A DNA stretch of 64,000 nt from Ephemerocybe angulata (Eukaryota; Basidiomycota; Agaricomycetes; Agaricales; Psathyrellaceae): contig JAACJK010000227.1 in assembly GCA_013368325.1 (NCBI GenBank), positions 186,001 to 250,000 of the forward strand, given 5' to 3'. Position 1 is the stretch's first letter. The number at the start of each line of letters is the position of its first letter. The notes beneath the pieces were generated by a model. That model searched no databases. It was not told the origin of the DNA and was given only the letters and a program-made list of their open reading frames with translations. Below are positions 1 through 64,000 of this stretch, piece after piece. Both the position numbers and the translations under genes were made by a program.

Positions 1-1099
1 GCGGACGACTGTGGTATCAGAAGCTAGCAGCGGAACTCGAACGATTGGGATTCACCCAGATCAAAACAGATCCCAGCTTCTATGTATGGGAAGCCGATGG
101 TATCCGAATCACTCTACCAGTATTCGTCGATGACATCACCATCATCTCCAAGAGTCAGGACAAGGTCAAATGGCTCAAGGAATCACTCGCCAAGGTCTTC
201 ACTCTCAAGGACCTTGGCCCAACCACCTACCTCCTCGGTATCAAGGTCGATTACGATCGTGAAAACCGCACGCTCCACCTCTCCCAACGCCAGTACATCC
301 TCGATATCCTTAAACGATTCCGCATGGAAAACTGCACACCAGTCGCAACTCCTATGGATCCAGGCAGCGGCACTAGTCTTGCCAAGTACATCTCTCCAAG
401 CAGGAGCAACGTGAGATGAAGACTGTCCCATACATAAACGCAGTCGGAGCTCTCATGTACCTTGCCATCGGAACTCGCCCAGACATCGCCTACTCTGTCG
501 CCAAGCTCGCCCAGTTCAACTCGAACCCTGGTCCAACCCATTGGAAGGCCGTCAAGCATCTGTTTCGCTATCTGAAGGGAACGATGGACTTACGACTCAC
601 CTATCGCAATGAAGGCGAGTCTCTGTCTTCAGAACTCTTCCAGGCATATACCGATGCGGATCATGCTGGATGCCTTGACACTCGTCGATCCACCTCTGGA
701 TTCCTTATCAAGATGGGCACAGGCGCTGTTAGCTGGTCTGCCAAGAAACAGGCAACCGTCGCGGACTCTTCGACAGAGGCCGAATACGTTGCTGCCTCCT
801 CGGCAGGACGCGAAGTCATTTGGATGCGGTCATTCCTTCGGGAACTTGGGACTACAGTCACAGGTCCTTCACGACTGATGGTCGATAACCAATCTGCTCT
901 CAAGGTGCTTCGAAACCCCGAACACCACAGCAGGATGAAACACATCGACATCAAGATGCATTGGATACGAGAGGTCATTAAGCGCGGCGAAATTGAGGTC
1001 CACTTCCTTCCTACCAATGACATGATCGCCGACATCTTCACCAAACCACTCCCCAAACCCGCTGTACAGCGTCACTGTCTCGCTCTTGGTCTTGAGTAA
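1..1099 (+). mobile_element. Ty1/copia retrotransposon, 3' part of pol (RT and RNase H), frameshifted
   Basis: Two overlapping reading frames, 45-419 and 416-1099, together read as the C-terminal part of a copia polyprotein. The first holds the reverse transcriptase core with the FVDD form of the YxDD motif (about positions 120-150). The second begins with the conserved stretch after the polymerase core (INAVGALMYLA, TRPDIAYSV) and continues into RNase H (YTDADHAG, STSGF, SSTEAEY). The two frames differ, so a frameshift near 380-418 breaks the polyprotein and this copy is probably not autonomous. It ends just before a purine run (GAGGGGG, 1119-1125) that serves as the polypurine tract, then the LTR at 1128. 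The 5' LTR, gag and integrase would lie left of the window. Confidence 0.9.
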
Positions 1100-1127
1100 T
1101 CTTCCGTGACATTGCATTGAGGGGGTA

Positions 1128-1530
1128 TGTTGAAGTACAATGCACATGTCTCCACGGCTCGCCCATTGTTCTCTTCATCTTCACACGGGCGCTGCCTCTT
1201 TCAAACTTTTCTATTGTTCTAATGCTTCTTTGTTCTATATATATCCACGATCACATTGTTCATTCATTCCATCGTTTCACATATATCACACAGCATTGTT
1301 CTCACTTCTATTGTTCCATATTCGTACGTACTTTATTGTTCTCCCGATATGGATCGTCTATTGTTCCACACAGTATATAGTCTACACTGCAAGTGGGTAG
1401 TTCCCTTATCGAACTATCTCCCACTTGCAGGTGCGTCATGCTGTATTTCTCTTTATCTAACTTAACTAATATATCGAACTATCTCCCACTTGCAGTGGCT
1501 TCAACGACTTATAAACTTAGCAGTTTATCA
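1128..1530 (+). repeat. 3' LTR of the copia element
   Basis: The 403-bp terminal repeat starts TGTTGAAG right after the polypurine tract and ends GTTTATCA (TG...CA). A second copy of the same length lies inverted at 12515-12917; I counted about four differences by eye. It contains at least seven ATTGTTC heptamers plus one TTTGTTC between about 1165 and 1370, and a hairpin-forming pair of arms around 1385-1435, part of which is repeated at 1473-1496. Confidence 0.92.
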
Positions 1531-2200
1531 CTAGAAACCATGTTGTAAAGCATAGCCTGGGATTGACATTCAAGAGATCCGTTATTTGAGTTGGAATAGG
1601 CTATTGAAAGAAGGCGTGCGCCGAATTACAATCTGCGAGGGACCAGACGGGTCGACGCCTTTCGTGTTCAGAATGAGGGCTCCAGAATATCCAAAGTCAG
1701 TATGTCTAGGAAAGTTACCGAAGTAGAGCTCTCAATGATCACCCAGATTCTGAATCTGTGATTCAAGTGTCCCGTTCATACCCACGTCTCCTCCTCCCGT
1801 TCGCCATAAATAACTAACCTAGATGTTCGTCTCGCCCGCCCATCTATTCTTGGAAATGTCCATCAGTGATGTAAACGCTGTCATATTACGGACCATTACC
1901 ATTTCACCAAGTCCATGAGGGAAATTGAAGGGAGAGCGAATCAACGCGAAGGGGTACGCACGTAAAGCACCCAGAACAACGCACACCCCGGGGTTGGGGT
2001 GGCCGATATTCCGAGTTGTGAGTGCGGTGGGCTCGCATTACGCAAATACTGTGGGATTCCGGTGACGGAAGGTCTCTGTTAGCTTAGGAAAGTGGATAGA
2101 AGCTGAGTTGTTCAGCCTCTCTCAGTGAAATCCCCAGGTCGACCCACCCAACTTCCTTCGTTTTCGCCTCATTTCGACGATTTCCCCTTCATTATTATTA
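1531..2200. other. no gene recognised
   Basis: Unique sequence downstream of the copia LTR. The bases following the LTR (CTAGA) would be one arm of its target duplication. No convincing reading frame or RNA gene was seen. Confidence 0.5.
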
Positions 2201-2204
2201 CTAT

Positions 2205-3110
2205 TTTCCAGCCTCCATACCACTACCTTCGCTTATGATTATCCTGGAGTTCTGCTCGCTGTTGCAGGCGACGAGCTCGAGCTCGAGCTGAGTCGATTGA
2301 CCCGAATGGTATGTTTTGATGCCAAGTCATTTTGAACCCCGCATCATACAAGTACCTCCGGCGCCCCTTTCTCTCTTGCCACGTCCCTCCCGCTTTCCCC
2401 CTCTCCCCCATTCCCCTTCTTGTGCTCGTCGTTGCGCACGACGTCGAGCATGTCGAGCTCAACGTTTGTACCGCCTCGTCTTCCCCTCCAGCGAGGTAAT
2501 GTTTATGTCTCGTCGTCGTCGTCGCTTCGCTTACACCCACCCCGTCGCTGTCTAGCCAGGCCACGTCGACAGCTTCAAGCTCCAGCAACCACAGCTGGGC
2601 CTCCTCGACGTCGTCGCTCAAGCCACCGACGACATCCCACTGTCCCAGGACATGGTCCATGGTATGTGGTCCCGCTTATTGCCCCTTCGCCGCTCCATTA
2701 ACCTTCGCCTTCCTCGTCTAGACTCGAGTCGAACAACTCCAAGAATGCTTTCAGTATGTCCATCCTCCATCACAGTGCCCTCAATATTCACGCCCTTCCC
2801 CACCCAGTTAGCCACCATCGGTTTCTTGCTGGCATCATCGCTCCCGCGCCCGACCTCGACATCAACGACGACGACGACGTGCGTGCACCATCATCCCGAA
2901 TATCTCTATGCTCACTATCCAATCCACCTCTACTCTAGCCCAATAACTTCAGTGCAACAACAACCTCTCCAAGGACGAACTGTACGTATCTGGATGTCCT
3001 CGTCATATCCGAGCTGACGGGTTTGCTTCTGGCCACCGCGCACAACACGCTCCGCACCATCATCGCCAAGGTCGTCAGAGAGCTGCCTGAATAACAATAG
3101 ATGTGAGTAC
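2205..3110 (+). pseudogene. exon-like fragments of an unidentified intron-containing gene
   Basis: Several short open stretches bounded by GT-AG signals read like protein, though no complete model can be joined. One ends at the donor near 2496 (reading RLYRLVFPSSE). The next begins after the acceptor at about 2554 and reads GHVDSFKLQQPQLGLLDVV, ending near 2659 before GTATGT; these two join in phase. A later piece near 3007-3095 reads SELTGLLLATAHNTLRTI and ends in a stop. Between them the phase cannot be kept with consensus sites. I do not recognise the family. It may be a decayed gene, or a real gene whose splicing I cannot resolve. Confidence 0.3.
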
Positions 3111-3286
3111 CCCGTCTGCATGACTGCCACATACCTAACCTATCACGTAGTCCAAGTCATTCGCCCACCAACGGAGATGACACGCTCTCCGCTCATTCAC
3201 CCCCTCGACCTTCAACGATTATGTCGACGCGCGGCAACTGTAAGTTCACATATTTGCATTTCTTCTACCCGTCGCTGACGTGTTTC

Positions 3287-3684
3287 ACACCGCATAAAAA
3301 ATCGCCTGGATTTGGTGTAGCCCAGAGGATGTATTAGATAACCTTCCCACCCCTCTGCAAAGTGCTTCGGGATGAGTGTGACCATATGTAGGACCAGGTA
3401 TACTTCCCTGTGCACTGGGAATGTCGTTGGGAACTCCGAACCCAGCGTGCACCGAGTTATTCTGTGCAGTGTTACCCCAGCTTACGTTCCATATCAATAT
3501 CCAAATAATGTGGCAGCAGCAATGCCACTTTGAACGGGCTGTGGTATGGGATCGCCGATACCAGACGTCGATTCCATGTAGAATGGGGTTCTCTATGGTG
3601 CATAGCCTGGTATTATTGCCCCCAGAAAGCATCCCAGACAAACTGGACTTAATTATGGACCTTCACCTGGGCTGCAACTGGCCA
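3287..3684 (+). repeat. 397-bp dispersed repeat, copy 1
   Basis: This block is matched along its whole length, same orientation, by 8217-8614. Shared stretches include the start ACACCGCA, the segment around 3310-3400, and the end near ACTGGCCA. I estimate high but imperfect similarity (roughly 85-90 percent by eye). It has no long open frame and no terminal inverted repeat that I can see, and is rich in CCAG/CTGG words. Confidence 0.8.
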
Positions 3685-3699
3685 TCGAGACGGAAAGAC

Positions 3700-4885
3700 A
3701 ATATGTCCTTTCCTCTGGGATGGCATCTAGAAACGACTCTGGCCTTGCTGATCTGGTGCTTTGCCCATAAATCCTTTCTCTACCTTTCCTAGGATATATG
3801 TCCATTTGAATGGATTTCCGTCTGGCCTTTGCATCACAAAGACAGGCCAATGCGCAGACAAACTGGGCTTTGTGTGTCGAGATAAAATGAAAACACTTTG
3901 ACCAGGTAAACCATCATGGGGGCGGGCATAGGAGGCGGGAAAGCAACGAGCTGATGCGGTTGTGTGACGCGTGACGGTACTTTTCTGGGGCCTTTTACCA
4001 AATCGAGTTCTACCCATCTAACGACAGCTCGGGTCACCCGATGGTCGTTACACATTGGTTAGAAGCGCGTACTGTGCAGCCGGAGGAAATCCATCTCGGC
4101 AAAGGTACGCGCATCGTCCTAAAAGAACAAGTCTTTTGTTAGTCGCACTGCCTCGAGAACCTGAAGTCCTCGAGGTCAGTAATCGAAGCCCGTTGGCGGA
4201 ATGCCGGTCTCGAAGAACAAGACTACGTACCTTGTGGGAGGAGCTTCCTCCACCAGATTGGGCAGTTCCGATGTGGAACGGGCGTTAACCCGTGATTAAA
4301 TCTGCATCGGCCCACCAGTACTTCGCTCGGCAGGGCTCGAGAAGCCCTTTGTGAAGTGGTCACCAGGGCGCGCGGTGTACGTGCGTCCCACAGCAGGCCT
4401 TTGGGCATCCACACGAAATCTGTACCATATAATCTGTGATCTAGAAAATGTAACATTAGCATACGGTACCCCGAATTTACGACTCACCTTCGTCTGGACT
4501 CTCCTCCTATCGACTTTGTCTATCCCTGCTCTCGCGAACACCGTCGCGATCGAGCTGCCTGCCGACCTCTCCCACCGGCGCCTAACCATCTCCCGTCTTC
4601 GTCAACGAACTCGATCCTTCGCGATCTAAGCCGATCCGTCCCCTCTGGTCTTCATCTCCGTGCCCTTACCACCCTCCTAGACCCTCGTCAGTCACCGATC
4701 TCCTCAATCGAGGACTCACCTGCGTTCTACGGTCTTCGCGTACCTCATCGTCGAGGTCCAAGCCATCCTTTCCCGTTTTGGGGCCTTAGTCATCCCGCCA
4801 TCAGCCGCGGCCCACAGCCACTCAGCGCTTGTGACGGCGCTTAAGTCTGGGTGTCCTCGGAAGCCGTTTCCTGGGCTCAGTTTGT
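3700..4885. other. no gene recognised
   Basis: Short overlapping open frames on both strands, none with a recognisable domain or consistent splice signals. Probably transposon-derived or intergenic. Confidence 0.4.
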
Positions 4886-5105
4886 AGCCGATAAAATCCA
4901 AATAAATTCTATAAAGTCGGAATTTATTCTTGGTTCGTGAAAGTACTCTTCGTTTGAGTTCGCAAGTATCCGTTTGCGTTAGAAACCGCGTTTATAGTCT
5001 ATCAGAGGTACTAGAGTGTCTCTAGTTCTGAATATATAAGACTATTATTCTATCTGCGTGTGTGTAAGGCTACTCTAAGTCAAGAGAGTCTTTTGGGGTT
5101 GTGTT
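4886..5105. other. AT-rich segment, possible LTR remnant, abutting the CFEM relic
   Basis: An AT-rich stretch with a TATA-like AATATATAAG near 5032 and a GTTGTGTTGTGA end is set sharply against the GC-rich CFEM coding sequence. The coding frame next to it begins without an ATG or signal peptide, as if an insertion had removed the 5' end. No second LTR or target duplication was found, so the LTR reading is only a suggestion. Confidence 0.25.
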
Positions 5106-5736
5106 GTGAGCGATATTCCGCGCTCACGTCCCCGTCTCATCACCGCCAACAACTACACCATCCCTTCAACCTCCCTCAACATCGCACCGTGTATCCTGGG
5201 CTGCGTCGCACCTGCCGCTCTGTCCAATAAGTGCTCTGGATACATTGACCTCAAATGTGTGTGCTCCAATGCGCAGTTTCAAATCGATGCGCGCGCGTGT
5301 TTGCAGAGGCATTGTACGAAGGGGGAGGGTGGAGGACGCAGAGGGGATGCAGAAAGAGGAGTGTGGCTCCGGTGCGTAGTCCTTCAGGAGGTATAGTTTG
5401 TGTGGTGCTGAGAGTGGATTTGGGTGGATAGTGTCGGTTTCGGTAACGGGGACTGCGACGAGTCCGAATAGTGTGGCTTTCGTCACACCTGCGACTTCAA
5501 GCTCGACTCAAACACCGTCTTCCACCTCTCCAAATACTACGACAGTATACGAATCAGCGACTACGAGCGATGTCAGCGAGGGGGGACCTACGCCGGTTAC
5601 AATTACTTCACACACGACGATTACTAGTGGGTTCCCGGGTCCGACGGATGTCAGCGCCGAGAGCACAAATGCATCACTGAGGATGAGGGCTGGTGTGGCT
5701 GGGCTGCTGCTGTCGGTGATCGCAACTCTTCTGTGA
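5106..5736 (+). pseudogene. CFEM-domain GPI-type surface protein, 5'-truncated and frameshifted
   Basis: The frame from 5106 contains the cysteine pattern of a CFEM domain: C-x3-C, C-x7-C, the C-V-C pair, then C-x4-C (IAPCILGC ... CVC ... CLQRHC, 5180-5315). The mucin-like Ser/Thr stalk and a hydrophobic C-terminal tail typical of a GPI signal follow at 5398-5736. Two lesions are visible. There is no start codon or signal peptide before the domain. One extra G in the run at 5321-5330 shifts the frame: the shifted frame reads VEDAEGMQKEEC, the expected end of a CFEM domain, up to a GTGCGT donor at 5372. CFEM proteins in fungi act at the cell surface, some in haem uptake or host interaction. 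Confidence 0.6.
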
Positions 5737-6359
5737 TAGAGACATGGGATATCTTGGCTAGGTATGGTGGATATGCCACGATCTGAGTATTGAGAATGGG
5801 AATAGAGCGGGATGTCGACATATAATAGAGCTTGTAACACAGGTATATAGCCAAAGAAGGTGAATAGATAGAACGCGCCAAGGCCTTCAAGTTATTCTAT
5901 CACCTTTAAATAGGCGCTAGTCGCTTACTAGATGATATACAGACACATACAACTTACCTGGGCTTATTCATTTGATCTTTCGTCAGTCGCAGCTTTCACG
6001 ATTCCGTTCAGATGTTTCGCCGATAGTCCGGACATTCCTGTAGGTGCCCGTCTAGCAAGGATCTGTACCAGACTGTACCTTAAGTAGCTGAAGGGACATG
6101 CGTGAGGATAATACAGTGTCAACCTCGCAGTCTGGGATGGAAGCTGCAGGTAAGTAGATGAAACCAGTACATGGACGCGTCCCTGACCAGGCGGGGTCAA
6201 CTGGCCGGATCTAAATATACCGTCGGATCACAATCATTTTCTCAGGATGAACAGGCGGTAGTTCCGAGTGATGGTAACCTTCTTCCCTTCCTCCACCTTC
6301 TTGCCCTTCGCCAGCCCATGAACCCATTCTTAGCCTGTGCTCCTCACATTCCTTCTCCC

Positions 6360-6880
6360 CACCGACACTCCTTCAATCCTTTGATCTCAGGCGACTGTCA
6401 ACGGCTCAGCGGCTATATATGGCCGAACTTACCTCTCTCCTCTAGAAACGATGTCAACTGTCTCTGTGGAAACAGCGTGTTCGTCAACGCTGTCTACGCG
6501 TGCATCGCGATCTCGTGCGACAACGCAGACCAGAGCGAGCCAAATCTGTGCTGCTGGTGCGTCTCATCTGCACCCCTTACACGATGTCGCGTCTAATGAA
6601 CATGATCAGTGCATCTATAGTATCGACTAGCACCGTTTCGTCCTCGTCCTCCACCTCAACCACCACATCAAGCACAACGACCTCCGCTACCTCCTCCTCA
6701 TCCACGTCCGTGACATCCACCTCCACTTCCTCAACCACAACCTCCACCTCATCCACGCCCTCATCAAGCTCGACTTCCACCACCACCTCAAGTTCGACTA
6801 CGAGCACCTCGACAACCGTCTCCCAGCCCACGGCCGGGAGAAGGATGCGGAGGATGCAGGGAACATGTGGTTGGGCATAG
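6360..6880 (+). pseudogene. second CFEM-like gene, partial
   Basis: Around 6390-6545 the sequence encodes the second half of a CFEM-like domain: an aspartate before a C-x-C (DVNCLCG), a phenylalanine, then C-x4-C (YACIAISC). A donor GTGCGT near 6558 and an acceptor GATCAG at 6604-6609 join this in frame to a Ser/Thr-rich stalk of about 75 residues (6610-6830). The end lacks the hydrophobic GPI tail seen in the neighbouring CFEM relic, and the N-terminal exons with signal peptide could not be placed. It may be a decayed tandem paralogue or a gene whose first exons I could not find. Confidence 0.45.
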
Positions 6881-7039
6881 AGAGGGCGAGAGGAAAGGGT
6901 CGGTTGGCTAGGGAGAAGAAGGATGCCGCGGCAGCGGCGGGCGATAGTGAGTAGTGCGTACCCATTCATTCGTCATATTGATTATAGAAACTTGATTTAC
7001 ACAAACTACTCTATTCTGAGATACCGATGGGACCGACAA

Positions 7040-7860
7040 ACCTGCACGCCCTGGAGACATGAGCTCACCACCGCCTCGACATGTACAACCCCTCACCCGC
7101 CATCCCACCGTCCCTGCGACATCGATGCACGCCGCCCCTCTGTTCACACATGACACATCACCCTGGCGCCATGCACCCACGCGCGTCAGCGATGCTGCTC
7201 GCTCGACGTCGCGTTCACCACGGCGTCAACACCCACAATGCCTCACCCATCATCCCTGCGACATCAACCCACACCGACCATCTGCACGCACACCGGACAC
7301 ATCACCCTGCCAACATCCACCCACACGCGTCGGCCATGGGGCTCGCTCGACATCGCCGACTCACCGCGCATGCCAAGGCTTGACACCGCGAGCCCCCTCG
7401 ACATTCAGCACGCCGCCCAAACTCACCAGAAACCTGCGACACCGACGCGCGCCGACTCCCTTCACCCACATCCCTCTCATCCCGCTGCCATCTCCAACGT
7501 GCGCGAGAGGGTGTCAGGGTGCGTCAGTCATGCAGCTCGACGTCGCCATCTCAGCGCCGACCTCGCACGTTGCGCTGCGCTCGATGTCGCCCTCCTGAAC
7601 TGCGCGCGACGGCTGAGTCCGTTACAACTCGACGTCGGGCTCAATCGCGCTGGCATCTGGTCACGGGCCATGTACGTGATTCGCTGATTTGCTTGCGCGA
7701 CGTCCACGGCGTCGGGGACCGAGGCACGTGCACCGCCGTCCATCCCAAATCCGGACACCGACCTTTCGCCATTCGGCGCGAGGCCATGCGTTATCCAGAC
7801 TCGCGTGCGGCTTCGCCACGTCGGACCTCAGGCGTCCATCCCAGACTCGAAGCCAAGCAG
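7040..7860. repeat. degenerate tandem repeat region
   Basis: A GC-rich stretch in which phrases recur with spacing near 140 bp, for example CCTGCGACATC at about 7111 and 7253, and CTCGACATC/CTCGACGTC words throughout. All three forward frames are open for long distances because of composition, so the long ORFs here are not taken as genes. Confidence 0.45.
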
Positions 7861-8216
7861 CGCGAGCTGGTGGCTGTTCTCGGTGAGTCCCGACTTACCT
7901 TCTCTCGCGCTCAACGTCTCCACTACACTACGTCTAATCTACGCTACACTATGTACGTATCATGTATCTACTTGGTCACTGAATACAATGTGACTTCCCA
8001 TACACTTTTGCTGATATACGTCCTCCCGGCGAGCTAAACATGTGTTAGTGATGGATCACAAGTGTTCGGTTGAATAGACTTACGTTCGGCGACCCGGGGC
8101 ACGATAGCAGAGTATGATGTGACCTGCAATGGTGAATTCATTAGATTTTACTCCTTTCGTCGGTGGACGGTTTACGCACTTTGGACCTCCGAACCAACAT
8201 GGTGCTCGTCACAATG

Positions 8217-8614
8217 ACACCGCACAAAAAGTCGCCTGGATTTCGTGTAGCCCAGAGGATATATTAGATAACCTTCCCACCCCTCTGTAAAGTGCTTCGG
8301 GATGAGTGTGGCCATCTGTAGGACCAGGTATACTTACCTGTGCACTGGGATTGCCGTTGGGAACACAGAACCTAGCGTGCACCGAGATAATATGTGCAGC
8401 GTTATCCCAGCTCGTGTTCCATATCTAGGTCCAGATGATGTGGCAGTGGCAAAGCCACTTTGAATGGGCTCTGGCATGGGACCATCAATACCAGGCATCG
8501 ATTCCATATAGAATGGGATTCTTTATGGTGCCGAGCCTGGTATTACTGCCCCCAGATATCAGCCCAGACATGCTGGAATTGATACTGGACCTTCCCCTGG
8601 GCTGCGACTGGCCA
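8217..8614 (+). repeat. 397-bp dispersed repeat, copy 2
   Basis: Second copy of the block at 3287-3684, same orientation and length. Similarity stops abruptly on both sides, so the borders are real. The sequences directly outside the two copies are unrelated. Confidence 0.8.
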
Positions 8615-9440
8615 CATCCACACCCAGGTGAGATGGAGTTACCGCTGGGCCTAGCAGCCCCAGTTCTTCTGGAATATGTAAAGCATGGTTTACAAGGGTC
8701 CTCCGGGATAAAAATATCGGACCAGAGGTCGTTTTTCTCCAAACCGGCAGGCAGGTACCCCTACCTACCTACCTGTGGGAACTTATCTCCCAATTTGGTA
8801 ATAGAATGATGTCATAACTTTTGCTTTGATAACCCAAACCTGAGCTCGACATGTGGATTTGAGCTATAACAGACTAGTAATAGCTATTTTGGATGTTTAA
8901 GTAACATTGTGAACCATGCGACTATTCTGCACATAGTCGGACAACCGGGACAATTCTTTCCATCTAATCACGCAGCATAATTTTGATGTTTTTGCTGTAT
9001 CTTGTAAGTTCAAGTGCAAATATTACCCATAAAACACTCTCAGAAGTCCAAATCCTACCCGAAAATTCGTTTCCGAGGCCTCAAATTTCCTTTTTGGGTC
9101 AGGTCAAAATTCTCCGGGGCTCCGCCACAGACCCCCCTACCTACCTATACCCCTGGTCCGGGATTCTACGACGGAGGAGGAAGAGGAGGAGGAGGTGACG
9201 ATGTAGCGAAGTGCTATACTGAAGCGATGAACGCGTAGCGTAGGTAGGATGCTCCTGTACGTAGGCCCGCAGAATCAGACCGATTTTAGTGGGCATTTCA
9301 CCAGAAAGGGTGTGCGAGGACTAGGCGCTCGCGTGGGCGCTTAACCGCGCCGCCCGCTTGCTACCTTATCCTCGGGTCTGATACTGTCTAACGGCTCTCT
9401 TGTACTGGCGAGTGAGGCATACTAGGTACCTGACGAACCT
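8615..9440. other. no gene recognised
   Basis: Contains a short CTAC tetranucleotide run near 8758-8775 and GC-rich palindromic words (GGCGCTCGCGTGGGCGC near 9327). No supported gene. Confidence 0.4.
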
Positions 9441-9450
9441 CTTTCCTAGT

Positions 9451-9633
9451 TCATAGGCTTGAGAGCTCGGTGCTGGTGACCCCGACAGTACTTTCGTACA
9501 GGTTTGCATGGTTTATACGCCAAAAACGCTGTTTTACGACTACGGTCATATCAGTGGTTGCGTTTTGCGCGCGGATGTATGGGAGGGAGGTCGAGACCAG
9601 AACGAGGAGAGATGGGATATGGGGAGTCCTCAT
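9451..9633 (-). CDS. putative small secreted protein (60 aa)
   Basis: A 60-residue frame starts at an ATG and opens with a good secretion signal: a short basic start, a hydrophobic stretch LLVLVSTSL, and a likely cleavage after RAQ. The mature part has one N-glycosylation sequon (NAT) and no cysteine. It could be the first exon of a longer gene, because a downstream splice donor cannot be excluded. No family is recognised. Short ORFs with hydrophobic starts also occur by chance, so support is modest. Confidence 0.35.
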   Translation of the reverse strand: MRTPHIPSLLVLVSTSLPYIRAQNATTDMTVVVKQRFWRINHANLYESTVGVTSTELSSL

Positions 9634-9935
9634 TGGTGTAGAGTGTAGGGTGAGGGATTGAGAGGGAGATGTGGGTGTGCGACCCCGATTAATTCATAAG
9701 CAAGGCTCTGTGCCATTTATGTGACGCTCTTATGAATGCTAGCGCTTAACCAAAGCGGAGTGCTGGCGCTGGGATAAGCGAATTAGGTTATGAATGTGCA
9801 AAGACCCCAAGCTAGACAAAATCTTGTTACTATTAAACTTACATAAAGCTTGAAGTAGTGTATCATATGAAATATTACATATTGAAGTGGTTCTCAAACA
9901 ACCCCCGAGCACCATCGGGGAAGAGCACTATTCTT

Positions 9936-11209
9936 TCAATGAAGCTCGGAACTTAGATGTAAACTCCTGCTGCGCCATGCCCAAGGGTGATGCAGCCTGA
10001 TCTCCCGCACGCAAACAGAACATTTAACCTTCATGTCCGACCCGCATACGAATGCAGCGGCTGGGTCCTCGGCAAACAGCCGTTTCCGCTCGTCATAGGA
10101 GGCGCGTCCTCCCGGGCTGGTCATTTGCCCCACGTTCTTGAGATGAGATTGGGCCTGGAGGTGTCGCTTCCAGCTTCGACTGCCCCACGCATGGTCCAGT
10201 CCAATTTCCTTGTTGCATGGGGAACAGGTAACTCTCCTACTGACACCAGGGGTCACCTCGCATATCGGATCATCGAGAAACATTTGTCGCCTTGAGTCAT
10301 GTTTGCAATGATTTTCCCAGTTTGTTCGATGCCCAGAGGGGTGGTCACCGAGCTTTACGGCTTCATCGCACGAAACACAAAAAACTGAGGTTTTGGAGCC
10401 AGGTATAAGACGAAGTCCTGCCTTGAACTCCCTCCTGTCTCTGGGTAACTTTGTATCGAGCCCAGCTCCTCGTTCACGAGCCGCATTAGCCCCAGAGGAG
10501 GTTTGCCCTAGTGGTGCCTGCGTTGCGAGCTCGGGACCGATGTTATCCAATAATAATCCACCAATAGATGGTTACCCGTACCCAAGAAGGCTGAAGCGGT
10601 TGAGGACCCAGAAGTACCGAAAGCAGCAGGATATAGGCTTGGCAACGTTATCTGAGAGCTGACCTCCGGGACATAAGCGCCTGAGACAAGCTGAGACCCA
10701 CTGCCGTGGATAAGACCCGGGTTGGAAGATGTGGCATAGCCCATGTCAAAATTGCTCGAGTTCTGCAATAATAGATTCTCCAACTCAGTCCACCCCTCAG
10801 GATTCCAATACGGAACTTGTTGCGGAGGGTATGAGGAACCAGCCACGGTGTTGGCATTCGGGATACCAGCTCCCTCATAAGCAAACTGAGGCTGACTCCC
10901 ATCGACATACGATGTATAACTTGGGTCAGAGAAGGTTGAAAAATCATAGTTGAAGGTCCTCGGGTCGTTCTGTAAAGATGGGTTGGGGAAGATTGACAAG
11001 TCCCCGCCGATGAAGTTCAAGTCGCCTCGTAATATGCGCTCGTATATCTCCAACAGCTTAGGATCGTGAACTTGTTGTTGACCATTCGAGGGACCAACAG
11101 ATGAAGTCGATGACCACTGAGCAGAAGAGTCTGGCGCACCCACCACTTGTGCATTGATCCACCAGTTCGCATCTGTGCCGGTTCTATCTTCACTGTACAT
11201 GGCGTCCAT
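9936..11209 (-). CDS. C2H2-like zinc-binding protein with acidic N-terminus (paralogue of the gene at 35.1 kb)
   Basis: Two exons, 11209-10576 and 10507-9936, join through a 68-nt intron (GTAACC...CACTAG, phase 1) to give 401 aa. The intron is inferred because the two frames do not otherwise connect; a single frameshift is the alternative. Residues 1-200 are acidic, Ser/Gln-rich and low in complexity. The C-terminal half has three copies of a module: C-x2-C, a hydrophobic-x-Leu, a Trp-rich stretch, then His (FCVSC, VTCSPC, VKCSVC, each followed by W and H 20-30 residues later). This suggests zinc binding, perhaps to DNA or RNA, but the family is not one I can name. The N-terminal motif MYSED...TDA..W..AQV matches the 35-kb gene, as does the TATA/CT-rich promoter. 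Confidence 0.7.
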
Positions 11210-11319
11210 TCAGGCTTCAGCTGATGGAGAAGCGAGCTCGACAGGGTCAGAGAGAGTGTAAGAGAGAGAGAGCGGAAGGGGGTGGGTTTCTGAGGGCCAT
11301 TGGAGCTATCTTGGTCCCA

Positions 11320-11330
11320 GTATATATACA
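11320..11330 (-). promoter_or_regulatory. TATA box of the 9.9-11.2 kb gene
   Basis: TATATATAC on the minus strand about 115 bp upstream of the start, followed by a CT-rich tract. The paralogue at 35.1 kb has the same arrangement. Confidence 0.6.
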
Positions 11331-11662
11331 TATAACTATTGCCCACCAAAGCGCACTCCCCGCGTGGCGGTTGGGCAAAGGGGTGAAGTGAAAATACCTC
11401 TTTGCCACACAATGAACCGGGCTTCACAATGAACAAAGCACGGTCGCCCAACATTCATTCTCATGTGAGTTGCAGATCGATTACTCGTACACGGGTGGTA
11501 ATAAATGAATCCTCCAGGCTACTAGTGGGTTACAGCAAGCTGAAATCTGAGGTTCCTTGCGTATCCACTGAGCTGCCTCCGCAGCTTGCTCTTATGTCAA
11601 AGAACTGAGCACAGTAGAACGTACTGCTAGATGGTTCTCCAGAGCATGGAAGGCCCGAGGAT

Positions 11663-12066
11663 TAGACTGTCCGGGGTCCGGTTCGGTTCAGGTTCGGCCT
11701 ATTTTGGCCTGAACCTGAACCTGAACCTGAGGTTCGGTTCGGGGACCAGCCCGAACCTGAACTTTTTCAAAATTTCCTAATTCGGCCAGTTTTTTATTTT
11801 AGATGAAATTTTTTATATATTCTGGATCGTAATCTAAAGCGCTATTCGAACGCAAAAAGAACGAAGCCAAACGGATAGATACACGCTGAGAAATGGGGCC
11901 CGTCAGATTGCCCAATGACCCGAGCGGCGAGCGCCCAATAAGCGCCCGTAAAAAAGTTCAGGTTCGGCCAAATTCTGGATTTTTTCCGAACCTGGACCTG
12001 AACCTCAGGTTCGGTTCAGGTTCGGTTCAGGTTCGGAAAGTTCCGAACTTGACCGCGGACAGTCTA
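11663..12066. mobile_element. non-autonomous hAT-type element (MITE)
   Basis: The 404-bp element starts TAGACTGTCCG and ends CGGACAGTCTA, an 11-bp perfect terminal inverted repeat. It is flanked on both sides by the same 8 bp, CCGAGGAT (11655-11662 and 12067-12074). An 8-bp target duplication is the hallmark of hAT transposons. Inside both ends are clusters of GGTTCAGGTTCGG words in direct and inverted orientation, probably subterminal transposase-binding repeats. No transposase is encoded, so it depends on an element elsewhere. Confidence 0.9.
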
Positions 12067-12514
12067 CCGAGGATATCATATAGCCAAGCTCCTAATGCCC
12101 CGGGCGATCCTGTTGCTGTGTAAATTTGAGTTGAAAAGCAACAATGACCCAGAAATATGTGAACATACCTGGAAATCTCGAAGTTCCCTCTTGAGCCTTT
12201 CGATATCAGGGTCGGGCTCACAGTACCTGTCGTATCTGATCCATTGAAAATAATGATAATGATAATGGTACTAAAGTGTGAGGCCTGTTTGAGGAACGAA
12301 TTAACTAGCTCTAGCATCCCGTCTTCAGAGCCGCAATCTTGCGACAAAACAATAAGTTCTTCGACAAGTTCATGAAGTGGGAGGCAAATTGCCGAGAGAA
12401 AAATCATCTGGAGAACCCCCAAGTGAAGGACTTTAGTACTGTTATCCCTTCCTGGAGAGTTCGCGCTTACCTCAATCGTATGCATCAAGGCATGGATGCT
12501 GTTTTGGCAGATTT

Positions 12515-12917
12515 TGATAAACTGCTAAGTTTATAAGTCGTTGAAGCCACTGCAAGTGGGAGATAGTTCGATCTATTAGTTAAGTTAGATAAAGAGAAAT
12601 ACAGCATGACGCACCTGCAAGTGGGAGATAGTTCGATAAGGGAACTACCCACTTGCAGTGTAGACTATATACTGTGTGGAACAATAGACGATCCATATCG
12701 GGAGAACAATAAAGTACGTACGAATATGGAACAATAGAAGTGAGAACAATGCTGTGTGATATATGTGAAACGATGGAATGAATGAACAATGTGATCGTGG
12801 ATATATATAGAACAAAGAAGCATTAGAACAATAGAAAAGTTTGAAAGAGGCAGCGCCTATGTGAAGATGAAGAGAACAATGGGCGAGCCATGGAGACATG
12901 TGCATTGTACTTCAACA
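12515..12917 (-). repeat. solo LTR of the same copia family
   Basis: A 403-bp copy of the LTR at 1128-1530 in inverted orientation, starting and ending TG...CA. The 5 bp GATTT flank it on both sides (12510-12514 and 12918-12922), so it inserted as an element and was reduced to a single LTR by recombination. High similarity to the first copy implies recent activity. Confidence 0.93.
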
Positions 12918-13208
12918 GATTTCAGTGTCAGGATGTGACAGAGGTTATGGCGAAGGATGAGAGCTGACCGAAGAACAGAGCTGACCGAAGAAGGGGGTGG
13001 ACGACGTGGACAAACGGAATCAAGTTGTGTTGGCGCTCTCGAGCGCCGAAAGTAGCTAGCTTACATAATATAATCCTAACCCTACGAGAGCTCTACCCCG
13101 GCCGAACGCACAAACTCTGACACCCCCACCCGAGAGGAAGGGGGTAAGTGAACGGAAAAGAAAAACAAACACAAGAAAGGACCAATCTCTCCCACCCAAT
13201 CCAAACTC

Positions 13209-13715
13209 CTACTTCTTCTTCGTCTTTGGCTGAGACTTGCTGAGGTGATCGCGAAGTTCTTCTGAGATGAAGACCGTGGAAGAGGGCTCGTCGACGGACG
13301 CCATATTGGCCCGGACATTCATGCTATGCTGAATCGGGTTGTAGTGCCAATCGTCGTCAGACTCCGCATCAGACTCCATGTGGACGAGTTTGGCATCCTC
13401 CTTCCCAGCGGCACGAGCACGACGAGCCTTGCGGGCGTCCTGGATGATCTTGTCCTTCACCCTCTGTGGCATGTCGATGATGCACTTCGTCAAACGATGG
13501 CCAGGCCGCCCACAACGATGGCAGGCATCACCACCTCGAGTGTTTCCCCAGTCGTAGTCAGAACCAGCATCGTCGTCAGAGCTGTCACCCGCCCTGCGAC
13601 GATACCCGTCCTTTCCCTTCCGCACGTAGAAGGCAGTCTCTCCCCCACCGTCCTTCAGCTTCCCGTCAGATTCAAACAAAGGCTCACGATAGATATCACA
13701 CTGAATACACTCCAT
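13209..13715 (-). mobile_element. retrotransposon gag-like ORF with CCHC zinc knuckle (168 aa)
   Basis: An open frame of 168 residues contains a single CCHC zinc knuckle (C-x2-C-x4-H-x4-C: CHRCGRPGHRLTKC, about residues 63-76), an acidic Asp-rich stretch before it and a Lys/Arg-rich stretch after it. This is the C-terminal end of a copia-type gag. No protease, integrase or polymerase follows in this orientation; the neighbouring solo LTR at 12.5 kb has its own target duplication and is a separate insertion. It is either a remnant or a domesticated knuckle protein. Confidence 0.65.
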
Positions 13716-13829
13716 GAGGTCTATGATCTAGAACAGAATTGCCCCCTTCCTCACCGGGTAGATCCTGATTGGGAAGAGGGTGCCACAATTTGCTTTGTCA
13801 TGAGGCGCTCTGCCTGAACTTGGGTGCCT

Positions 13830-14735
13830 GAGATTCGACAGTGGCCTGTGCATGGCCGTATGGGTCGACTAATCCTACCCATTGAACAGCTTTCGTAGTG
13901 ATATGACTATCATAGTAATAGGAGTAGTAGTATAGTTAATATATTAACCGGAGCTGGTCCAATTCCTGAACGCCGGGTTATGGGTCTCTGATCGTAGAAC
14001 AGGCATAACTACGATGCATCCCATCTCCCACACCTACAATGCCCATCTAACCTGTCGCACAAAAGATGCCCATTCTCAGGTAGGAGGAGACTTGGAATCA
14101 TTTCCCTGAGTCAGGGTCCCGATATCTACTAAGCGAGTTGTAGCACACATAATTCCGGTTCATAAAAGTGCAGCATCCTCAGGCCTCAGGCCACAGAGGC
14201 TATATCAGCCTCCTATTATTCCCTATTAGAAATGACATGTGTGAAGGTATTTTACGGCACGATGACCCATTCAAAGATTCAAGGTATTATCCTGACAAGA
14301 AATTGCGACCACAGCCGCTGCAGTCGCTCGACGAGGATCCCTTGCGTTATTCTGGAAGAAAGAATCTGCACAGTGCCACTCCGTGTGTTAACCTTTATCT
14401 CAATTTGATTTGAGATGTACGATTCGGATACCTCTCCGCACCAGGCCCAGCTTAGGCAGCATCTAGCCTTTTCTTTCCTGCCTGTCGTAGTCTAGAACAT
14501 CTCATTCACATTGCGACTGCGATCTCAACGCTCCCCCAGGCATCTCCTCGACATCAACCCACCCCAGGTACCTACGCAGTGCGCATGAATGTCATACTGC
14601 CTATCATACTCTACCGACCTCAGAACACCGCTGCTTCTTCAAATGGAGAGACGTGAAACATATTCGAACTATCAGCAAGTCCGTATACCACGGCCGATGA
14701 TCGTTCTTTGTCTCCCTACTGACCAGCTGGGTGGC
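13830..14735. other. no gene recognised
   Basis: Unique sequence between the gag relic and the GH114 fragment. One open frame at 14168-14413 has no recognisable feature. Confidence 0.4.
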
Positions 14736-14864
14736 TCGTAGTATGTACACCCCACCTTCCGGCACCAAGGTCGTCGCGCGCGACAGCACCGAGTCCCCCG
14801 CAGCCAACCTCTACAATATCTGCTACATCAATGCGTTTCAGACCCAGCCCTCTGACGAGTCCGG
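14736..14864 (+). pseudogene. GH114 N-terminal fragment
   Basis: Encodes YTPPSGTKVVARD and YNICYINAFQTQP, the same N-terminal block as in the complete GH114 genes at 36.4 and 38.5 kb. The match stops exactly where the 768-bp inverted-repeat element begins at 14865. No signal peptide exon precedes it and no downstream domain follows, so it is a gene fragment. Confidence 0.8.
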
Positions 14865-15632
14865 GTTCGATGCATATTTCCAGATCCCGGCACCTTTTGC
14901 CCAAGACCGATATCATCACCGGCAGGATCACCCTCGGTGGGCGTCTGGGTTAGACCTCCGTCAGCAGAGGGCGCGGGAAAGGCGCTCCAGCCAAAAAGGA
15001 AGTAGCCCCTGACAAGAAATTTCCGGCCAGGCGACGATACCGCTCGCGCAAGCACAAGGGAGTGGTTCAACTTTGAATAGGAGTTTAGAATGCCAAAACT
15101 AATGTTCACTAAGCTAGCTACAGGCCATCCGACCGATCTAGGAACAGGCGCAGAAAAGGCTTGAAGCGCCCACCGCGCTGGCGCCTATGCTAGCTGCGAC
15201 GTGGCTGCGCGGTAACAATGTGATATGCAGCGAGGGCGCCAAGGGCGCTTATTCGCTTGCACGTCACACATCCTGGCTCTTCCCGGGGCTACCCTTCATC
15301 ATTGCTACAAGGCTACCTAGTGGCTTTGAAGTTATCTCAGGTAACCTAGTTTGAATTGATTCTCTCAAGCTATCCTAATCTATCTTTACCCAAGGAACTA
15401 TGATATGAGTGAGCCTTCGTCCCCCTGCAGGTTACACACGCCCACTCGACCCTGCACTCGCCCTCTTTGCGCCCTCTCCCGGCCGGATTAGGATGGGGTC
15501 CCTTGGGGTCCGCTCTCGGGCTCTCGGGCGGCCTGGATCAGAGAGGGATCAGGCAGTGATCCAGGTGGCCGTGCCGGACGCTCGGCATCCTTTTGGGGTT
15601 AAGATGCCTGGATCTGGAAATATGCATCGAAC
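14865..15632. mobile_element. 768-bp non-autonomous element with 23-bp terminal inverted repeats
   Basis: The left end (14865-14887, GTTCGATGCATATTTCCAG...) is repeated as a perfect 23-bp inverted copy at 15610-15632. Imperfect inverted similarity continues inward. There is no transposase frame. I could not find an unambiguous target duplication (flanks TCCGG and GGTGC), so the superfamily is unknown. It sits at the point where the GH114 fragment is interrupted. Confidence 0.75.
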
Positions 15633-15829
15633 GGTGCCTCCCCTCTGACGCCTCGTTCCGGAAGTGTACATCTCACCTTCCGAAACCTTAATTGTGGCAA
15701 ACGTTCACAAGAAACATGGGCGCCCGAGGGCGCCCGTAACACGCGTCTCAACCTTCAGACTACGTACATAATGCTACGTATACATAATACAGTTCTAGGT
15801 ACTTGCTTCAGGAGTATGGATTGCCAGTC

Positions 15830-16080
15830 ATGGCGGAATGACCACGTTATTACTGGCTGCCCGTCTTCCCAACATCTTGGCTCGGCACTCTGCCTTGTGG
15901 GCGTCCCGCTACAAATAAACACGTTTAGTGAGGGTCATTGGCGACAATATGCAGCGAACACAGGAGGGAGAATCTGAAGAGCCAGCTTACCATTCGTTCC
16001 TTGGGGAAAGACGCCCCGCATGTCGAGCACCACCAATTGTTCCCGTCTCATGTGCTCGTATACGTTGGCTTATCACATTA
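15830..16080 (-). pseudogene. partial extra copy of the CxxC secreted-protein gene (last exons)
   Basis: A segment reading WWCSTCGASFPKERM (about 15993-16037) is followed by an 80-nt intron (15913-15992) and a terminal exon RDAHKAEC...NNVVIPP with stop near 15830. It parallels the last exons of the complete locus just upstream (ANAHR...NEVV...P). No signal peptide exon is attached and a stop lies shortly upstream in the same frame, so it looks like a tandem partial duplicate, or extra 3' exons used alternatively. Confidence 0.5.
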
Positions 16081-16187
16081 GCTCTAACTACTTGACTTGT
16101 AATTCTTAGAGGGAACATAGGTGAGATGCATTTAACAGCCGACAAATACCGTAAAGAAGCGTAAGTTGTATGAAACAAAGTATATTC

Positions 16188-16816
16188 ATGGGCCTCCGAA
16201 ATGTACAACCTCGTTGTGGTTCCGCGATATCCGGTGGGCGTTCGCCTACAAATAAATGGGTTTAGCGAGTTTACATGCAACAAGCATGGGAGGGAGAATC
16301 TGAAGAGAGAGCTTACACCACTCAACGTCTGCAGATATTTGTTGCACTTCGAGCACCGCCACAATTCCTCGAGTTGATGAGTATCGTGTTTCTTGTGCCG
16401 CAACCCTTCCCCCTCCCGCTACAAATGAATACGTTTAGCGAGGGTCGTTAAACGCAATATGCAGCGAACACGGGAGGGAGAATCTGAAGAGCCAACTTAC
16501 ATTTGCGTCCCAATGCGTGTTGCACGTTTGGCAGAGCACGATGCCTCCTGCCCGTCGCTCGAGTTGCTCGCTGAGCGCGTCGATGAGCTCTCGCGTTGAT
16601 AGGCTGGCTAGGATATCTCGCTGATGGAGGGCCAAGCCATCGTGAAAGCTGCGCGCATGAATCTCTCGTGTGCCAACCTGAAAGCAATGTCAGCAAGTAT
16701 ACAGTTCTCAGTTATGCAGGCGTAGGGAAGCGCACATTGTCGGTAAAGCGGGCGCTTGCAAGAGATGCGAAGGTGCCAAGGGCGATGGGGAGGAGAGCAA
16801 GAAGTGGGACGCGCAT
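16188..16816 (-). CDS. small secreted CxxC protein, four exons with repeated introns
   Basis: Exons on the minus strand: 16816-16736, 16677-16501, 16418-16317, then 16245 to a TGA near 16188, all in phase 0. The product is about 139 aa. Exon 1 is a signal peptide (MRVPLLALLPIALGTFASLA). Exon 2 has a helical stretch LSTRELIDALSEQLERR and a C-x2-C (CQTC). Exon 3 carries another C-x2-C (CSKC). The gene at 18.66 kb has the same signal peptide, STREL helix and C-x2-C, which supports the model. Introns 2 and 3, and the intron of the partial copy downstream, start GTAAG and share CTCTTCAGATTCTCCCTCC and an ATTTGTAG end. Function unknown; a small secreted protein. Confidence 0.65.
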
Positions 16817-17140
16817 TCTCTCTTTGGTTGCGTTCCGTGTGGGCTATTGAAGGGGAAGAGCAGAACTATTGTTGAGAGTGAAGTCGAATGAAAGTGAATA
16901 GTTAATTCGAATGTAGTAGGCGACTTAAATATAAAAGAAATCAAGGGGGCCCAGGCCGAGCAGCCCGGGTATGGCAGGTTCCCACCGACGACCGCCAGCC
17001 AGGCGCACGCTTCATCCTCATCAGTGTGGATGTGACCGTGACGGGCCTTGGAGTCCAAATCGAATAGTACCAATCGTACCCGCCACCTTATTCAAATGCT
17101 GAAACTCACCGATACAACTGGGATACTCCTCCACATTCAG

Positions 17141-17740
17141 ACATACACCCGCTCAAAAAGCCTTAGACAACAACCTCGCGCTAGCTACAGCCGTTTGCAT
17201 ATTGTTGTGAAAGTTCTGAGAGTTCGAATTTTGTCACGTGCCGGGGGACCCCACCAAACAAACCCGATAAGGTAGCGCAGAATCCTCCCCTCCTCCTACT
17301 CTAACCTTCTTAAATTCAGCTATATGTAGGTATAGCTCCTAGATAGACACTATCTGTATTTATAATACCACTATCCTACAAAGGAGGCCTTTACCAGAGC
17401 TTTATCTCAATCGAGGGGATGATCGGCCCAAGCTTTTGATGAAATCTCGCATCTCCGACAAGCCCGGTACCCTTTCCTGGGCCCATCGTCCACACATTGC
17501 GCCTTCGAAAGGTCTTCGGATAACTGTATACATGTATATATTATGGACTCGACGATTAGTGTTTACTCATGAAACGAGCCTCAATCGCCCCTAGAACGGG
17601 CACCCTTCGCCTGTAAGCTCATCGCAGACCACGCCCGCACCCTGAACCTTGCCATAGCGCAGAAGAAGAACAGTGCCGAGCTCTGCAGCGAGGGTAAAAC
17701 CAGAGCCAAATTCGACTGCGCCGTCTTCGAGAAGTGCTGA
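17141..17740 (+). pseudogene. GH114 C-terminal fragment, interrupted
   Basis: Position 17141 onward encodes TYTRSKSL, the start of the last exon of the intact GH114 genes. After about 390 bp of unrelated sequence, 17615-17737 encodes KLIADHARTLNLAIAQKK and a diverged end up to a stop. The order matches the intact genes, so one exon has been split by an insertion and lost its 3' end. Confidence 0.7.
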
Positions 17741-17744
17741 GGTC

Positions 17745-18570
17745 AATCTATAGATCCATGTGAATGACCCATATGCTGGATCCTTTGGATATGTATAATG
17801 ATTGATTTAACGAGCGTAGCGTTTAACGCATGGTCCGTCTGTGGGCATCTACTACTAGTCTGACTACTCCTAAGTTTATGGCCGACGTCAGTTCAGGGTC
17901 ACACGCGTTCGCATTATGCATCAATGCGACAAAGAAAAGTGCGCTTGACCGGCTCTGCACAATATCCATCAGGGTACCGGGTAATGCACTTCCTGCCCGT
18001 CAACACAAGTGAACTGCAGCGCATGCAGTGTTGGTAACGAAGTTAAGGTCCTTCAGGGTGCACTTCACTTCGCCTTGATGGGGGGCTGTGTTTTGGGTAT
18101 CAAGGCCGAACGACGTGTGATGGCCATTCTTCTCATACCCCTGTCTCTGAAGGTTGAAGGTTGGCTTTGAACGACCTTTCCACTGCTTTATTCTCCATGC
18201 CGCCGTTTTGAAGCCGATGGGCGGCAACGTGCGAATGATTGACCTTGATTCATTTTGAATGAAGTATCGTGAAGCGGCGACTTCACTTGACTTCACTTCA
18301 TCTTGGCTCAACACTAAGCTAGCTGCGCATGGGACATTATCGCACATTACGGCTCCCCAAACAAGCGATCCGCTCCGTGACACAACGATTCCATCACGGC
18401 GCCCCATGATGTATGTACTACGGAAAAGATCTTCCGATTACAACCTCCCTGCAACCCGGGCCTACGTATTCCAGCTGCCTCGTTGTCTCTATGCGACAGC
18501 ACATTCTCCGGGGCTATCTGGCTCTCGAAAACGGATATGCGTGGGATATCACCGGTACTGAGATGGATGG
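17745..18570. other. no gene recognised
   Basis: Nothing supported apart from the promoter of the next gene at its right end. Confidence 0.4.
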
Positions 18571-18580
18571 GCAGTCCAAC

Positions 18581-18590
18581 GCTATAAAGG
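18581..18590 (+). promoter_or_regulatory. TATA box
   Basis: CTATAAAGG about 75 bp upstream of the start of the secreted CxxC gene. Confidence 0.6.
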
Positions 18591-18659
18591 CCAGCCATAC
18601 CAGCGTAATACCAACCACACATCGACATACTCCATCCTCAAACAGTTACATCGTCGACC

Positions 18660-19157
18660 ATGCGCTTATCCCTACTCGCAGCTCTCCCAATCGCCCTCAG
18701 CCTCCTAAGCTTCACAGCAGCGTTCTCCACAGACTACGAACATGTGCGCATAATAATACCCATTGGAATCACATCTAAGCGACAAGTACTGACTGACGAC
18801 CCTGACCTATCCGCTACGCTCAGGGCCTTGATGCGCGGGAGTACATCGACGCCCTCGTCACGCGCGAACTCCTGACCGACCTCTCCACGCGCGAACTCCT
18901 GGACGAGCTCACGGAGCGTCTCGAGAGGCGTGGAGGTGACGATTGGCATGGCCGGTGCACCAAGTGCAAAAACTTGGTTAAAGTTAAAGTAAGTTCTAAA
19001 AATTCAGTTCATAGGCGACCTCCGCCGTAAACCACACTAGTCCGTTGACTGACTTCTCATATAGGATAAGGACAAGTCTGACTGCGTCCATCCGCGGGTG
19101 GCGGGAGAAAAGGAGAAGCACGGCTTCGCATATCATGACGGGAAGATTCTTATGTAG
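18660..19157 (+). CDS. small secreted CxxC protein (113 aa)
   Basis: Three exons, 18660-18743, 18824-18988 and 19065-19157, all phase 0, encode 113 aa. Exon 1 is a signal peptide (MRLSLLAALPIALSLLSF). Exon 2 has two copies of a (S/T)REL helix (VTRELLTDLSTRELLDEL) ending in LERR and a C-x2-C (CTKC). Exon 3 is short, basic and has one more cysteine. The gene at 16.2-16.8 kb is a clear paralogue, but its introns 2 and 3 are unlike those here. A consensus TATA box lies 75 bp upstream. Predicted extracellular; role unknown. Confidence 0.7.
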
Positions 19158-19159
19158 AG

Positions 19160-21840
19160 AACACAATCGTTGCCTGCTCACAGATACTGAAACTGTATCT
19201 CATGAACCACGGAGCCAGAGTTTAATCAATGGGCGAACGGCGTATGCTCTGAATCCACACGCGCTGAATCGAATCGCTTTGAGACAATCTACAGACCGAG
19301 GCTACTGTGCAACGTCCTCCCATCAGCGAAAAACCCTCCCCACGACCTACCATTTCCGTGGATGATATACCTTACCTAGGAAGATCATCGACGTCGGCCG
19401 GATAAGTCGGAAATAGTATCTTTTGAAAAACCAGATCGACCTGCCGACGGGTGGGTCATTCCGTGGTAAGCAAGATCTTCTATACGACGTCGTGGAAACG
19501 CAAGGTATTCCCCTTGAAGATGGTACCCATGGCAGAAGCACGCGCTGTATGGGTACACTATCATCGATCATCGGTAGCACTCAGAAAGCGTCATTTAAAC
19601 ACAAATCCCGTGTCATATCGAGCTATTCTACTACAGTGGAATCCTGGTATAATTCTACGAGGCTCCCGAATGGGATAGAATGCGCAACTCACCAGATGTC
19701 AGAGCACCCTTGATTCTGGGAGTCAGATATGGACTTGTTCTGAGAACGGAGAGAGACTCGCCTAATGGAAACTTCGCCTACAGGTTCGGTTGGGCTAAGC
19801 TCGGGGTTAGAAGACAGCAGTCGTCGCTGATTTAGAACTCTTCAACAGCAAGTGGCATTGGGGAGCACATACCGGGTCAGATCCGTTCCCGCCCTGCACC
19901 AAAAGACCTGTTCACCGACCTCCAAGCTCGAATTCGCGTCAAATTGGTCCGTAGTGCCCAACCGCCATGCCCGCCGTTGGTGATTCGTTCCCGCCATGAG
20001 CAGCGGCTCTTCGACGTCTGCGTAGAGGTAAGGAGGTCGACAGGAGGTAAATGGGGGGGAATAAGGGAATGGGTGAGAGGAGGAGAGGGAGGATTGAAGG
20101 AGGGAAGATGGGGGGAGGGAAGAAAGGGGATTTCGGAACGACGCGTCGCGTCTCGAGCTATTAGTATCCCGCCGCGCGCACGGGCCATGCACGTGCGTAT
20201 TTGATCTCCGCCAGACTCCGCCGCCGCGCGCGCGCGTTCGGGGTGTTGGGCCAATGTTGGGCGCTTAGCTCCAGACTCCTAGAGGTTGTAGCGCGGTAAC
20301 AGCAGAACGAGGAGGATGCATATACACACATTTTATACCTAGCATTGACCTTTACTCAGAGCTATGGATGCACCGGGAGTCCGAGACAGATAACTACGGC
20401 GGCTGGGAACAAATGCCAGCAGCTCGGCACACGCCGCACACCCAAAAAGGCGAGTCTGGGATGAACGATAAGGGGTTCTATGAGCTCAGATAGGCGCCTG
20501 AGTAATTTCTGAAAATTTAACCAGCAATATATAGTATTACCATATTGGAAGCAATAGATCCTGTCTTGCCATTGTGCCCATGAGAATACCCTCGAGTTAC
20601 CATCCTGGAACCCAGAATATCTACATCTTGCCACACTGGCATCTTTAGGACCATAAATTACCGATATGGCAAGCTGAGTTATTCAGTTTCCTGTGCGACA
20701 ACTACTAGGTCATCCTATATACATGTTGACTAACGATTTCCCTTATGTGAACCGTAAGATCATGCCTTTCCGTGTAAGATGGGGAAGCCCGTGAGGCGGG
20801 GTTTTTGCTGATGCCACGCAGTACGGATACCGCCAAAACAGATATCGCGCCCGCGCTTAGAGTGCGCTCGAACTTCTTCGCCACTGTCCTAGGCTCGAAA
20901 CCCAGCATCTACCCTTTCCCAAGGTATCGGTCCCACTGACATATTGCGCGTATCATACAGGAGGCAGAGCTCAAGACCACCCTTCTCCAGTAGGGGCGTT
21001 GTGAAGGACCTGATTAGGCGGCCCCGATCCATGCGCGAGCGCGTCATGCGCGCCAAGGCACGTCCCGATTAGGCAAGCCACGCGCGCCTATATTGCCGCG
21101 CTACATGGTCGCGCCGACTACCGGGGTCCCGCACTCAGCGTTCTCCAAATAAGGTCCACTAGCGGAACCACCTGCTACCAACCTACACATCCATCTACAG
21201 TATATCATGTACTGTCTTCGGACAGTCGTTAACACTCAAGCATTCCCATGCCTGGTCTCCATCGCTGTTAGGGGTATTTGCCTGGGCGTATGCTATACTG
21301 GGATGAGCTACAGCCTAAATATTGTGATTGAATTTATGAATTCTCGCAATCCTGTCTGGCTCAAGCTGTGGAGGAGCCAAGGAAGAGTTCGACTCAAGGA
21401 CGCCCCAAGACCCACTACCTAAAGGTAGCAGGCATCCATACCAGTTTCCGGATTCAATCCTCGTCTCTCTACCTATCTGTCTGCCTGTCTCTAACCCTAA
21501 TCTATCCGGTTCGTCTATATCCCCCCTACTACGTCCCGGCCATCCATCGTTCCATAGCTCCTCCGCACTCACGAGACAGAGCGTCTCTACAACGTAAAAC
21601 CCAATCGGCGCCTAAACACCATTGGCAATCATATCTTCTAGCACGCCAATCAAAACGGAAACAACTACGACAGTCCCTCAAAAACCAACGTCTTCTATCA
21701 AACCATCATCCCATATTACATCTACATATACACTAATATCATCTACATTTTTATCACATTCCAAAGTGCGTTCGTTCGTTCGTTGCAATCTAAAAGCCAA
21801 AGTCAAACCAATCCATCTACAACCCCAACCCTCACGGACG
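19160..21840. other. no gene recognised
   Basis: A 2.7-kb stretch without a supported gene. It has a purine-rich GGGAGG tract (20040-20130) and a CG-rich palindromic stretch near 21030-21110. Open frames here lack domain signatures or consistent splice sites. Confidence 0.4.
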
Positions 21841-21841
21841 T

Positions 21842-24800
21842 CTAAACAGGACTCCTCCCTCCAAGCTCCGCATACAAAACATTCGCCCTCCCACCCCCAC
21901 CCACAGCCTTGCCCGAATGCTCCTTCTTATAATGCTCCGAAAGCATAAACGCGACATCTAAACCGCAAAATCAGCATCCCCCTCCAACAAAGAACTCCGA
22001 CCCCAAAGACTCGGGCCAAAGCGAAAGAAAGAAAGAACGACGACGTACCAAGACTCTGCTCAAAGTTCAACCTCGGATCACAAAAGCTCGCATACCTCAA
22101 ACTCAGCTCCTCCTCACTCAACCCCATACTCCCCCCAACGCACTCCGTAACGCTATACCCCTCATCATTCAACTCGCCCGTAAACTCGAGCGACACCCCG
22201 CCCATGCGCGAGCCCACGGACGTGTGGATCCGCAGGCACGCCGTGATCTCCTCGATGATAGCTGCAAAGTCGCGCGTCTTGAGGCCCGAGGACGCGGTGT
22301 GCGTGCTGCGAGGAGGCGACCGGGAAGTCAGCACTTATATCGAGGACGTATGAAGGAAGGGGAGGGAGAGAAGACGCACTTTCCATGCATAGGATCACAA
22401 ACCCACACAACCGGATGCCCACTCTTCTGCACAGCACGAATATGCCCCGCCAAATGACTATCAATCTTCTTCGCCCCATACCGCGTAATAAGCGTAACAC
22501 GCCCAGCTTCCTTATCTGGGTTCACGACTGCAAAAACACGCACACAGTCAGCTCAAGTTCCAACATCGTGTCCGGCTCGCCTCTAAGCAAGGTCGAACGA
22601 AGGCCATCGCCGAGGAAAGGTCGACAGAGGCACAAACGAACGAACGAACGAAAGAAAGCGCGAAAAAGAAAGCGCGAACGAACGAACGAACGAACGAACG
22701 AAAGCGCGAACGAACGAACGGACGAATGCACGAAAACACGAAAGCACGAACGAACGAACGAACGAAAGCACGACCGAACGAAAGCGCGGACGAAAGCACG
22801 AACGAACGAACGAAACCACGAAAACACGAACGAAACCACGAACGCCACGAAACACGAAACCACGAACGAAGCCACGAACGAACGAAAGCACGAACGAAAC
22901 CCCGAAACCACGACCAAAACCACGACCAAAACCCCGAAACCCCCAACCAAAAAAACAAAACCACACTCACCATCCAACAACCCCACCAACTCCCCCTCCC
23001 CCATACTAGGCCCCACCTTCACCCCGATCGGATTCCTAATCCCCCTAAAATACTCCACATGCCCATGGTCCAACTGCCGCGTCCGGTCCCCAATCCATAT
23101 GAAGTGCGCCCCCGTGTTGTAGTGGTGCTTCTTCGACGCAGAGCGCCGCGCAGGCTGCGCAACCCGCGGGGCGCCGGGGGTGGTGGGGTTGCCGCTGGTC
23201 TTGATGGGGGTGGAGTAGCCGCTGGTCTTGGTGGGGGTGGTGGGGTTGCCGCTGGGAGTGGTGGGGTTGCTGATAGTGATGGGCGAAGAGGGCGCGGGCG
23301 TGCAGACGCCGGAGGCCGCTTCGCGCTGCCGAACGGAAGAGGGCACGGCGAACTCGCGCGTGAGCGCTTCTTCGTAGGCGAGCATCAGGCCTTCGTGGCT
23401 GCGTAGAGAGGTAGGAGCGTCAGCGAACGGAAACGAATAAGCCTAGGGGGAACGAAACGATGGAAAGAATGGTAAGACGATCGAGGAAGGACCGCGGCGG
23501 CAGCAACGATGGTGACGCGCACGAACAAGCGCATCGCAAGACGGGATGGTCATTGGTTCACCCAAAGAGGACGCAGTGTCGTGAATGGAAGCGAAGTGCG
23601 TGCACCACACGACCCAAGACGAAATGAACCTGCGGCGATTCAACGCACGGCACGAACCACAGAACCCACTCGGATTCTCAAGATCCTCCAGATCCTCGCG
23701 AAACCACCTCCATCCACGCCGATCCGAGGACGTCCCACGCAACACCGTACCACAGCACAAACGTGCGTGCATGCGTGCGGGTAGATAGAATGGACCGCGT
23801 TCCGAGAACCTCGGTACTCGCAGCGTCTATCGCCCGCACATGCCCAAGCCCGTACGAACGAACGAACTAGGAAGGACGAAAGCTGAACGACCGCCCGCCC
23901 GCCCGCTCAACCCATCCAACGAGCGAACCACCTCCATCCATCCATCCACCCAACGACCAACACGAACACTCCAACTCCCCAAACCACCCCCAACCACCCC
24001 CCGTCCACCCCACACCCAACCATCCACCCCATCCACCCGAATATCCAAAAGAAAAACCCACCTAGTATAAAAGTCCACCTCCCCCAAACTTCCCCTCCCC
24101 CCTCCCTGCTCATACGGCCTCTCGCTCTCCACCCCGATCGTCCGCGCAAAATCGAGCGCGTCGCTCAGGCCGTCTACTATTTTTTCGAATTCGGCTCTGT
24201 GATGGGAAGTCAGTATATGGTAAAGAGGAGGATGAATGAATGAATGGATGAATGAATGTGTGGGGATGGGAGGCGATACTCGGGGTCGGGGTAGACGAGG
24301 TAGGAACGGATACGCGGTGGGGTAATCGAGGTGGGGATGGATACGCAGCGGGGTATGTGGGGTACGCAGTGGGGTATCAGTGGTACGCAGGCCATCAACC
24401 CCACGAAGCGCCGTACACAGCGGGGGTGGCGATACAACCCAGGGTCCACATACCCCACCCTCAACGCCACCCGCACATAAACCCACATCCCCATCGTCCA
24501 CCTCCGGTGTCGCTCGCCCGAGTGACCAAAGCGAACAACCAAAACGAGCGCCCGGCCGTCCACCCGTCCGCCGGGAACGAGGATAGCCCAGCAGAACGAC
24601 AGAACGACAGAAACATCGATAGACCGAACGACGCCAGAACGACCGAAAGACGGAACGAAACAGCCGCTCGACAGAACGACAGAATGAGAATAGCCCAACA
24701 GCCCAACAGAACGACAGAACAAACGCCAGAACATCGAACAAACTCAGCACCGTCCGCCCGTCCGCCCGTTCGTCCAACCATCCAAACAAGAACCCAAACG

Positions 24801-26620
24801 ACGAACCAACGACCGAAACCCAACCAAAAAGACCGAAGAACCCAAAAACCCACCTCAAAGCAACACTCCTAACATGCCCCAAACTCCAATCCCGCGGATG
24901 ATGCAAGCTCGCAAACCCGCTCGTCAACAATCCTCTTATATAGTTCAGCGTCGTCGTGGAATGGAAGTACGCGCTGAGCAGGCGCTCGGGGTCGGGGGTG
25001 CGGTCGTTTGGGTCTAGTCTGTATCATGTGTTAGAATGGGTGGGAGAGGGAGAGGGAGGGGGAGGAGGGGAGGGGGGAGAGGGAGGGGGAGGGGGAAGGC
25101 GTACCCGTTCACGTTGTCGCCTCTGTTGTATCAATATCGTTGTCGTCGTAGTAGTAGTAGTAGTCGTAGTCGTCATCATCGTCGTCGTCGTTGTCGTTGT
25201 CGTCATTGCCGTCATCGTCATCGTTGTCGTAGTGGTTATCGTCGTCGTCGTCGCACACAATCACCCATCGCATCACATACCAACCCACCAAAGAAAGAAA
25301 GAAGAAAGAAAGAACGATACAGTGAGCCCCCAACCAACCAACGACGAACCCAAAGAAAGCACGCACCGGAAACTCAAAACCTCCCGCCCGTCCACCTTCT
25401 CCCAGTTGCTGCTCCGCGGCTTCGCGTACTGCCCCGCGATGCGGCCGACGCGGACCTAGAGGGTGGGGTTAGCTAAGAGTTATAGAACGGGTACCCAGGA
25501 CGAATGAGGACGAATGAGAAGGAGGGGAGGGGAGTAGGGGAGGAGAAGGAGGGGCTTGGCGCGGAGGTGGAAGCGTCGGAGATGAGTGTCAGGAGGAGAT
25601 GTGGAGGGTGGTGTGGATGGTATGCGGATCGGTGGAGGTGGATCGTACGCGGTGGATGGGTGGTGGACGGTCGGAGTCTTGGCGCTTGAGATATAGCTTG
25701 GCGAGGAGCGAGGATCGAGGGACGAAGGCGGTGGAGGATACCCCAACGAAGAAGAAGAAGAAGGGAAGAAGGAAGGCAACTCACGACAGGAAGCCTCGCG
25801 CCCCAGATGAGGATCAGGGAGAACGAGAGGATAAGCCCGATTTTCGAGGAGATGTTCTCCTACAACGCCGTTAGCATACTTGGACGGAGAGTTAAGGTTG
25901 AGTAGGCAGGCTCGGGTGGTATACTAGTATACTACGGAGGACGAAGGAGGGCGAAGGAAGAACAGAGAAGGTAGGAGGAGAAGGCAGGACGACGAAGAAG
26001 GAGGACGAAGGTAGGAGCAGAAGAAGGAGAGGGGAGAGAGAAGAAAGAAGGGGAGAGTACGTACATGAGTACACGCATCGAAGCTCTCCGCGCAGTCGCC
26101 GGCGTGGAGGAGGAACGCCTCGCCGCGCTGGACGGCGCTGAGCTGGTGGCGCAGGCGTTCGATCTGTGGTTATCGTGTTAGCGGGGTCGTTCGGAGGGCA
26201 TGTGGTGCGGCGAGGGGGAACGCAAACGGAAGCGGGGGCGAGACGCGGAAGGGATGTGGATGTGAATGCGGATTGGAGGCGAGGCGGGTGGATGGAGGCT
26301 CGAGCAGATCCGCGAATACGCGGAGATCCCTGTAGCTTCAGAGAGTTACTGACCTCGGAGGGCGTGACCATAGGCGGGAGGCTCGAGATCTTGTTCAGAA
26401 CTCTGCAGGAAAAGGTAAGCTTAACCATCGCCGATGCCCAGCGTGCACCACGTACTTTCCGAGCGCGTTCTGGTCTGGGTACTCCACGTCCTAATCGCCC
26501 GAGAGAAGCCATGATGAGTGTAAGGGGGTGGGGAGGGGGGAGGGATGAGGAGGAGCGCACCTGAGCGACGGGCTTCGTCCTCCAAGACGACGGCGTCCAG
26601 GTCTGCGTCTGCGCTGACAT
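21842..26620 (-). CDS. class II 3-deoxy-7-phosphoheptulonate (DAHP) synthase, 13 exons
   Basis: First enzyme of the shikimate pathway: condenses phosphoenolpyruvate and erythrose 4-phosphate. Exons (minus): 26620-26561, 26490-26456, 26402-26354, 26163-26065, 25859-25785, 25455-25367, 25122-25105, 25018-24854, 24196-24062, 23398-22971, 22527-22380, 22305-22049, 21957-21842. Phases agree throughout, giving 557 aa. Class II motifs appear in order: WTPSSWR, GDCAESF (Cys72), RIAGQYAKPRS, NTGAHFIWIGDRTRQLD, NPIGVKVGPS, CDPMHGN (His432), SLEFTGE and CDPRLN, so all four known metal ligands (Cys, His, Glu, Asp) are present. Two oddities: a Thr/Pro-rich insert at about residues 260-330, and four introns of 330-660 nt with CGAA or CCA-rich repeats. 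One exon is only 18 nt. Likely single-copy housekeeping. Confidence 0.93.
22625..22930. repeat. CGAA tetranucleotide array inside a DAHP synthase intron
   Basis: Long interrupted run of CGAACGAA with CGAAAG and CGAAAC variants, within the 443-nt intron 22528-22970. Every frame is open because of the repeat; the long Arg/Thr/Asn/Glu ORFs here are artefacts. Confidence 0.85.
25125..25260. repeat. GTC/GTA trinucleotide-rich microsatellite in an intron
   Basis: Runs of GTAGTAGTAG and GTCGTCGTC with GTT and ATC variants lie in the 244-nt intron 25123-25366 of the DAHP synthase gene. A further GTC run is at about 26650-26673, just upstream of the coding start. Confidence 0.8.
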
Positions 26621-26838
26621 TCTCGCTCAGAGTATAGGCTTAGAATCAAACTTCTCGTCGTCGTCGTCGTCGTCGGTTCTTCAAATCAAATCGAATCAAA
26701 TTCACTCGAATCGAACAATCCAATCGAATCGCTGAGCGAAGAGCGAAGCGCGAAGAGGTAGAAGTGGAAGTGGAAGTAGAGTTTGCAGAAGGATGACTGT
26801 GGCGGCGGACAAATTCCTCGGCGTCCATGACTCGCGCG

Positions 26839-26848
26839 CTATATAACC
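26839..26848 (-). promoter_or_regulatory. TATA box of the DAHP synthase gene
   Basis: TTATATAG on the minus strand about 220 bp upstream of the ATG at 26620. Confidence 0.5.
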
Positions 26849-26849
26849 G

Positions 26850-29160
26850 GTCTCCGATCGGCCGGCAACTCCCGGGCCTAGCCCCATCCATCCAACCCCA
26901 CCCCTGCGCCCGTCCGTCAGCCGGATTCGCGTTTCGCTGTGGCTGGCAGGTAGGCTGACCCACAGCCTGCTATAGACGGACGGACGAGCCACGCGTACCC
27001 CTAAAATGGTCGTTCAGATGCGATTCACCAGGGAGGTCTTATCTATCACTCGTGCCGCCTGGTAGACCCGTCCAGATCCTCACGCGCGAATCGTATACGG
27101 TATACAGTTAACCTACATACTTTATAGTGCTAAACACCCTGCAAGTTCTGATTGAATTCCCGTTTCGAGGGTACGAACGCGAACTGCCACTGCCAGGTAA
27201 GGGAGTGCTACGCCGGCATCCTCGGCAAGCCCAGCCAGTGATCCAAAGGTAGGACCCCTGGACCGGCCCCTCCTGCTGGAGCATTCTGCTCGAGCTCGAG
27301 GGTGGCTAGATCTCGTTGGGCTCTCGACGGTGCGGATAAAGACTACTAATAAGACGTGGGAGCACACCCTCAGACTCGGAGGGAATACTGGATATCGATA
27401 CTCTTTCTACGTATGTACAGATTCGTATCTTAGCAGTCTGAGAGCAGCAAGCGTGTTCACATGATCAGTAGCGTACAAGTGGCCAGCCCACTTTCCGTGC
27501 GCCTCGAGGGGAAGCAGAGGTTTGTTAACCTTATAGATACTTCAGTCGCGGAGGTTTCCTTCAACTTTCAGCATCTACGTGTGTCGCCTCGCCCAATATC
27601 TTTGTCCATTGACCTATTATCTTCGTCTCCCTTTGGTTACACCCTCGTTTTTCAGAGTCCCTATTACCTATATCTTGGATGCTCAAAGCTCGTTTCGAGT
27701 CCGAACGTGCCACCGTCAAGTTCTCACTCGCGCCGCCCCTTTCGTCAACTCGTCGTAATGCTGTACTCCATGTAACGATACGTTTCCGTCAATAGCTAGT
27801 CAGATTCAGACCTCCCTCAGGATATTCTTGTTTATATATGTTTCTGAGGCGTAAGTTGACTCGGATCTATAGATCTCGAGCGCGTTCAAGTCGACTCTGT
27901 CAACGTCGTGTTGGTGATTCTGGATTCATGCCGAGTTGTCTGTCAGGTCTACAGTATGTAGTCCGGGCGGTTTGAATAACCCTCCAACGCTATTTAATCT
28001 TCGATTGGTCTCGGTTTATGTAATCCCAAGATTAACACAGTAAAGGACTGGAAATTTTTCAAAATGAATTCACGAATGGATCACGCAAGATGGGGGGCAT
28101 TTGGAACTCTGAACCTCCCTCATCTCGGTGAGACGCGATTCCTTTCAATCTGACTCGCAGCTTGAATATAACTCGCAGCTCAAAATGCACTGTCCAAACA
28201 CGCCCACACCAGCGCTTAATCCCTCGGATGAAGTTCGATACCGAGTAAGTACATGGCAGGTGTGGGTGGCTAGGACTGACATTGGATGACTGACCACCCT
28301 CCTCAGTCGTTCATACCGCAGAAGATTCTATATGAGGTTATAGAATAGGTGTGAAACAATATTCATCGTCATTGGAGAAGTTAGCATGTGTGAAGCGCCT
28401 ACGTGCAATAGACAATTCGAGATAGCTGTGATAGGCGCCCGCCGCCCGCAAACGGCGAGGCCATGTCTTGTGGCCCAAAGCCTAGTTCAGAAGCCTTAAA
28501 ATATAGGGGGACACAGCTTATATCACTCAACCTAGACATAGGTATGCTAGGGGCCAGGGGGTATCTTGCTGCGCCGTCCCACCTGTACGAGGGCAGTAGC
28601 AAACCCTAGAATAACAAGTATATCAAAACTACCACTCGGGATGGTACTTAGAAAGATATTAACTACCATGAAACTCGTATATGATAGTAACCATGATATT
28701 GAGGGCGCGGGAGTATGCTCAGAGCGCCTTGAGGACGGGCTCATGAGGAGTGGTTTCCGAGGTCCCGACTCGCCGCCGACATGCCGAGCCTCCCTTGATG
28801 GGCACAGCGGCCATCGCTGAACGAATGCGAAGTAGAATGAATTAGAGTTAGACAATAGATAGCCTCGTATGACTCCAGCACAGGCGAACGTTGCTAGCGC
28901 ATGCCCGCGGCTTCCATCCCCGATTCACTGGCTTCTCGAGTCAAGATTCGGATTCGCGGCGTCGGAGTCCCATTTTGGCTTGGGGTTCTTCTTCATGGTT
29001 CTTCGTTCGCTGGCTGGCTGGTTAGCTCGTTGGTAGATATAAAGCACGACCATCGCATCGGCCGTGCCCCTAGCTCGCAGTCCGTCCTCCCCTAACACCG
29101 CATCACGATTCCGACTTAGTATTATCTTACCCGAGAGTGGGAGACTGAAACGAACGAACG
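26850..29160. other. no gene recognised
   Basis: A 2.3-kb intergenic stretch between divergently transcribed genes. Short open frames (for example 27461-27775) lack recognisable features. Confidence 0.4.
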
Positions 29161-29164
29161 AGCG

Positions 29165-30057
29165 ATGTCCCCGACGATCCGCATCGCCCTCGTCATCGCC
29201 CAAGCGCTGCTTAACGGCCTCGCATGCACACCCCCAAACCCCACACCCCAAAACCGCCGCTACCACACGGAGGAAATGTACATCCTCCAAATCGCACCGC
29301 TGATCTTCAAGGTCCGTTCCCCCCACTCCCCACTCCCATTTCTCCCCACCCATCCGTATTCCCTCCTATCTCACCCCACCCCAAAATAACTTGGACGCTC
29401 GAATACTGACGCCACCCACAGTGCCACCAAATCCTAGTCTACCTAACAGCCTTCCTCGAAACCCTCCACTACACACTTTCCCTCTTTCCATCCACCCAAC
29501 TCCCAATACCCACCCTCTGCCCCTCCAGCACCCCCCTTTCCCTAACCCCATCCTTCGCTCTCGGATTCCTCGCCGTCGCCCTCGGAACGTACATCCGCCT
29601 CGACTGCTTCGCCACCCTAGGGCCCTTATTCACGTTCGACTTATCAACGCACCCGCATCATAAGCTTGTCACGAATCGGTTTTATAGTTATGTGCGACAT
29701 CCTGCTTATACGGGGAGTTTGTTGCTTGTTTTTGGGTTGGCGTTTAGCCATCTCACGAAGGGCGCGTTTTGGGTTGAATGTGGGAACTTGGGCGGCTCTG
29801 TCTCCAGCTCCGTCTCCGGCTCCGTCTCCGTCTCCAGCTCGGGCTCAGGTCTAAGTGCAAGTGGAACCGGGGGTGGAAGTGGATTGCTAGGAGGCGCACG
29901 CGCAATCGCAGTCTGGGGCGTCTGGTGGGCGTGGACGCTCTGTGTGGGGGTTAGCAGGGCGGACGCGGAGGATAGGCAGATGCGGGTTATGTTTAAGGAG
30001 GAGTGGGAGCGGTATGCGAGGGCGGTGCCGTGGTGGTTTTTTCCGGGGGTTATTTGA
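29165..30057 (+). CDS. isoprenylcysteine carboxyl methyltransferase-like membrane protein (260 aa)
   Basis: Two exons, 29165-29311 and 29422-30057, phase 0, with a TACTGAC branch site in the 110-nt intron. The protein is a small multi-pass membrane protein. The C-terminal half has the ICMT/PEMT signature: H-x-L-V-T-N-R-F-Y-S-Y-V-R-H-P-x-Y-T-G, followed after a membrane segment by the acidic ED...F..EW..YA..VPWWFFPG ending. Family members methylate the carboxyl group of prenylated cysteine using S-adenosylmethionine at the ER (Ste14 type); fungal genomes also have divergent relatives of unknown substrate. A Ser/Gly-rich insert (around residues 145-170) separates the last membrane segments and is unusual. 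Confidence 0.85.
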
Positions 30058-30059
30058 GG

Positions 30060-31285
30060 GTTTTCGGGCATTCTTTGAGTGCAGTTTTGAGTGTGGAGTT
30101 GGGGGAGTGCGGAGCGGGAGGGGACAGGGAGGGTGCGGTTTGAGAGCGCTTTTTGGGACTTTGGTCGAGCTTAGATATGTCTGTTTATTCTTTCTCATTC
30201 CTTTTTCTCATTCTGGATCCTTTCCTTCGACTTTCAACTTCCGACTTCCGATTTCTTCTTTCTGGAACCCGTAGAAAGACGCAGGCGTCCAAAATCTTGT
30301 AGCTCATCTATCCCCTAGCCCCTACTCACGTACTTCACGACCCCCAACGAAACGGAACCTACGATCTCCTTACGTCTTTCAATAACCTACCTCTACACGC
30401 TGCACTTCTCATTTCCAAACGTAACCGATAGGCTTCTTGCTCTAACGATGTATACGTACGTAGCTATGCAACGCAAGTGCGTGTAGATTGGTACTGTTTT
30501 GTCGACGTAATGGTATCTCCGAGGACGTACGTCGGGTCGTTGAGTAAAGTAGTTCTTGCTTCGGAACTCGCACGTGCGTTGGTCACAAGGTAGAAGACGT
30601 ATCCCGACCAACTCGCGTCGCGATACGTGCTATGCCAACGCCCGTTTTCTCATCACTCCTAGTCTCGTTCCCCTTCCGTTTTAGGAAACAACCTTGTCGC
30701 ACCCCTTCCGCTCGATAACTCTTAGCGCTCGCTTCCCGTCACGGTGAATCCAGCAGAGGACTTTACGACATAAGCATGAAAATATGATTCGGACACTGCA
30801 TTCTCCGTCAGTACGATGTGTTATGGAGACATTCTGGGCGTACTAGAACAAAGATGGTCGTGGAACCGGTGTAGGTTCTCCCGCAGATTCCTAACCATCA
30901 ACATGGACGGTGAACTTAGGCGATCCCTACCATTGACAGTCGACAGTCTCTTGATGAAGGTTTTTCCAGCCTGCCTAGATAAACTCGTTTGTGTAATCAC
31001 TGTTGCATTTGACTGGCTAAGAGGCCAACACACCACATGCGCTGCAGCATCTAATACACGGAAAGGCTCTCAGATACCAGCTCTAAGCACCCGCATCATC
31101 TGTAAAATTTGCTGTGTCCCATGGTTCCAAAACCAAAGCTCAGGACAATCAGGTTCTCGTGAAGTGCAACTAGTTCTTCATCATATGATGGTCAGATAAA
31201 ACTGGATTTCATCTATAGTTCCGTGGCTCGATTGGTCTCAACATCACATGCATTCCATCTGGGCCCCCAGGGTAGCCAGTTAGAA
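30060..31285. other. no gene recognised
   Basis: Intergenic. No supported coding region or RNA gene. Confidence 0.45.
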
Positions 31286-31289
31286 TCAC

Positions 31290-31297
31290 TATAAAGG
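31290..31297 (+). promoter_or_regulatory. TATA box of the thaumatin-like gene
   Basis: TATAAAGG 96 bp upstream of the start codon. Confidence 0.65.
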
Positions 31298-31385
31298 TAG
31301 AGGGACATCCAGAACTCAATACCAACGAAGAGTTGAAAACCCTTTCTTCGTCCTTTTATATTCAGCCTACGCCACTCCAACCAGT

Positions 31386-32506
31386 ATGAGATTCGCCGTC
31401 TTAGCCTCTTTCGCCTTTGCCGCTCTCAGTGGTGTCGCCACCAGGCAGATTACCGTTTATAACGCGTGCCCCTTCACCATCTGGTAAGGACGTCGTCGAG
31501 CCTGATTCTTCTGATCATTAACATATTCCATGATCAGGCCTGCTGTATGATTAAACCATCTCCGTCCTTTAAATTGTGGTCCACACTGACAATGTACATC
31601 TGCAGATGTACACCAATAACCATATTGGTGGGGGCGTCCCCAGCCAGCCAACTGGGTATGTCGGTCGTCTCTCATGTTAACAGCGCCGTCCCAAATCGAG
31701 CTCACATGTCAAATTCAAAAGCTGGGAAGCCCCTGCGTGGAGTGTGAAGACCTTCGGCGTCCCCGAGAACTGGATGTCGGCGAGAATCTGGGTGAGTTCA
31801 AGGCATCCCCAGGGCCCAAGGCCACCACCAACCCATCTCTGACTCGCTTCATTGACAACTCTAGGGACGACGCAACTGCGACTTCAGCAGACCCGGACCC
31901 AACAACTGCCTTACTGGCGGCTGCAACGGAGGACTCGAGTGCGATCGAGAGAGCGGCACTGGAGTTCCCCCTGCGACCCTCGCCGAGTTCAACTTTGACG
32001 GTACCAATGACTGGTATGATGTCTCGCTTGTGGACGGCGCCAATCTTCCGATGAGGATCACCAACACCGCTGGATGCCCCGTTGCCGAGTGCCCCGTTGA
32101 TCTCGGTCCAAACTGTACGTGCACTTACATAGCTTATCCCGAGTCGTTTCTCATCGGAGATGTTACATCTATCTATCTCTCACAGGTCCTCCTGAGCTCA
32201 AGGGACCGTTCGATGCGTCTGGCTTCCCCGTTGGATGCAAATCGTACTGTAAGGTGACTGGTGATCCTGCTGCGTGTTGCACGGGCAGCCACAGCACCGC
32301 AGAGACCTGTCCAAATACCGGTGTCAAGTACTATAGTTACTTTAGTGCGTCTTTTCAGTTCGTCTATCGATGTGGTACTCAATCTTCTAACAGAAACCGC
32401 TTGCCCCAACTCATATGTCCATGCTTTCGATGAACCCAGTGGCCGGGCTCTCTACAGTTGCCCCACCGGCAGGAGGGCGGACTACACTATTACTTTCTGT
32501 CCTTAA
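31386..32506 (+). CDS. thaumatin-like secreted protein (248 aa), seven exons including a 7-nt exon
   Basis: Exons 31386-31483, 31538-31544, 31606-31655, 31722-31791, 31865-32114, 32186-32344 and 32394-32506; phases fit throughout. The signal peptide MRFAVLASFAFAALSGVA is followed by the family start ITVYNACPFTIWPA. Hallmarks follow: RRNCDFS, CLTGGCNGGLEC, GVPPATLAEF, DWYDVSLVDGANLPM, CPVDL, and the cysteine-rich end CPNSYVHAFDE ... DYTITFCP. About 14 cysteines would form the disulphide network. The 7-nt second exon supplies the codons for Trp-Pro-Ala; without it a stop codon forms at the junction. Fungal thaumatin-like proteins are extracellular, some with beta-glucan-binding or glucanase activity. 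Confidence 0.93.
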
Positions 32507-32806
32507 GGTGGAAGGTCCACCTCTTTCTTCATACTTAGTGCTCGAGGCCTTACGAGTACATCATCGAGGTCAAATTTCGCATGGCGTGGTACGCGAAAGT
32601 TAATGATGGGACTTGCTTTTGAGATTTTGTTCCCTGTTCAGCTCCGTTCTTTTATGTATATATTTAGTTCTATGTATCCCTCCTTCCTGTTCTCCGGAAT
32701 GTTCTAAATTCTGACTTGTATATTGAGCTTGCCCGAGAGAGATAAACACGTACCGTTTGATCGCGATACGGTAGGAATACTCGAGCGCGTAAATATCATT
32801 AACGAT

Positions 32807-32995
32807 TAGCACTCATCGTAATGATATCCACTCTTTCCCTGTGCCACCAATCCACGGCCTCGAAGAATCACTGAGATTGTCGAGCCGCATGCGGCGCATG
32901 TGGCTTTAAGACGCTCCGCGTGTCCTCCGTGTCAGTATACTCAATCGCGAGGACGAGAGCTCCATAGACGCTGGTATAGTTCAAATTGCATTCGT
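32807..32995 (-). pseudogene. GH114 C-terminal remnant
   Basis: On the minus strand this matches the last 190 bp of the complete GH114 gene at 36.4 kb (Y.SVYGA.VL.IEYTDTE ... to the HYDEC stop) but carries a frameshift near 32910. The rest of the gene is absent. Confidence 0.8.
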
Positions 32996-34870
32996 CCCGA
33001 GCGTCAGTCGCGATCGCTAACTCAGCCTGGCGATCGTGCATGGGTCTCCTCAGCCTTTTCGGCTTCTAGTGAGTACTGGGCTAGTGGTCGGCTGTACTGT
33101 CGCATACACGACGACCCCTAGCTGTAGTTCAAGAATGATGAAAGGCGACAGGAGTACTCCTGTCAAGATGGGGTGCTATAAGAAGAGGACCGCGAATGAG
33201 GATACGAACTCATACCGCATCATCTGCCATCTGTCGCACATCGCCACATATACCACCACCACCACCACTCTATTAGCCATCATGAAGCTCTCTCGCTGCC
33301 TCACCCTTCTCGCTGCCCTGCTCCCGATTACCCTCGCCGCTCCCACCGCTTCGAGCGCTCGGCGTCAGGTTGCGGCAGACAACGACTACAGTACGTCCAC
33401 ATCCACCCACTCATCCACAGTGATATTGACGTTTTTACTCCCAACAGACTCCCGCTTCCTCGTCTACGCCTTATCCCTCGAGCAGCTCGCCGTGTCGTTC
33501 TACGACTCCTCCCTTTCCCTACTCTCCGCAGACGACTTCCGTGCTGCGGGGCACCCAGACAGCGTGCGACGGGGATATGAGCAGGTTCTTAAGAGCGCGA
33601 AAGCGCATTCCGACTACCTCGTCGGAGAGATCACCAACCTGGGACATGCTGATTCCACTGCGGGATGCGACTATGCTTTGTGAGTGTCCACTCGGCGACC
33701 TGGTGATCTGGAATGTTTATTCTATCTATCCTAGCCCGGTCAAATCGACCGAGGATTTCATCAACATGAGTGAGGCGATTCAGGCGCTTGCGGTCTCAAC
33801 CTACGTCGGAGCCCTCGATCGTAGCCAGTCAGATGTGAGTATTTCTTCATACCTCTGGCTGTGATATGTCCAAATTGACTATCCGTCGCTCAGACATACA
33901 CCACTGTTTTTGGCGGGATGCTGGGAGTTGAAGCACGCTATGCCAACTGGATTAGCACTGTGGTCAAGTACCAAGACTTGGCAGACATGAGTTTCGAGGT
34001 GCGTGCCATTCATTCAAAGAAGAGTTTTAACTGTACTGACCTGGGGTATATTGTGCGCCTAGTATCCGTCTTCGATGAACGATACCTGGACCATCGCCGG
34101 TCTCTACGTCACCGGGTGCCCACCCGGCATCGCCCCAGAAGACATCTTCCCCGCCGGCCTCGTAGACTGGCCCGTCCTCACCCTCCCCGACACCGTCTAC
34201 CCAGGCCAGAGCATCTCCATCTCGTTCCCCAACACCCTCTACACCGCGGACGATACCCTTTTCGCTGGATTCAGAACCGGGATGGACACGGATATGTATC
34301 CGCTGGTCGGGAATGATGATGGTAGCTTCTCCCTGACTGTGCCCCAGAACGTCGATGGAAAGGGCGCTGTGTGGCTTTCTGTCGTCAAGGGAGATGGTGC
34401 GTCGGTTAGGGATGATAACATGGTTGCGGGACCGGCTTTGTTGATGATGGCGGCGGGTCAGGAGAGGGACGGCGCGGAGAGGGATGGTGCGGACGGTGCG
34501 CAGAGGGACGGTGCGGATGGTGCGGAAAGGGACGGTGCGGAGAGGGACGGTGCGGAGAGTGCTGTGAACAAGAACGCGTGGAGCTGGTGATTGCAAGTGA
34601 TGTGTATTCGGTTTGGATTGATACCATTTTATAGGTCTTAGCTGGGTAGATTTGTTTCTGGATAGTATGTATGTGATCAGCCTTTAATGCTTTATATACC
34701 CAGGCTCATAAGAAAAGAAATATGAGAGAGAGAGAGAGAGAGCCACGTTCCATTCAATCATTATTACAATAACCCCTGGGGCGTTAGTGACTAGTATCCC
34801 AGACCAACATTGAACTTACAAGGGCTAAGAAATCGAGCGCCTCACGCTACCAAGGCGCTTTGATGCCATA
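32962..34870 (+). repeat. segmental duplication, copy 1
   Basis: Corresponds to 60593-62100 in the same orientation: a short GH114 scrap, the promoter, the Rds1/ferritin-like gene and its 3' flank up to ACTTACA...GCTTTGATGCCAT. A GA dinucleotide run (34722-34742) occurs only in this copy. Confidence 0.85.
33282..34590 (+). CDS. secreted Rds1/ferritin-like protein (357 aa)
   Basis: Five exons: 33282-33390, 33448-33679, 33735-33834, 33894-33998, 34063-34590. The signal peptide MKLSRCLTLLAALLPITLAA is followed by RR, a possible processing site. The central region is a four-helix ferritin-like fold of the fungal Rds1 type: LSLEQLAVSFYDSSL, the DDFRAAG loop, SAKAHSDYLVGEI, CDYAFPV, then SEAIQALAVSTYVGAL. 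The HExxH-like metal motif of many relatives reads KAHSDYL here, so metal binding may be lost. The C-terminal region (about 175 residues) ends with repeats of ERDGA/ADGA. A TATA box (CTATAAGAAG) is at 33177. The S. pombe family member Rds1 is a stress-induced protein; the role here is not known. Confidence 0.8.
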
Positions 34871-35004
34871 GTTTACGCTGGAATGAATGAGTGAATGAGC
34901 GTGCTTTGGTGCTTTGTGTAGCATAAGGGCATCCGACCTCGTGGATACTGGGCTTTGGCCAACCACCATGAGCGCTGATTGTGCTTTGGTAACCGAGCTT
35001 AAAT

Positions 35005-35013
35005 GTATATATA
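35005..35013 (+). promoter_or_regulatory. TATA box of the 35.1-kb C2H2-like gene
   Basis: TGTATATATAG followed by a CT-rich tract, as in the paralogue at 9.9-11.2 kb. A shared GTGC..TTTGGT element lies just upstream in both promoters. Confidence 0.6.
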
Positions 35014-35130
35014 GGCAACCTAGGACACCCCCCATAACCGTCGGAAACTCGCCCTCATCGTCTCTCCCCTCCCCCTTCAAATCTCGCTCTCTCCTAGTTG
35101 CAGTCGCTTCGCTACCAGCTGCATTCACGC

Positions 35131-36246
35131 ATGTACAGTGAAGATAACACCAGTACCGACGCGAGCCGGTGGCTCGATGCACAAGTGGAAGGTCTTCCAG
35201 AGCCTTCTCCTCAGTGGCCCAGCGAAGATAACAGCAGTACCGACGCGAGCCGGTGGCTCGATGCACAAGTGGGAGGTCTTCCGGAGCCTTCTGCTCAGTG
35301 GCCCTCAATTACCTTCACCGATCCCTCAGGTGGTCAACACCAAGCTCAAGATCCTGAGATGTTGGAGATGTACGAACACGTATTACGAGGCGACTCGAGC
35401 GTCTTTGACGCGGCGGACATCTCGGGCTTCCCCAGCCTATCGGCACAAAACGCCTCGAGCGCCTTCGGCACTGACCTTCCGGCGACCTTCTTCGACCCAA
35501 ACTCTACGCCGTATTTCAATGGAATCGAGCCCCAGCTGGCTTACGGTGGAGCTAGTATCCCGAATGTTCCTGGCGCCTGTGCCTCATACGATCAGCAACA
35601 CGTTCCATTCTCTAGTAATCCTGAAGAGTGGAGAATGGACGAACGCGTACCACAAGGCGACTGGAGCACCTTCAACTTTGACACGGGTTTTGCGACACTT
35701 CCCAACCCCAGTTCTCTCTATGGGAGTGGGACTCAGCTTCAACTTGAAGTCCATCCTGGTCACCAGACCAGTAACTTGGGTACTGTTGCCGATGGGTCCG
35801 CATCCGGTCCAACCTCTCAGGCGCCATTGAAGACGTCCTCTAGGACTGATATGGCTAGTAAACAAGGAGTTAGCCCCGATGGACTAGCTTTAGACCGCAA
35901 GCTGCTCAGAGCCGATCCAAGATGCCGCGTTATCTCTGACACCGACACATCCGTTTTCTGCGTTTACTGCAACAAGTTCGTCGAACTCCGCGACAAGAGA
36001 TGCTCGCTACTGGTAGCTTGGAGGTGGCATTGCCAAAGTGACCTGAATCGACAAAAGTTCGCTGAAGACCCGAACGCCGCATTTGTACCTGAAACGGATA
36101 AGGAGATTTTTTGTTCCCTGTGTAACTCGCGCCTCAGCTTGGGTTACGCGTGGAGGTGGAGCGGCTGGGAGGAACACAAGAAGACCCAGGGACATCGCTT
36201 TCGAGAGAGACAGGCAGCAGCCAGTGCCCATCAATCTGCTACTTAA
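35131..36246 (+). CDS. C2H2-like zinc-binding protein (371 aa), paralogue of the 9.9-kb gene
   Basis: Single exon. I use the ATG at 35131 because it aligns with the internal MYSED start of the paralogue; the frame extends upstream only from a TTG. Residues 3-58 are a perfect-length tandem duplication of 28 residues (84 bp each, 35137-35220 and 35221-35304) with the core STDASRWLDAQV. The middle is acidic and Ser/Pro-rich. Two C-terminal modules follow: FCVYC...W..HC and FCSLC...W..H...GH, each C-x2-C with Trp and His 20-30 residues on. The 9.9-kb paralogue has three modules and one copy of the N-terminal repeat. Function unknown; nuclear or nucleic-acid binding is a guess from the module. Confidence 0.75.
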   Translation: MYSEDNTSTDASRWLDAQVEGLPEPSPQWPSEDNSSTDASRWLDAQVGGLPEPSAQWPSITFTDPSGGQHQAQDPEMLEMYEHVLRGDSSVFDAADISGFPSLSAQNASSAFGTDLPATFFDPNSTPYFNGIEPQLAYGGASIPNVPGACASYDQQHVPFSSNPEEWRMDERVPQGDWSTFNFDTGFATLPNPSSLYGSGTQLQLEVHPGHQTSNLGTVADGSASGPTSQAPLKTSSRTDMASKQGVSPDGLALDRKLLRADPRCRVISDTDTSVFCVYCNKFVELRDKRCSLLVAWRWHCQSDLNRQKFAEDPNAAFVPETDKEIFCSLCNSRLSLGYAWRWSGWEEHKKTQGHRFRERQAAASAHQSAT

Positions 36247-36385
36247 GACTGCTTGGTAAAGAGTCGATTCGTTTCTCAATGATGTTAGAGGATTCGTTCA
36301 CCCACTATTTGTAAAGCTAATAATTGAAAACATGGATACATTTCCTTATAAATAAGGGACGGTAAGAAAAATTGGAATTAATAAA

Positions 36386-37364
36386 CTAGCACTCTTCGTA
36401 GTGATACCCACTCTTTCCCTGCGCCACCAATTGACGGTCTCGAAGAATGATAGAGAGTGTCGAGCCGCGTGCAGCGCATGCAGTCTTAAAGACGCTCTGC
36501 GCATTCTCTGTGTCAGTGTATTCAATCTCGAGAACACGGGCTCCGTAGACGCTGGTGTACCCGTCGCACTCGTCCCAAGCCTGACACTCCTCGACTATGG
36601 CGAAATCGAAGCCGACCGTACTCTTCCCCTCGCTGCCCAGCTCGGCAGTGTTCTTCTGCGCGATGGCAAGATTGGCTCCGTGTGCGTGGTCGGCGATGAG
36701 CTTGGCTAACGCGAGGTTGTTGGCTTTGCTTAGCAGGCCTTTCGAACGGGTGTACGTCTGAATGGTGCGAAGATATTGGAAATTGAAGGCGAGGCAGGAG
36801 ACTCTGTGAACCCTACGTATCGGAGGACATAGAGAACACTGTTAACTTACGTCGAGGTTGTCTGGCTCGATGGCCTTGAAACCCGCTGTGGCACAGGAGT
36901 CGATCCACCCATTCAAGACCGCAGCGATGGCTGCACGCTTCTCTGCCGTTTTGGTGTCAAAGATGATCTCGCCCGGCCACTCTGGGTCTTCAAAATACTG
37001 ATTGTCACTCTTTCGAAGGAGAAGTGAGTCGTGATTTGCTGTTGGCGCGTTATGTCAAACCAAATGCTATTAGATAGGTAAGTCGAGGCAAGTACGTACT
37101 CTTCCACCATGCAGACTCTGCTGGTTGTGTCTGAAACGCATTGATGTAGCAAATGTTGTAGACGTTGGGAGCTGGAGCGGCAGTGCGGTCGCGCACAACG
37201 AGCTGGGTACCGGATGGAGGGGTGTAGGCTCCACCGAGCTGGTAGTCGAACTTGCTGTTCCCAGCTGGGAACGTGATAGCGCGTCTGTCCACGACGGCCA
37301 TCGACCCGGATGTTGAGATTGCAGCGGCGATGAGCGAAGTTACAATGTATACGGAGGAGCGCAT
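36386..37364 (-). CDS. GH114 family protein (endo-alpha-1,4-polygalactosaminidase-like), secreted, 274 aa
   Basis: Exons (minus) 37364-37100, 37038-36851 and 36757-36386. The signal peptide MRSSVYIVTSLIAAAISTSG is followed by the barrel start FDYQLGGAYTPP, the VRDRTA and ICYINAFQTQP strands, EWPGEIIFDT, the catalytic-region motif IEPDNLD, then LAKLIADHAH, NTAELG and the EC...Y.ARVLEIEYTD end. GH114 enzymes cleave alpha-1,4-linked galactosaminoglycan; fungal members can act on the organism's own galactosaminogalactan. In the neighbouring paralogue the motif is IDPDNLD, so one acidic residue is changed from Asp to Glu here. A TATA box lies near 37437-37446. There is no GPI tail, unlike the 38.5-kb gene. 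Confidence 0.9.
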
Positions 37365-38429
37365 GGTTGCTAAAAGGTGGGAACAGAGTGTATAGATTGC
37401 CGATGACTTTGGTTGTGATCCAGCGATGTTTTCCTAGCTTTTATGGCCACTTTTGAAACATGCGGTGATCAAGATGCTGAGAGCTCACCACACGGGGGAA
37501 CTCAATAGTCCAGCTACTGCGGCTTCGAAACACTCTTTAGGGTTTTTGAGGTCTCGGACACCCACTATCCGCGCCTTAAATACATTCTGTGGAGTATACA
37601 CGAGAACCAGGTGGTTCAGTGCTTCCTCCTCAGAGCTGAGAGACCCCTACAGCATTGAGAAGCACATCCAAATTGAATGTAGAACACAGAAGTTTCGAGG
37701 TTCCATATGTCTGACTGTAACCTACCCAGTCTGTCAATGGGTACGTCAGCACTGGTGGCCCTCGTCAAGAATGGCTATCACCCGGCCTGGAAGAAAGCCC
37801 TCTCAGCGTAAATCCGACACACCAATCCGGAGGGCATATGGCCATGGTGAATAGTCTCATAGTGGGTATCTTTAATTCCCTAATCAACCCGAAGTAAAAA
37901 CGGAAGTTGTTTATTGATCAATGCGCGTCCACGTGTTCGAAATACCCATATATGTTCCAGGAGTATGTTAAGCGCCCGGAGGTTTGAGGAGGACACCTAC
38001 TCACCAACGGACATTATCAATCTCATGGAAAGGATATGCAAATCTCTTCACCAGTGCTCACCTATTCATAGTACGTGCCCCCAATCGATGAAGCCGAGGA
38101 CCTCGTGCCGCCAAGCTCATGGTACCTCCCTTTGCTGAGACACTTGCGTGTTTGCTACCGGTCTGGCGCTTCTATTTTGCGGGCACATTTCGGGTCTCAC
38201 GACGCTCTTCACTACTCGCGAGCTTACTCGGTCTAGACAGAGTATGAGGGAACCCACGATGTGCGTGATGAGAAAGGGCCGCATCGGTTATCCTGGATCC
38301 AGATCACGTCGCGTGCGGTGCAGGGCTGTGGCATACACCTATTCTGCTCAGCCTCGAGTATGTAAACTATGACCCTGGGCTCCATGTGGACAGTTCTCTG
38401 AGCCATGTGGTTCATTGAATATAAATCCC

Positions 38430-38437
38430 ATATAAAA
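38430..38437 (+). promoter_or_regulatory. TATA box of the 38.5-kb GH114 gene
   Basis: ATATAAAAG 95 bp upstream of the ATG. Confidence 0.65.
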
Positions 38438-38526
38438 GTCCATGGGCATCACACCCGCTCTCGGAGACCATCAACATCTTCCTCGGACACACTCTAGCAC
38501 AGGAGATACATTCACCGCGTTGAATC

Positions 38527-39545
38527 ATGATGCTCTCCACTTTTGCACTCGCTCTTTGCTCAATCGCTATGGCTCAAGCTTCGACCCCCCCAAACAAGAG
38601 ATCACTCGTCTTACCCCCAGAAAATGGCCAATTCGACTACCAGCTTGGAGGAGAGTACACGCCCCCTCCGGGGACCCAGATTGTCGTCCGAGACCGCACC
38701 GCATCCCCAGCTCCCAACATCTATAGCATATGTTACATCAACGCTTTCCAAACGCAGCCAGACGAAACTGCATGGTGGAAAGGTAAGTTCTGTTTTCAAC
38801 ATCGAAGCACTATGTTGACATTGTCCAGCCAACCATGACACCCTTCTCCTCCGAAATGCCGATAACAAGTACTTCGAGGACTCTGAGTGGCCCGGAGAAG
38901 TGTTCTTCGACACTAGAACCAACGAAACGCGGACAGCCATAGCTGGAGTGCTGAACGGATGGATTGATGGCTGCGCTGCGGCTGGCTTCAAGGCTATCGA
39001 CCCAGACAACCTGGATGTCAGTGCATACGAACTTCGAAGTTACGAACTGGTTTTTCGAGCTGACTAATGACACCTTCCCCCAGACCTACACTCGCTCAAA
39101 AGGTCTACTGACGAAAACCGATAACCTTGCCCTCGCAAAGCTCATCGCCGACCACGCTCATACCCTCGATATTGCGATTGGCCAGAAGAATTGTGCTGAA
39201 CTAGGTGCTGAGGGGAAGACGACAGTTGGCTTCGACTTTGCGGTCGCAGAAGAATGTCAGGCTTACGAGGAATGCGGAGCGTACACAGACGTTTATGGGG
39301 CAAGCGTGCTCGAGATCGAGTATACGGACAGCAAAGATTCACAGAAAGTGTTCCAGGACGCGTGCAAATCTCGAAGTTCTGTCATTCTCCGCGACAGGAA
39401 GCTCGCGGCGCTGGGAAAGAGTGGGTATCACTACGAAACATGTGTCGAACCAGGACATCCGAACAGTGGCTCTACGATATTTCCAGGTATGGGAGGAACA
39501 GTCTTGCTATTCGCTTTGCTTTCAATTTTATCTTCTCTTGCATAG
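38527..39545 (+). CDS. GH114 family protein with C-terminal GPI-type tail, 301 aa
   Basis: Exons 38527-38782, 38829-39016 and 39084-39545, with the same intron phases as the inverted paralogue at 36.4-37.4 kb; exon 2 is 188 nt in both. The signal peptide MMLSTFALALCSIAMAQA leads into FDYQLGGEYTPP, ICYINAFQTQP, EWPGEVFFDT, IDPDNLD, LAKLIADHAH, NCAELG, FDFAVAEEC and VLEIEYTD. The last 25 residues are hydrophobic after a small-residue site, as in GPI-anchored proteins, so this copy is probably cell-wall or membrane attached while the other is released. The two genes are divergent, 1.2 kb apart. Confidence 0.9.
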
Positions 39546-39759
39546 TAAAGCTGGCAATATATAGCGAAATAACACGCACATAAGATCGCATTGCATAACT
39601 TGAAGGCCTAAGTCATTCTTTGACCATAGTGGATATTCCTCCCAGTACGACCTAGTATCGCTCAGTTGGCTAGCAGGTTCAGCAGTGACTGCATTAGCGT
39701 CATCGAAAGCCCGAGTTTATGGCCCGGGCCTGCAGGGGACGGGGTGAGGCCGAGGCACT

Positions 39760-39838
39760 GGGCGCTTGGCACAGGGGTAGCGCGCACGCTTTGCATGAAA
39801 TATGCGTGAGGCCATGGGTTCAAATCCCATAGTGTCCA
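39760..39838 (+). tRNA. tRNA-Ala (anticodon TGC) with 7-nt intron
   Basis: A cloverleaf can be drawn: acceptor GGGCGCT with AGTGTCC, including the G3-U70 pair that defines alanine; T-arm ATGGG-TTCAAAT-CCCAT; anticodon stem CACGC/GCGTG. The anticodon loop is 14 nt, which fits TTTGCA, a 7-nt intron (TGAAATA) at the usual 37/38 site, then T. TTTT follows at 39839 as a Pol III terminator. Confidence 0.85.
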
Positions 39839-39841
39839 TTT

Positions 39842-40131
39842 TAATGGGATTTAAATATGCTATTTTTTCTACGTTAATAGGGCTAGGAATAGTGCAACAC
39901 TGCATGTTTGTGCCTTCTGGTGCGAGGAGAGCGAGGTGCAGATTCCTTTTACTTATCTACTATGGCAAGACGTACTTACGCAGGAGCCAGGCATTCACCA
40001 CCCCTGCATCCGTATTTGTTCCTGTGCCTCCCGCGGATCACAATCCTTTCTCGGCGAACCTCATTTCTAAACTCCGATTTCTTCGCTCTTCTCTGGGCCG
40101 CCACCCACTTTCGCCTCTACTGTCATCTCCC
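39842..40131. other. intergenic region between tRNA and BTB gene
   Basis: About 290 bases holding the promoter of the BTB gene. Nothing else recognised. Confidence 0.4.
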
Positions 40132-41302
40132 ATGGCTAGCCCTAGTCCCAGCGATTCTCGGAAGTGCCCCGACAATGCGCAGCCCACGCGAAGTCCTGCA
40201 TTCTATTGGCATACAGTTATCTTTAAGGTATGGATGGGATGCACTGCGAGTCGTTGTGGCATTGACGCGACTCGACTTTCCGAGTAGGTGGAAGATACTT
40301 ACTTCCGTGTTGGCCGGGAGACCCTCGTAAATGCATCCCACGTATTCGCGGATATGTTCCTTCTTCCAGCTGGAAACATACCGCAGGAGGAAGGTGCCAC
40401 CGACGATCATCCAATAGAGCTAGTGGGATACGAAAACGCGACTTCGCGACTTTTCTACGCGCATTGTACCCTAGGTATGTTGTATTGAGTTATACTCCTT
40501 TAATCAAGCGTCTGAAACTAACACATGCACTATATCAGTTACGAGGACGTCATTTCGGGCGGATTTACATTTTCCGAAGAGGAATGGATCAGTGTCCTCA
40601 AGTTGTCGACGATATGGGGAATCCAAAAGGTATATTCGCAACTATAGACACAGTAGCAGCCACTAACTTCAAACTTGGACTGTCATGCACCAGTTGCGCG
40701 ACCAATCCATCGACATGCTTTCGGGAATAACCCCTGTACAGAAGGTCATACTCGGCCGCGCGCACCAGGTCCGCAAGTGGCTACTCGACGGCATTGCCGA
40801 GTGCGTCCGTAACCGGTCGAAGACGATAGACGGACTCCTCCAATTGGGACTCGAGACTGCTTTTAAGGTACTATGGATCAGGGATCAGTGCGCCACCTTA
40901 CACGGGTTAAGCTTCAACCCAAAGGGATTGCAGTTCAAGCTCTCACTGCTGAAGTGTGCTGACTGTATGGAGCGATACTACACTGAAGGCCCTGCATGGA
41001 GCTGCGGGTCCTGCAATAGATCCATAGGAGTCGACGATGCGGACGCAATCACCCTCTCCCACGGTCAATGTGAATGGATGGATGGGAAGGAGCACATCCG
41101 AATTGATCCACCCAACATGCAATGCACGTCCTGTGCCCTTCCAGTACTTCCGTCAGGGCGGCGCGTTAGGTGTCCTCGGTGCAATTCCAAAGGGGAACTC
41201 ATGGAGTTCATTTTGGAAGGGAGAGCTGATCTTGCAACCTTGGTTCTGGAGGAGTTCGGGGACGAAATTATGGATAGCACCGTTGAACTTCAGCCTCGGT
41301 AG
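40132..41302 (+). CDS. BTB/POZ domain protein with C-terminal cysteine-rich region (328 aa)
   Basis: Exons 40132-40227, 40288-40478, 40539-40629 and 40694-41302. The BTB core reads VEDTYFRVGRETL...S.VFADMFLLP...DHPIEL, typical of fungal BTB proteins, followed by the helical EEEWISVLKLSTIWGIQK and RAHQVRKWLLDGIAE. The last 110 residues carry CADC, CGSC, CTSC and CPRC pairs, suggesting zinc binding; this tail is less usual. One uncertainty: the strong donor GTATGT at 40475 would break the frame into exon 3, whereas a weaker GTTGTA at 40479 keeps it. Either that weak site is used or the gene has a frameshift. BTB domains mediate protein-protein contacts, often as Cullin-3 adaptors. Confidence 0.75.
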
Positions 41303-42300
41303 ACTCATGACTCGGTATTCCTATAAGGGCTGTATGGTCTTCAACAAGATATGTTTGGGTTCGAACATCAATTTCTGATAACTCTGCAATGTGCATGGAA
41401 TTGATGAGTTATGAACCCGCCGACGCAGGCACCCTTTCAGCGAAAGCGGATGACGATGTCTTGGTGCATGGTACTACTATGGCCCCGTAATGCCTAAGAA
41501 CCAGGTTAGTATCGTATTTCGCGAATAGATGGGCATACTATGGTGTTCTGATAGTAGAGAGTAGACTACAGGCTTCTTCCGAGGCTATTCAAAAAGTGGT
41601 GCTCTGACTGCCGTCCTTCGCTACCTGAACCTAACTGTGTTCCAATGCTCTCTCCTGAGCTCATATCCTATCCGAGTCCGTGGCAAACCCTGAAAGTGAT
41701 GGACTTGGCTGTGTTTATACGGAAGCAACGGAGCATCGATGTCTGGTGATGGATGAGTGTACCCTTTTCTTGCTAGCAACGGCCAAGCAACGGCAACTTG
41801 ACGTATCAACAGGTACAGCCAGAGGTATTCCCCCGGGAAGTGTTGTGCCAATCCTCGAACTGTACATAAATTCTGAGTCGTTGACCAATGACTGCACCTC
41901 ACCTCGCGTCCATTTATGTCTGGGACCTGGACTTTGATGTTCGCTTCACCTTCGGTATGATGTATTACCTCGACGGAACTTCTGTTGAAGGAGGCGTATT
42001 AATATACATCTAGATATGGACGTACATTTAATACCACTACGATCGGGTCAATGCTGGACCAATTGCGGATTGCACTTGAATACATCAACAAAGCTTAAGC
42101 ACGCTGCACGAATGACACTGTTATGATTCTCAACAGCAGTTGTGTGTTCTCAGACTAGTGAGGAACGACATCGGGGTTGGACTTTGAAAGGGTGTAGGGT
42201 GAACTCATGTCAGGCAAGGGACAAGTGCGTCCGATCGGGCTTGAACGTACCGCCGGTCATGGAGTGTCGCCGCAGCCTAACAATGTAATAACAACAACAT
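41303..42300. other. no gene recognised
   Basis: Intergenic, with one open frame at 41680-41937 lacking recognisable features. Confidence 0.4.
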
Positions 42301-42301
42301 C

Positions 42302-42375
42302 GGGCACATGGTGTAGTTGGTTATCACGCTCGCTTAGCATGCGAGAGGTGTTGGGTTCAATTCCCAATGTGTCCA
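42302..42375 (+). tRNA. tRNA-Ala (anticodon AGC)
   Basis: Intronless 74-nt cloverleaf: acceptor GGGCACA with TGTGTCC (G3-U70), D-arm GTGTAGTTGGTTATCAC, anticodon stem GCTCG/CGAGA (first four pairs perfect) around CTTAGCATG with anticodon AGC, T-arm TTGGG-TTCAATT-CCCAA. TTTT follows at about 42379. Confidence 0.95.
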
Positions 42376-42466
42376 TCCTTTTGCTCATCATCCCACCTAA
42401 GTAATCGACGCGTCGTTACTGGTATGAACTTTTGTACAAGAATGGGCAATGAATTTACTATAGTCA

Positions 42467-43360
42467 TTACAAGAGTTCTGAGAATTTTGGTGCTTGGAAG
42501 ATCCGCTTCCGCGTATCTGCTCTCCATTCCGTCTCCCTATTCCGACAGGTATCGCACGATTTCAGGATTTGGACGTGCTCATCATCAAGGACCCCCTCAA
42601 TACCCTCATTCGCTATACACTTCAGAGTTTCAGTCGGTGTGGAAGGGATCTTCGCAGCGGTGGCCTTCAGGTAGCGATCCCAGAATGGGCAGTCGTGTTC
42701 CTTAACCTTTGTCCCAGTAGAATATCTATCCAGGATCGAGTTGGCGACCGAGAGGTATACCCTCGCGGTATCGAAACTGTAGTAAGGTGTTAGTAGGGGT
42801 ATTTTAATGAAGGAACTGGTAGTCTTACCCAGGCGTAAACCAATCTGTGGTTACTATTGGACAATCTTTGAATCTCTTCAATTGAGACGAGCAAGGTGAG
42901 GTGGGAGACGGCGTCCGCAATTGCCAGGTAATCGAACTTCACTGCATAACACAGGCTCAAGACTGGATGTTCCTTGCAGTTATGTCTATTTAGAGAGAGG
43001 TAAATAATAGTCAAGCCCCGAAGTCAAGTAGTCGTAGGAGTTAAACTCACTCAATATACGCATGGCTTGACGCCATCGCCGAATATACCATGTATTTCTC
43101 AGCAGCTTCTGCCAGTGCAAAAACGCTAGGGGCGTCCATCGGAGTCAGTCCCGGATACTTATGTTTGTGCATAAATTTGAGAAGGAGAGTAAGTGTATCT
43201 CCATCCTCCGTGAGGGGAACAGGCTCGGAGGTACTCGTCACAGAGTCACAGGTTGGAAAGCCATCGCTGAAGTGCTCCATGTTCGTGCGGTGCGCCCCTA
43301 TCAATTTCCCGCCCGAACTTTTCAGAACAAGATCAACACGAAGCATGCACTCAGAGCCGA
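42467..43360 (-). pseudogene. BTB-domain protein, frameshifted copy
   Basis: Three exons (43360-43051, 42985-42829, 42776-42467) match in size and phase the intact BTB genes at 43.9 and 52.6 kb (310 and 157 nt against 307-310 and 154-157). They encode VDLVLKSSGGKLIGAHRTN...LAEAAEKYMVYSAM, then CYAVKFDYLAIADAV. In the last exon an extra G near 42762 separates YRE from VYLSVANSIL and puts a TAG in frame soon after. No first exon with the right phase is evident. It probably arose from inverted duplication with the neighbouring plus-strand gene. Confidence 0.65.
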
Positions 43361-43913
43361 CTACGCCAATAGCAGTTTAAGCTGTTTCAGTAAAGATAGC
43401 ATGGTGTTTGAGTACGTTAGACCTACCAGGGCAAGAAGGGAATTCTTGTGACGCAAGACAAGACGGTGCATCTAAGTTGAGCTCCGAGGCGAGTTTTGGT
43501 GAATTTGCTGAGATCATTCTGAGAGATAGCGGGGTGTAGCTGGTGTGATCTCATACCCTACCCATCCTTTTAACTATCTTCGCCCTGCACAGGCCTCGTT
43601 CAGCCTGACGCGGGCAAGGCAGTGTTCGAAAAACAAGGACGTCTTCACGCAGGAATTGTCTCTCGAAAGCATATCACAGACACTTGAGTATGGGATACAC
43701 TGCCTATGCGTAGCGCCATACCTCCAGAGGGAACAAATACCAAGATCCGGGAGTAAGCGCCCGTAGACGCCCTCTTTAGGAAGCTTTCGCACGGGGTGTG
43801 GGGTCTGAGAACAATCACGTCAGCAGAATACAAGGTTCCAGCCTGGACGAGACGTTGTTCTCTTTGACCACCACACAGCAGCTATCTGAGACGCCACCCA
43901 CACTGCTATAACC

Positions 43914-44958
43914 ATGCTCGCTCGACACAAGGTCGATGTCCCCGCATCCATCCCCGCATCTACACAAGGCGAAGGCGATGTTCAAAGGCAGCCCTTATGC
44001 CCCAGTGGGTGCCCCTATGTCCACTGATCATCACACGACCCACTTATCGACGGAACCCTAGGCCCCGAATGCCAGCTCTCCGTCGATGTGGTCCTCCTCT
44101 CTTCCTGCGGTGCACTCATCGGCGCTCATCGCAAGAACCTTGACGACTTTGGCGACGGCTTCCCCAGCGATGACTCCATAACTGATTCAACGGACCCAGT
44201 GAAGTTGACTGAGGACGAAGAAACGCTCAAACTCCTCCTCCTGTTCATGCACAAGCAGATATATCCTAAGGTATCCGGTCTCAGTGGCGACCAGCTGTTT
44301 GCGCTGGCGGAAGCGGCGGAGAAGTATATGGTGTTCTCAGCGATCTCGGCGTGCAACGTCTTTATCGAGTGAGCCTATACAGCTCCTCCATGCGCGCGCG
44401 ATGGGCTCAAACTTGGGTGGCACCTCTAGAACCAACCCCAAGGCATTTCCAGTGCAGAGTATGTTCTATGGTGCCAAGTTTGAGTATCCCGACATTGCAG
44501 ACGCCGCAGCACCGTTCACAATCGGAAAGACGCTTGCGAATATCAGGGCGTACGCGAACAACAACGATACGGTGGTCTACGCATGGGTGAGCGTATTCCA
44601 TCGTCCGTTCAAACTGGTAACTCAGATTTGTCTGCCCGTGTCGCAGCTACAATATCGCGAGGCGTATATCCAAGTCGCTGAGAGGGCTCTGACCCCGACC
44701 TCGACGCTCCATGTTGGCGGAAGGGAAGTCCCGCACGTGTGCAAGGGGTGGAAGAAGTATCTTGCAGCCACTATACCCAAGCTTCCGAGAACGACGATGA
44801 ATGCTTTAAGCCTCTTTGCAAAAGGCGAGTTTGACCTATCCGTGTATGAGGAGCATTCGGACCTCGAGTGTCCCCCGTGTCGCATGTTGGCCAAAAGCTG
44901 GAGGAATGACGTTCGGGATATGCTCGAGGAGGTTCCTTCCTTCCATACATTTCTATAG
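43914..44958 (+). CDS. BTB/POZ domain protein (288 aa)
   Basis: Four exons: 43914-44004, 44062-44368, 44430-44586 and 44647-44958, phases 1, 2 and 0. The BTB domain (SVDVVLLSSCGALIGAHRKN ... LTEDEETLKLLLLFMH ... LAEAAEKYMVFSAI) occupies residues 31-133. A helical region follows (FYGAKFEYPDIADAAAPFT ... VVYAW), then a C-terminal part with a C-x-x-C (ECPPC). The same layout is seen in the 52.6-kb gene and the broken inverted copy next door; this family of short BTB proteins is expanded in Agaricomycetes. The start was chosen because this short first exon restores the phase of exon 2. Confidence 0.8.
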
Positions 44959-44964
44959 CTATTA

Positions 44965-46065
44965 CCTATTCAGAACAAATATCCCCCAGAACTTGTACGG
45001 AAGCACGCTCCATATTGCTACGCTCAAGCAGAAGTCGAGATGGTCTGCCAACTATAGGGGCTTATCTAGCCGTTCGGCAACGCCCGGCGGAAGTTGAATT
45101 GGTGCTATATAGCCCAACAGTTTCTTTTTTCGCACCACCATCATCGATGCAGCCTTCGGGGTTGCACTCTGCATTCTCTTCTCCGGAATGTTCGAGTAAC
45201 GGAGCGATGAAAGAGCGATACCCCTTACCTCCCATCTCGCCAGTCCATCAACTTCGCTCTGGTGCGGGAGTGTATGGAGAACACCTCATAGTCTATCTCA
45301 ATTGAACCGATTTCATTCAACGACACTGCGAATTGGCATGGAAATGGACCGTCTCCACCGAATTGGGCCACAAGAACACGCGGCGGCCTGCATGGTGGTG
45401 CACCGGACGCTATGTACGCGAAATCTCAGTCTCTCTCGTTTCACGACACGGATACTGCACGGTTTCCTACGGATGACCTTCCAGGAGTACTCAAACATCC
45501 TCCTCTATTCACAGTGACGATTTCTAGACGATGGTTGGGCCACTTTATCAAACACGCTGGATGATGGGCATTCGATTACCGCGAAGGGATGGGTTTATGC
45601 GCTTGGGAGATGACATGCCTCTTTCGTTGTCCATGGCTGGATTCCATCGCAGGTGATATTCGTCGCCAATACTGACACTTTCGACTCTGATTCCAGTCGA
45701 CCGATGCCAATGTGATCTTCCCTTCCCTACCCCATACCGGAGACGAAGGAGGGCGCAACAATCACCAGCACACTGTCGACTCTGATTCCAGTCGACCGTC
45801 ACTTCCCCCATGCCTCGCGCCATGTTTCACCTCGAGGAAGCATGGCTACTTCCCTGTCCTTGGCTGCCTCGAGGATACTGCATATGTCCATGCATTCTGA
45901 GGCAGGTACGGTACGTACTTGGGGTGATGGGATGACGGTGCAGTCTATTGACGTCTCCCTTCATGCGTAGGCCTAGAATCGCTCGAACCAGGTAGTCTCA
46001 ATGGTTACCCGATTTCATTTCAGGACGCCGCCACACCAGTTAGTAAAGACAGTATGTATGTCACG
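44965..46065. other. no gene recognised
   Basis: Intergenic. A 23-bp word containing GACTCTGATTCCAGTC occurs twice (about 45681 and 45777), itself partly palindromic. No supported gene. Confidence 0.4.
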
Positions 46066-46070
46066 ACAGT

Positions 46071-46954
46071 TCATAGAAGTGCAACCAGTGCACCCATAGC
46101 GACAAGGAAAGCCCCACCAGCCACCCTCGCATTGCTCAACGCGCCGTTCTTCCCCCCGACTAGTCCTGGTAAATCGGTCGACGAAGACCCCGCCGCACTC
46201 GCTGTGCCGGAACTTGCGGCCCCGCTGCTGGAAGCCCCTCCCGAGCTGGTGCCGGTCTTACTGCCAGTGGTACCACCCGACGTCGTACCACCGGTGGAGG
46301 TCGAGCCCCCGGATGCAGTCCCTCCGCTAAGAGAGATGCCAGCGTCTTTGCAGGAGTCAAGGAAGTCTACGGTGACTCTGATCAGTATCTGAGCGTTCTC
46401 CACAGGTTGCGGTCGTCTCACCTTTGTGGGTCTGCTCGGCCTGGGTCTTGAGGTTGGCGATGGTGGTCTCGGATATGCCACTCGTAGTCGAGTCGCCGGT
46501 GAGAACGCTATTCGCAGCTTCATTCAGCTGGACGTCTTGAATGAGGCAGGCGAAGCAGTAGTCGACGGTGCCAAGGTTGTCGGCGGTACAGACGCATTTC
46601 TCGTAGTTGGCGGTTGCCTTGCATTGCTGATTGGTGGTCTTAGTAACTTGGTCAAGGTGAGCATATTGATCAGGAACGTACCCCATCGACGGTCGCGACG
46701 ATGCCGCATGGTTCATCGCACTGGTAGGTCATGAGCAAAGGAACGAAGGTGACTGAATTATTGACGTACGGAGCCACGTTTCGCGAGGGTAACGTGGGTC
46801 TCTAAGATAGAAGCCCTTGCATACACTGAGTTCAATCAAGGACTGGGGTCAGATGAAGCTTCATCGAAACGAGGTGTGGGTAAACCGGGAACAGGTCCGT
46901 ACCTTCAAGTGCAGCGAAGAGCCCAACAACTGCGGCCTGCTTCAGATTGACCAT
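46071..46954 (-). CDS. cysteine-rich GPI-type surface protein (218 aa), tandem paralogue 1
   Basis: Five exons (minus): 46954-46903, 46825-46770, 46720-46682, 46626-46422, 46375-46071; phases 1, 0, 0, 1. Signal peptide MVNLKQAAVVGLFAALE, a Lys-Arg processing site (LAKRGS), then a cysteine frame: C-x3-C (CDEPC), C-x7-C-x-C (CKATANYEKCVC), C-x2-C (CFAC), one late Cys, a Gly/Ser/Thr stalk and a hydrophobic tail. The gene at 48 kb has the same exon number, phases and cysteines. Probably a wall- or membrane-anchored extracellular protein; no enzymatic motif. The pattern differs from CFEM. Confidence 0.75.
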
Positions 46955-46959
46955 AGCAA

Positions 46960-47955
46960 AGAGTGTGAGGTTTGGTGGAGTGGAGTTTTGTAAGACGGGT
47001 GATTGGGGGAGTGGACGATGAAAGCGAATGGGGCTCTGACAAGCTGGATTGCGCCTTTTAATGTATCCACAACGCCCTGCCTCCGAAAGACAGCGGGAAT
47101 GGTACCTCCGCATATTCCCTAACAATCCCGAACCACTCGGCAAAGGATTTTGTGCCGAAATGATTAGCGCCCATCAAAATACAAGAAATTGAACCAATGG
47201 CAGTTACGCGGTTGTGTGTTTGTCACAAACGTCAGAAAGACGGAGCTCCGGCTGATAAGTGCCATTCCGCTAGGCCCTCAACCCTGTGCTACGTCCACTT
47301 TTATGAAATGCTGGAACATACAACTATGTCTGGCAGTTTTGGCGGATGGACCCATACCCAATGGGTTGATGGCTCTAGGGTCGAAGCCCTCGCCTTCTCG
47401 GTTACACCACCACGAAAGTTGTCTCTACTTTTCAAGGCCACCGTTGAAGCATAAGGTAAAATGGCGAGGTCTAAATCATGGTTAATGCGAGCTCCCGGGG
47501 ACCATCCGAATCGGCGCATGTAGTTATTCCAAGGCTCTAGCGCGATGTTAAGACAATCCTGCTTCGATCCCGGGTATCGTTCTCTAGGCAGTGTAGCAAT
47601 GCACAGAGTTGGGAGATTCCTGGTCATCATTCAAGCCCCCAGCATTGCGATTACTCAGTCTCGCTGTCGTCGCCACCTCCCATTTGGGCGCCTAATGCGG
47701 AAAGCATCCGAGGTAAAAGACTTGGCATTGCTCTTGGCATCGAATTACGGACCTGATAACTGCCCTTCTGAGAGAATTTACTCGAAAGAGATGCTCTGCG
47801 GGAATTGCACGAGGCTTGCGTGTCCCACAGCCGCCCATTCCATTGCGTTGTCCTGACCCGAACTGTCGGAGAAGTGGAACAAACGCAATCTCAATTCATA
47901 AACGGCCGGCCTACAAAGTCCCAAAGCATAAAGACAAGAGCCATGTATGTACAAC
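46960..47955. other. no gene recognised
   Basis: Intergenic spacer between the tandem GPI-type genes. Nothing supported. Confidence 0.4.
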
Positions 47956-47963
47956 GGTCGCCT

Positions 47964-48761
47964 TTACAGTGCGACTACAGCTCCAGCTAGGCCCAAGAAA
48001 AAAGCACCTATAGCGACGGTAGAGGTCCCTGCACCATTCTTCCCAGTTGAGGCAGGAGTCTGAGTCGCGGCCGACCCTGCCGTAGTTCCCGATGAAGCCG
48101 CGCCACCACCCGTCGTCCCCGACCCGCCATTCGTACCTCCAGTGGTACCACCCGATGTGATTCCAGTGAGAGATATGCCAGCCGCGGTGCATTGCTGCAC
48201 GAGCTCTGAAGTTAAAGTACCATTTAGATCATCCGCATTCCAGATAATGCCAGTGTATTCAAAGGATGGCACGTACGGTTGTGTACTGCGATCCCCCGAG
48301 CTCTGATGGCGTCAGCACCTCCAGTCGTCGTAACCGCACCTCCGGTGAGGACACTATTCAGACCCTCGTTCGCTTCGATGTTCAGGGCAAGGCAAGCGAA
48401 GCATGTGTCCAGAGTCGACAGCATTTCTGGGATACATGCGCATTGGTTATAGTTCGCCGTTGCTCTACATTCCTAGAAGGGAGCAAGGGTAATTAGCCAG
48501 GGAAGGTGGTTGAGAATAGAGGACACACATTGTCAGCTGCAACCACAAGATCACACGATTCGCCGCACTAAGAATAATTCAGAGGAGTGCAATGATAGGA
48601 TAGCGAAGGGTCAACGAACGACATCGCGCTTGGTGATCCCAGCGGCAAATGAGACTGGAAAGAGCAGCGTCAATCATCGTACGAAGTGTAGTACAGTATC
48701 TGGAATTCTTCTCACCTTGAAGTATTGCCAGGATCGTAACGAAGGAATTCTTGAGTTGCAT
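47964..48761 (-). CDS. cysteine-rich GPI-type surface protein (185 aa), tandem paralogue 2
   Basis: Five exons (minus): 48761-48716, 48654-48620, 48567-48529, 48472-48277, 48205-47964. Exon 3 is 39 nt, exactly as in the 46-kb paralogue. Signal peptide MQLKNSFVTILAIL, processing site ITKRD, cysteines CGESC, ECRATANYNQCAC, CFAC and QQC, a Gly/Thr/Ser-rich stalk and a hydrophobic GPI-like tail. Exon 2 is assigned to a GTTCGT donor because this keeps the frame. A TATA-like element (AGTATAAGG, minus) lies near 48850. Paralogy with the neighbour is the best support. Confidence 0.75.
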
Positions 48762-49084
48762 TATACCAATCTAGTATGAAACAGGCGGAAGGGAAAGGGG
48801 TGGGCGTAAGGGGCGTAAGATTGGGATCCATCCCTCGTACGCTCGCGCCTTATACTACACAAAAGCATACGTACGATCATCCCATCTTGAAGATCGCATC
48901 CATTGACTCGGGATGCCCATTGACTCGGGTATAGGATAGCAAACCCACCGAGCTCTTTAATCGAATTCGAGAAGAACCGCATACTATCCCCTAACAATGG
49001 ACCTGACTGTTGGTAGCTCTCGCACAAGTGCTAAAGAAGCAGCACAATTTGAATGGAAGGGAAGATTAGCACCGGTCTCCTGGA

Positions 49085-49320
49085 GACATATGCACTACAT
49101 CAGGAAAAGGCCAGACGCGTGGGAGCCGTGGGTCACGGCCATCACGCGTCCACGATCACCGTGGGCCCACGAGGAATAGCGTTGATCACGATGGAACGTG
49201 GCACCACGCTTCGCCGTGGGCAGCGTGGGCCACGCTCTCCACGATGCCCCCACGGCGCTCACCACGCCTTCCACGCTACCCACCACACCTCTCCACGGTC
49301 GCCCACGCCAATTCACAATC
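49085..49320 (+). repeat. GCGTGG/CCACGC-rich repeat, copy 1
   Basis: Starts with CATCAGGAAAAGGCCAGACG at about 49099 and continues with dense GTGGG, GCGTGG and CCACG words that can fold back. The same block lies inverted at about 50706-50880. Confidence 0.65.
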
Positions 49321-49324
49321 CGAT

Positions 49325-50185
49325 TTTCGGTCGCTATTCACTCATATTCATTGATGACATGGTAAATTTGTTATATTCAGGAGTCTAACTACTACAGTAA
49401 TACATCGAAACATCCTGAATGTGCTATCTACAATTACCAACCAAACCACCTTCTTGTGAGCGTCAACGCCGAACGATATAGATGAACAGTCGGTCGGATC
49501 GCGGCATTTACTAGCCATAACTCGGAGATTCTACAAGAGATGTCGAGTCAGCAAGGTAATCGCTACAGCGTGATAATAGACGTACCAGGTCCAGGGAGAC
49601 GCCATTTTGGGACAGAGGGGAATAGCGAGGTGACACAGACAAAGGCCGAGGGGGTTCGAGGCACTGTGAGGCATGGAGAAAGTCAGAAGATTGTCAAGGG
49701 GCACAAAAACGGCACTGACCTTCGGGGACTTGCCAATGGCTGGATCGCGTCAGTGTACACGTAGTGAGGGAAGGAAGGCTTGCGGTAGTATCGCTACAGT
49801 CTTCGATCGAAGACTTGAAGAGGGAGAATTAGCGGATGATGGCCTTTGAACGCGTCGATAACCCACAGATAACGTACCCATCCCATGGCAATCAAGATCG
49901 ACTTGGATGGCGGGCTAGATTTCGACGATAAGCAACGGTATAAAGAAAAGAAAGGTAGGAAGCACTTACAGATGGCATAAACCATCCAGCGTTGTGACTA
50001 CACAAGGGGGAAAGGAGAACGGGGGTGGGGAGCGACGATGATGATGGTTGGGGAAAAGCCAGAGATGTCCGCGCGCACCCGGAAATTTGATTCCGTCACG
50101 TGTGCGCGGATTACCAATCGGAGTTCGAACGAACTTGTGGTATTCGCGCGAAATCGGGCTTCGAGGCTCGACATCTCTTTGGCAA
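49325..50185. other. no gene recognised
   Basis: Unique sequence between the two inverted CCACG-rich repeats. No supported gene. Confidence 0.4.
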
Positions 50186-50189
50186 TCAC

Positions 50190-50460
50190 TGGATGACTTT
50201 CCGCAGGCCTCTGACACAAAACAAACCGCTCAACAAAACATATTTCTGAGGAAGCCGTGATGGCCGAGTACGAGGAAGGAAGGTGGAGTGATATGGCCGC
50301 GCTTAAGGCCAACACAAACTTCGATGTTTGTAGAGGCCTCCAGAGGCCTCTACAAACAAATTCTCCTCGAACAAACCGTGCCATCATCTCCGACCTTCCT
50401 TACAAAGGTGTAAATCCGACGGCTATCTGCTGTTGGAGACATCCTGCGGAAAGTCATCCA
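50190..50460. mobile_element. 271-bp MITE-like element with internal palindrome
   Basis: The ends are an 18-bp perfect inverted repeat (TGGATGACTTTCCGCAGG at 50190-50207, its complement at 50443-50460). Inside, 50325-50358 is a perfect 16-bp palindrome with a 2-bp spacer (TGTTTGTAGAGGCCTC arm). No coding capacity and no clear target duplication. Confidence 0.65.
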
Positions 50461-50705
50461 CTTTCTGGCGTACCCACCGTTAAATTAAAGTACACAACTC
50501 TTATTAACCTGTCCATGTCCCTGTAAATGAATGTTTAGGAACTGGATTACACTCACAAACGCACAAAACAGACATGTTTCTCATTAGGTCTGCTGTGGTT
50601 TCCTCAAAAAGTGAACATTATAGAACAGCCAGGACCTGTATATACTCCAAATAGTCCAAGAGAATAGGAGTCTACCCTTTCTGTACTGTAGCAGACTATA
50701 TTTCC

Positions 50706-50880
50706 ATGTTCTCCTCCGTGGAGGCGTGGACGCCGTGGTGTGATCGCCGAGCGTGGGCAGCGAATTGATGGCGTGGGCAGGCGTGGCGGTGTTCCCTCCA
50801 CGATCAGACGCGCCTGCCACGGGCCCCACGCTCCCCACGCGTCTGGCCTTTTCCTGATGTATACCCTCTGCTCTCGAGGC
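50706..50880 (-). repeat. GCGTGG/CCACGC-rich repeat, copy 2
   Basis: Inverted relative of the block at 49085-49320, sharing the CATCAGGAAAAGGCCAGACG word (50838-50857 on the minus strand) and the GCGTGG composition. Confidence 0.65.
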
Positions 50881-51316
50881 AACCAGGCCCTGCGATCGAT
50901 GGCGGAGTTTACCTGGAGTTTATCGTGAATGGATGAGATGGTTACCAGTACGCAGGGGTGCCAGCATGGTCGCCCACGGCAGAATAACGTGTTTACCCAT
51001 AGTAGAGCCTAACCAGCAGATAAATAACACTGGCTCTCCAATAGCCGATGCTTGAGTGGGGGTCTCTCCAGTATCAGGCGAAGCTTAGGCTGAGTACCGC
51101 ATCACCTTCGGTGCAGGAGCGGTGCGGCTTGCAGTGCATACGTACGGATCAAATCAAAATGCTCGTTCCTTAGTCCAGAGATTGCTACCAGCCCTCTGGC
51201 AGGTACATGCTTTCGGCACATACTGCAGTGCACGGTGCTTCTATCTCCCCAACGTCAATCACGTTTGTCCATGATAGGCGGGGGAACAAAGTTCGAAAGA
51301 GAAGCAAACGAAAAAG

Positions 51317-52075
51317 CAGGCTCCAAACCAGCCTCTCTCTGCGAGAGACAACCGTAATCCGAGGGTGAGGAGGAGAGGGCAAATAGATGACAAATTTGAT
51401 GAAGGTGATGGAACAAACAAATCTTGCGGAAGTCTCTCGCGAGAGAGAGGCTGGCAAAACTTGGCAGCGGGGATCTCGGTGATCTGTGATAGACCCTACG
51501 CTAGGTGTCGGTCATAGCAATGCTCTGCTCTCAGCTATCATTCTACGTTCGATTTGAGACCCTCTGCGGAACTTGAGAGCGCTTTATATGATATACGAAC
51601 CTAGATGGACTTAACCTACTCCAATATCCCAGCTCTGGCCATTGACTAGTGCAAGTTGTCTGCCATGCTTAGCAGGGGGATTAGCTTCATTAAGGTATTT
51701 GGCAAAGTAGAAAGGTTCACAGCCATGGGTGAGCAGAATGTCAGATAAATATACTAACCAACCATGCATGCAGTGATATCTAAGCAGAGGGTAGAAGGGG
51801 GACGCTTCATGGCTTGAATCTGGGCGCTATGAGGGCGCTCGGCACTCGCTCGGCTCATCGGCCTTTTCCGAAGTCAGCATTTGGGCACCTAGCGTAGGGT
51901 CTATCACAGATCACCGAGATCCCCGCTGCCAAGTTTTGCCAGCCTCTCTCTCGCGAGAGACTTCCGCAAGATTTGTTTGTTCCATCATCTTCATCAAATT
52001 CGTCATCTATTTGTCCTCTCCTCCTCACCCTCGGATTACGGTTGTCTCTCGCAGAGAGAGGCTGGTTTGGAGCCT
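51317..52075. mobile_element. large fold-back: 190-bp inverted arms around a 378-bp spacer
   Basis: Arm 51317-51507 is repeated as a nearly perfect inverted copy at 51886-52075. Each arm itself contains a 127-bp unit (51328-51454 and 51939-52065) bounded by inverted CCAGCCTCTCTCT / AGAGAGAGGCTGG ends. So a small inverted-repeat element is nested inside a larger inverted duplication. The DNA could form a long hairpin; transcripts would be double-stranded. Confidence 0.85.
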
Positions 52076-52079
52076 GACG

Positions 52080-52560
52080 AAAAAGTGGATCGAGTTCGGG
52101 TTTCGTACCCTCCACCTACATATCCATATCACGGTTTATCACCTATACATATAGAGTGGTCTGCGGTCTTGATTGGATGTATTCCAACCTCCGAAGGTCC
52201 GGGATATAGCCTCTTACTGGGACACTAAACATTAGAAGGAGGCCCGGCTCGATCGACCCAGCTGCAGGCTTCTACATTGGATCGTGACCACTGACCGGTC
52301 ACTTACAGGCTTCACGCACTCATGGCGCAGGTTCCGAGACCAGAGCTCGGAAATAGGGGGTGGATGAGCAACATCGCCGATCACCCAGCGTTCGAGTTGA
52401 CCTTACGCCGCCAGGGCCCACAGAAGTACCATAGTCCCGGAGGTGCCAGGTGCATTGCGCTCAAAAGGGCTCAGCACTACTTTGAGTCCTCAATAAGCTG
52501 ATACAAATCCAAGCAATGATCGGTTCCTGATTCGAGCAGTGTAGGATCGTAACTATATTT
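52080..52560. other. no gene recognised
   Basis: Intergenic. Nothing supported. Confidence 0.4.
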
Positions 52561-52564
52561 TCCT

Positions 52565-53662
52565 CTACCAGGGCTCCAGCGTATTGGAGTCATTCTCGCT
52601 TTGATCCCCCGCACTATGGAATGCGCCAATCTCCTCCAACTTCCTCACGCACCTCTTAATCCACGCCCTTCTCCTCTCCTCACACTCCCCACTAAGGCAT
52701 CCACTCAGAGCTGGGGCATGTGCATCAAAGATACCCTGGAATTGATCGAATCGAGCGTGCCCGAGCATGCGGAGGGACTCCTTCAGCGTAGTAGGGAGGG
52801 ACAAACGTAAACCGTTGCAGTAGGTTTCAAAGCGAGTGCAGAGCTCGTTGTGCGGACCCACGTACTCTAGATGGATGTGGTTCCCAGGTGGGATTGTCGT
52901 TATCTCGCTGACGAACTCGATGAATTTCTCTCTGTAAGCAACCTATCGAAGCGGGACATTGATAATATGAGTTTCGATAAATATTGGGGAGCGTATGTCT
53001 ATGATATTTCTATAAGAACTCACCCATAAATTGAACCAGTTCTCGTCGTAGCCTCGGAGAGCTTTCTTCACGGTGCTCATTTCGTAATGAATTGTGGATG
53101 CTGCCACTGAGTCTGCCACACCGCGATACCCATACTTTACAGCGTAAAGTAAGCATTTGAGAGCATCGTCTGGGTGCCTCAGTGGGCGTAAGCTACAGTA
53201 TATTCTCGTAAGACGAATCCGGTGCCATTCTATAATGTGCTGGAAATGCACTTACGATATATGCTCAGAGCAAGCCGCCATCACAGCGTATACAGAATAC
53301 CGTTCAGCTGCATCTGCAAGGGCCCACAATCTATCCGAAGGCAGGTCTGCCAGGGATGTGACGCTTCTAAGCTTGTGCATCCCTTGAAGTAGGAGCCGAA
53401 CGGTGCATGCATCTCCATATACGAGGTGTGCCTTCTGTGACTCGACGTCGAAACCTTTTTCTTTCAAGAATTCGCTGTACATCTCGAGATTGGTCCTGTG
53501 CGCGCCAAACAGGATGTGGTCGTCCGACCGGAAAACAACGTCAACTGGAATCTTACAGTCCAATACTGGACGCCGTAGGTGTCAGGCTATCAGTGTGCGA
53601 GCCTTGAGCGTCATAATGCGAGTGCACTCGCCTGGACACTTGACAGGCTCATCGCCATACAT
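52565..53662 (-). CDS. BTB/POZ domain protein (290 aa) with a GC-AG first intron
   Basis: Exons (minus): 53662-53632, 53565-53256, 53177-53024 and 52942-52565; phases 1, 2, 0 as in the 43.9-kb gene. The first exon encodes MYGDEPVKCP. Its intron begins GCGAGT rather than GT; no GT donor keeps the phase, so a GC-AG intron is likely. The BTB domain reads VDVVFRSDDHILFGAHRTN ... LLLQGMHKL ... LADAAERYSVYAVM, followed by YAVKYGYRGVADSVAAST and NWFNLW. The C-terminal exon resembles those of the paralogues only weakly. A TATATA box lies near 53741-53748. Confidence 0.8.
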
Positions 53663-53749
53663 GTTTTCCCTTGGAAGTTGGGATATGGTAGCTGAGGAAG
53701 TGACGTGATGTCCTTGGCGAATCAGAAAGGGAGGTCTTGTATATATAGC

Positions 53750-54345
53750 TAGCGCCTCGTGTGTGAGGCTGTGCCGATGTCGGATGGCGAACGGGCGCTA
53801 ATCATTCTGAAATGTATTGACAGCACCGCTTCCTTCGAGCCCCAATCAGGAACGTTTGTGCGGAAGGTTGGGCGTGCATCATTGCGTGCACGGTGTGCCC
53901 CTATACTAGCTAATGCATGTATCAACAAGTATTGAGTGACCCTAGTGGGGAACTAAGCTGAGGCACAACCCAGGCCTTCGCCAGTACACGCCGCTCAGAC
54001 AGCGCATAACCGAGGCGGGCGTGCTCATGGAGAGATTATAGTGGAACAGTACGAGTGCGGAGGCGTCTCGATGGTAATGGTGCCTCTGCCTAAGAGGGTA
54101 TCGACTCGGGGAGATACATTTCGAGCTTCACAAAACGGAATATGAGACAGATCCAGACGTAGACAAACCAGCACAAGAGACGGCAGTACATAATTCTATG
54201 GAATACATCGTTGCGGATATGCTTCAACTTATGCAGAAACCCTGGATTGAGATTCAATATCAGTGTAGCGCCTACGGAGGAATGAAAATGCGCACAAATC
54301 ATCGGGAGACAGTCGATGCATATCGTAAACACACGGCGCGACGCC
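53750..54345. other. no gene recognised
   Basis: Downstream of the single-codon-exon gene and upstream of the BTB gene. Nothing supported. Confidence 0.4.
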
Positions 54346-54348
54346 CTT

Positions 54349-56384
54349 TCATCGAGTTCTTTGACTGTGTGGAGGTATTCAGATCAGGTTTGAACGAAGG
54401 GTGTTCGGTAAACTTACTTCAAGGCTTCCCAATGCGATGCAAACTTGAGTACAAGAGAAACCCAACGCCGTGAGCTAGGGGTTCCGAAATACTAGGCATA
54501 TTAGGACTTACCCACTGCAGAGTCAAGCACAACGATATGTAAGCGAATTTCTGTGAATATTTGAGGTAGAAGGGGACTCACATCCTATAAATCCGGATGC
54601 CCCAATCCATGAGCATTGGCAATGTATTCGAGGCGAATCGAAACTTACACCCTGTAAACCCAAGGAGGCCGAGATTAAACAAGCCGTTTTCAGCGTTTTA
54701 AGTGTCTGAAGCGAAATAGTACGTACAAGCTATCAATTCATTGAGGCATGAATATGAGCGCATCCTTTGATCTTGAGGTAAAAACGGAGCTTACTTCCTG
54801 TTAGTTCGAAGAGTTCGAAGTGTGAGCACTCCATTATCCGAACTTTTCGAGGTGACACGGGACTTACGCGCTGCCAAGTCAGAGATGCTGGCCAGTAAGC
54901 ACTCGGCTGTGAGTAATTAAGGTAAAACAGAACTGACGTCCTAGGCAATGACATGGTCCCGTGAGTGCTCGTTCAAGTATCAGTATGGGAAGCAAACGCA
55001 ACTCACCAGCTATCGATTCGAACAAGCCGAGGTGTGAGCACATGTACTTCCCTATTTAAAGCAAAACGGGACTGACATCCTACGAATCCAAAGCGGCGGA
55101 GATGTGAGCAGCTCTTTCAGAGTAGCTGCGACGAAGAAGAACTCACAACCTATAAATCCAATCAGCACTCAGATATCTATTCATGGCGGACGACCCTTAC
55201 AATCTATAAAGTCAAGGATATCAGCTATAAGCTCTCCGTTATTAATGTCAGACACAAAATTGGACTTACTCGCTATAAATACATAGTGTAGTGAGCACCC
55301 CACTATCAATATTCGAGACTAAATACGACGTACTTCCTATAGATGCAGAAGTGAGCACTCGTTCATCCATTCATGTGGCGATGGAGTCTATGAACGTACT
55401 ACAAGGTACTGCTTCTGCACATGGCGAAACTGGGACACCTCCACCGGATCGTCTACCTGAGCCACACGCGCCCTCTTGTGCGTTATCCTTCCTGGAAGGA
55501 TAAATCGAGTGTTACAGCGTCGGCTACGTCGTCACTTCGTCATCACCATCTCACAGCGGTAAAATCCATACAGAAAAGACGCACCACACATGCCATCCTT
55601 GATCCACGTATGTCCCAAGCTCGGTCTTCCCACATTTTGGACACATCCTCTTGAGGTCCCTATCGTATTTCTGTTCAATAACCATGCTCATTACCAGCTC
55701 TCCACGCTCATTCCTTAGATTCTCCCAGTGCTCGGCGTTGACTACCAGTCCATCCTCTGATTCATCCACACGGCCTATGCAATAACGCCCTTCTGCGACG
55801 CGTTGCTCTCCCAATCTACCCCTGAAATGGTTGACCAACAATCTTCGCAACTCCTGTTTAAGGATTAACCAAGATCATCGAACGTAAACTAGGAAATCAT
55901 TCCACATTACCTCGTAGGTCGGTACAATGCTCCATGGGAGAGTCAGAGTCTCTCCCAACGCATCGGTGAGGACCAACGCATTCTCATTGCTATGACGCAT
56001 CATCGCCGGAATATTTCTTCGCATTTCCACCGCGATGGCTCGTCGAACTACGCCACATGAGTGTGCAGACCTTCAGAGCGGACATCGTATCATGAAAAAC
56101 GCACTTTCGTTCACGTAGTCATTGTTCTGCATGATCATGTTTCCCTGGACGGTGGTGATGGCTAGCGAGCCGAACGAGTTGTGACTGCTTCCACAGAGGA
56201 TTTGCGGAGCCTGTTGGGAGGGAGGCTCGACGGTATGTGCTGTGTCGGAGAGGGGCTCAGTGGTACGTGCTGCGTCTGGGATAGGCTCGCAGGGAAATTG
56301 TGGAGGTACGATGAGGGAAGCGACAGGTTCTAAAGGTGAATCCGTGGGTTCTATCTGAGGCGTGCTAGGAGGCTCTAAAGGTCC
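54349..56384 (-). CDS. ubiquitin-like-domain protein with zinc ribbon; C-terminus encoded by 13 single-codon exons (5' end unresolved)
   Basis: Exons (minus): 56384-56105, 56047-55911, 55853-55585, 55523-55400; then 3-nt exons at 55334, 55270, 55201, 55147, 55077, 55007, 54938, 54868, 54795, 54727, 54649, 54582, 54512 (lowest base of each); then 54443-54418 and 54364-54349. Phases agree throughout. The first exon is Pro-rich. The next two give a domain like the ubiquitin-like domains of Agaricomycete proteins (ALVLTDALGESLTLPWSIV ... LLVNHFRGRLGEQRV ... ELVMSMVI). A C-x2-C-x15-C-x2-C ribbon (CPKC...CRRC) follows, split by an intron. The single codons spell E,R,I,V,D,L,D,R,E,L,G,D,W, in helix-like context, then FASHWEALK and a stop. 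The 5' end is unresolved: an intron with a good CTAAT branch site ends at 56385 and an upstream exon near 56435-56470 is likely. The role is unknown; the domain name comes from motif resemblance. Confidence 0.75.
54444..55399 (-). repeat. array of 14 mutually similar introns separated by 3-nt exons
   Basis: Fourteen GT-AG intervals of 51-75 nt (mostly 64-70) alternate with exactly 3 nt. Most begin GT(A/G/C)AG(T/C)..CGTTT, have a CCTC(A/G)A word near position 17-22 and a GCTCAC-like branch site 20-35 nt before the AG, and end in (T)AG. The shared internal words suggest that the introns arose from one another. Confidence 0.8.
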
Positions 56385-56434
56385 CTGACGCATTAGTTGG
56401 AAACTCAGCGCTACACATTCGCATAGAACTCACT

Positions 56435-57300
56435 GGCTCGCCTCTTCGACCTATTCCATCGAAAAGAGGCTACGAGTATTGCCAGTATCGTACTTGACGG
56501 CATGAGCGATGAGGAAGAATGTCGAGGGAATTAGACTGGGGAAAGGAGAATGAAAAGGACGCGGGGACTGCTGTGTAAATGGAACATGCGTCTGGCGCGA
56601 GGCAGAACTGTCGAGACCAACCGTCTGATCATGCACCACAATTAAACGATAATGAATTTCACTTCACTCGATCTCCGACCAGTTTAGGACACATCACGTC
56701 CATGCGGAATTAAGACATGGGGCAAGGGTATTGGTGACTGGGTCGTTGGAATTATTGTGTTTTCTTCGTACCAATGGTACGAAGATAGTTGAGGCGAATG
56801 TTCGGATCAAGAGAAGCTACTGCGCACAAGAGAAAGTGAATGATCCACCTCCATGCACACACGTTCTCTACGCAAGGTAAGGGTTGGAATCGAATTGAGT
56901 ACATACACGAGGCAATTCCTGTAGAAGTTAGAACCACCGCTATATGAACCAAGCCCGCAGCCCAGCCGAGCATATTTACTGGATGGAACTTCGCAGCGTG
57001 CCGGGTGGAGTGCGATGCTGCCTTCCCATTTTAGATCAGCTAAGCTGTAAAACACCTGTTTCCAGTCATTCTTCATCTTGATTTTAAGCAGCTTTAGAGA
57101 ATCTTGCCAAGATCCGGCGCGTAACGCCGTAGGCCCTGCGGCGTCCGTCCCAGTCTCGGAAATCCCTACTACAGATAATCGGACAATTGGATCATATTCT
57201 GGTGGTTCATCTTCTCTCAGAGCTCGTAGATAGTCTCGTCGCTTTCTTAGCTCATATGGAGCACTCACACACCGCGTTTGTTAGAGCAACCTCAGCCCTT
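56435..57300 (-). other. probable 5' part of the ubiquitin-like-domain gene, not resolved
   Basis: A short exon-like piece near 56435-56470 reads PLFDGIGRRGEP in phase with the next exon. Further upstream 56999-57268 is open and reads like protein (YELRKRRDYLRALREDEPPEYD) but begins without ATG. I could not join these with consistent splice sites. Confidence 0.3.
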
Positions 57301-60300
57301 CACTCTTCTACACCCAAATTTTGGGCGCCTATTGGACCTCTGGGGGGCTTGGTCAATTCTGTTTCGGTTGAAATCCCCGACGTATGATTTGACCTTTTCC
57401 ACTTAATCCCCAGACATAAAACCTAACTGTCGAAGAAAGCACAATCCATCTGGCTTCGGGAGGTCCTGACGTCCCTCCGGAGTCCGAAGGCCCTGATCCA
57501 GCCGCCGCCGGCCGGGATTGGCTGGCCCATCAAGCTCACTTTGATCCCCGAAGAAACCGGTTCGTCGTCCTCCTTCCCTCTTTCCCCCTCCCTCTTCCTG
57601 CTCTACCCTAATCAAACGCAACGGAGAACTTGAAGAGGACTGGGCCACGGAAGTGTCACTGTACGCCAGCGCGCCCCTTCCGCCTACACCCGAGGATATG
57701 GCACCAAGTGCAGACACAGCACGACAAGCGCCCAGCTCCCTACACACTGCCCCACCTCCCCAGTACACACTCTCGCTAGCGCCATTCACATGATGCCTGC
57801 ACCTGGATGCTCTCTTTCACTCCTTACCCCGACACCGCCTACTGACAGCACCGACCTGCACCTCCAAGGCGCACTGACTAAACACCCTGCCACCTCAACA
57901 TCTCCCAGCGCAAGCATGTTACAGTACACCCCTTGATTTCGTTAGCGCACGCTTTATGGGTCTCGAATATAGCGACAGCACGTAAACTAGGGGACTGTCA
58001 TCGAACACGGACCCGGCACGATGTTCACGGCGGGTATACGGCGAATCGGAGGAGGGAGATGTTAGCTTGTGAGTCGCCTCCCTCTCTCTTCGTCTAGCTG
58101 TGGGAGAGAATGCTGAGCAAGGTTGAAATTCTAGGAGTACGACTCTGAGCTGGGCATTCAGCCGTGACTCAAGCATTCTGACGTCGTGATGGGACGCGTC
58201 GCGGCGAGTACTGTTTCCCCGCTCGAGGAGTACAGGGAGCGGTGCTCCAGAATACAACTCTCCCCACGGCCTCCTTCCCCGCCTTTACCTCCACCCCACT
58301 CCCACAGCTTTCCCTGCTCTCCCTCGGAACGACCTTTAGGCTCTGGCTCAGCGCCATCGCCGGACCCCGACGCCCCTACTGGCAGCACCGCAGCACACGG
58401 TCACTCCAAGGAGCACTGACCAACAAGTTCCGCAATATCGAACCCTCTACGACTGCAACGTCTACTACCGCGCAGGGATCTTGCTGGGCAAAGCCGGCCT
58501 TCGAGTGTCCGCCGGTCCCGATCATCCATCGACAGCGCATGAACGATGGGGCTGGCTTCGATGTGGACCCGACACGATGCGTCAATGCGTGAGTTGCCCT
58601 TCTCTCTCTTTCTCTCTCCACCTTTCTATAAAAGAGAATACTGATAGCGAATGACGATCTAGGAGTCGTCGCGACGCGTATTTGCTCTTCGAGTTCACGT
58701 ATGGTTCGGCATCTTCCTTGAGTTCCAAGGCTGTAGTTCTTCGAGCTCCACCACGACCAGCTGGACGCCTGTGGCATCGAGCGACACCCCCGAGGACCCC
58801 GCAGTCCAACACTAGATCCTCCCCCATCCACAAGATCTACGAAAAAGACCTCCGCATTGTGAGCACGTGTATCACCTCGTCTCTCCTCCTGGATGGCGCC
58901 GTCAACATGTTGCGTGAGTGTTGTTGGGTGCACAACGAGCGACCTTCGGAGAACGACTTTGAGGATTCAGAGGTAGAGGAGGGCCCTTTTGAGAAGATTG
59001 GGGAGGTGCAGGTGCAGGATTGCCCGTTTAGGGGGCTTTGGAGGAGAATGGGTGGGCCAGCGTGTGATTGGCACGAGGTGTGGTTATCATGCAGAAGTTA
59101 GTTTCGTTCAAGTTATGTTCTACTTACCCCCGACCCTTCTTCTTTCGCCCGGTTGTTGCGTCTGGAGATCCTTCGCGCCTCTTGAAGCTTTCTTTCTCCC
59201 TTCCTTCTTCCCTCGCTTTAGGACTTGATTCATTCCATTCGTTCGTTCTTTCGGTTTTCTGGTTGTTCATTCGAATTCGGTCCTTCTGCGCTTTGGTGTT
59301 CGTCACGGACCCACTGCTTTCTTTGAATTCGCGTTTCCTCCATTATTCAGCCTGCCTTCTTTCAGATCAGTGTGAACGGTCGTTCGTCTACTCCTTTCCT
59401 TTGTATGGCACCTTCGCTTCTTTCGAGATATGGGTCCGTGTTCGTGCTCGCGCCACCACTTCGCGCGGTTTGTGGTTTCTAGTTCATCTACCGTTCGCCC
59501 ACCCGCCCCCTCATTTGTCCTTTTGAAACTCGAGAGTTCGTTAGGTCAGTGCTTCGCGTACATCTAGACACACGCCATCGTCGGTGGATGAGTTGCTGTG
59601 CGAACCTTATTCGCCACGGTTGGGTGTTGCAACTACTTGCGTGCGTTCTTAGTACAGATCTTCCTTCAATCTTCGTTACTTCATTCATTCCTTCGTTCAT
59701 TCCTTTGCTCGTATGTTCGCTCGTTCGTCTCTCCTTCCATCGTGCCCTTCCTGCGATAGGTTCTCGCCCACGTGTTCGGTTGCGAAAGGGGGAGCCAATA
59801 AGCCCTCGTTGTGTGCATGGGTGGATGTAGCGTCCATCGTTCCTGGCACTGTGGACTTCGATCGGATTGTGCGCGATTATTCTGGTGTGTATTTGAGTTC
59901 AGGTCCCAGCTCTCTTTCTCTTTCTCCTGGTCGCTGAACTTGATTGTTGCGAAGTGGTACCTCTGTACTTCGAGGCGCCGGTCAGGCAGCATCCGCGGAC
60001 CATGCTGCCCTGTGTTTGGGAGTGTTGCAACTTGCAAATCCGCGAGGAGCGCATTGTACGAAGTAGGCGCAAACGAGACTATGTCAGACGGGCGTATCGC
60101 TCGAATATGGGAGCATGATGGGCTTGGTTATGGTTACTCGCTTTTGTGGTTTGTTCTTCGCACCATCGGGTGTGAATTGTCGTTTAGTTTCGATCATTTT
60201 TTCACTAACCTTTCATGTTCGTGCGGAAGATGATTTTGGTCATGGGCTGGCATCTACTACTACCTCTGCCGAAAGAGGCGCCAATCAATTGGAATTGCCG

Positions 60301-60590
60301 TCTTGGGCGCTTTGTTAGCAGAGTTCGACAAAAATAAAGTCCAACGAGTCGAGAGAGACCGAATGTACTTCGGCTATACTAGGTACTACTAGATGCCGCG
60401 TGTTGGTTTCCGGGAAGGAAGCTGCCGACGAGCAAGGCACCAACCCACGAAGAAGACATCGAGGAGGGAATCATCCGAATTGGCGCCGGTCAATTGGGGT
60501 TTGTTTGGAGGATATCGGGGTGTGCTTGCAACGGCTTTGGTGGTGGCTGCATCTCTTCATGCCACCCTCGGCGCATCCTCCCTATCAATA
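57301..60590. other. 3.3 kb without a recognised gene
   Basis: Contains partly repeated blocks (around 57830-57870 and 58375-58430; ACTG.CAGCACCG...CTCCAAGG.GCACTGAC), an unrecognised open frame at 58682-59101, and pyrimidine-rich sequence with TTCGTTC runs (59110-59750), similar in composition to the CGAA arrays of the DAHP synthase introns. Confidence 0.4.
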
Positions 60591-60592
60591 TC

Positions 60593-62100
60593 AATAGGCG
60601 CTGGTACAGTTCCTGCGTCCGTCCCAAGCGTCACTCGCGATCGTTGACGAGTCAGCCTGGCGGTCGTGCATGGGTCTCCTCAGCGTTTTCGGCTTCTAGT
60701 AAGTACTGGGCTAGTGGGCTGCCATACTGTCGCGTACGCGACGAAACCTGGCTGTAGCTATAGTTGAAGAATAAATGAAAAGCGACAGGGGTACGAAGAC
60801 CCCTAGCGCCAGTTCAGGAAACAATGAATGGCGACAGGGGTGCTCCGGGTTGCTATAAGAAGAGGGCCGCGAAAGAGGATGCGAACTCAATATCGCATCA
60901 TCTTCCACCTTTCATATTCTGAAGATTTCAACATATCTCTATTAACCATGAAGCTCTCTCGCTGCCTCACCCTCCTCGCTGCGCTGCTCCCAATTGCCCT
61001 CGCCGCTCCCACAGGTTCGAGCGCTCGGCGCCAAGACGGGGAAACCAACGACTCCAGTACGTACTTATACATCCACCCACTCATCCCAATGATATTGACG
61101 TGTTCCCTCACTCCTAACTCTAGACTCCCGTGCCCTCGGCGACGCCTTATCCCTCGAACAGCTCTCCGTGTCGTTCTACGATTCCTCCTTGGCCCTTCTC
61201 TCCGCCGACGACTTCCGTGCTGCGGGGTATGCAGACAGCGTGCGACAGGGGTACGAGCAGGTTCTTAAGAGCGCGAAAGCACATTCGGACTACCTCGTTG
61301 GGGAGATTACCAACCTCGGACACGCTGATGCCGCTGTGGGCTGCGACTATACTTTGTGAGTGAATCCACTCAGTGACCTCTTGCCGATCCGAGATGCTCA
61401 TTCTATTCTGATTCATAGCCCCGTCAAAACGACTGAGGATTTCATCAACATGAGTGAGGCGATTCAGGCACATGCAGTCTCAACCTACGCCGGGGCGCTT
61501 GATCGTAGCCAGTCAGATGTGAGCATTCATTTAGTCCTTCATCACCCCTGCTGCGATCGAACTCGACTGACGACGATCTGTCGCTCAGACATACACGACG
61601 GTTTTGGGCGAGATGCTCGGCGATGAAACTCGATACGCTACCTGGATCAGCACTGCGGTCAAGCACCAAGACTTGGCGGATACCAGTTTCGAGGTGCGTT
61701 ACGCCATTGCAGAGTTTTTCACTGTATTGTACTGACCGGGGTGCATTGGGCCTAGTCACCTCTTTCCTCGAGGCAGGATACCCCGGCCGTCGCCACCGGC
61801 TTTGTGATCGTCAACGACTGCGGATGCGTCCCTGTTGCTCTCGGTTCCTTCGGGGGGCTCATTCAAGTTCTCAACAACGTGGGAGCGGGTGATGTGTGTG
61901 CGGATTGATACCAATGTATGTAGGCTGGTTAGATGTTTTTCTGGGTAGTGTGTAGGTGGTCAGATTTGATATATATACCCTGGATCATAGGAGAAGGTGT
62001 ACATGGGAGGGAGCGCGACGCTCCATTAATTGATTTTATTGTTATAATAAAACAATGAACTTACAACGCTAAGTAATCTAGTGACGCTTTGGTGCCATTT
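60593..62100 (+). repeat. segmental duplication, copy 2
   Basis: Matches 32962-34870. It begins with a 20-30 bp GH114 scrap followed by the same promoter, gene and 3' flank. Within its promoter a GCGACAGGGGT segment is repeated (about 60783 and 60833), absent from copy 1. Confidence 0.85.
60948..61908 (+). CDS. secreted Rds1/ferritin-like protein, short form (232 aa)
   Basis: Five exons: 60948-61056, 61124-61355, 61419-61518, 61589-61693 and 61756-61908. The first four have the same lengths (109, 232, 100, 105 nt) as those of the 33.3-kb gene. Signal peptide MKLSRCLTLLAALLPIALAA and ferritin-like core (LSLEQLSVSFYDSSLALL, DDFRAAG, SAKAHSDYLVGEI, SEAIQAHAVSTYAGAL) are strongly conserved. The last exon differs: 51 codons instead of 176, reading GFVIVNDCGCVPVALGSFG, a diverged start of the same domain, then a stop. 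The ERDGA tail is absent. It is either a shortened functional isoform or decaying at its 3' end. TATA-like CTATAAGA at about 60853. Confidence 0.75.
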
Positions 62101-62580
62101 CTGATTGTGTTCCCACCTCGGCTTTCAACTTTCGGTTGCTCGTACTTACTCCTGGCTTCTTTCTTCCCTCGCTTCTCCAGACTGCCCGTCTTACTCTCAT
62201 GTACCCTCTTTTTCTCCATCTTCCGTTCGCCTTTATATCGACCTCTCCCATCTCCAGCGCCCTTCCACCGAACCATGATCCCTCTTCCTCTCTTCCTTCC
62301 TTCCTTCCACTATGTATCTTTGACGGACCCTTGCATTCTTATCGTTATTACTTCTCCTCTCATCGTCTTCACATCAATCAATTGGAATGCCGTCTTGGGC
62401 GCTTTATTATGGACACATGGGTTATGATAGCAGAGTTGGACAAAAAAATAAGTCCAATGAGTCGAGAGAGACGCCGAGGCATAATGGGGCGTAATAGAAG
62501 TCGTGAGTATCGCACCAAAGAAGAAAGGAAGTGTCCTATAGTCTACTAAAAGTCCATATGTAAGAATAGGGAAAGGTCGG
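62101..62580. other. no gene recognised
   Basis: Pyrimidine-rich spacer between the ferritin-like gene and the membrane protein gene. Nothing supported. Confidence 0.4.
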
Positions 62581-62585
62581 AGAAA

Positions 62586-63737
62586 TCAAGCTTTGTACAC
62601 GCCCAATTGCCACCACTTCAATTTCTGCGCTTGGCCCAGCAGACGCCTCCTCTCCTTCGTGGAGAGAGTAGCCAATGCGATAACCACACCAATCTCGAAC
62701 CCGACAAACCCACACTCGACACCTGCTGCCGCAGTGTTGTCCTGCCCTTCACCGAAATCTGGGTCGGTTGCCCCAAGCACTGTGAAGGAAAGAGCCGTGC
62801 CAAGCGTCGCCATCCACAAAACGGCGAGCAGGTATCCAAAAATGATGGCTGGCTTGCGGCTAGTGCAGGGCAGTCCGGTAAAAGGGGTACGATGTTGGGC
62901 GGGAGGGTAGGATGCGGCAGGGCCGTCGGTCTGAATCGTTGCTGGGAAAGGGTCGGTTGCTGATCTGGGAGTGCGTTGGCGCTTGCGTTCGACGAACGTC
63001 TTGGCAAGTAATGTGATGGTGTAGATGAAGGTTACCCCTGCTGACGTAGGGGACAGAAATAGGGACGTCTTGCCGAGATTCACCATGGAGACGCCTAGGA
63101 TTGTTGCAGCGAAGAGGAGTGCGAGCCCCACTAGACGCAAGATCCATCTCTGCTGGGGGGTGATGATGGAAGGAATGAAGGTCGGTCCCGGTTTATTCTG
63201 CAGGATGGAAAGGCTCTTGCGCTCCTTCACACAAAGCACAATGAACCATACGAGGATCCCAATCTGGAATGCTATCGATACAATTTCCACGTATGCCACT
63301 GGGAACCTCTTCCGACTATCCGATTCAGAAACGGTCCCCCAGGTGGTCTGATCGTCGCTGACTGCAACTAGACAGATCGACGTGATGAAAGCGGCGAGCC
63401 AGGCAATCGCGACGAATATTGCGGCGGAAATGGTCGCGCTCCGGCATGTGGAGGGAAGGGCGGGGGTAGGTGCTGAGGTCGGTGGCTTTGTATTTGGGCT
63501 GGCCGCCGCCGGGTCCATAGCCGGCTCGAACGCAGCACTCTTCCGCTCTTTCGCGCTCAGAATGAGCAGAGTTATGTCGAAAGTCGCAGAAAACAGGAAA
63601 GCTGCTGGTGAGATGAAGAGTGATATCCACCCTAGAAGCACCAATGAAAGCGCAATGGTGACGCATCCAACTCCTAGAGAGGCCCATAACAGCCTCTGAA
63701 TGAGGAATGGTCGGGGAGGAAGGAGGATGGCGGTCAT
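62586..63737 (-). CDS. multi-pass membrane protein of unknown function (383 aa)
   Basis: One uninterrupted frame. I use the ATG at 63737; the frame extends upstream only from a TTG. About eight hydrophobic segments alternate with charged loops, each pair ending in a similar short cytosolic motif (AKERKS, VKERKS, VERKRQ, TKERRR), which suggests an internally repeated two-helix unit. A Pro/Ala/Thr-rich loop follows the second segment. No transporter, receptor or enzyme signature is visible. A TATA-like CTATAAAG lies near 63800. Probably a basidiomycete-specific membrane protein. Confidence 0.75.
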   Translation of the reverse strand: MTAILLPPRPFLIQRLLWASLGVGCVTIALSLVLLGWISLFISPAAFLFSATFDITLLILSAKERKSAAFEPAMDPAAASPNTKPPTSAPTPALPSTCRSATISAAIFVAIAWLAAFITSICLVAVSDDQTTWGTVSESDSRKRFPVAYVEIVSIAFQIGILVWFIVLCVKERKSLSILQNKPGPTFIPSIITPQQRWILRLVGLALLFAATILGVSMVNLGKTSLFLSPTSAGVTFIYTITLLAKTFVERKRQRTPRSATDPFPATIQTDGPAASYPPAQHRTPFTGLPCTSRKPAIIFGYLLAVLWMATLGTALSFTVLGATDPDFGEGQDNTAAAGVECGFVGFEIGVVIALATLSTKERRRLLGQAQKLKWWQLGVYKA

Positions 63738-63809
63738 GGAGGAAGGCGGGAAGCAGGATATCCAAGATGGCAAGAGGCGTTGATGAATGTTCTGAGACTT
63801 TATAGGAAC

Positions 63810-64000
63810 AGCCGGGAGTTATGCATACATGGTGGCTTCGCACTCAAATCAATGCCAAGCACTGTGTCCACCTTGCTTGAGCTTATAGAGTCTGGTCCCA
63901 TGAACGAAAACGCGTGGATTTACCCTTTCAGGTTCGGAGGGCGGTGCAGCTTTGGCAATGACGCGAACATGAAGCGAAGATGCCTGCACGTCCCACTTGG
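63810..64000. other. upstream region, no gene recognised
   Basis: Promoter region of the membrane protein gene up to the window end. Confidence 0.4.

Follow-up and report, generated by a model that had tools for sequence, protein, structure and literature searches.

The stretch of DNA analysed here, hereafter the window, comprises 64,000 nucleotides of the ink-cap mushroom Ephemerocybe angulata (C13:186001-250000, contig JAACJK010000227.1). On its minus strand lies a gene of five ordinary exons that is followed by an array of short introns separated by single codons. The ordinary exons were placed by protein-to-genome alignment with P0001 and P0002, two homologues from strain DFP72. Exon 1 (56434-56503, 70 nt) carries the start codon at 56503 and precedes exon 2 (56105-56374, 270 nt). 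A ubiquitin-like domain, located by Pfam on the joined product, starts in exon 3 (55911-56047, 137 nt) and ends in exon 4 (55585-55853, 269 nt), which also contains the first CxxC of a zinc ribbon. Finally, exon 5 (55400-55523, 124 nt) supplies the second CxxC and the sequence FRHVQKQYLV, and ends in phase 0. The joined product matches PF22893 (ULD_2, ubiquitin-like domain) at 58.2 bits for a cut-off of 24.5, exon 4 alone reaching 31.2 bits, while the zinc-ribbon-like CxxC...CxxC stays below the Pfam cut-offs. This reading frame is intact up to the array. An AlphaFold model of P0001, computed from a 10-sequence alignment, was poor with a mean pLDDT of 46.8. In exon 2, the SSHNSFGSLAITTVQGNM stretch of the family is fairly conserved and may resemble signalling motifs in fungal NLR partners.

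With a total of 870 nt, exons 1 to 5 make up exactly 290 codons, and the array therefore begins in phase 0, in line with the phase that the initial annotation had assigned to exon 5. Parsing of the minus strand, splice-signal chaining and a score test delimit the array at 54444-55399 with 14 introns of 51-75 nt and 13 single codons. The 13 segments of exactly 3 nt that had been described, running from 55336 to 54512 and spaced by 54-78 bp, were recovered by parsing in the same order. The predicted one-codon exons are GAA (E, 55334-55336), CGA (R, 55270-55272), ATT (I, 55201-55203), GTT (V, 55147-55149), GAT (D, 55077-55079), CTG (L, 55007-55009), GAC (D, 54938-54940), CGC (R, 54868-54870), GAA (E, 54795-54797), CTT (L, 54727-54729), GGT (G, 54649-54651), GAT (D, 54582-54584) and TGG (W, 54512-54514). 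All 13 are symmetric and in phase 0, and the first residue is also E in P0002 of the other strain. Every one of the 14 introns runs from GT to AG at a normal length, as had been claimed. The branch-like GCTCAC attributed to each interval needs a looser wording, since YTNAY is present in 14/14 introns, CTNAC in 10/14 and the literal GCTCAC in only 6/14.

The array is followed by a post-array exon of 26 nt (54418-54443) that encodes FASHWEAL and was delimited by chaining and paralogue comparison. The gene end first proposed, FASHWEALK and a stop, stands provided that the donor at 54417 is not used, and the predicted product then reads ...FRHVQKQYLV-ERIVDLDRELGDW-FASHWEALK, with 312 residues. If this donor is used, the end becomes FASHWEALNQRTR and a possible last coding piece of the joined model lies at 54351-54364, ending in NQRTR and a stop. 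The single codons account for 39 of the 936 coding nucleotides of the gene model. A copy of the central portion of the array, 82 bp long (89%), lies within repeat-rich DNA of another contig (L005, C117:2421499-2421580); it comprises part of an intron, the GAT codon and part of the following intron.

A chance run of splice-like motifs was considered and rejected. Introns were linked into chains according to the scores of their donor, branch and acceptor sites, any exon length from 1 to 60 nt being equally permitted, and this returned all 13 array exons of the window at 3 nt. Applied to both strands of window positions 1-54000, the same procedure gave a single 3-nt exon among 66 in 13 chains; these control chains were unfiltered, whereas the family chains reported below were retained only with at least three 3-nt exons. 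Among 300 dinucleotide shuffles of the window array, 290 had no 3-nt exon, 10 had one and none had two. The 14 introns score between 9.3 and 11.4, their lowest value being reached by 1.3% and their median by 0.4% of random pairs (5979 GT..AG pairs from window positions 1-53000). A strict pattern search was unspecific when used alone, with 34 and 40 matches in the backwards control against 42 and 17.

The array is not restricted to the window. Relatives of P0001 were found on contigs C13, C52, C214, C208, C139, C104 and C150 by one search that scored the best candidates only, and 15 of its loci were examined (the window, L006, L007 and L039 to L050, of which L042 represents two matches). Of these 15, 10 contain arrays, namely the window, L006, L007, L039, L040, L041, L046, L047, L048 and L050, and in one additional orphan locus, L077. 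Splice-signal chaining yields 183 exons of exactly 3 nt across these 11 loci. When the doubtful L045 on C208 is counted as well, 187 of 234 internal exons measure 3 nt, in chains that have at least three such exons; L045 itself contributes four of them through a weak chain and is not part of the set of 183 codons. In L049 on C104 and in the C214 loci (L042 to L044), no chain reached the minimum of three 3-nt exons, and the annotated C214 proteins have continuous tails, for example P0015.

The longest array was parsed by hand in L041 (C13:338k) and contains 44 array exons, 40 of which are single codons, with one GC donor. L041 spells LEEERERLESEHQAMEHRIEELKHQADARRGVMLRHASQRR and LEEERERLESEHQAMEHRIEELKHQADARR. 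Besides the single codons and this one GC-AG intron, the array holds a 9-nt exon and a 6-nt exon, and at locus positions 4463-4790 a 30-nt exon (GVMLRHASQR), a CGC codon and their introns are duplicated in tandem. The L047 array (C52:16k) is broken into pieces. Inspection by eye of the L050 array (C150) suggests that a deletion joined two introns into one and took out a codon while the frame was kept. The orphan array L077 lies at C13:343.2-344.3k after a long T tract, and no P0001 match is found near it among the matches listed. It reads CTT GGG CGT GCT CGT CTT GAA ATT GGT AGA TTC CTT GAT ACA GTT and continues into RKMQEEDSSR.

Several observations bear on whether the codons are coding. None of the 183 array codons is a stop, while column-preserving shuffles contain 4.9 on average (P of zero, 0.004); the deficit is modest, with P 0.043 for the old arrays alone and P 0.034 for distinct codons per locus, and both this test and the helix statistics that follow assume independence of the codons despite the duplication of the units. 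Helix formers are favoured beyond column shuffles even without proline (0.402 against 0.497, p 0.001), and the bias persists if identical codons of a locus are counted only once (p 0.001) and for the 13 window codons alone (p 0.03). In the type B arrays defined below, which provide 35 codons from three loci, no helix bias was detected (p 0.28 without proline and 0.84 with it). A post-array exon was recognized in eight paralogues (L006, L007, L039, L040, L046, L048, L050 and L077), and in 8/8 of them it measures 31-43 nt with a length of 1 mod 3. Read in the array frame, these exons end in sequences resembling REQAQSESR or EEESR. Unlike them, the post-array exon of the window is 2 mod 3, and the window copy has therefore lost this conserved end. 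It has to be kept in mind that skipping of the whole array would also be frame-neutral, so that the frame alone is no proof of inclusion.

Annotated proteins from strain DFP72 offer a complementary view. When aligned to L046, the protein model P0016 takes ATT and GAA as successive exons of 3 nt at the predicted positions and then runs into intron sequence. P0002 and P0013 hold the first predicted residue (E and T, respectively) and then depart from the array, while P0001 and P0004 contain intron translations, such as PLSIYS in P0004 that resembles an intron 3' end. All five aligned models thus stop in the arrays or translate through them, and current annotation would consequently miss such genes. 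A comparison of the L041 tail with database proteins gave 179 candidates, none at E <= 10. The reading of the codons as coding, put forward from the window alone, gained support from the recurrence of the layout in nine more family loci and the orphan array, from the absence of stops, from the length of the post-array exon in all eight paralogues and from a variability that is limited to the 3 nt between splice junctions. It is predicted that the array codons are spliced into the mRNA as one-codon exons.

This variability was assessed in the young arrays, a set of four arrays with 68 units in which the mean intron identity is 0.69-0.79 per array. The three exon columns have entropies of 1.81, 1.95 and 1.83 bits and the flanking AG and GT have none, while the intron columns mostly lie at 0.3-1.3 bits with a few up to 1.76. 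Variability begins and ends exactly at the splice junctions. In the 27 closest pairs of units, the codons have diverged about five times more than the intron bodies, with Jukes-Cantor distances of 0.398 and 0.074, respectively. Codons are identical in 5 of the 10 pairs with introns more than 92% identical and in 1% of the 499 pairs below 70%. Since codon sharing rises with intron identity, the units seem to have been copied together with their codons. Still, a unit has the same codon as its nearest neighbour in only 11 of 68 cases. When pairs with at least 84% intron identity differ at one codon position, the change is synonymous in 9 of 72 cases. Fast codon change of this kind fits diversifying selection, although gene conversion that homogenises the introns, or a mutation hotspot, could account for part of the contrast between codons and introns.

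The window array is old, with a mean intron identity of 0.62 that barely exceeds the 0.59 obtained with shuffled intron bodies. Old arrays have nevertheless kept their donors in 14/14 introns of the window, 18/18 of L046 and 43/44 of L041, the remaining one being GC, and AG is found in all of them. The introns of the window and of L046 have a consensus that is related to type A (0.72, p 0.004), whereas the type B introns of the C139, C150 and C52:16k arrays are not detectably related to it (0.66, p 0.14). Two intron sequence families thus form one-codon arrays at the same position of the gene. At least 31 matches to a type A intron piece all fall in the C13 arrays (31/31), and at least 15 matches to a type B piece all fall in the C150, C52 and C139 arrays (15/15), a confinement that speaks against dispersed introners. 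Adjacent identical codons occur 9 times in 172, with 9.2 expected, and give no sign of target-site duplication.

Structured introns as a guide for splicing were also considered and were not supported. RNAalifold was run on introns shorter than 80 nt, namely 67 of type A, 30 of type B (40 names listed, 30 after merging of repeated names), 31 old ones from the window and L046, and 44 from L041. It returned five weak pairs in the type A set and none in the other three, and the mean single-intron structure z-scores in the same four sets range from -0.08 to -0.45.

Several explanations compete for these arrays. The array might be excised as a single intron of 956 nt, in one step or recursively, with the 3-nt pieces absent from the mRNA. 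Such skipping would keep the frame, as the end of exon 5 and the start of the next exon are both in phase 0, and recursive steps also require repeated acceptor-donor pairs. Nevertheless, recursive splicing sites join AG directly to GT with nothing between them, while here 3 nt separate acceptor and donor in 13/13 window cases. Neither version requires a length of exactly 3 nt, the lack of stops in 183 codons, helix-prone codons or a variability confined to the codons between the junctions, and excision in either way is regarded as improbable. Even less credit is given to the idea that a decaying gene end contains a satellite or minisatellite whose motifs resemble splice signals, the 3-nt pieces being meaningless. 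This alternative had been raised by the initial annotation and is right in that the array is a tandem repeat, plainly so in the young arrays with their mean intron identity of 0.69-0.79. The fragmented L047, the orphan L077 and the window copy without the conserved frame of its last exon also agree with it. What a satellite leaves unexplained is that splice signals outlast the similarity of the intron bodies, as the old introns are near shuffled identity and yet keep their splice sites (14/14, 18/18, 43/44), and that two unrelated repeat sequences lead to identical 3-nt spacing at the same gene position.

Two further explanations accept the codons as parts of a protein tail. The tail could descend from an older continuous exon whose codons were separated by the insertion of introner-like introns, an origin that would account for introns that are alike between codons that differ and for the C214 relatives with continuous tails. 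Insertion predicts many exon lengths in all phases, whereas 183 exons measure 3 nt in phase 0. It does not predict that units with similar introns share codons, and it is also opposed by the restriction of intron matches to the arrays (31/31 and 15/15 among the matches listed) and by the missing target-site duplication. We consider this origin unlikely. More room has to be left for the possibility that the codons are real exons whose diversity comes from local mutation or gene conversion of introns and not from selection, although this remains a tentative option. Introns are homogeneous within an array, and if conversion copies introns alone, the contrast in rates requires no function. On the other hand, conversion tracts would overwrite the codons too. 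This explanation is moreover disfavoured by codons that exclude stops and favour helix formers, which suggests that the protein matters.

The explanation that we strongly favour is that of tandemly duplicated units of one intron and one codon, whose introns would probably be removed one by one to yield a diversifying tail. In the proposed mechanism, the intron together with its codon would be the repeat unit that is copied in tandem. The tail could in this way lengthen or shorten by whole amino acids without a frameshift, since the units are in phase 0 and their gain, loss or skipping leaves the frame intact. Each short intron would be recognized across its own length and the introns would be removed in turn, because simultaneous binding of an acceptor and the next donor is hard to envisage across only 3 nt. 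The gene would probably encode a ubiquitin-like member of an expanded family, with a tail that is variable and often helix-prone. This tail would be under diversifying selection, comparable to that on recognition proteins, and the fast change of its codons would reflect such selection. Given the variability of the tail and the copy number, it may be guessed that the tail recognizes self, non-self or partner proteins. The whole picture of one exon per amino acid appears somewhat more likely than not. In it, cassette copying would allow the tail to gain, lose and swap single amino acids, selection would separate the codons while the introns remain similar, and residue-by-residue splicing would create an evolvable recognition tail, possibly with in-frame splice variants within a single cell.

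The closest known systems share some of these features. The micro-exon genes (MEGs) of schistosomes have very small symmetric exons, the use of which shifts a few residues without frameshift, and their proteins change fast (PMC4350168). The mushroom arrays are similar in these tiny symmetric exons. However, in MEGs the small exons make up most of the coding region, whereas the mushroom gene has five ordinary exons (870 nt) and only its tail is micro-exonic. The mushroom arrays moreover differ by their mostly one-codon exons, their long runs and the tandemly copied introns in between. Plants have isolated micro-exons of 1-15 nt, and homothorax of Drosophila contains a 3-bp exon (PMC8831610, PMC4674806 and PMC7392893). 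Micro-exons of 1-3 nt in plants and animals indicate that spliceosomes can include exons that short. These are single or few, while the mushroom ones form long tandem arrays with varying codons. For a 1-nt exon, intron definition with stepwise removal has been argued (PMC4674806), and stepwise removal would likewise apply to the mushroom arrays.

In filamentous fungi, a functional micro-exon whose use is switched by glucose is described for Xlr2 of Trichoderma virens (PMC11121469); it resembles the present case as a micro-exon in such a fungus and differs as one exon outside any array. Introner-like elements and sister stwintrons are similar spliceosomal introns spread over several fungal genes (PMC4457414 and PMC8469720). 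The mushroom introns are similar to each other like introners but were matched only within the arrays of one gene family, at a spacing of one codon. The gain of an intron by tandem genomic duplication has been reported as a single case of local duplication (PMC4974935), while in the mushroom an intron plus codon unit would have been copied dozens of times. Among the titles and abstracts listed from the open-access PMC literature, none describes a run of single-codon exons.

If the codons are spliced in, up to 45 consecutive introns would have to be removed from one transcript (L041), mostly 3 nt apart, and this would put exon definition and the order of splicing to a demanding test. The arrays would also show a protein tail that evolves one amino acid at a time, the introns being the copied unit and the codons the variable part. 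With two intron families and both young and old arrays, they would serve as natural replicates to measure selection on single codons.

Two other repeats were noticed in the window. A degenerate satellite of the AACGAACG type occupies about 300 bp at 22635-22941, and an 84-bp unit is present at 35136-35304 in two tandem copies with 94% matches.
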